Of a DNA stretch of 64,000 nucleotides, positions 1 to 64,000 are shown piece after piece. Every line of letters begins with the position of its first letter. The stretch's first letter is position 1. Source of the stretch: Tetradesmus obliquus (lineage: Eukaryota; Chlorophyta; Chlorophyceae; Sphaeropleales; Scenedesmaceae). Location: the NCBI GenBank assembly GCA_030272155.1, contig CP126191.1, forward strand, positions 8,516,501 through 8,580,500, given 5' to 3'. Made by a program: the position numbers and the translations under genes. The notes below the pieces were generated by a model that was not told the origin of the DNA, did not search any database, and was given only the letters and a program-made list of their open reading frames with translations.

Positions 1-1811
1 GCCTGCTGCGCGGTGATGCGCGTGGCGGGGTTGCGGTCCAGCATGCGCGCCACGAGGTCCTGCGCCTCTGCGCTGATGGGCGCCCACAGCTCGCGCGGGA
101 ACTGCACCTCATGCGTGCGGATGGCCGCCACGATCTCGTACGGCTGCAGCTTGGACACGTCACTCAGCGACTTGCTGCGCCAGAACGGCAGGCGGCCTGT
201 CAGCATCTGGTACATCTGCGGGAGGAGGGGAAGGAGGGGGAGGAGGGAGAAGGCATCGACTGTCAGACGCTGTAGCGTAGCTACAGATGCACATTGCAGC
301 AGTGGTATGCGCACGTAACCACCCACCAGCACAAGCACTCTCCGCAAAGCTGTAGCCAAGAGCTGGCCACGAAGCAGATCATGCAGCCTAACCCAGTCCA
401 CCCCATAGCAGCACACGCCTGCGGCCAAGCAACACACGCAGTACCAAGCAGCAGGCAGACTCACCATGACGCCAGCTGCCCACATGTCCACACCGACGCC
501 AAAGCGCTGCAGCGCCATCTCCGGTGCCATGTACAGCGGGCTGCCGCAGCACTGCGTCAGCGGCCTGCCCTTGGCTGCCACCCTGCTGCAGCCAAAGTCC
601 ACGGCACGCACTTGCAGGTGCGGAGCCTGCTGCGCACGGGGCGAGGTAGGGCACTCGCTGCCTTCGCTGAACATGATGTTGGCGGGCTTGAGGTCAGCAT
701 AGCAGATGCTCTTGCTGCAAATCCCAAGCACAGAGAACGGCAGACCACAGCGATGAGTCAGAGCACTTGCGCAGCAATCGCCAGCAATAGGGACACATGT
801 TGCAGCACAAAAGGTTATGTGACGCACGCACACGCACACAAAGAGGCGCAAGAGCAGCAGTAGAATCCAACGCGCAGCAGAGCACGTGCATAGGCTGCCG
901 AAGCCCTAGCCAGCCCGCGCACCTGTGCAGCTCCACCAGCATGTCCAGCACGCCACGCATGATGGTGGCAGCCTCCACCTCGCTGACGCAGCCGTTGGCG
1001 TCGAGCAAGCTCTTCAAGTCGCCGCCCGCGCAGAGCTCCTGCACAATGTACGCATGCTCCTCATCCTGCGCATGCAGCGGAGGCACACAGGCAGGGGAAA
1101 GCATGTCAGCCTTCACGTGAGCCTTGAGTTTGCCTGATGTGCGGCAACTTGATGCACAATCTCAATCCAACACCAGTATCCAACACCAACACCAGTATCC
1201 AACACCAAAGACTACACAATACTCGCAGCAATTCCTGCTCGACAGCAACTGCACCAGTGCTGCTGCAAACCACAGCTGCACCTGCTGCCCCTCCCTGGCT
1301 ACCGCCTTTGAGGCGCCACACGCACCTCATACAGCCCCTCCAGCTTGGCCACAAACTTGGAGCCCTGCGCCTGCACCCATGTGCTGACCTCCCTGCTGAT
1401 GGCCTCCAGCTGCATGCCACCATGGCTGCCTGCCTTCTTCAGCACCTTGACTGCGTAGCTGAGGCCTGTTCTCTTGTGCACAGCCTCATGCACTGTGCCA
1501 AAGCTGCCGCGGCCAAGCACTTGCCCAACTGCAAACTTGCTGGTGAAGCCAGCATTCCAGCCCAACTGCGGCGCAGCGCTGCAGCATGACTCACATGCTG
1601 CTGCTGCAGCCAGCAGCGCTGGATGATGCCGGCTTGCTGGCCAGGACCTGCTGCCAAGGAAAGCGTCATTGGCATGTGGGCAGGGCCGCAGCCTTAGCAG
1701 GCTGTGAGGCACTGCGACATGATGCGGCTTTGGGGTCACAGTTGTGTGAAGGCATGATGAAGTGGTGGACTTGAGGTCTCCGTGTAGAACGTGAGTGAGG
1801 GCGTAGCTCAT
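1..1811 (-). CDS. CAMK/CDPK-like serine/threonine protein kinase, 3' end cut off by the window
   Basis: Exons on the minus strand: 1811-1326, 1065-923, 714-465 and 215-<1. All junctions are GT-AG and keep frame. The product phosphorylates Ser/Thr in proteins; its substrate cannot be told. Visible kinase motifs in order are the glycine loop GRGSFGTVHEAV, the ATP lysine in YAVKVLKK, hinge region IVQELCAGGDL, catalytic loop YADLKPANIMF, metal-binding DFG in AVDFGCSRV, MAPEM before the F helix, and the C-lobe segment MLDRNPATRIT near the window edge. The catalytic loop keeps Asp, Lys and Asn, but the usual HRD is YAD, so this is a non-RD kinase. The closest family feel is the algal CDPK-like group. 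EF hands, if any, would lie beyond the window. The ATG at 1811 is the only Met in the first-exon frame; the residues before the kinase domain are unremarkable, so an upstream exon is possible. Confidence 0.85.
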
Positions 1812-2699
1812 TCCTAGAGCGTGATGACGCTCTGGAGCTCAATCAAGCCAAAGGCACACTCCAGAGGCTGGGTGTGGCACCACCTAAGGTCTCCTTCTGC
1901 TGGCTGGTCCAGCTGACGCAGGTACGTCTGTAAAGCACCTGCGCAGAGCGTGCAACAATAGCGAAACAGTGAAAAGGGGGAAAGCGAGCACAAAGTTGAG
2001 TTACTTGCAGCGATCGGAGGTGCAGTGCGCAGGATGATTACAGCTACCCCACGGAAGACTGGGCGCGTCTAGAATCGGCATGCAAACGCATAGCAATCCA
2101 TCTGCACCCCACATCATGTGTTCTGTGCATCTCCCGACGACTAGAGTGACCGGCTTGGCCGCTAAAGCACACAGCGGAAATCACATGTGAAAAAAGGCGT
2201 GCAGAGGCTGCCATGCATAGCCGCAATAAAGCAATTCCACAACGTTGACCGCAGGCGTGGCTCGTTGCTGCGCGTAGCTACAACGGCAACTGGGGTGCCA
2301 ATATGCCGCTTGACCAAAACGATGCTGCTGTGCCTGCTGTCCCATGCAGCTGCCTGAAACGCTGACCGCATGACTTTTTCAGTACCCTATTATCAACGGA
2401 AGCCTCACCTCGCTCTGATTCGCTCACGTAGCTCGTTGTGTACTCCGACGAGTTTGCTATGAATGCTTCAGTAAGACTTTTCCCAATTGTAACTTTTTGA
2501 AATTCGTTGCGTTATTGCGGAATAACTGGCCGGCTGCGGGAAAGCAGCTTTGTATGTCTGCTTGTCACTAACTATTTACGCTCCCGTCATGTACCCTAGG
2601 TGCACCGTAGGGCTGTTGGTTTGTTTAATGTGGGGTATTTTGTGGGTCTTATGTAGGTTGACGTGCGTAAGCAATAGGGTATAGCCATGCCCAGGCATC
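1812..2699. promoter_or_regulatory. Shared upstream region between divergent kinase and Hsp70 genes
   Basis: This 0.9-kb spacer separates two divergently transcribed genes and must hold both promoters. It is more AT-rich than its surroundings from about 2390 to 2650. I see no coding potential, no clear TATA box and no convincing run of alternating GAA/TTC heat-shock elements, although TGAAATTCG occurs near 2498. Confidence 0.4.
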
Positions 2700-7839
<5,140 letters not shown>

Positions 7840-9850
7840 TTGTGTATATCGGACTTGCGTCGCCGCGCCGCGGCACTGCTTGAGCTGCGTTACAGTCTCT
7901 GCCGTGGCCCCATGCGAGGACCCATGCAGGGAGCATCCCTATGCCGCAACAGCGAAGCAGATGAATGTGCGTCCTGGCACAGCCAGCTATACATGTGTGC
8001 ACACATTCATACAGCCTTTCAGCGCCAGAGCCAGCTTCAGCCCTGCTTACTTGTGTAAAGGAAAACTCTCCCTTTACATTCACAAGTAGTGCAGTGCATG
8101 CCGTCACGTTGCCAACGTGTCTCATCTAGTGCGGCACATAGGGGAGCGTGGGCGGGGCTCTCCTGGTCCAGCAATGCTTGAAGGTGCGCAGCTATGCATT
8201 CACCGCTTGGTTCTTTGCAGTCTAGGGCAGCATAGTGTCGTCATGTTGCATAGTTTGTGCATCCGCATGCTCTCAGAGCAGAAGTTGTGAGCGCCTGCAT
8301 GCAAGTGTGCGGCACCGCCATGCTTCTGCATGCCAGTGGCGTGTCTCTTACTAGCTCTTGAGGCTGCCAGGCGGCCCACCAAACGGTTTGGCTGGGCCCT
8401 TGGGGTCATGCACAACAAGTTTGGCTGGTGAAGGTAATTGCTGTCATGCATGCTGTAACACATGGACAGGGTTGCTGACCCTCAGGGCCTGTGGGCATGC
8501 ACGCTGAAATTCCTTATACCCACAACGTGGTGCCTGATGTCTGCCGACAGCCATTTCACTGCAACTGCGCATCAGGGAGAGTGCTATCAATTGCATGCTG
8601 CCAATGATGGTGGCACAGTACCAACATGGCATGCCAGCATGTGCCAACACACCATCCCCCACCCCACCCCATGGGGTGAGCCAGAGTGCTGCTAATCTTG
8701 AAGGGTTCTCAGACTGCATTTGACCAGGTCAAGGAATCAGTAATACCAATGACTTCACTTGTGCGTGCATCATTCACATGCACGTATCTGTCTCTCCTAG
8801 CGTTTGACGCACGATAACAGGAGCAGTGACAGGCCGTCTCTGTCAGCTGCGCAAACTGATTGTACGAAGTTTTCGTGCTGAAAGCATATTCTCGACAGGA
8901 ATTCCCTCAGGTACACCACCCCAGGATTTATCGGCGCTGGGGTGGTGCACGAGGCCCGATCCTCCCCTCAACACATAGCACTTTTTTAACGATGCACCTT
9001 GCGCATTGTGAGAAGCCATGCCGGAGGCACCAGTAACGATCTCTACTACCTTGAACCCTCGCTGCAGTCGTGGCCCGCAGGTGTTTTCCTCGAGAGGGCC
9101 GCAGCTGCACGTCCGTGTTTTTCGATAAACGGGGAAAGGAAGGGAAACAGCTTTTGGGAAGCTTTGGCAGGGTCATAGCGACGTCTTTGGCCAGTTTTCT
9201 AGCTCAGCACTGTAGGCAAGGTGGGTGATCTGTTTCCCGAGCCACTGATCTGTAGAAAACAAACATACCATAAGCTCAGCTGTGTCTTACATGCACTTGT
9301 CTGCCGCAGAGGAGCTGGTCACTCGAAGAGCTGCTGTTCCTCTCGAGACGCCTCCGAAGGCAGCCAACCGGGCACTTACAAGTCTAAGGGACCGACACAA
9401 CTAAGCTTTGAACAGGTGGGGTTATAAGGTTCGCTGCGCACTGCCCTTGATTCCTTGGGGCCGGTTGCCCCAGGAGCGATTGTCTGTCGTTCGGTGCTTC
9501 TATAGGCTACCTGATGCTGTGGAGGCTCAAAACATATTGCTGAGCATGTGTACCATTTATTGGATAAGAGATGCTGCAGCTTGTCGCTTCTACTCAGCAA
9601 GGGCGGCCACAACGCCCCTAGCAGCACAGCTTGATTTTTTGCTGCTTATCAAAGCATCCCAACAGCTTGCTCGACAAGTAATGTTTGATGCCTTGTTTGT
9701 TCACTACTATGCTCAAAAACTTTTGCAGCTGGATCGGCCTAGCCTGCAGTCTCACCCCTGCTCGGCCAACCCGGACACCACATCACCCGCGCCGTGCACC
9801 ATCCTCAGGCTCACCGAAAACTCTCTGCTTGTCTCTTTCTGCAGGTCTAC
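7840..9850 (+). other. Intergenic region between Hsp70 and PLATZ genes
   Basis: No credible coding exon is seen here. It holds the Hsp70 3' UTR, including a TGTAA poly(A)-like motif at 8054-8058, a dispersed repeat copy at 8010-8083, and an 11-bp perfect inverted repeat (8914-8924 with 8937-8947, loop 12). It also holds the probable PLATZ promoter and 5' leader. A CTGCAG acceptor ending at 9844, just before the PLATZ ATG, suggests that the leader is spliced. Confidence 0.5.
8010..8087 (+). repeat. Dispersed repeat copy with 3'-UTR hairpin
   Basis: The segment begins TACAGCCTTTCAGCGCCAG and shares roughly 65 bp with 54603-54669. Its 3' half folds as a hairpin: ACTTGTG/TGTAAAGG at 8049-8061 pairs with CCTTTACA and CACAAGT at 8071-8087. 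The left arm contains TGTAA, the usual green-algal poly(A) signal, about 215 bp after the Hsp70 stop. Confidence 0.6.
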
Positions 9851-11632
9851 ATGTCGGTGACGAACAACGTGCTCGCGGGCCCTTGCGGCCTGGTGCCAGC
9901 TGCAGCAACAGCCCAGCAGGGCATGTCCCCCTTTGCTCTGGAGGCAGGCAGCATCAGCCCTCCTGCAAGCAGCTGCTCAACCAGCACTGCTCTTGGCGCC
10001 GTCAGCGGCAGCCGCAGCACCGGCGCAACGCCTGCCACCAGCCACAGCGATGGCATAGCAGCAGGCCAGCTGCACCAGCACCAGCACCATGCCAACTGCA
10101 ACCACCAGCGCCCGCAGCAGCAGCAGCAGCAGCAGGGCGTGGCCAGCATGATGGCTGGCCACACCGCAGCTGGCCACGCAGCTGCAGCCAGCTTCTGCCC
10201 GAGCCGCGAGTGGCTGTACCGCCTGGTCACCTTCCCTGCGTACTTCACGCCCTGCGTCAACTGCACCAGCGGCTGCCGCACCCCCAAGCGCGAGCAGCTC
10301 ATGACGCTGTTCGACACCAAGTTCCCCTACAAGGTCTTCTGCAGCCACTGCCCCGAGTGCATGGGCAGCGCCTCCCTCCTGCAAGTGCGCCGCGCGTCCT
10401 TCAAGGACGTGGTCAAGGCCACAGACATCGCGCGCTTTGGCGCCGACATCGGCGGCGTGCAGCAGTACACCCTCAACGGCTCCAAGGTGATCTACCTCAA
10501 CCGCGAGGCGGCACTCGAGAAGAAGCCCAACAACAACGGCAGCACCGCGCCGGCCATGTGCACCGTGGACGGCCGCGCCATGATGGACAAGTCCAGCCTC
10601 TACTGCTCCCTCAAGTGCAAGATGCAGGCAGAGGACGCAGGCTTCACAGGATGGCTGGACTCGCAGGACCCCGCAGTGCGCATCATGGCAGACATTGCCG
10701 CCAACGCGCCGCCGCGCCCAACCGTGGCCTGCAAGCGCGGCGTGGCACCCACCAGCAGCGGCAGCAGCGGCGGCAGCGCAGCAACAGAGTCCAATGGCAG
10801 CGCCGGCTGCAGCGGCGCGCGCCCCAGGAAGCAGGCCCGCACCGAGTCTGGCGGCACGGTCGGAGCAGCAGCAGGCGCGCCTGCCGGCCAGGGCACTGGC
10901 GATGAGTCAGCAGCACCTGCAGCTGCAGCCGCGCGCGCAGCAAAGCAGCGCGCAAGCTCTGCAATGCAGCGTGCGGCGTCTGCGCCGCAGGGCACGCCAG
11001 CAGGCCTGAAGCCAATTAAGACCAGCCTGGCGGGCAGCGGCACCATCCGCATGAAGCAGCAGCCCAAGCAGCAGCAGCAGCACCAGCAGGCGCTGCTGCT
11101 GCCCAGCAGCATGCTCGGCAGCAGCAGCGCAGCCGCCGGCAGGCAGTGCTCTGCGCCCAGTGCCTTCCTGGAGGCTGCAATGGCAGAGCCGCAGCTGGGC
11201 GGCCTCAGCAGCGCCGCCGCTGCTGCTGCTGCGCCGCGGCTGCTGCAGATCGGCGGCGCCGCGCCTGGCGGTGTCAGCTGCAGCAGCTGGCTGGCTGGCC
11301 CCACCGAGCTGGACAATGCGCTGTCCAGCAATGGCACCCTGGGCAGCTGGGAGGCCTGGGACAGCTGGCAGGGAGGCATGCCTGCCAGCCCCAGCTTTGC
11401 GCTGGGCGTGCATGGAGTGGCGGACGCCTGGGAAGATGGCTCGCTGTCGCCTGCGCTGCTGCCGGTGGCGCCTGCTGCAGCTGCAGCAGCAGCGGCCGGG
11501 CTGCAGGAGGCCGGCACTGCTGCTGCTGCTGCTGTTGGGTGCTTTGGTGGGCTGGGTGGCGGGATGGAGGACTGGTGGATGCCTGGGTCACCTGCTGCTG
11601 CATTTGCGGCTGCTGGAATGCCTGGGTTCTGA
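9851..11632 (+). CDS. PLATZ-domain zinc-dependent DNA-binding protein
   Basis: A single long coding exon of 593 aa is called from the ATG at 9851 to TGA at 11632; a CTGCAG acceptor just upstream implies a spliced 5' leader. PLATZ proteins are plant-lineage zinc-dependent DNA-binding proteins, mostly repressors binding A/T-rich sites in the nucleus (family knowledge). The domain spans about residues 121-257. Its landmarks are WLYRLVTFPAYFTPC, CTSGC, FCSHCPECMG, the signature LQVRRASFKDVVKATDI, GVQQYTLNGSKVIYLN, and a final Cys group CTVDG...YCSLKCKM. The flanks are low-complexity: His/Gln-rich before the domain, and Ala, Gln, Ser and Gly-rich after it to the C-terminus GMPGF. The frame could extend upstream to 9794, but that stretch reads through the splice acceptor, so 9851 is preferred. 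Confidence 0.9.
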   Translation: MSVTNNVLAGPCGLVPAAATAQQGMSPFALEAGSISPPASSCSTSTALGAVSGSRSTGATPATSHSDGIAAGQLHQHQHHANCNHQRPQQQQQQQGVASMMAGHTAAGHAAAASFCPSREWLYRLVTFPAYFTPCVNCTSGCRTPKREQLMTLFDTKFPYKVFCSHCPECMGSASLLQVRRASFKDVVKATDIARFGADIGGVQQYTLNGSKVIYLNREAALEKKPNNNGSTAPAMCTVDGRAMMDKSSLYCSLKCKMQAEDAGFTGWLDSQDPAVRIMADIAANAPPRPTVACKRGVAPTSSGSSGGSAATESNGSAGCSGARPRKQARTESGGTVGAAAGAPAGQGTGDESAAPAAAAARAAKQRASSAMQRAASAPQGTPAGLKPIKTSLAGSGTIRMKQQPKQQQQHQQALLLPSSMLGSSSAAAGRQCSAPSAFLEAAMAEPQLGGLSSAAAAAAAPRLLQIGGAAPGGVSCSSWLAGPTELDNALSSNGTLGSWEAWDSWQGGMPASPSFALGVHGVADAWEDGSLSPALLPVAPAAAAAAAAGLQEAGTAAAAAVGCFGGLGGGMEDWWMPGSPAAAFAAAGMPGF

Positions 11633-13177
11633 AGCTAAAATGCTGTTATGAGCTGCAGGGTTGATCGAATCGGGATGGAGAGCAGGGAGCTGGGCTGATT
11701 GCAGCGCCTGCTGCAGCTGCGCTTGGGCTGCAGCAGCGCTGCGGGCGGTCGGGATGCAGCGACGTGCGCTGCCGGCTTGTGCTATTGGTGCCGGATGCAG
11801 CGCTGAACTGGGTGCTGCAGCAGTGAAACTACTGCGCTGCGACTGCGGCTGTTGAAGGCTGGAGAATGTGCGTGTGTGTTGTGTGTGTCCGTATTGGTGT
11901 ACGCGCACAGATCGCATGAGGAGCGCACGACTGTCTATGAATCCGGGGTGCTTTGCATTGCGCGTGCCTGCTGCAGCTAGGGGGTGCTCTCTGTGCGGTG
12001 CTGTTGTCTGCTGGTGTGGAAGTTGCGGCAATCAGCGGCGGCCTGTGGGGTGCTGCGGGGTGGCAGGCAGGGAGGTTGATGCAACAGCCCTGTCACCGAG
12101 GGGTGAGTGAGGTGCAGGGCGGGGCAGGCGGAGGGAAGGTGATGTATCACGTGGTGGTGTTCTGAGGTCCCTTTGCACAGGGCAGGCAGAAGAAGAGAAA
12201 GCACAGAACCCCAACTGCATATCATTGCGTGTTGTTGGTTAGGTTGTGGTTACGTGGGGTGGTGTGCGGCGACGTTGCTTCAAGGCGACCGCCGCGGTTG
12301 GCATTTGGCGGTGTTGCCAGCCACCCCGTGTTTAGTTTGCTCGTCATAACGCGTGTCATTTGCGTGCTATGATGGTGCTCTTGTCTGAGAGACTCATGTG
12401 CACTGTTCAGGCTCTTTCGCTGGTTGTTGGCAGCTTTGATGTTCGGCTCTCTCTGTGGTTTTGGCAGCTTTCCCTGTACGGCTTTGTCGTCTGTTGCTAC
12501 AGCGGCGGGCCAATTTTGGCGAGGCAGTGACTGTGTAGTAGGCAGCAAGAGTGTGTTGCTGTGGGTACTATGTGTGCTGCATGTGGCCTTGTGTGTGCGC
12601 GTGTGTGTGTTTGTGTCTCTTTGTGCATATTAGTAAGAGAGCGTCAGCACCACGCAGCGTGCACACATATACAGGCAATGCATGCATGGTTGATCACGCG
12701 AGAGACACCGCAGGCGCGCAGTGCAGCTGCACCAGCCGGCTGCACCAGCTGCCATTTTTTTTCCCTGCACTGTTTGTATTTTGCAATCCAAATGCACGTG
12801 CCCACAGGCTGTGCGCTGCCGTACTGCTGATGTACTGGTAAGGCTGCGTCCTGCTGTGGTGCGTACTTCTTCTCACTTTGTGTTGGCGCCTCTTCTCTTT
12901 GGTACATGTGGTACTGCTTGGTACTGGTACTATGTTTGCATGCCATGCACCTCACTAGGCCCTTGGGCCGCTGATTTGTGTGTAGTGCGAGAGCGAATAG
13001 AAAAAAAGAAAAAAGAACGCCGGGGATCTCCGCCGCTACTTATCTGTGGCCGGGGCTCTGAGCGGAGGTTGGTTTAATGGTCGGTCTGCAGGTTAGGCGC
13101 TTGTTTGCGCCTTGCTGGTGCGATTTTGGGGCAAGGTGCTGTGTTGGCTGGGATGAATCAGTCGTGCATCCAGGTGC

Positions 13178-13286
<109 letters not shown>

Positions 13287-16200
13287 ACAGTTGGTGTGTG
13301 TGTTTGCAGCATCAGGTCGCATGACTGGACTGGTTACGCACTTGCACAGCCAAGTGACGGCCGACCACAACAACAGCAGCAGCAGCGCTACTTTTGCAGG
13401 ACTGGGGTGCAGCTCGTTAGGATATTACGCACGTCGCAAATGGCTTGTCACTGCAACATTGTGCAGTGCCTGCCCTTGCTTCTTTTCTGGCCCTGGCCAC
13501 TACTAGTCACAGCGCCTTGCTGCAGCATGCGCAGCCGTCAGCAGCTTGCAACTTGTGTGTGTGCGTGTGTTCTGCTTGAGAGAGCTCGGGCACTTTTGGC
13601 GAGCCAGCATGGGCTTGCTGCTACTACAGCAGTGTGTGCGCCAGTATGGCGTATACAGTTGCCTGTGGTGCTGGCAGCAGGAACCCTGGCAGCCACAGCT
13701 GATATCCAGCAGCTTGCCTTTTGCTTGGGTGGGAAGTCAGCTGCCGGTTTTGCGCCAGCTGCTCCTTCGCCGCTGACTTTTGGGAATGTGCCGCGCCAAT
13801 TTTACATGCGGGCAACTAGCAGCAGCTCCCACCTGTGCGCACAGCTGACCGTGTATGAACAGGACATATGAAAGGGCTTTGTCGGCGCCAGGGCAGCTTG
13901 TCATGATACTGGGTTTGTCATGGTGTGTCATGGTTTGTCATGGTGTTACACATTCACACGCTTTGACGCAGAGTGACACGGGCGGCAGGCAGGGCGTTTG
14001 GGGCACAGGGTGCAGGCGGAAGGACAGGAAGAAAGGCGGTTTGATCGATTTGTACAATGTGCCCCCCTCTGGATGCCGGCATGGCAAAGGAAAGGCTTGT
14101 TTTGTCACGCATTCTGTCTGTCATACGTACCCGGACCACTGGCATGCAGGGGCTGCTGCCATGTGCTGCTGCTGCGACGCATTGGGCACCTTGCTCGTGC
14201 GCCTGCAGCCGACCGCAGCTGCGCCAGGCAGCTGCGCTGGATCAATTGCAGGTTTGTCGGGCGGCTTTTGGCTCCCAACAGGGCCTCACATTTGTTGTTT
14301 ACTCTGTCCCTCCCTGCATGTAGTGTGCGGCGTTAGGCCTGCTGGGGCAGGCACCACTTGGCATCAACCAGCAGCAGCAGCAACGCGGCCTGCGTCTCTG
14401 CCGGCGTGGCAGCAGCAGGCTCTTGCTGCTGGCGGCGTGCTGCTCTGTGTGTGTGGATTGGCTTCAAACTGTCGGGCGTGACTGTGTGGGGGTGTCGGGG
14501 TCGCGCCGTGCCTCAGGTGCTGCGGCCGTATTGACACTGATAAGTGCTGCGGCCGCACACCTTACGCTTGCTCACTGTCGCTGTTGGCACTGTGGCACTG
14601 TCGCTCACACGGAATCGCCTGAGTATGCCTCCACATGCTGTGCATGCGCCATGCTGTGAGCATAAGTGTGGCCAGGCCCCCTTGCAGCAGCACTGCTGGC
14701 AGGCAGCTGTACCTATACAAACCTGAAGCATCTCTTGATGGAGAGGCAGCACCGGATTCGTGTGGATTAGCTGGCATGCAAGGACGTGGCAGGCAGGCGC
14801 GCGGAATACCGCGCGCGGTCGAGCTTGCGGGATATTCTTCGCCTGGCATCGCAAGAACCAGACAGCCCTCTGGCATTGGCAGCAGCAGTGGATGATGACT
14901 GGCTGGCTGGCCTGCTAGGTTTAGATTGCCCCAAGGATTGTCCTGGTTGTGCCTGGAAGAGTTGTCTGTGCGTGGGCTGCCGTCACTGCATCCGAAGTTG
15001 TAGCATCCAGTTCAGCGCTTGTGTCAGCAGGGTGTGTGCTGTGTACACACATGCACACCATTTCACGGCCTTTCTTCCCAAATGAAAGCCAGGCGCGGGC
15101 CATCCCAGTGGGTGCGCCGCCCTGTGCGATGCAATTTTGGGGTTCTCGGAAGGGTGCAGGTTCAGGGGGTGTGGCGCGGCCTGGTGGTCTGGTGTAGTAT
15201 AACAGCATTTTGTCTGTTTGCGTTGTGGCGGACGTCAATGCATGAAAGGGAGCACTTCTGGGCAGGCAGCTGCCCCAAAGAGGCGCCTGTGTGTGTGCGC
15301 TTGGCTTGGCTGTAGTTGGAACAAAGTTTGCTCGTGTTTTTTTTGTATACCAGGCCACAGTGTAGGTGGTGGGGCGGCTGCATGTGAAGCAGGATGTCTC
15401 TCGAAAAACAGAGGCCCCCGGCGGCAGCATATCCGGGGTTTTGGTTGGCCTCGCGGTCGGTGTTTTGCAGTTGGTGACGAAGTTGTTTGAAGCAGTGGCT
15501 GGTGTACAAACCATAACTTCAAAATGTTATGCTGTCAGTGTACTCATCATCATCATGCTACCATTTAAGCCATAGCGACGTCGCCATCGGCCCGCTGTCA
15601 GTGTACTGTAGGTACAGGACACTGTATGTACCAGAAGCAAATCAAGTGCAAGCATGGCGCTTGCAGGCATCATGGCTCTCATGATGAGAGAAGCAGCATC
15701 AGTGTGACCTACCAGGAGCGTGAGCATCATGCAATTCAGTGACACCTCTGCACACCAAACTGCAGTCTCTCTGTCAACACCACGACCTGCAGGCTTAGCT
15801 GAGCCTTCACGTAGCGGCCAACTGTAGCACTTCAAAGCAAATTTGCATCTGTCACGTGTCACCCATGTGTAGGTGGCCTTTGGCAAGCTCTGTGATCGTG
15901 GCACAATCACTCAGATGACGAAAGTGGCCATGACAGTCCCCAAATCCTGCACTGATCAGTCATGAAAATGTGCTGGTCACGTGCTGATGCTAGCTGCCAG
16001 CATCCACTGCAGTGTACAGTCGCAGCATCCATGCAACTGAGTTGTACACACGGTCTGCCGAAAGCGTCCTGTCACAACACCAGCAGCAACTGCTACTAGC
16101 TTTGAGAGCTACATGCCGCCAGCAGCACTTTGAGAAATACATTCGGCAGTGCATGCCCCCTAAAGCTTCAGGCTCACGGAGCCCCTGAAGGGGCCCCATG

Positions 16201-16718
16201 CCTGCATCACTGCCTTTACAAACATAGGCATCATCATCATCGATAATACCAGTGTTTTGGACTAGCCCAGCCATAGCAATATCGCGATCAGCCCTCACCC
16301 CACTGGAGCGTCAAAAGTTCTGTTTTGAAAAGAGGTATCCGATGCCTCTTTGGTCCTCTGATGAGTCATCAGGCAGCTGCCCAGCCCACCCCCAGCTGCG
16401 CAGCCGAGCGCCGCGCGCCATGCTTGGTGGGTTCAGAGCAGGCCAAATGCAGGCAGCTGCATCTAAATCCACGCCACGTGTAAAATGACAGCGGTTGGCA
16501 TGGTATAGGCACAATTGCGCACTTGCAAGCAACACACACATGTGTGTACATGCCGCAAGCTACTCGCAGGCCCTGCACTCAGGCGTGTGGTATATGCCAT
16601 TTGATGCCCGCAATGCGTTGTTTCTGTCAGTGCAAGCCAATTTTTGAGCTTCAGCACTCCAAGTAACAGTGTGTGATTCTAAACAGCAACAGGCGGCCAC
16701 GCTGGCAGGGGCCAAGCA

Positions 16719-16920
16719 CGCTTGCGTAGCATCATCATACAAACCCAGTGACACATGACTGGAGCGCAGACATGATGCAGATTAGCATGTCGGGGTAATG
16801 CATCATCATTATGTTACCCATCAAGCACGCATGGGCCGCTACAGCTTGCGTAGCATAACCATACAAATCCAGTGAGAGTGTCCATCCAGTGACACATGAC
16901 TGGAGCCCAAACATGATGAC
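16719..16920. repeat. Imperfect direct repeat
   Basis: GCTTGCGTAGCATCATCATA at 16720 and GCTTGCGTAGCATAACCATA at 16844 each lead into CCAGTGACACATGACTGGAG. The second copy has an extra segment of about 18 bp. A related CATCATCAT(TAT)GTTACCCATCAA string occurs at about 16802 and again near 30671. Confidence 0.6.
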
Positions 16921-17817
16921 AAACAGCATACCGGGCAATGCCATTGTCGTACCAGTGGTTGAAGAGCAGCATGCACAGCGCAACGTGCGCAGCTGTTTGC
17001 TGCTGTGGACGATGAAAAACATGCAGCAGCTATGGGCTGCGGCTAAAGCCATGCGTTAGTAATCCTCTCAATAGCTCGAATTGGAACACGGCAGACATGC
17101 AGGGGCAGCAGCGCACATGCGTTAAAGCACTTGCGCATGTATCGAGCATGCAGTCAGTGCTACAATCACCGTGTAAAGCACCACCAAGCATCCAGCGGCA
17201 GAGCCTAGGCACTGCACTGCAACTGCATGCGGATGCACGCTTGCGGCAGCGCACACCAGCCATTAAATCTGCTGCGTCCCGGAGAACTCAGCACAGCGTC
17301 GTCTCGCCGTGCACACCTCGCATGAGCCACAACAGCAAACAGAGTAGTAGGGTGCCGTCAGTCCCTTCTGCAACTAAACTGACAATGTCAACGTAGCCAA
17401 ACCATCAATCCATCGTGTCCGAGCAACACGTGCCGCTGATAGCGCTCACCACGTTGTTGAGTGCCGCCACAGAACGCAGCTCCCTGAGATGAATCACCTT
17501 AGCTGACACAAATGAGCCCAGTATGCTCGCCCCCACATGTATAAGACACACTTAGACACCCACCGACATGTTTCCCACCACGCAGCGAGGCGTCGCATGC
17601 TGCAGCTGCATGGCACATGCAGCTGCAGCAGGAGCAGGCTGATGAACTCGCAGCCGCACAGCAAGTCGGATGCCGTGTAGTGCAACCAGGCTGAGGTGTT
17701 GAACGTTATAACGTTATTTGTTGCCCATACCGCCTCCCGTGAATCTTGCGGATGCCTGCTGTGCAGCAAGGCTACCTGCAGGCCTGCCTTGAAAGCATCA
17801 TGCAGTTGTCGCCGCTC

Positions 17818-17839
17818 ACAACACAATCGAGTTGGGCCG

Positions 17840-17871
<32 letters not shown>

Positions 17872-18002
17872 ATTGGAGCTGCACTCAGCACATGTTGCAC
17901 GCATTACGAAGCACAACCAATGAAGTAACCTTCCTGCCAGCACTTACTAAACAATACGCATTCACCCACACATCACAAAACCACAAACACCATAGCAACA
18001 CA
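17818..18002. repeat. CTG-cored dispersed repeat, copy A
   Basis: The copy starts at AGTTGGGCCGC, carries about 11 CTG units, and continues CATTGGAGCTGCACTCAGCA through CTTCCTGCCAGCACTTACT to ACCATAGCAACAC. It matches 18414-18624 along its whole length except in the number of CTG units and one short insertion. Confidence 0.85.
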
Positions 18003-18413
18003 CGGATCACACCGTGCCTGGTGCATTCTGCACACATGGCGTGACACATCACAGCTGCTGGCTGGCACACACACAGCTCTGCCAGGCGCAGCTGCTGCAT
18101 CCAGAGGAGCACATGTAAGCAGTGCAGCACAGGTTGCAGCATAGCTCTACACCCCAGGCAGGAGCACAGCTGTCGGCGACAGACGGATTGCTGCGCGCCT
18201 GCTTTGTGGCAACGCCATTGCACAAGCACAGCGCAGTGTCGCAGGGCGTGCGGAGCCGGCGGCTCCTGCACACACCGCACTGCTGATGGTGCACGATCTA
18301 GCATCTACGTTCTCCCGTTCCACACGTCAAAGAGGGGCGCAACACTGTTTCTCCATACTGTCTGCGCTGCAGCACACCCGGTGATGTTAAACCATCCAAT
18401 GCCGCCAGTGTGT

Positions 18414-18433
18414 AACACAATCAAGTTGGGCCG

Positions 18434-18486
<53 letters not shown>

Positions 18487-18624
18487 ATTGGAGCTGCACT
18501 CAGCACACGTTGCACGCGTTACGAAGCACAACCAAAAAAGTAAACCTTCCTGCCAGCACTTACTAAACAATACTCATTCACCGAACGCCCACACATCACA
18601 AAACCGCAAACACCATAGCAACAC
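18414..18624. repeat. CTG-cored dispersed repeat, copy B
   Basis: This second copy of the 17818-18002 element is in the same orientation, with about 17 CTG units and an extra CGAACGCC near 18582. Similar flanks with a different CTG count show that the array changed length after duplication. No ORF or terminal inverted repeat is evident. Confidence 0.85.
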
Positions 18625-20425
18625 AAGCTGACCAAAACCCTCCTTGAGTCCCACCACATCCCGCGGCGCGCTGCGGCGCTCGCTCGTACCGCAACATACA
18701 GCGCTGTTTTTGCACCACCACCACGACCATTCAACGATGCTAGGCCAGCATGCTGTTTGTGCCACATTTGTTCGCGGCCCGCTGCCACAGCCAGCAATCA
18801 AAAATGATATACATATCAGGCCAGTATATGCACAGCCTGCAATCGCCTCGCAGCACTAGCAGGCAGATTCAGCCCTGCAAATGAGCAACCAGACCAACCA
18901 CAAAATCATGCGCCATGCCTCAAATCCTGAGCAACCTCCCTGCTGAAAGAAGCGCTGCATGCAGTGCAGACGCCCCTGACGCAGTTGCCAGCTGCACCGA
19001 TCATTTCATAGTGCAAACCAGCCCAATTGGATGCACAGCTCGGGCTGAAATCTAGCCGGAGCGCTGCAGGTGATTCTCGGAGTAGCACACATTTTGCTCC
19101 TTAAGCGCTGGATGATCAGCAGGCTACCTTGCCAGCTCTGCTTTAAATTGCTTGCTGGGCAACCGCCAGAGCAGCACAAATTCCTGAACCAACCGCCACA
19201 AGTCTTACAGTGTAACGGTCCCAGCTGTATAGGCCAGCAGCTGCACCTATCACGGCTCTGACTCATCAGGCCACTGTGTTACTAACGCGTTAGTAACTTG
19301 AATGCTCCTGCCAGGCGCCGGCAAACCGATCACCGCAAAATGGCAAACATGAAGTTGTGCAGCTGCCACAAGGCCAAGTGGAACTGCAGCATTCCCTCTG
19401 CCGTGTAATAGCTCTCGACACCGCTGTATTGAATGTGACCCACCACCATCAAGCAGCCACAGATGCTTGCTCAGAGCAGCAGCCCAACATCAAAAGCATC
19501 AAACATAAGCAGCTCATCAGCATGTTTTTGTGACATAACGCTGCATATGGGGGGTAGTCACAGTACAACTGATGCAGTTGATGCCATACCAGCTGACCCC
19601 ATGCACTTCCACACACACTGTGGCATGGCTGGCAGGTGACACCTGAGGTCTGCTACATGGCCTCCACTGGTAAGCTGCTCGCTACTTGAACACAATACAA
19701 ACACTATTCAACACTGTAAGAAAGTGGCAGCTGCTGCACCGACACACTGTGCAAGACAGCACAGCCCACATCAGGTCAGTCAGCGCACCCGAAACAGCCT
19801 GGAGGCTCCGTTGCTGCGGGCCGCATGCCTGCAGAACCTTAACGCAAGCAACAGTGTCCGCAAGACGCCAGAAGCAGTTTTGGATCAACGTCAACCCTGG
19901 ACAACCCACAGCAAGGGCCCCCCAGGCTGAGCAGTCAGCACTCCACCGGCAGCTGCGCTGCTGCCAGGCGCCTGCAGTGCTCCTGCATGGCCATCGTTGG
20001 CATGCTGCATTGCTATGTGGCCCTGAGCTGCAGCCACTGGCATGGCAACAAACTGCTGCTGCTGCTGCTGCTGCTGCTGCAAGAGGGGTGCATTGGAGGC
20101 TGCTGCGAGCACCATGTTCTGTGCAGATGGCGTTGCAGGCATCACCAGAGCGTCACTCGCAGATGCTGCCGCGAGCACAGTGCCCCTCGCAGCAACATGG
20201 CCAAACAGCATGGCCCCACTGCTGCTGCACCATTCAGTGCTTCGAATGCTGCTGGGGCTACAGCTGGGGGGCTGCTGCTGTAGCATAACTGCACCACCTG
20301 CCACACCAGGCGCCATAACTGCTGCTGCTGCTTGCGAGCTAGGGGTGTTGGGCCAGCATGGCAGCAGCTGCTGAGTGCCAGGCGCCACCAGTGCAGCATC
20401 TGAGATGTAATTAGTAGTACTTACA
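18625..20425. other. Non-coding interval and trailing ORF of the first CCCH gene
   Basis: 18625-19890 shows no gene; it contains a perfect 20-bp palindrome at 19278-19297. From about 20458 down to 19891 the minus strand holds an open frame reading SSYHADSSVSTTNYISD and then Q/A-rich protein. It sits in a different frame just behind the CCCH gene and may be its true C-terminus (see findings). Confidence 0.45.
19278..19297. repeat. Perfect 20-bp palindrome
   Basis: GTTACTAACGCGTTAGTAAC equals its own reverse complement. It stands in non-coding DNA with no recognised gene beside it. Confidence 0.9.
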
Positions 20426-22659
<2,234 letters not shown>

Positions 22660-23397
22660 CTGCAGCAGCAACGGTCCGAATGAGCCAGGCAAGTGCGGGT
22701 TTGCATGAACAACGGTTGTTCACCAGCACTCTGATGCTGAACAGACATCACATGCACGTACGACCGCCAACAAACACATGAAAGCAAAAAGTTGAATTCA
22801 ACGTGCTTTCTGAGGCTGCGGGAGCGGTGAAGTTCACATGCATCACCTGACCCCATTCCTTACCCCATCAAAGGCACTTCGAATGCTCACCTTCGGGCAC
22901 AAAAGGATCTTATAAAAGTACCTGATATATTTGAAGCAGGATAAACCGAACAAGAGCGCAAAGGTGAGTTCCAGTAGTGGAAGGTAACGTTCCTGCCAGC
23001 CTTACCCCTTCCTGAAAGAACTCACATCCTGTACTCATCTGACCCCCAAGCCTCATCATTTGATGCTAATGTTCTTTTAAGCTGTTGTAGAGACGCTTCA
23101 GGCACCAAGTGCGTGGAGTGCTGACATTCGCTGGGCATCATGGTCTCTATGGTCTTCTCATAAGTGCCTACTGCGACCATGCTTGAATCTGATCAAGGAT
23201 ACCAAACAAACAAAGCATCAAACGGCGTCGTATCAAGCCGAGTGTACATGTGCCAGGCTCTGCTGTTGTCCAGGCTTCCTGCACGTGCTGTCTATCATCT
23301 TTGAGCACTTTGAAATGTACGAAGAGGTCCAAGCAGCGAGGTCTTATGAACCCACGGTTGGCATTGGCCAATGTTCGGTTTGTCTTTGCGGGTGACT
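22660..23397 (-). promoter_or_regulatory. Unresolved 5' part and upstream region of the CCCH gene
   Basis: The missing first exon of the minus-strand CCCH gene and its promoter should lie here. A minus-strand donor-like AG/GTACTT occurs near 22920 but no convincing start was found. There is no other coding signal. Confidence 0.35.
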
Positions 23398-23426
23398 AAC
23401 CCTGCACTACCACTACTAGCTCGGTC

Positions 23427-23470
23427 GAACATGTGAACCTCGATCACGAGTTCAAATTATGAATATGTGG
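23427..23470 (+). repeat. Left inverted-repeat candidate of the KDZ element
   Basis: It begins GAACATGTGAACC and ends GAATATGTGG. About 70 percent of positions match the inverted right-hand copy at 36606-36649. Further CATATGTTC and GAACACATAT motifs follow to about 23510 and may be subterminal repeats. Confidence 0.45.
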
Positions 23471-23677
23471 AACCTTATCATATGTTCAATCTGAACTCAC
23501 GAACACATATCGTGTTCTCGTCTTCCCTGCAGCTGCACTGGGCGTATTGCAGCCTCATTATCAAGCTCTGCTTGGCGAACCCTGCTGTTCTCGGCGCTGC
23601 AACGGGCTCAACAACAGGACTCTGTGATCACAATTTGCTTTCAACTCAGGTGCAGGCGATAAAGAAGCAGCAGTGCC

Positions 23678-26600
23678 ATGGAGGAGGAGCAGCAAGAGCA
23701 GCAAGAGCAGCAGTTTCCCCAGCAGTATGACTCATTCTTTGAACAGTATCAGATGGACCAGGTGGAGCAGTGCTTTGCTGGAGTACACGCTTACCACCAG
23801 CAGCATGCGCAGCCACAGCAGCGGCGGCGAGCAGCATCTGTATCAGGCACAAGGCGCAAGCGTGCTGATGCTGGTGTTCCCAGGGGCCCTAGGAGTGGTA
23901 CAGCCACACAGGGCAGCCAACAGCAGCTGCAGCCATCTGAGGGGGATGATGAGGTTCCACCCATGGCAGCAGAGCAGCAGTCTGCTGACTCTGATGCCCA
24001 GCAGCTGCATCCTCCAACAGAATTCCAGGAGCTAGCACAGAAGCTGCAGGAGGTGGAGCAGCTGCTGCAGTGTGTGACTGCAGATCATGCTGCACAGCGA
24101 GGTGCAGAGGCACCAGCTGCAGAGTGGCGGCGACGTAAGGAGAGCTGGTTCAGGCAGCATCGCGAGGCAGCGCCCGCAAACGCAGCCATCGTGCTGTCAC
24201 AGCAGGCAGCGCCACCTGATGAAAGCACATGCTGCGTGTGCCAAAACACATGTCGCTGTACGATCAGGTGAGCCCCTCATGCTGTTCGGCCATCATCTTG
24301 CACACCATACGCTCCTTCCACAAGCAGCTGCAGTTCTCAATTTGTATGTGCTGCTTCTGCAGGTGCCTCAGCTGCCAGCCTGGCAGTGGTATGCTGCTGT
24401 GCGACGCCTGCGACACGCAACAGCATCAACGAGCCCACATGCACGACAGGCAGCAGTTTGTCAGTGCAGGATACTGGCAGGACCTACCACGTGTCGACAG
24501 CAGTGCTGGTGAGTGGGGTGCATGCAACAGATGATGCGCTCTCAAGTTATGCCCCTGCTCATTCTTGTTGTGTTGTTGCCACTGCAGGGTACGTTGACGT
24601 GAAGCCGAGCAGGTGCACCAAGTGCGGCAACAGTGACTGCTTTGATCCGGTGCCGCAGCAGGTGCAGAACCTCAACTACATCACAATAGGTGGGGCACTC
24701 AACAGCTTGCAGGCTTAACGATTGTGTACTGCACTGCAACAGCAACCCCCATTTCCATTCTTGCCATAGCACATCGATGTGGCGTAGGCGCCTGGCACTG
24801 CATGGCTGTGACTCAGCACAGAGCCTGAGCTGCGCAGCAGTAAACGCAGCCATGCCAGCCACACAGGCTGCGGCTGTATTCCAATAGGCAAATGTGTTCA
24901 GCTTACCACGCCTTTGGGGTGACACTGAGGTGCTGCTTGCTGCCTAGCAGTGGTACCTGCTGCGGTGCTGATTTTGCTGCTGCTGTTGGATTTCATGCTG
25001 CAGAAGGAGTCGTCCTTGCCAAGCGTGCTGCGTTCAAGTGCACTGCTCAGGATTGCTCACAGCTCGTGTGGCAAGCGCCACAGGACTTCATCCGTGCACG
25101 CGCATGGCCGGCGTCAATGAGCAGCAGCCACCTTCAGTAAGCAGCCCTAGCAGATCGCGGTCGTCAGCCATGTGGTAGCTTGGTCAGCCACAAGTAGCCT
25201 GCAGGACATGAACCTGTGTGTCTTCTGAGATTTCAGCACCTGCGCACACCATTGTGATGCCATGTGCAGGCTAGGCATCACACAATATGTCACCGTGTTT
25301 CTGCTGTGCCACAGGACGGTTGTGGATGTCAAGGTGCTGCAGATGTGGGACTCGCAGAAGCTGCGCAACCCCAGCATCTCACTGATGGGGTTCCTGGCGG
25401 GGATCGCAGACGGAGCAGCGGCACAGCGTCCTACGCAGGTGCGGTCAGGGCTTGGCAGACGGCAGCATCCCAGTGCTCAACTGCATGCCCTGATAAGGCT
25501 CACCTATTGATATGTTGCTGACTGCTTGCCGTTCAGCCGCGCCGAGAGATCAACGTGCACGCCTTTCGCTGCGCACACAGCGAGTGGAAGTTCTGCCAGA
25601 TGGACCTGCGCTTTGGTCTGCAGCGGCTGAATGACCTGGAGTGCCCCGCCTGCAGTGCTGGCATGGCTGGGGTGCACATAGACTCCAACATGAAGCTGTT
25701 CACGTGGGAATGTGGCAAGGAGCCATGGCGGCAGCAGCACTACAGCGAGTTCTTTGCAGACAATGCAAGCGTGCAGCTCAGCCTGCAGGCGCTGGACCTG
25801 GCGATGGGCAGCCGGGTGAGGCACATGTGATGCTGTGCGCATACCTTGCAGCATGTATACTGGGGCTGCCTTTTTTTGCAAGCATGCCATGTGTGGTTGA
25901 TGTGCCGCTGATCAGTGCTGCTTAGCTGTCAGGCAGTGTTGAGCTTCCAACTGTATGCTTGCTCTTTGACGCTGCTGCTGCCCATGGTTTCTCTGCCCTG
26001 GGTGATCAGCGAGCGGCCACTGACAACGTCTGCAACGGCTTGTGGGCAGCGGCATCAGATGGCCAGCAGCGGCGTCACGCGCTGCAGGAGATCACAGGGC
26101 GCTGCGTGGGTGAGTTGTGTGGCTTGTGCCGTGCAGTACCAGGGAGGTGGCAGCAGGTGTGCATTCCCGTCGCGGCGCGGCGCGGCGTCACGCGCTGTAG
26201 ACATCATGTATCAGTCGCCTCCCTGCCATCTGTATCATGCAGTTCAACACCCACCTTTTTGCTCTAATGAGATGGCACCTGCTGATGTGCTGCAGCGACG
26301 GATGCGCGGCATGGCGGGCCTATAGCAGCTGCCAACCTGCTAGGCAGCGGCGAGCGATACGGCTACGCCTTTCACTTGGCTGCCTTCAACCTGATGTGCA
26401 GCGATTTGCAGCAGCTGCACATAGACGTTATGTGCAAGTGGGGCCCTTGGAGTGATCGCGCTGTGCAAGCGCTGCGGCAGGAGCAACTGCCAGCTGGCAC
26501 ACCAGAGCAGCAGTCGCGCATGCTCGAGCTCCGCGCTGCGATGCGCGACCGTGGCAGTTGGGCAAACGTGCGCAAGGCATTGTCGCACGCTCATGGCACG

Positions 26601-28961
26601 CTGCACTCACAGGCATGCCAGATGCTATGGCAGCCTGGATGGACCAAGGGCTGTGCCAAGACTCTTGGAGAGGAAGGAGAGCAGTTTTTCTCCTACTTCT
26701 CCAGGTTTTCTGGCACCACCCGCAACCAGAGCTCGGCAGGTGGGTGGAGCACCTGTTGCTCAGCTGCTGGCCTGTGCAAGCCTGCTGGCACAGGGTTGAT
26801 CATGTTTACATGCTGCTTCACATGCTTATGATGTTCCCTGCAGGCTCTTCAGATGCGCTGACAGAGGCAGCTCAGCACTTTGGCCGTCTGAAGAGGGAGA
26901 AGCAAGCTGCGCAACTGGTGCAGCGCTACAAGAGGTTCCGTAAGCTGCTGCCCAAGGCCGAGGCTGACAGGCAGCAGCTGCTGGACAGCCTTGACCAAAC
27001 GCCTGTGCACGAGCGGCCGCAGTTGGTGCAGCAGCTGAAGCGCGAGCTGCAGAGCATGGCAGAAGGTGGGAACCATGTTGCTCCTAGGCGTGGTTGCAGT
27101 GCTGAATGCCGCTTTTGCTAGTGTTGTGTGTGCCTGCAGCATCCTGTCATCTGGCCTCAATGATGCGCTCCTCATTGTGTGTATGCTATAAGAATGACTT
27201 TGTTGTCTGCAACATTTGCAGGCATGGTCAGCGGCAACCGCAGTGACCAGCAGCAGCTGCTGGAGAAGTATGCAGATGCCGTGCGTGCACGAGATGCACA
27301 TGCACTGTCTGCCTACACCAGCACCGCATTGCTTGACTCTGGCATTAGGCGCGGGCTGGCGACTCGCGTGATTGCTGGTGTGTGGGATGCCAACACATAC
27401 GCGCTTCATGATCTGGCAACAAAGCTTGTCACTGCGGCGCAAACCAGCAGGTGCGCACTGTGCCGCCCTCGAGTCAGCAACAATGTTTGGCATGTAGGCG
27501 CGCATGTGTTGCAGGCTTTTAGGAGTTGTTGTTCCAATTGTGGTGCGCAGCAGCAGCCTGTTGTATGTTGGTGCATGCCACTCATGTGCTGCCAATGCTG
27601 CTGTGGTGTTTTGCCGCATGCAGTGTACAAGCGGAGGCAGCCAACCAGATGATTGAGAGAGAGTTTGAGCCAGCTGTGAAAGCCAGCATCTTCCGCATGC
27701 GGAACATGATCGAGAGCGCTTGCTACAACCTGAAGAAGCAGGAGGTCAAGCGCGCTGCAGTTGCAGGTGATCTGGCGAGGTACTTGTGCTGCTGTTGTGG
27801 ACTTGCTTGCGCGGTGGGCAGTTCAAGTGCATTGTATGTTTTGCATTCCTACAGCTGCCTTGCCTGACTTTGTAATGTTTTTGTTCAGGTCATTGCATGC
27901 TGTGTGAACAAACCACCTGCTGCTGATGTTGCTGTTGCTGTGTGTGCACCTCCTTACAGCCCAACCCAAGGAGCGCAAGCGCTGCAACAAGAAGTGCACT
28001 GAGATCACCAAGAACCTGACCAAGCTTGTGACGCAGTACAACCTCCTGGTTGAGCAGTACAACGCCATCCCGCAGCAGCAGCAGTCGCTCCAGCCTGCCA
28101 CAGTGGAGGCTGTCAGGAAGCAGGAGTTCTGCTGGGTCAGCGATTGTGCAGGTGAGGCTTCGGCAGACGGGCTTCGACTGGTGCCTCACCTGATGCTCCG
28201 CCCATGCGCAGTCGATGGTTGTCGTGCACACAGCAGTGCGGCAGCAATCTTTCATAGCAGGGAGGTGTCTTGCCTGCAAAAGCGTTCAGCTGAAACTGGT
28301 GAGCATGCTGCACTAAAGGACCGTGTTGTAGGAGCCAGTCAACTTTGTCACTGTTTATCACTGCCGTACTGCATACCATGTGTATAAACGTAGCTTCTGA
28401 TTATCACAAATACAAACACCACCATGTTCTGCTGCTGCAACTGCAGCCGAGGAGGGTAGCCAGTTGCGGCTGTATGGAGTGGCACGCTCGATTGCGCTGT
28501 GTGAGGCGGACAACGAGGTGCAGCGCATCAGGGAGGAGCTGGAGCTGCTGCCACGGGAGATGACAGCGCACCTGCGGTACCTGCAGCAACTGCTGGCAAA
28601 GCAGGGTGACGTTGAGGCAGCACTACTCGCTGCTCAGCGACTGCCTGCCGATCAGTGTGATGCGGCAGCTAGCAGCCTTGTGGCAGCAGGGTATGGGCAG
28701 CTGGCTGGCCAGGGACGCTACCAGCCTTCAGCTGTCCAGCTGGTTGCTGACAGCCAGGCACTGAGCGGAGCACTCAGCTACTTGCGCATTGCAAAGGTGG
28801 AAGTGCAGCGGCTGCTGGCAAACTCGCGGCAACAGATGCGCAGCTTGAATGTAGAGGGATTGCCAGGTGTTGTTGTAGAACAAGAGAGTGAGGATGTTGA
28901 CAGTGAAGGCAGCGGGTTTGCCCCTGACAGCGATGTTGAGGGCGGTGAAGGTGCAGTGTGA
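23678..28961 (+). CDS. KDZ-family DDE transposase, apparently intact, 13 exons
   Basis: Exons: 23678-24267, 24363-24508, 24588-24689, 25004-25136, 25315-25438, 25537-25815, 25926-26109, 26296-26739, 26844-27065, 27222-27450, 27624-27766, 27960-28151 and 28447-28961. They sum to 1100 aa without a stop. KDZ transposases cut and paste DNA with an RNase-H-fold DDE site (family knowledge). Residues 1-185 are acidic and Q-rich with a coiled-coil-like stretch. A CxC-type cysteine cluster follows (STCCVCQNTC, CLSCQPGSGMLLCDAC, CTKCGNSDCF, FKCTAQDC). The core shows CPACSAGMAGVHIDSNMKLF (first Asp, about 414), ARHGGPIAAANLLGSGERYG, LHIDVMCKWGPW (second Asp, about 563), LHSQACQ and GEEGEQFFSYFSRFSGTTRN (Glu, about 645). 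The C-terminal 400 residues are helical and charged, ending in an acidic tail. The usual Cys before RHG is Ala. No TET/JBP gene, known to accompany some fungal KDZ elements, is present. Confidence 0.88.
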
Positions 28962-29224
28962 TGTTGCAGTGTGATGTTGAAGTGCTTTGCAGCCAGGGTG
29001 AGCTCGGGGATCTGATTCTGCAGTTGCTGTAGTGTTTCCTATGTCTGTTTGCATAGACAGTTGCAGTGGCGGCGACAACGTGACAAGCATGTTATGCACA
29101 CTGTGTCGGCTGCTGCAGCAAAGTTGCCATCTCTTGATTAGAAGACTTGTTGTACTGCAAAGCCATCTTTTAATACCATAAATCAAGGCAGCTGGTCCCA
29201 TACGTGTGGCATATGCACCGGCTT

Positions 29225-29892
29225 GGCAGCAGTAGCGCGATGCTCACAGTCTACAGCAGTGCCTCTGACAGCATTTTACAGCCTGATACCTGCACTGTGC
29301 ACCCTATACACCATCGCCAGTGATCTTGCAAAGTTTCAGGCGATTCTGAGAGGGCACCCCAACCACCTGCATGCGCGCCGGGGCTTCAAAGCATGCCCGT
29401 GGGCGATGCCATACAAGGGAGTGAAAATTTTCACTCCCTCAAATCAGCCAACACCCTTGCATATACACATGTGACGACAATAATAGCTTACCACACTTTG
29501 TAATTGCATTGTGTGCATGCTGCCAACACAGCATTACTGCCACAGACGCTAGCCGCCTGGCAGCAGTAGCGCGATGCTCACAGTCTACAGCAGTGCCTCT
29601 GACAGCAATTTACAGCCTGATACCTGCACTGTGCACCCTATACACCATGGCCAGTGATCTTGCAAAGTTTCAGGCGATTCTGAGAGGACACCCCAACCAT
29701 CTGCATGCGCGCCGGGGCTTCAAAGCATGCCCGTGAGGTATGCCATACAAGGGAGTGAAAAATCACACTCCCTCAAATCAACCAACACCCTTGCATATAC
29801 ATGTGTGACGACAATAATAGCTTGCCACACTTTGTATTTGCATTGTATGCATGCTGCCAACACAGCATTACCGCCGCAGACGCTAGCCGCCT
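29225..29892. repeat. 334-bp tandem duplication
   Basis: Two near-identical head-to-tail units start GGCAGCAGTAGCGCGATGCT at 29225 and 29559; sequence similarity ends near GACGCTAGCCGCCTG at about 29892. Each unit has an internal palindrome: perfect in unit 1 (29417-29438, arms GGGAGTGAAAA and TTTTCACTCCC) and imperfect in unit 2 (29751-29772). Confidence 0.9.
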
Positions 29893-30061
29893 GCAGTATG
29901 CACCCTGCCCTGATGGCATATCCATGCAGTGTGTCACTGTCATGATGCAAAATTCGCCAGCCCAAACAAGCAGCGCACACAAACAACATCTTGGCCTCCG
30001 TCTGCTGCTCAGGAAGTGGGTGGCTGGCGCTCGACGGCACGCATCACATGGCAGGGTTGGG

Positions 30062-30172
30062 TGCAGTGTGCTGACATGAGACCACACCGTATAGTGTACG
30101 TATGCAGCGGTGGTGCCATCACCTCAGTACGGTCCCTCAACTTGACTTGTGGTCTCATGTCAGCACACTGCA
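30062..30172. repeat. Perfect 25-bp inverted repeat with 61-bp spacer
   Basis: The left arm, TGCAGTGTGCTGACATGAGA plus CCACA at 30062-30086, is exactly complementary to the right arm at 30148-30172. The whole unit is 111 bp. It could be a foldback/MITE-like insertion or a small-RNA hairpin. No flanking duplication is obvious. Confidence 0.9.
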
Positions 30173-31445
30173 TGATGGGGTCCTAGCTGGAGCGTGGCCA
30201 GATATCAGGCCTGGGGCATCCTAGCTGCAGATGCATTGCTCACCCTGACAACATGCATTCAACGCAGCAGTGCTGCTCCGAGCAGCATCTGGCAGATTGC
30301 TGTCAGCTGTGGCGACCTAGTGAGTGATTACCAGTGCCAGGGCAGCCACAATTTAGATGATAGCAACCAGCTAGTGAGTGTGCGCAGTGCAGGCGGTTCC
30401 GGGGATGAGATAGGGGTGCTCAGCGTGAAGTGAACGCAGCGCAAAGAAGTACCACTACAGTTACCAAAACGAGATCCACTTGCAGGTAACACAATTTGCA
30501 GAAACACACTGCCATTGCAATCATGCTGCGGCAACGTTGCCGCATGTGTTGGTGCGAATGTTGAGGGATCTGGTGTTGCACTACTACTTCCTGGCAGTAG
30601 CACTACTGCTGGCTGCAGGACGCTGTTTGTGACTGTCGCAATGCACAGCTCACAACAGCTCTGCTCTTTCATCATCATGTTACCCATCAATAGCTCTGCT
30701 CTTCGAACGTTGTGATGTTGGGTACGTACCACAGCTGCGCTGATGTATCAGTGAACACCAGCAAGCGCAGTGTTGGCGCAACCGCACTGTTGTTGCTGTA
30801 GAGCTGTGTTTAAGCAGCCACATGTTGCGCGCATGGCGGCGATGGCCACAGCAGGATCGCACTTCTCCGCACATCTCTGGGCAAGCACGCACATCATGTG
30901 TTGTTATTGCCGTTGCCTGGCTGCCAGAAGCAACCTCGCTAGTTACAGCGTTCTGGCAACATCAGGATCATTATCAACGCTAGAGCCAGAAGGGAGTCAG
31001 AAGACAGCCATAAGATAGCTGTAAGAGTGTTACAGTAAAACCTTAGCCGTAATCTACAGCAACAAAAGCATTGATGCTCAGCCAGGCACCCACATTGTCC
31101 CACATTACAGCCTCCGACTAGTCACCCTCTAAGCTATGCTGTCCCCCGGACACCACGTGCAGCTGCGCTAGACTTCCTGCAGGGATGGGCCGGGCAGCAG
31201 CGCTGCGTGCACAAGCTCCAAGGCAAGCCAAGCCGCCAACCCTGGCCGCAACAACGCTGCGCAAGTTCGCACCAGCCTGCTGCTGCGGCTGCTGCTGCTC
31301 AACTGCGCCAGGCACACTGCCTGCAGCAGCCCCAGGGCCAGCCAAGGCGCCAGCCCTGGCGAGGCAGCAGAACCACGCATGGCTGCACCGCACCGCACTG
31401 CTGCCGCTGCTGCTGCTAGCCCATAGCGCCAGTTGTGCTGCCTGC

Positions 31446-32407
31446 TCACGCCTGCTCACCAACTGGCAGCTCTGCAGTCAGGTCGTCCAAGAACTTGCCC
31501 TCCAGCCAGTTATGCACAAAGGTGAACTGTCCGCTTACAACTACCTGGCAGGCCAAGGCATACAGCTTCCCCGCGCCTTGACCCTGGCTTACTAACGCCA
31601 CCACCCCCGGGCCCTGATTGTACTTCTCAGCTATGCGCCGCTGGTAAATGCCCTGCGCAATACGGAGTGTCTCCTGATAGGTGGTGCTCATGTCTTGAAA
31701 AGGCACAGCATCAAACCCGCGGGCCGCCAATTGGTTCTGCATGATGGTGATATGCACAGGGATGGGCGCAGCTGCCTGCTGCTGCCCAATGACGCCGCCT
31801 GCGTCGCCGTTGTCTGTGCTCAAGCTGAAAGCGCCAGCAGTGGCAGCCGCTGCAGCAGCGCTGCTCATGTCTGGAGCGCCCTGCTGCTGCTGCTGCTGCC
31901 CTGTCCCGCCAGGCGGGCCGCCTGCGCCACCGCCAGAGCTAAACGTGCCACCAGCATCAGCCGCGGCAGTAGGGCCGCGCATATCTGCAGCGCTCTGCTG
32001 CTGCTGCCCCGTTGCGCCAGTTGTGCCCCCTGCCGCGACACCAAAGCTGAACACACCACCGGCAGCGGCCGCTGTAGCGGCACCGTGCAAACCTGCACTG
32101 TCCTGCTGCTGCTGCTGCTGCTGCGCAATAGCGCCAGGCGCGGCACCGTGCAAACCTGCACTGTCCTGCTGCTGCTGCTGCTGCTGCGCAATCCCGCCAG
32201 GCGCGCCGCCGGCAGCAACACCAAAGCCAGCCAAGCCGCCAGCCATGGCCGCTGCGGCTGCAGCGCTGCGCACCTCCCCACCAGCCTGCTGCTGCTGCTG
32301 CTGCTGCTGCCCAAGGGCGCCAGGCGCGCCGCCGGCAGCAACACCAAAGCCAGCAAAGCCGCCAGCCATGGCCGCTGCTGCTGCAGCGCTGCGCGCATCT
32401 GCACCAG

Positions 32408-32439
<32 letters not shown>

Positions 32440-33634
32440 GCAATCCCGCCAGGCGCGCCGCCGGCAGCAACACCAAAGCCAGCCAAGCCGCCAGCCATGG
32501 CCGCTGCGGCTGCAGCGCTGCGCACCTCCCCACCAGCCTGCTGCTGCTGCTGCTGCTGCCCAAGGGCGCCAGGCGCGCCGCCGGCAGCAACACCAAAGCC
32601 AGCAAAGCCGCCAGCCATGGCCGCTGCTGCTGCAGCGCTGCGCGCATCTGCACCAGCCTGCTGCTGCTGCTGCTGCTGCTGCGCAATCCCGCCAGGCGCG
32701 CCGCCGGCAGCAACACCAAAGCCAGCCAAGCCGCCAGCCATGGCCGCTGCGGCTGCAGCGCTGCGCGCATCCGCACCAGCCTGCTGCTGCTGCTGCTGCG
32801 CAATCCCGCCAGGCGCGCCGCCGGCAGCAACACCAAAGCCAGCAAAGCCGCCAGCCATGGCCGCTGCTGCTGCAGCGCTGCGCGCATCTGCACCAGCCTG
32901 CTGCTGCTGCTGCTGCTGCTGCGCAATCCCGCCAGGCGCGCCGCCGGCAGCAACACCAAAGCCAGCCAAGCCGCCAGCCATGGCCGCTGCGGCTGCAGCG
33001 CTGCGCGCATCCGCACCAGCCTGCTGCTGCTGCTGCTGCTGCTGCTGCGCAATCCCGCCAGGCGCGCCGCCGGCAGCAACACCAAAGCCAGCCAAGCCGC
33101 CAGCCATGGCCGCTGCGGCTGCAGCGCTGCGCGCATCCGCACCAGCCTGCTGCTGCTGCTGCTGCGCAATCCCGCCAGGCGCGCCGCCGGCAGCAACACC
33201 AAAGCCAGCAAAGCCGCCAGCCATGGCCGCTGCTGCTGCAGCGCTGCGCGCATCTGCACCAGCCTGCTGCTGCTGCTGCTGCTGCTGCGCAATCCCGCCA
33301 GGCGCGCCGCCGGCAGCAACACCAAAGCCAGCCAAGCCGCCAGCCATGGCCGCTGCGGCTGCAGCGCTGCGCGCATCCGCACCAGCCTGCTGCTGCTGCT
33401 GCTGCTGCTGCTGCGCAATCCCGCCAGGCGCGCCGCCGGCAGCAACACCAAAGCCAGCAAAGCCGCCAGCCATGGCCGCTGCTGCTGCAGCGCTGCGCGC
33501 ATCTGCACCAGCCTGCTGCTGCTGCTGCTGCTGCTGCGCAATCCCGCCAGGCGCGCCGCCGGCAGCAACACCAAAGCCAGCCAAGCCGCCAGCCATGGCC
33601 GCTGCGGCTGCAGCGCTGCGCGCATCCGCACCAG

Positions 33635-33666
<32 letters not shown>

Positions 33667-36408
33667 GCAATCCCGCCAGGCGCGCCGCCGGCAGCAACAC
33701 CAAAGCCAGCAAAGCCGCCAGCCATGGCCGCTGCTGCTGCAGCGCTGCGCACATCCGCACCAGCCTGCTGCTGCTGCTGCTGCTGCTGCGCAATCCCGCC
33801 AGGCGCGCCGCCGGCAGCAACACCAAAGCCAGCAAAGCCGCCAGCCATGGCCGCTGCTGCTGCAGCGCTGCGCGCATCTGCACCAGCCTGCTGCTGCTGC
33901 TGCTGCTGCTGCGCAATCCCGCCAGGCGCGCCGCCGGCAGCAACACCAAAGCCAGCCAAGCCGCCAGCCATGGCGGCTGCGGCTGCAGTGCTGCGCACAT
34001 CCGCACCAGCCTGCTGCTGCTGCTGCTGCTGCTGCGCAATCCCGCCAGGCGCGCCGCCGGCAGCAACACCAAAGCCAGCCAAGCCGCCAGCCATGGCCGC
34101 TGCGGCTGCAGCGCTGCGCACATCCGCACCAGCCTGCTGCTGCTGCTGCTGCTGCTGCGCAATCCCGCCAGGCGCGCCGCCGGCAGCAACACCAAAGCCA
34201 GCAAAGCCGCCAGCCATGGCCGCTGCTGCTGCAGCGCTGCGCGCATCTGCACCAGCCTGCTGCTGCTGCTGCTGCTGCCCAAGGGCGCCAGGCGCGCCGC
34301 CTGCAGCAGCCTGGTTGTTCTCCTGGTAGTACAAAACACAGCAAGGGCGCAACGTCAGCTATGAAACGCCTTGCAAGCATGCCTAAACAGTCTGAGCAAA
34401 GACCGGCTATGGTACCTTGGCAGTGTAGCATAGCAGTGGCTGACTTCACAGAAAAACATATGGCACAACATTGCCCTGACTTGCATGCATATCAACTGCT
34501 GCGCACCTGCACATGTTGGTAGATGGCCGTGGAAGCGGCAATTGCTATGCCCTGCAGGGCGTTGTGCAGGATGGGAGGACCAGTCTGGTTGTTTTGCAGG
34601 ACCTCGGTCACTGGGCCACCAGTCCCAGCGAAGTACACAGCAATACTGCGATCCTTGTTGATCCCGGGCAGCTGTAGGTCAGAGATGTACGGGTCCGTGC
34701 TGCCAAAGTTGATCGTTGTCAGACCTTGCTTCTTCTTGGTGACTGGCAGCCTAGTCTGGCAGACACCTGCTCCCATCAGGACCCACTCACAGCCAGAGGC
34801 CTCTGCCAGCTCCGCCACCTGCACCACCAGGTCAGATGACAACGAGAAGTCAACAGGCCATGGCACATCAGCAGCAGGAACCTGCACTGGTGTCACACAC
34901 GGGGGCCCTAAGCAACAAACTGTACAGCTATGCCGCAATGCGCATTGGGAGTTCTTGTGCAGCTGAACGGCTGCAATGCTGGTGCCACTGTTTCAGCTGT
35001 TGTGCACCCTGACGTGACCCCGCATTATGTAGATACTTATCATCAAGCAAGCAAATGCAAGCAGCAGCATCTAGCCACAAATGCACCTTTTTCATGATCT
35101 CTTCTGCGCCCTTCTGTATGTTGCTGTTGGCGCAGCGGTTCTGCATGGCTGGCTGGTCAGAGCTGCTCCCGGTCCATGGCTCAAGTGGCCCCCGCACACG
35201 CGCACGCTTGGCAGCATTGTTGTACTCCACCTTCGCGTTGCACGTCCCGCATTGCCCAAGCCTGAACAACAGCATGACAAGCAAATCAATCTGATGTACA
35301 CAACAAGTGCATAGCTGCGCAAAGAGTGGGAATGGAAGCGCTTCACAAGACTGCCAAGGTAAGCGCGTGACCTGCACGATTGGAAGCACTTGCACACGAT
35401 GCGCACACTGAAGTTTGGGCACTGTAGTGGTAGGTTTGCACGCTGCTGGGCTCCCAACACGCAACACGAATGTGCACGCCTAGTGTAGCAATCGAACGCA
35501 GTTAGCAGCGCTGCCAAAGATCTAAACCCGCAGCACGCACTTGAAGTGCAGCAGCGCTCCACACTTGCCAGGGCACGGCCTCTGCCCTGTGATGTTCTCC
35601 ATGGAAGCATCTGTCATTTTGCGCTTGTTGCTCTGGTCAGCCGCCTCGCCAGTGTCACCGCTGTGACCTGCATTGCAGCAGCACACACATGTGTAACTGC
35701 GCTGCTACAAGCGCCATGATGCGCGGTGGGTACATGCACTACACAATGATGCTAGGGCTGGTCGTGTGTCGCTGCGAATATTCCGGCAGTCACACCCGCG
35801 CCTGCCAAGCGCTTTGAAACTAGTACTCAGCCTTCCACCACCCACACTCTCACCTGCTGCTGCTGCTGCTGCTGCCGCTGCTGACCCTTGCGCTCCTTCT
35901 GCAAGTCCTTCAGCTGACACACCTGCTGCTGCTGCTGCTGCTGCTGCGGTGCGCCTATGGTTCAGCACTTCCTCCACAGCAGCGCACAGCTCTTGAGACG
36001 TGAATGCAGTGGTCAGCTCCCAAAGAGGACCAAACAGGTCATTGAAGACAGCTGCTTTGGCATCAGGTGCCTTGTACAGCTTCTCTGCGATGCGTGCACT
36101 GATGGCCTGCACACAACAGCAGGTGAGCGTAGGGCACATCACACGTGTGTAGGCTAGTGTATAGGCTAGATCAGGATGCACACCTCTTCCTGCAAGTCTT
36201 GAATGATTGCATCCACCCCTGCCAAGCTCTCACGGGCCTCCACAAAGCAGTTGAGCAGTTTAGTGGTTGAAACCTCCTTGCCAGCAACCCACACTTTGCT
36301 GGGCCAACGTAATCGGTTTGTATTCATCTGTTCTTTGATGAGTGCATGCCATTGTTTTTGATTAGGCAAGCCAGGATACGGCAGCTGGATTGGCGTAGCT
36401 GCTGCCAT
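31446..36408 (-). CDS. Unrecognised 1343-aa protein with Cys4 cluster and FG/poly-Q tandem repeats
   Basis: Exons on the minus strand: 36408-36184, 36106-35854, 35667-35541, 35261-35087, 34881-34507 and 34322-31446; phases close. I do not recognise the family. Residues 1-385 are non-repetitive: MAAATPIQLPYPGLPNQKQW at the start, a helical segment ARIAEKLYKAPDAKAAVFND, two Ala runs, a possible zinc site CPGKC...CGTC (C-x3-C-x10-C-x2-C, about residues 190-207) and a globular-looking part with GCEWVLMGAGVCQTRLP and RSIAVYFAGTGGPVTEVL. Then 17 regular units of 33 residues plus 6-10 Gln follow, each containing GGFAGFGVAAGGAPGGIA or a close variant, and about three worn units. A 100-residue unique tail includes MQNQLAARGFDAVPFQDM. 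GFG in each unit recalls nucleoporin FG repeats, but no homology is claimed. The last exon may instead end at a GTGAGC donor at about 31462. Its position and mirror-image start suggest that it belongs to the KDZ element. Confidence 0.75.
31890..34318 (-). repeat. Coding minisatellite, 117-129 bp units
   Basis: There are about 20 head-to-tail units, 17 of them near-identical from about 32212 to 34318. Length differs only by the number of CAG (Gln) codons, 6 to 10. Two unit types, with GGFAGFG or GGLAGFG, often alternate, which points to higher-order duplication. The long open frames on other strands and frames here are shadows. Confidence 0.95.
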
Positions 36409-36673
36409 AGGAACTCAGCAGTTCAACACATATACATTTGCATATCAATCGCAGTTACTGTTGTGCTTTTGTGCTTGTCGAGTGCTGAACAGCCATGGCG
36501 AAACAAACCAGCTTTCATATTCAAATCGCAGCTCAGCCGCAAAACAACACACCGGCGAACATGTGATTGCTTGTCACATGTCTGTAATGAACATATGACA
36601 TCACATCACATATTCAAATTATGAGTATGTGACTTATGTTCATATGTTCAACTGGGCCTGGGCTGAACCCTGC
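36409..36673 (+). promoter_or_regulatory. Right terminal region of the KDZ element
   Basis: This holds the upstream region of the minus-strand partner gene, the right inverted-repeat candidate (36606-36649, TCACATATTCAAATTATGAG at its start) and the right 8-bp duplication AACCCTGC at 36666-36673. It is AT-rich with repeated CATATG/GAACATATG words like those at the left end. Confidence 0.45.
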
Positions 36674-37319
36674 CCACGCCACAGGCAATTGACGACCCTA
36701 AGGTTACCCCAGGGACTGTGCGTAACGATCCGGCAACACCTCCGGCTTACGTGAGCGAATTTCAAGCGCTAGTTTGACACGACGGTGGGGCATGAACAGC
36801 TGTGTCTCAGCGCCAGAAGCAACTCCCTAACACTGCCAGCATTGTTGCCTGCTCCACTCAGGCCATGCACACCATGCCTGGCTTCAGCACCGTGACGCTT
36901 GTTCTAACAACCTTGAACGGGACAAACAGGCAGATGATTGAATACATATGGCCATTGGGCTAATATGCTGTAGGGCTACTGCAGTCCAAGAACAGGCAGA
37001 CAAAAGCATCTGCTGCTGCCGCACTAGCTGCTTCAAGGCTATAGCAGTGCAGTCTCCAGTCTGGGCAGAGCCGCCAGGCCTCCCAGTGCCAATCACACAT
37101 GCTGCTGCATGGACCAAGCTCATCAGCAAGATACACGCTGTGTAAACACTGCATTAGGACCTCAAAAGCCACCTCACGCATGGCTGCCGACAAAGCAGGC
37201 ACGGATGATCTGTACCAACACAACAGTCGTCAGTCAGCACAGCACAGTGGCCACCATTCCTCGCCTAGCACAGGCACAACTTGTGCTGTTGAACAGCATG
37301 CCTTTGCAGGGTCTGGCCA
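36674..37319 (-). other. 3' flank of the chromatin remodeller gene
   Basis: This 0.65-kb stretch lies between the proposed element end and the remodeller stop codon. It should hold the remodeller's 3' UTR. No gene, repeat or minus-strand TGTAA signal was seen. Confidence 0.4.
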
Positions 37320-49543
<12,224 letters not shown>

Positions 49544-51424
49544 GCTGACTTGCTGTTCACTGCTGCGTACTGTTCAGCTGTACAAAACCGGGTCACTAGC
49601 TGCGGCCCCTAAGCCGTGTGTGCCCCATCAGGCACAGCCCACGCAGGGCCTGGGAATTAGAGTGGAAGCTGGGGTACAGCAGAGGCGGACAATTAGCATG
49701 CATGGCAAGGGTGGGTTCCCACACACAGCAGCTGCACACAAGGTGTGCAACGGGTGTTCTGCTTAGCAGCACGCAGTGCAAGCCCAGGAACCGGCATCTG
49801 TTGCCTGATTATGCCAATCAACACACGACAGCACATTCAACAGCATGCAAAGCATCCTGCCATACTCCATGCCGTGCTGATTCACAAACCGCCGTCTCCA
49901 GAGACTCGCTCATTGTCGGAAGAATATGTAATCTTATACCTTTTGAGAAGTGCTGCTTGAAGAAGCCTGCAGCGTGTAAGTGAAGTTTGAAGGACACGGT
50001 GAGAGCGATGGGGGTGTTTGCGGAGTGCAGAACAGGTGGCGAGTAGTAGAAACACACAAGCAAACCCCGTGTTATGCACCACCAAGGCGGACACCTCAGC
50101 TGGCGGTGTGGGTGGGCAAGGTGTCATTAGGGTTAATGACAGACCTGCTGCAACAAAAAGTTAACTTCCAACGTCATTGGGGTGTGCCATGGGTTCCAGC
50201 ACTGCAAGCAAGCTTCAGCTAGTACAAAACCGTGTCTGCACAGCACCAATGACCCCTGCTAGCTGAGCTGCAGTGTCCTGCAGCCTGAAGGCCGCCTCGC
50301 CGCCCGGCAGCGCCTGCATATGCAGGTTCATTGCAGGCCTGTTGACCGCTGTAGCTGCTCTGAGAGACAAGCAAAGGTTGAAGCGCATGATACAAGGCGC
50401 TCGATGTGCATGTTGCTGCTGTTGTTCCTGCTGCTGCCAAATGCATGTGTCAGGTTGCTGGCGCCGCAGCAAGCGGTGGAGTAGAGCGACCTGGCATGCC
50501 ACTGCAACACAAGCGAGCATGCAACCAACCTGTGATGACCATATCAGTTGGTGGAAGCAGGCCCTGACAGGGCTTGCACGCAGTTGTTGTGAGCACAAGC
50601 GGTTGCCGACAAGCAAAGCGGTCGTTGTGGAGCATGGTGTGATGCTTGACATGATGTGTGTAGCGATGTATGGGAGAACACACTGGCTGTTGTTGTGAAC
50701 ACGCGATGCCCAATCAAGCTACTACTGCTGTCGCTGCTTCTGCCAGATGCACCAGCATTGCTGCCGCCTTGCTGGGCCCGGCCTGAGTGTGAGGAATCGC
50801 CGCCACCAGTTCTGCAGCAAGTGTGCATCCAACACCAACATAAGATAGCAGCCCAAGATAACAACTGCAGTGCCCAGGCGGCTGCTAAATTGCGTGTAAG
50901 AGGTTGCGGCCATATCTCAGCCACAACAGTGAAAGTGATCATGCTGCTGCACTGGGAGAAGATGGCTACTGCTGATTGTACTGCCTGTAGCCAAGCCCCT
51001 GGGCTGCACCAGTGTTTGGTGTGACATAGGGTGGAGATGATGTATGCAACTTCCAAAAGAGGTCTGGTTCTGTTACTTTGCCGTGTAGAGGATCGCACAT
51101 GTTGCGCACTGAGTGGCTGTGTTGCCTCAGCAAAAGGCGTTTGCGTACGCTGCCTGTAGGCTGAGCGAAACTTCAATGGTTTCACCAACGTCAATGAGCT
51201 CCTGAAGATCAGCAGCGGGGTTGTTGGGCTACACTTCTCCGCAACAGTCGGGGATTTGTGACTGTCATTTGCAACGGAGATCTGAAGCTCCTCCGACACA
51301 AGGCTCCAGGGCAACCCATGCACGCCCATTGGTTGTGATCTGATCGTTGAAAGTTTGCTCCTTTGCTGGTAGCTTCTTCTCTGCCGCTGGCCTGAGATCT
51401 CGCCTTGCGAGCACAAAGAGAATC
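49544..51424. promoter_or_regulatory. Upstream region shared by divergent remodeller and RavA genes
   Basis: No exon is supported across this 1.9-kb spacer. A minus-strand open frame at 51416-50544 has no domain and unremarkable composition. A near-palindrome GTCATTAGGGTTAATGAC at 50124-50141 contains a TTAGGGTT telobox-like word. Both promoters must lie here. Confidence 0.4.
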
Positions 51425-54400
51425 ATGCAGGTGGCTGCTGGAGCAGCATCAGGCATGTCCTGCAGAATGCAGTGCAACAGGCAGATAATGAGCAGTTGTA
51501 ATGGCTTGCACATGCCATGCCGCCCCATGCGCCCAGCAGTTCGGCATTTCGGAGTTGCTCTCCGACAGCTGCCATTGTCGGAGCCACTTCGTGCAGTGCG
51601 TGCAGACCAGGCTACAGAGGCTCTTGACTCCGATGTAGTACAGGTGGGCTACGCTTGCGGGCCGCATGCAGCAGCAGGGTTCGCAGCATCTGTATCAGCA
51701 GCAACAGCATCCCGGGTGCAGCAGAGCTTCTCGGGGCACATGATGCTCATGAACATTTAGAAGCAATATGTACTCTTGTTTTTCAACTATCTTCGTCTGC
51801 AGGTCATCTCTCAGATCACAGGGGCAGTGGATGATTCCATGGCAAAGACGCTGGCGACATCAGCAGAGGCAGCGCAGCAGTTTGAGGAGGCTGCAGACAG
51901 TGAGCTGCGCAGCAAAGTTGTTGGAGCTGTGCACAAGCTGCAGAAAGGGCTGCTGGAGAGGGAGACTGAGGTGAGCAGCTGCTTGCAGCACGGCTGCAGC
52001 CCTGGGGCACACGGCCGCAGGCCTTATGCTCACACGTATGGCACTCGTTTCTAGAAAGGCATCAAGGCAGGGCATGTAAGCATGGCAAGGATCCTGGCAG
52101 CTCGCATGGCAGGCCGCTCAGCTGCTCTGTGTCTCTTCCACCTTCCATGTGCTCCCTTGCGTGCCGTAACCCTGCCTCCGCCACTGTCCTGCAAGCAGCA
52201 TCAGCTCATCCGATGCCTCCTCTCCCCACCACCCCTTCTCACCCATCATCTCTCAGCTATGTCTGCTCAACACCTGTTCCACGTGCCGGCCTCCACCACT
52301 GGTGGCTGCAGGTGCGCCTCATGCTGCTGGCAGCGCTGTGCGGCGAGCACCTGCTGCTGCTGGGCCCCCCAGGCACAGCCAAGTCTGAGCTGGCGAGGCG
52401 CCTCAGCGGCCTGGCACACGGCGCTTACTTTGAGCGTCTGCTGACGCGCTTTTCAGTGCCTGAGGAGCTCTTCGGGCCGCTGTCCATGCAAGGTGGGCTT
52501 GCGCTATGAGCGCTGAGCGCTTCGTGCACATGCGGCTGTTGGGAAAGTAGTTTGTGTAGTGCAACACTGCCCGCCTGGTGCACACTGCGCGCGACGTCTT
52601 ACACTTTCGGGATGCATGCGACTGTGGTGCCAGTTTCCGCTGTGCAGCCGTCGCTGTTTGCGGACTGGTACTATTGATTGCGAGGATGGAACCCCCTCTG
52701 CCTCCAATGCTACATCTGCATTTGTAAACGGTATTTTTGTGCGTAGAACTTTCACCGCCCTTAGTTGCAGCTAGTGTCTTCACATTGTATATGCCTGCTT
52801 TTGCCGCACTTGTGTGCTGCTCTCAGGCCTGGAAAACGACCAGTACGTCCGCAAGACAGACGGCTACCTGCCAACAGCAGAAGTGGCCTTTGTCGATGAG
52901 ATCTTCAAGGCAAACAGCGCCATCCTGAATGCGCTGCTCACGCTGCTGAACGAGCGGCTGTTTGACAACGGGAACCAGCGGCTGCCAGTGCCGCTGCTGT
53001 GCTTGATCGGCGCCAGCAATGAGCTGCCAGAGAGCGAAGAGCTGGATGCGCTGTATGACCGCTTCCTCATCAGGCGCACAGTTGCACAGGTGAGCGCTCC
53101 CGCTTCAACATCTATGCCCTATGCCGCACGGCAGTGGGGTACACTTCAACCGCCTTTTGTTTGCTCGAGGACCTGCATGCAATGAATGATGCTTTACTCG
53201 AGCTTTGCTGCACAGACTTTGAGCCTGGCCGCATATTGCAGCTGTCGTTGATCTTGTTTACTGATGCCGAGCCTGACACCCTGTCAAAACTGCTCTGCTG
53301 CGCAATGACGGTCCACCCCGCCAGGTCACCAACGCACAAATCGGCAAGCTCGCGCGCCTGGCAGCTGGCCGCCCCGCAGACCCCAGCAGCAGCAGCAGCA
53401 GCAACGGCAACGGCAATGGCAGCAGCGAGGGCGGCCCCGCGCTCGACATGGACGACTTCAGGCACACCGCGGACCGCGCGTATGCTGCTGTTGATGTGCC
53501 AGACAGCGTCGTGGACATCCTTGCTGAGCTGCGCTGCTACCTGCAGGACAAGTGCGAGCCGCCCATGTACGTCTCGGATCGGCGCTTCATGAAGGCGGTG
53601 CAGATGCTGCAGGTGCGTTGTCATTGTGAATCAGACGGGGCGCCGTTCAGCACAAGCGGCTTTGTTGTGGCGCGCCTGCATCGTACTATAGCACACGCAT
53701 ATCACCTGTGTGTGACATGGTTTGTGGTGCACATCCCAGATACTAAGAATGCACATGGCTAGGGGGCGCATGCATTGGCTGGGCTGTTTCAGCTTGCGAA
53801 GCTGGCGATCGTGTTTACATATGTTGCTGCAGCTCCTCTCTGTCTGTTGCAAACGCCGCGTTTGCAGCGATTTGCAACGCTGGATGCCGACCACCCAACT
53901 GCGATCACCCAACTTGTGTGCTGCTGAGGTCGCAAGACGTGTGGCATATCCTCTTAACGGTCGTCTGGAATAACACTGAAGGTGCCTCTGCAACATGTTC
54001 TGTGCCGCGCTCCTAGGTTGCGGCGCACGCTGATGGCCGCGAGGCTGTGAATGAGTACGACTGTCTGCTGCTGGAGCACGTGTTTGGCAACAGGCCAGAC
54101 GACTGCCACAAGGTCCGCGGGCAAGTGCTGGAGATCATCGCAAGCGACCCGGGGCTGCAGCAGACGGAGCTGGTCTTCCTGGGGCTGTTCGGGCGGTGAG
54201 AAGGCTCACAGTTTGGTTCAATACAGTTTGTTGGTTTTGTAGGCAGTGTGTGGCCCTGCAGCAGACAGGGATGTCATTCCTGGGTCTGGGAGTGACGGTG
54301 CCTGGCTGCTGCTTCCATGTGTCAGGGTTCAAATAATCTTAGTTTGATGGTGTCCTGTGGGCAGCTCACGGTTGCGATTGTAGGCAGCACATGGCTCCTG

Positions 54401-55747
54401 CGGCAGAAGGAGCTGGTTGCCCTTTGGCTGTTTGCGCGGCGAGGCCTGCTCAGCTGCTGCTGCTTTGGGTCGCAATGCAGTTCAGTGCACTTGTTGAGGT
54501 CGAAGCTACATCATTGTTCACGCAAGGCACCTGCCAGGACTTTGTGCCTCCAGTGAGACACAACTCACCCAAGCGTGTAGTAATCGTTTCATCCGAGTAG
54601 GATACAGTCTTTCAGCGCCAGCTTCAGTCCTGCTTACATGTTGTGAAATGAAAACTCACTTTCTACAACTTCCCCCCGTGGGACTCAGCAGCTGTGCCTG
54701 CCGCATGCCGCCTCCGTGTGCAGGGCCTGCCGTGTGCTGGAGCAGTCCCCTGACAGTGCCGAGGCAGCAGATGCACTGGCAGAGTGCGGCACTCTGGTGG
54801 AGCTGCTGCAGGGCCGCCAGGCAGCACTGGCAGCCACGCTGGAGGGGGCATTCCCTGAGCTGCGTGCAACAGTGTGGCAGAGCGAGGCCAGCGTGCAGGC
54901 CGCGGTGCAGGTGAGGCAGCGCAGGAAGATTGGCAGCAGCAGACGCTGGTTGTGAAGCAGAGCAGCACTGTCGTTCTGCGATGTTTCAGCAGCACATTGG
55001 GGTTTGGGTGTGGCAATGCTCAGACAGGCTGCTTGGCAGGTATTGGAGCAAGCAATGCTGTTGCTGGTTGGGTAGTTTAGTGGTAGGGTTGGGTAGTTTA
55101 GTGGTAGGGTTGGGTAGTTTAGTGGTAGAACACCGGCATGGTATGCTGGAGATCCAGGTTCGAATCCTGGTCCAACCGCCCGTGGCTGGGCCTAAAAAGC
55201 TTGCGACTATGGCCCGTGGCTGGGGATAAAAAGCAACTGGAATTGACGGACTTGCGCGGGTGGTTTCGATCGCCCAAACAACGAAGGAAAGACTGGGTAC
55301 AATTACTACTACCCCCCATGAGCGGATTAGCGGCTCGCTGGGCTAGTGCCTGGGGGCGGGTTCAGTCCCGAAAGTGTATTGTATTGTATTGTATTGTATT
55401 GTATTGTATTGTATTGCTGTGGCGGCTTGGCAATCGTGAAGGTACACCTGGCTGGCGAGCGGCAGTGCGTGGGGACATGCGTGCATGCATGCGTGGTGCA
55501 TTGCCGGTTCAGTGATGCAACCGCTGTGCTGTGCCTCACACCACTGGTGCTGCTGCTGCTGCTGCTGCTGCTGCTGCAGGCGCTGACGCCGCAGCTCACC
55601 GAGAACAAGCGCAAGACCGAGGAGCTGCTGCGCGAGGCATTCACGCTGCAGCAGTGCCTGGCGCAGCGCAGCGCTGGCGGCGTGCTGGAGAAGCTGCTGC
55701 CCAAGCGCTACAAGCAGTACCAGAAGGGCATCAGCAGCAAGGTCTAG
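51425..55747 (+). CDS. RavA/MoxR-family AAA+ ATPase, probably organelle-targeted
   Basis: Eight exons: 51425-51643, 51803-51970, 52312-52492, 52827-53089, 53325-53612, 54017-54195, 54724-54910 and 55580-55747. They give 550 aa, close to bacterial RavA (about 500) plus a leader. MoxR-family AAA+ proteins act as chaperone-like ATPases that remodel or insert cofactors into protein complexes (family knowledge); the client here is unknown. The leader MQVAAGAASGMSCRMQCNRQ and following Arg/Ser-rich residues fit a transit peptide. The ATPase core shows Walker A LLGPPGTAKSEL, the MoxR-typical FSVPEELFGPLS, Walker B VAFVDEIFKANSAILNALL, LLNERLFDNG, sensor-1 LIGASNELP and arginine-finger region YDRFLIRR. 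A Ser/Asn/Gly linker and a helical C-terminal part follow, ending KRYKQYQKGISSKV. The ATG at 51425 is preferred because upstream residues in frame lack another ATG. Confidence 0.92.
54603..54669 (+). repeat. Second copy of the 8010-8083 dispersed repeat
   Basis: It begins TACAGTCTTTCAGCGCCAG and continues CTTCAGTCCTGCTTAC and GAAAACTC. It lies in RavA intron 6, while the other copy lies downstream of the Hsp70 stop. Confidence 0.65.
55066..55416 (+). mobile_element. tRNA-derived SINE in RavA intron 7
   Basis: The tRNA-like head (55108-55178) has RNA polymerase III box A TAGTTTAGTGG and box B GGTTCGAATCC. The first 21 bp of the head, GGTTGGGTAGTTTAGTGGTA plus G, are repeated at 55066, 55087 and 55108. 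A tRNA-unrelated body follows, with a short internal duplication GCCCGTGGCTGGG...TAAAAAGC. It ends in a (TATTG)n tail at about 55375-55416. The head, body and simple-repeat tail are SINE anatomy. No flanking duplication was identified. Confidence 0.75.
55108..55178 (+). tRNA. tRNA-like head of the SINE, anticodon position reads GGT
   Basis: A cloverleaf can be drawn. The acceptor GGTTGGG pairs with TCCAACC, the D stem is GTTT/GAAC, and the anticodon stem CCGGC/GCTGG carries loop ATGGTAT. The variable loop is 4 bases and the T arm is CCAGG-TTCGAAT-CCTGG. GGT would be threonine, but nuclear tRNA-Thr normally carries AGT, so this is more likely a diverged SINE head than a working tRNA gene. Confidence 0.45.
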
Positions 55748-57026
55748 GCAGGTACAACGAGGCATGTGCAGCGCGATGTAACTCACCTGCTGTGGTAATC
55801 TGAGCAGCATGCATTGGCCCGGCCCGTGCCCCATGCCATGCATCGCGTGCGGTTGAGTCCCATTGGTGACGTGCAACTGGCGGCAAATGGTGACTTTGCC
55901 GTCTGCTGCATGTGAGTTGGTGTGATGTTGAACAGAGCACTGCATTGCCATGCAGCTGGTACGCTGCCCGATGTCAGTTGTGCCCAGTAATTTGAGCCCA
56001 GCAGTTGATGAAGGCTGTCAGATGATATCCCATTGTTCAGCAGTGCTGGTTGGTGTTGCAGCTGATTGTTGCTGCAGGTTGCAGATGAAACAAGGCACAG
56101 GCTGATAGTTGCACATGGTCTGGAGATATAGAACGCAGAAGTCTTCTTGCCCGGCTTTGCTTGACATGCGCAGTTACGCATCCAACGTGGTCCTCAGGAC
56201 TCGGTGGGTGTGTAAGTTCGGTCATACACATGGTGTGGGGCGGCGTACATGCATCTACTGTATGGATTCGCTTTTTACGTGCCATAGCTATGTCAGTGTG
56301 TTGTAATGACAACGTCAAGGCTAGTGATCTTGTGGATGGCAACCACCCAGCAAGCCAAGCAAGTGCAACATCCCACCGTGTGACGTGCGTAGCGGGGTGT
56401 ACCCCATGGGTGGCCACCTCCGTGCAGTACCATGTCTGGCCACCTGTGGTGGACGCTAGCATGCTAGTTTGGCAACTGAATGCAACCCATATCTTAACAT
56501 ATATCTGCAACCGGTTTGGCTGCGCTGTTTCTCTTTCCTGCATCCAGCACCAGCTCCAATACCGATCCCCTCTCTGTACCAGGTGTATTGTAATGCTGCC
56601 GACATGCGAGTTACAATCAGTTCCTGCCAACTACAGGCACCTTTCTGAAAACAGAGATCATATACTGCGCTTGATCACATACGCCGCGAGGTGGCAACAG
56701 TGCTTGTCAGCATGACGGTGACGGTTTCACGCTCTATTTGTTGAACCCAGCGACAACCAGCAACCAAACAGCCTTGTCAGATGTGTCAGAAATCAAATTG
56801 ATAGGTTAGGCGCTTAACAACAGCTGCTGTAGTGTCATCGCTACAAGTTCTACCCCAATGGCAGTGTGGGGCCCCTTGACAGTAACAGTGGAGTAATTGT
56901 GAGTCTGCTGAGAGCGAGAGCAGCCTATGGTAAAAATATATTCAAAGATACCGTAAGAAACTTGTAGAGAGTCTAACACGTGGGGCGGAATGAAAGAGAG
57001 ATGGTGAAGGTCGGAGCTAGTCAAAA
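55748..57026. other. Spacer between RavA and the second CCCH gene
   Basis: A TGTAA poly(A)-like motif at 55777-55781 lies 30 bases after the RavA stop. The rest is non-coding as far as I can see. AAAAATATATTC near 56933 could be a TATA-like element about 90 bp before the next start codon. Confidence 0.45.
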
Positions 57027-59875
57027 ATGCCTCGAACGTACAGCAACGATGATAATTACATGATGTACACCTACAAGGTGGGCTGAACTGCATCGTCTCC
57101 CTGCTGGCCCCTCCCGGTCTCGGAGGGCAGACTAGTGAAACAGGAGCCAGCGTGCCTTCAAGGCTCTCTGCATAGTCACAGATGAATAATTTCAGCTTTC
57201 GGTCGTGTGCCCAGGCATCTATGGTAGATCAGCCTCCATCACAGGCAGCGCCCCTTGGCAACAGCAGCACCGCCTGTCGCTTATGCACTCAACCCCTGTT
57301 GTGCTGGTCCTGTTGCGGGGGTCCCGACGAGTACCAGCTGTCGTGATGTGCATCTGGTGATATATGCAGTGCCTGTTGTATCAGTAAATCTGCACTGCTG
57401 CACTGGCAGTTTCACCAGCATCAGACCCCAGCAGGCAAGCCACGCCTGCAGCTGGGCACGCGTGCAGACACGGCTGGGTGCTTCTGAAGATGATTTCTGA
57501 CAGTATATGCACCGCTGTACACACATTACCTGGGCTTGGTGCTGCAGGTGAAGCTGTGCACACGTACCGACTCACACAGCTGGAAGCATTGCCCATGGCG
57601 GCACCCAGGAGAGACGGCTGCACAGCGCCGCCACCCCAGCATGCACAGGCCCGTCATGTGCACCAACCTGCAGCTGGTGCGTGTTTCCAGAGACCAGGCT
57701 GCTCCTCGCGCAACAGTTGGGCGCATGCATGCGGTTGCAGGTGTCCTGCAGGGCATAGCACATCCTGATGCCTCAAGTGTTTGTTCAACAGCAGTGCAGC
57801 ACACGGGAGCAGCCAGTGATTGCAAAGTATATGCACTTATTGGCATCACTAACATTTCTATACACACAGCAGAAGCTGGAATGCCTGCATTGTGTTGAGT
57901 GTCACAGCAAACACCTGCAGCAGTCAGCAGCAGCAGCACCTGTGCCATTGCTGAACACTGCTGCTGATGGCGTGTGTCCCTTTGCAGGCAGGGGAATGCC
58001 CTGATGGCGACAGTTGCCCGTTCAGCCACAATGCGTTTGAGCTGAGCCTGCACCCCGAGAGGTGAGGGCGCCCGTCTGCAGCTGTAGCTGTCCCGCAGTG
58101 CAGCTTCCTGCAGCCATGTGCCTGCAGCAGCATGAGCATAGGGAATATGTTCAGCAGCAGCAGCTTCTGTCTTGTGCTATTTAACGAGCTGCCGTCGTTC
58201 CGCGTGCCCTTGCCGCGTACAGGTACAAAACCACGCTGTGCAACCTTGGAGGAAAGTGTGACAGAGACATATGTTTCTTTGCGCACAGGTGGGTCGCAGT
58301 GGGCAACATGGTAGGTAGCTCCGATAGCTCCAGTGAGGCTTGGGGCCGATGGCTTTATTGCTATGGCTCGATGGGTAGTATCATTGCCCTAATCGTAAAG
58401 TAGAGGGATGATGAGGCTGTCATGAGATCGTGATGTTGGTAGCTGCTTGCAGGACAAGCTGCCAGTTACTGCACACGTGCAGGATTTGAGCTCTTACACT
58501 TTGCATTATCCGGTCAAGGCTAAACTCGCACGCAGTTTGCAATCCTGGAAGCAGTGCGATGCTGGAGGCTTAGCCGCCGTGGCACATCTGCACCAGCAAG
58601 TGCTGCCGCTGCATCCTCTGCTGCTTCATCTCCTGCTTCTGTTTGTTCCTCTGCTGCTACAGTGAGAAGGACTTGAGGACTGCAGAGCCTGCGGCGCCGC
58701 CTCCCAGCGGCAGCCAGGCAGCTGGCAGCTCAGCACAGGCTGCCGCAGCGCTCCAGGCTGCTGGCGGCGTGTGGCAGAGCAGCGGCAGCAGTCAGCCTGC
58801 CCGCCTGGCTGGGGCTGGGCGTGCTGCTGCAATGCACAGCACTGGGATGGTCCTGCAGCAACATCAGCACCAGCAGCTGATGATAGGGCACGCACCACAG
58901 ATGCCGCAACAGCAGCAGCAACAGCAGCAGCCCATGCTAGTGTACATGCCTCAGGCGATGAGGCAAGCACCTGCAATACCACAACATGGACAGCTGCTGC
59001 TGCAGCAGCAGCAGCAACAGCAGCCTGTGGTGGTTGTGCAAGCCCCTACCTTCAGCAACCAGCCGCAAGGCGAATGGGTGTCTCAGCAGGTGCTACAGCG
59101 GGTGCCAGAAGCGCTGCCAATGCAACAGGCCGGAGTCGTTGCTGGCGTGGCGTCGGGTGGGCTGCCTGCCCACTCAGGTGCGCTGGCAGCGGCAGCGATG
59201 CACAGTGCAGAGCTGAGCTCAAGCTCGTACCTGTCACCTATGGCACACAGTGGTGGCGGCGGCGGCAGTGGTGGCCTCATGTCACGGGTCTTTGCAGGGC
59301 GCGGGGCTGGCATCAGGAATGCCAGCAGTGGCATGGAGCAGCTGCAGGACCAGGCGCTCATGATGCGCCAGGACTTGTGCAGATTTGACTCATTCACCAG
59401 CCAGGGGGCAGCGCCGGGTAGCTTCAGCATGCGTCCTGCGCAGCAACAGGCGCTGCTGCAGCAGCTGCAGCAGCAGCAACCTGTGGCTCACAGCATCGCT
59501 AGCCTCGAGTCATACATGAGTCATATGACCCTGATGGGTGTGCAGCAGCAGCACCAACAGCAGCATCAGCAGCCTGGGCTGTTAGTGCAGCAGGACGCTG
59601 CCATGTTTGGCTCTTTCACAAGCCAGGGAGGCAGCAGCGGCCGCACAGAGCTGCCCGGCGGTGTGCAGCACCAGTATGTGCTGCAGCGGCAGGACATTTC
59701 TAACCTAGACTCCTTCACCAGCCAGTGCTCCATCTCAGCTGGCAGCTTCAGCAGCAGCGGGCCCACATATGCACAGAATCAGCAGCAACAGCAGCAGCCC
59801 ATGTTCTTCAGCGCTGCATACTCAGACCCGTCGTACTACTTTGAGCCAAATCATAAAGATGGTTCAGTGCAGTAA
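57027..59875 (+). CDS. Plant-type tandem CCCH zinc-finger RNA-binding protein (second paralogue)
   Basis: Exons 57027-57077, 57548-57676, 57988-58061, 58223-58288 and 58663-59875 encode 510 aa. The first exon reads MPRTYSNDDNYMMYTYK, matching the conserved D-x-MY-x-(F/Y)K start of plant TZF proteins. CTRTDSHSWKHCPWRHPGE follows, then finger 1 CTNLQLAGECPDGDSCPFSH (C-x8-C-x5-C-x3-H), 16 residues, and finger 2 CNLGGKCDRDICFFAH (C-x5-C-x4-C-x3-H). These bind RNA, usually U/AU-rich 3' UTRs (family knowledge). Introns cut the fingers at the same places as in the minus-strand gene at 22.7-20.4 kb, so the two are paralogues. The long last exon is Q, S, A and G-rich with four repeats of a motif like DSFTSQ or GSFTSQ (QDLCRFDSFTSQG, MFGSFTSQGG, DISNLDSFTSQC), possibly a recruitment or phosphorylation motif. 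A second ORF follows at once in the -1 frame. Confidence 0.9.
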
Positions 59876-59877
59876 GC

Positions 59878-60249
59878 ATGGCAGGCGGAGCAGGCCAGGC
59901 ATTCGCGCCTGTGCCTCTCGCGTTTGACGGCAGCGCTGCTGTGACTGGGCAGCACCTGGGCCACCCGCCAGGGTCGATTGTGCAGTCACCTGTGCCTGGC
60001 TTTGATCCTGCTGCAGCAGCAGCTGGACGGACGCTGGTAATGCTGCAGCCGGGTGCTGCAGGTTCGGCTGCTGAGATGGCCATGGCAGGACCTGCAGCAG
60101 TTAGCAGCAGCACTGGCAGACATAGCCTGGACATCAGCGCAGCGCTGGGGATGGCTGCTGTGCCGCAGCAGCAGACTGGCGCGCAACCACAGCTGCAACA
60201 GCAGCAAACAGGTTTGATGCAGCTGCAGCAGCTTCAACAGCTGCAATAA
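59878..60249 (+). CDS. Trailing Q/A-rich ORF, possible true C-terminus of the CCCH protein
   Basis: The 123-codon frame begins MAGGAGQAFAPVPLAFDG two bases after the TAA of the CCCH gene and ends LQQLQQLQ. Composition is like the upstream exon and the trailing ORF of the other CCCH gene. A GT-AG interval of about 35 bases (59832 to 59866) would join the frames, but that is shorter than any other intron in the window. A frameshift or assembly error is equally possible. Confidence 0.45.
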   Translation: MAGGAGQAFAPVPLAFDGSAAVTGQHLGHPPGSIVQSPVPGFDPAAAAAGRTLVMLQPGAAGSAAEMAMAGPAAVSSSTGRHSLDISAALGMAAVPQQQTGAQPQLQQQQTGLMQLQQLQQLQ

Positions 60250-63200
60250 ACTTGCACATCGCGGGCAGCTGTGCCTGCGAGAAAGAAATCTCGTTGAGGA
60301 GGGCTGTGCGGAGTGGCTTGGCGAGCTAGTATCAATGTTGAGTGCGCTGATGACACTGTGCTGGGCTGCTTCACTGCAGCTACACCACACGTGTCCTTCC
60401 TGTTGTCTGGTGTGCAGGTGTGTTCAAACGTCGGGCACTGCAGTATTCTCGCTGCTGGTTGCAGCGCGTGTCCCTGGGCAGTTGTTTTACTGCGCGGTGC
60501 TGGACGTGAGCAACAAGTGGGGCGTGTGCTAGGGTTTGGTTAGTTTTGGCGACTGCTTGCTGCTTCTGAACACCTCAGGAGCCGTTCTACTTGATCGCAC
60601 TCAACGTTGCGCCGTCATGCATGTGCGGTTGCATGGTCCCTCAGGAGCCTAAGAATCTGGTACAGACATTTGATGATCGGCAGTCAGCAGGTGTTGTTTG
60701 AGGCGACACTGCCTGCACTAGGCAAGGTGGGATGTTGCACTCTACTGGCAGCTCTTATGGCTCACGCACAACAGGGGTCGCTGGTTGCTGATCCCTTGTG
60801 AAGGGTGCATCTGGTTGTGCAGCAGCATGCTGAGTGGTGTTGCTGTGATACAAAGTCCTGTGTCTGTCAGTTGTCTGTCAGTTACGCAGCTTGGTACACC
60901 TGCTGTGTGGAAGCGAGCCGTATGTTGCAAGCATGCAGCGTCTGTGCTGGCTTGCTATGATTAGCAAAGGCTTGTGCGTGGGGTGGCTGGTTGTGTGCGC
61001 GATGCCTGGTTTGAGGTCAATACATTGGGTGCTGCTTGCCGGTACTGTACCGTGCATGACACTGCAGCGTGTGCGCTAACTGCACCTGCTTCACTGCTGG
61101 GGTTTTACCGCAAGCTGTTGTCTGCACACAGGCGCAGTGAAACACCGTGTTTGGCTGCAATTGCTTTGTCGTGCGATGACGGTTGATGCAGCTCCATCTG
61201 GTGGGTAGCAATGTCGGTCGGGAGCCCACCGTGCGCCAGCTGGGTACTTGATTGCAGCCTGCTTGGCTGTGAGGCGGGTCAACGCCGGTGCATCCTCAAG
61301 ACTGCATACACTGGGGTGCAGGCTTGCAGATGCTGGGGAATGCAGATTGCATAGGTGTGCAGCAAAGGCATCGGTCTGCCTCTTTGCTGTTGCACGCACA
61401 GATGTCGGGTGGTTTGAAAGGGCGGTATGGCGCAGCATGTGCAGGTTGCACGAGCTATGGATTAAGGTGGTACGGCGTGCTTGCACATGCTGTGCTTACG
61501 CTTGATGTTACACTTGACAATGCATGTGTAGAACTCGAAAACGGTAGGGCAAAGTGTGTGGCAGCGCTGCGTGTGAAGCAGTGCCTGCTGTGGAACACTT
61601 GTTGCATGGATGGTGCAACCACAGGAACTGCGGCGACGCTGGGTGTCTTGCATGGCCAGGCATACATGCGGTGGCCAGGCACGCACAGGCATTGCACTTG
61701 GTGGCAAAGGCCGGAAGATATCCAGACCCACATGATGGCACTGGTTGTGGCTGGTGGTGGCCCGTAAGACACAGCATGGACACGGGTGGGGAAACAGGTC
61801 ATGCCTGCTTTGTGAATGGCGAGTGGTGCTTAAGAGGAAGATTCAACGTGGCATGTGGCACCTGCACAAAAGACAAATTCGTTTTTAGAGGCACGGCGCA
61901 CTGGTGCTGTATGGTTGTCGTTTGTACGAGAAGTATCAGATGTTGCTGTGGTGGTGTCCCTGCAATTTCAACTTTTTGGCAGACGTAAAGACTGGAGGGC
62001 TGTGTTGCGGCGATGGCACCTGCTGCTTGACCAGGTGGGCGCGGGTGTTGTCACGGATGATGCGGATGCAAAGCATCATGGGCAGTCTGTGGGACGCACA
62101 CGGCACTGTCGTGGGTGCAGCTTCAGCCGAAGTTGCTGATGCAGCAGCAGCTGTCATTGCGATGTTTGTACGTGGGTTGTGTGCATGGCTGGATGCATTT
62201 TACGGGTGCATCTCCTCAGGGTGTCTGCAGGCAAAGGCTGCGCCTGCCGGCAACTGTGGTAGTGCTGTGTTTTTGTTGGCTGAACTGCAGACTTGAGACT
62301 GCATGCCTCGGCTGCTGCTGGCTGCGCTGCGCAGATCAGTGCTAGGCGACCGTGTGTACTTGCTCTCTTCTTTCTACGCATGTAGTGGGTGCGTGTGCCA
62401 GGTGTTGCGCGCCGGGGTAGTGCGCTGGCTTGGGCGGCTTACACAGGGATGGCCTAGTTGCCTTGAAGAGGCCGCATGCACTGATGCAGTTGCTGAGCAT
62501 GCAGGCCTAGCCGGCGGAAAGTTGATGCATGCTTTAGTGTTTTAGCTTGTGCGTCTGCAGCCGGGTTATGTGCCCGTCACGCCATGGCAGCCTGACAGGC
62601 CTGTCAGCCAAGGCCTGACAGCATTCGTTGCGCTGCTGCAAGCTAGCACACCCGCTCCTGCGGACGTGCAGAGCATCGAGAACTGACTGTCATTCTTGTA
62701 CTGGTGTGTTGCGCATCGTGGTCAGTGTTTGCTGCCGGCTGATAATCCTTACGATGGCACACTGCTGCATGTTGTTTTGCAGCTGGCAGCATGTGTGCGG
62801 CTGTGCCGTGCTGCTGTGCACTGCATGTGCCATTGTATTTTGTGCTTGGCATGCTACAGGCAGCTGCAGGCAGCGCTCGCGCCGCCTGTGCATTGAGCTG
62901 CAAGGACTTGAGCTGCTGCCGGGCGGCGTGTGGCGCGCCACAGCTGCATTGAACGCATCAAGACCTGCCTTTCGTTGTCATGTCGGGCCAACTTGGCCTG
63001 CATTCCATAAGACTTACAACAGCGCGGCGGCGCAAGAGCAGCAGCATGTTGCTTTCTCTTTCCTCCAGTGCTCATCGCGTGCTGTGCTTGGCCGCCGGAG
63101 GCCACTCAGGGAGCCATGGCTCATGATTTGTTTTACTTGCTTTGGATCGCTTTGACGGCGCTGTAGCTGCTGCTGGCTGTGTTGCTTCTCACACTGTTCA

Positions 63201-64000
63201 GTTGCTCAGCCAGCACGCTTGGTCTGCCAAGATTTGTTGGTGTTGTGCAGCAATTTGGGCCGTGCATGATATCTTAGGTCGGCTGCTGGTGTGGTTGCTT
63301 AAAGGCCGTGCATGATATCTTAGGTGGGAATGGCTGGGGAGGTGAAAGCCGGCTGGGTCGATGGGACAGCTGGCACTGGAACTGGCGTGGTCTACCATGA
63401 CAGACCATGTTTGAATGCAGCCTGGTGTTACTTGCTGGCTATGCTGTGCCCTTGCTGATTACACATGTGTGTGTTGCACTGTGTTGCGCGCGTGTGTGTG
63501 TGTGTGTGGGGGGGGGGGGGCGCTGTTTTGCGCACTTGTGCTAATGCGCACTGAGTAATGACTGTGTGGGGCCCAGTGCTGGGAACTCTTGGGAGTCTTC
63601 CTACAACGCAGCGTCACAGGGTGTGATGTGAGATCAATGTGTTGTTATGTGGGGTATAGACTGCTCAAGGTTCCGTGCTCAAGACACATTGATTGGGGCC
63701 CTGGATGTGGCCAACATACTTGCTGCCCAAGGATGGCTGCAGGTCACGACCTCTTGTGTGTCCTTGGCAATGTTGCTTGCTTGATAGTGTGTGCTGCTTT
63801 GCCAGGAACTGGGTGATGCCGTGTGTACTGCCGGCAACTTGGTGACGGCCCTTGAGCAAACTCTGTTACACATTCAGGGTCTGCGATTGGGGTTTGGCTT
63901 CGGTTTGGGGTTTGGCTGCGGCACGGCAGCGTTCTTGTCGGGTTCCTGGTTGTTGGCCTGTGCGGCATTCGTTGAAATATCCCTTTGTGGAGTGTGCCCT
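60250..64000. other. Terminal gene-poor interval
   Basis: No gene is recognised. It contains the CCCH gene 3' UTR, a 22-bp direct repeat GGCCGTGCATGATATCTTAG at 63258 and 63304, and a (TG)n run leading into a poly-G tract at 63488-63520. Many short frames exist on both strands but none shows a domain or coding bias. Confidence 0.5.

Follow-up and report, generated by a model that had tools for sequence, protein, structure and literature searches.

The described systems that come closest to the locus analyzed here are the KDZ (Kyakuja-Dileera-Zisupton) elements, for which published accounts, in the portions accessible to us, already include accessory genes. Giant transposons of Ectocarpus, KDZ elements among them, carry extra transcribed genes, mostly without known function, and a 31.7-kb KDZ element has moved in Chlamydomonas (PMC12477816); KDZ elements of fungi carry TET/JBP cargo (PMC12730594). 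Two Kyakuja families make 7-bp duplications and have CA..TG ends and no terminal inverted repeats (TIRs), a Dileera element has an 8-bp duplication (PMC12730594), and KDZ1 of Cryptococcus combines an 8-bp duplication with 241-bp TIRs (PMC12810828). Outside this group, a 3-bp target duplication is given for a CACTA element, and CACTA elements have family-specific subterminal motifs and a TnpA protein that diverges faster than TnpD, according to the sections of that report available to us (PMC2613891). Since accessory genes on KDZ elements have been described, what is new at our locus is a partner gene encoding an FG/poly-Q repeat protein and the persistence of that gene across two families; in the accessible parts of the literature, no description of this convergent partner was found.

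The window, a stretch of 64,000 nucleotides of Tetradesmus obliquus (C1:8516501-8580500), was compared with one genome, the 104.66-Mb, 17-contig assembly. The element body spans 13,255 bp (23411..36665), with termini CACTACTAGCTCGG and GGGCCTGGGCTG, and is bracketed by a target-site duplication, the 8-mer AACCCTGC, present identically at 23398..23405 on the left and 36666..36673 on the right; the limits set by the earlier note, 23398 and 36673, are the outermost bases of this duplication. Five extra bp (ACTAC, 23406-23410) separate the left duplication from the canonical left terminus at 23411. The right end at 36665 is fixed independently, because a second copy, on contig C6, aligns to that base and then diverges. 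The outer ends, CACTAC...GGGCTG, give the 5'-CA..TG-3' termini, and a by-eye comparison for terminal inverted repeats finds the two ends alike only imperfectly. An empty site, that is, an allele without the element, was looked for in this assembly as the earlier note had proposed, and none was found.

Within these limits a complete KDZ transposase gene and an unrelated 1343-aa gene face each other, as first described with respect to coordinates, gene count and orientation. Both models were built by hand from GT-AG sites and frame continuity, not from transcripts. The transposase gene (23678..28961, plus strand; 13 exons, 1072 aa) is confirmed by Pfam matches to PF18758 (KDZ; 55.2 bits against a cut-off of 26.6, E=1e-14) and PF18804 (CxC3; 46.6 bits against 26.6, E=3e-12). 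The partner gene (31446..36408, minus strand), which has homologues elsewhere in the genome, has six exons: 36408-36184, 36106-35854, 35667-35541, 35261-35087, 34881-34507 and 34322-31446. Measured from the termini at 23411 (left) and 36665 (right), the start codons, which had been placed about 280 and 260 bp from the element ends, are 267 and 257 bp away, respectively. Between the two 3' ends are a 334-bp unit in two tandem copies (29224..29893; one copy in the C6 relative, as judged from overlapping BLAST matches) and a perfect 25-bp inverted repeat with a 61-nt loop (30062..30172), and the repeats at 29224-30172 are possibly shared transcript ends. The same convergent-gene spacer holds a 24-bp palindrome at 29416-29439. 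Around the element are host genes at 41790-42674, 52775-53182 and 55108-55178 (SNF2-related exons, one above and one below the cut-off, a MoxR-type AAA protein and a tRNA), and a long simple repeat at 13062-13868 is readable as a VC-repeat frame.

The genome contains further copies of this unit, which the earlier note had proposed looking for, though not all of them intact. The second copy of the window's own family, family A (C6 6028334-6042138), is 94-98% identical to the window's element across the KDZ gene, the spacer and the partner, with the similarity ending at window position 36665; the copy is rearranged, and because its left 1.2 kb is inverted and its left terminus is absent, it shows no duplication. 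Both of its genes are interrupted by stop codons, and exon 1 of its KDZ gene has a 4-bp gap. Six sister elements (family B) lie in the same genome, with a partner protein 34-40% identical to that of the window. Those on C16, C8, C15 and C4 have both ends in common in four pairwise comparisons among the four copies, CACTACTGGCTCGG at one end and GGGCCTGGGCTG at the other, and are flanked by the duplications TGGCCATG, TGTCGTTG, CGGGCTTG and AGTTGATC. Matching 8-bp duplications are therefore present in all five elements for which both flanks were read, the window's and these four. The broken family-A copy on C6 stands tail to tail with a family-B element, about 1.2 kb apart (C6:6028334-6059090). 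The original claim of a mobile-type 13-kb unit is borne out, with its two convergent genes at 23411-36665 between the AACCCTGC duplications, and we take the unit to be almost certainly a two-gene KDZ DNA transposon that has spread as one piece, roughly 13 kb long, and makes 8-bp target duplications.

How regularly the two genes travel together was judged from the termini. When as many as two mismatches were allowed, 15 places in the genome showed the left terminus (exact in 7, with one mismatch in 8; control, 3) and 45 the right terminus (8 exact, 3 with one mismatch and 34 with two; control, 7). The right ends used were the eight exact ones and a single one-mismatch end, C6:6043324, whose 417-bp surroundings are 99% identical to the sister family. 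Paired termini define seven elements (the window, C4, two on C6, C8, C15 and C16), both ends being exact in six and the right end carrying one mismatch in the C6:6043324 element. KDZ and partner matches, in convergent orientation, are present in every one of the seven. Two exact right ends remain unpaired, one in the C6 family-A copy and one a solo end on C10; the latter is a 155-bp family-B right end (C10:4741316-4741470), 99% identical, and its contig has no left end even when two mismatches are allowed. From the partner side, 22 of 22 matches (six of them the window itself) fall in eight loci, namely the window, the C6 copy and the six sister elements, as do 45 of the 46 matches from a second partner search; partner homology reaches E <= 0.001 at each of the eight. 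The remaining match, at C1:11024700 (E 0.072, with three stops), has the look of a chance hit. The earlier note had raised the question of whether the partner always lies convergent to a KDZ transposase: at all eight loci it does, and none was detected alone in this one genome. Moreover, a search for copies ending at 29-31 kb, between the two genes, found none with a recognised right end there. Given seven of seven two-ended elements and a KDZ gene at all eight homologue loci, the partner is part of the element and older than the split of the two families, so that within one genome the idea of an element-encoded repeat protein is supported.

KDZ genes do occur without the partner, as the array on C3 and the cluster on C16 lack both a right end and a detected partner. 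Among the matches listed to the KDZ domain (at least 38), eight are at partner loci, nine in the two groupings just named, on C3 and C16, and 21 at other loci, where no partner was detected. Left termini with a single mismatch accompany KDZ sequence in both places, five of them in the C3 array and three in the C16 cluster, and in this group no right end was found within two mismatches or by DNA similarity. Reading 6 kb of C3 showed an apparent KDZ C-terminus, placed by eye, with no recognised right end and no partner after it, and the copies on this contig look cut short and amplified in tandem. KDZ fragments lie at ten places with regular spacing in C3:7389000-7500000, together with the five left termini, a pattern like that of a roughly 24-kb unit repeated five times in tandem. 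The KDZ gene cluster at C16:1361000-1489000, with its three left termini and no A- or B-type right terminus, has KDZ sequence that looks fuller than that of the C3 copies.

The length of the window's partner, 1343 aa, is inflated because its FG/poly-Q tandem array (32166..34308, minus strand) has expanded to 17.4 copies of a 123-bp unit (TRF), with far fewer in the C6 copy; in translation, the motif AGG[FL]AGFG is counted 17 times for the window's partner and twice for that copy. Each unit of about 41 residues has one FG amid poly-Q and poly-A runs, and the protein has 20 FG dipeptides, 17 of them GFG. The sister family's array is built from a different unit, with FIFG once and FTFG twice; in both families, FG and poly-Q sequence is followed by a conserved C-terminal domain (31446..31790, minus strand; 37-38% identity between families). 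Also kept between families are an N-terminal piece, four cysteines, the motif LxPWxGSSxDQP and a conserved domain in exon 5 with an AGTGGP motif (34507..34881, minus strand; 35% identity). The cysteines, in a zinc-ribbon-like stretch spanning exons 3-4 (35087..35667, minus strand; PF10005 at E 0.0056, below the cut-off), read CPGKC...CGTC in family A and, on our reading of the splices, CPGC...CKTEGC in family B. Searched as a construct without the array and in pieces, the partner had no Pfam domain above cut-off, with zinc-ribbon matches under it, and no fold was recognised for its two conserved domains. Exon order and intron phases (0,1,2,0,0) are by eye identical in both families, an agreement that is partly circular because frame continuity was one of the reading criteria.

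The two genes differ in their rates of change, as identity between families is 58-60% for KDZ versus 34-40% for the partner. For the latter, pN is 0.448 and pS 0.555 over 226 codons, so that between-family constraint appears modest by this measure. Within family A, the dN/dS of 0.8-0.9 against the C6 copy is uninformative, the C6 genes carrying stops and a 4-bp gap. The terminal 240 bp of the elements are A+T-richer (GC 0.42-0.48) than the elements themselves (0.57-0.59). In the window, the left subterminal region (23411..23650) has a GC of 0.48 versus 0.59 for the element and contains TATGTTCA-type motifs, and the right one (36426..36665) has a GC of 0.42 and TATGTTCA motifs. The commonest 8-mer of the terminal 240 bp is TATGTTCA in family A (four times; shuffle limit, 3) and ATAATCGA in family B (three times; limit, 2), the limits being 95% of 300 first-order Markov shuffles, and neither was seen in the element interior. 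The enrichment is slight: at k=7 neither family exceeds the limit, and at k=6 only family A does. The outermost ends are common to both families and the subterminal 8-mers are family-specific.

The explanation we favor, by a small measure and by analogy, is a two-gene KDZ element whose partner acts like TnpA beside TnpD. Its main ground is that the outer ends are shared but the subterminal motifs are not, with the partner diverging faster than the transposase. The transposase would recognise and cut the conserved outermost ends, and the zinc-ribbon-like part and conserved domains of the partner would attach it to the repeats of the subterminal regions, which are less conserved; the FG/poly-Q low-complexity array would gather partner and transposase molecules, which together would hold both element ends. 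Of the roles proposed in the earlier note (DNA binding, nuclear transport and complex assembly), the first is slightly favored by the zinc-ribbon-like cysteines and by the subterminal motifs peculiar to each family, and to an accessory DNA-binding role, taken by itself, we would give a little short of an even chance. More broadly, the sequence evidence suggests that the partner may aid the element's movement or survival. It is doubtful that the boldest version holds, namely that an obligate, fast-evolving, array-expanding FG/poly-Q zinc-ribbon partner condenses transposase and element ends in a two-component KDZ system. If true, this would be a low-complexity accessory protein of a cut-and-paste transposon, and we know of no described condensate-type protein of that kind.

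The most serious alternative is that the partner is a passenger or an element-survival factor, for example one acting against silencing, and stands outside the transposition machinery. Two points weigh against this: no enzyme domain, whether TET/JBP, methyltransferase, ParB or another, reaches the Pfam cut-off in the partner, and the partner is present in all seven two-ended elements across a deep split; on the other side, anti-silencing has been proposed for TET/JBP on fungal KDZ elements, giant KDZ, EnSpm and Sola-1 elements of Ectocarpus carry extra transcribed genes mostly without known function, and the KDZ group without a right end also lacks a detected partner. On balance we regard it as possible, if rather unlikely. 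Quite improbable is a nuclear-pore or nuclear-transport adaptor that carries transposase or excised DNA by way of the FG array. The 20 FG of the window protein and the FIFG and FTFG of the sister family would suit such an adaptor, but FG occurs just once in each unit of about 41 residues, set among poly-Q and poly-A stretches; the C6 copy has far fewer repeats; no nucleoporin family is matched in Pfam once the array is left out of the construct; and the FG, lying in low-complexity sequence rich in Q, A and G, may do no more than promote self-association in a generic way. That the unit is not mobile, being a host gene between chance repeats or a segmental duplication, is scarcely tenable even though the only near-identical family-A copy is rearranged and lacks its left terminus and the C3 KDZ fragments are regularly spaced as in tandem duplication, since five loci with common ends but different flanks and different 8-bp duplications already contradict it.

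The consequence is practical: with the partner found in seven of seven two-ended elements, from two families that have diverged, and with target duplications beside them, what might have been cargo becomes a directly testable candidate for a second component. With KDZ elements at large, including the giant KDZ of Ectocarpus and KDZ1, our element has in common the KDZ and CxC domains, the 8-bp duplication, CA..TG ends, a size above 10 kb and accessory genes; it differs in its convergent FG/poly-Q partner, which two diverged families have retained and which the available parts of those accounts do not describe. A second gene is likewise shared with the TET/JBP-carrying elements of fungi, whereas our partner has no dioxygenase domain in Pfam. 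Harbinger elements also have two genes tail to tail, as described in the portions accessible to us, but with a different transposase. The second Harbinger protein is of the Myb type, and it has no counterpart among the partner's Pfam matches. From CACTA/EnSpm, again as partially sourced, our element differs in its KDZ transposase, in an 8-bp rather than a 3-bp duplication and in its separate convergent genes, and no relatedness to TnpA is claimed. The likeness to TnpD and TnpA is one of design: a conserved transposase, a faster-evolving second protein and subterminal motifs specific to each family.
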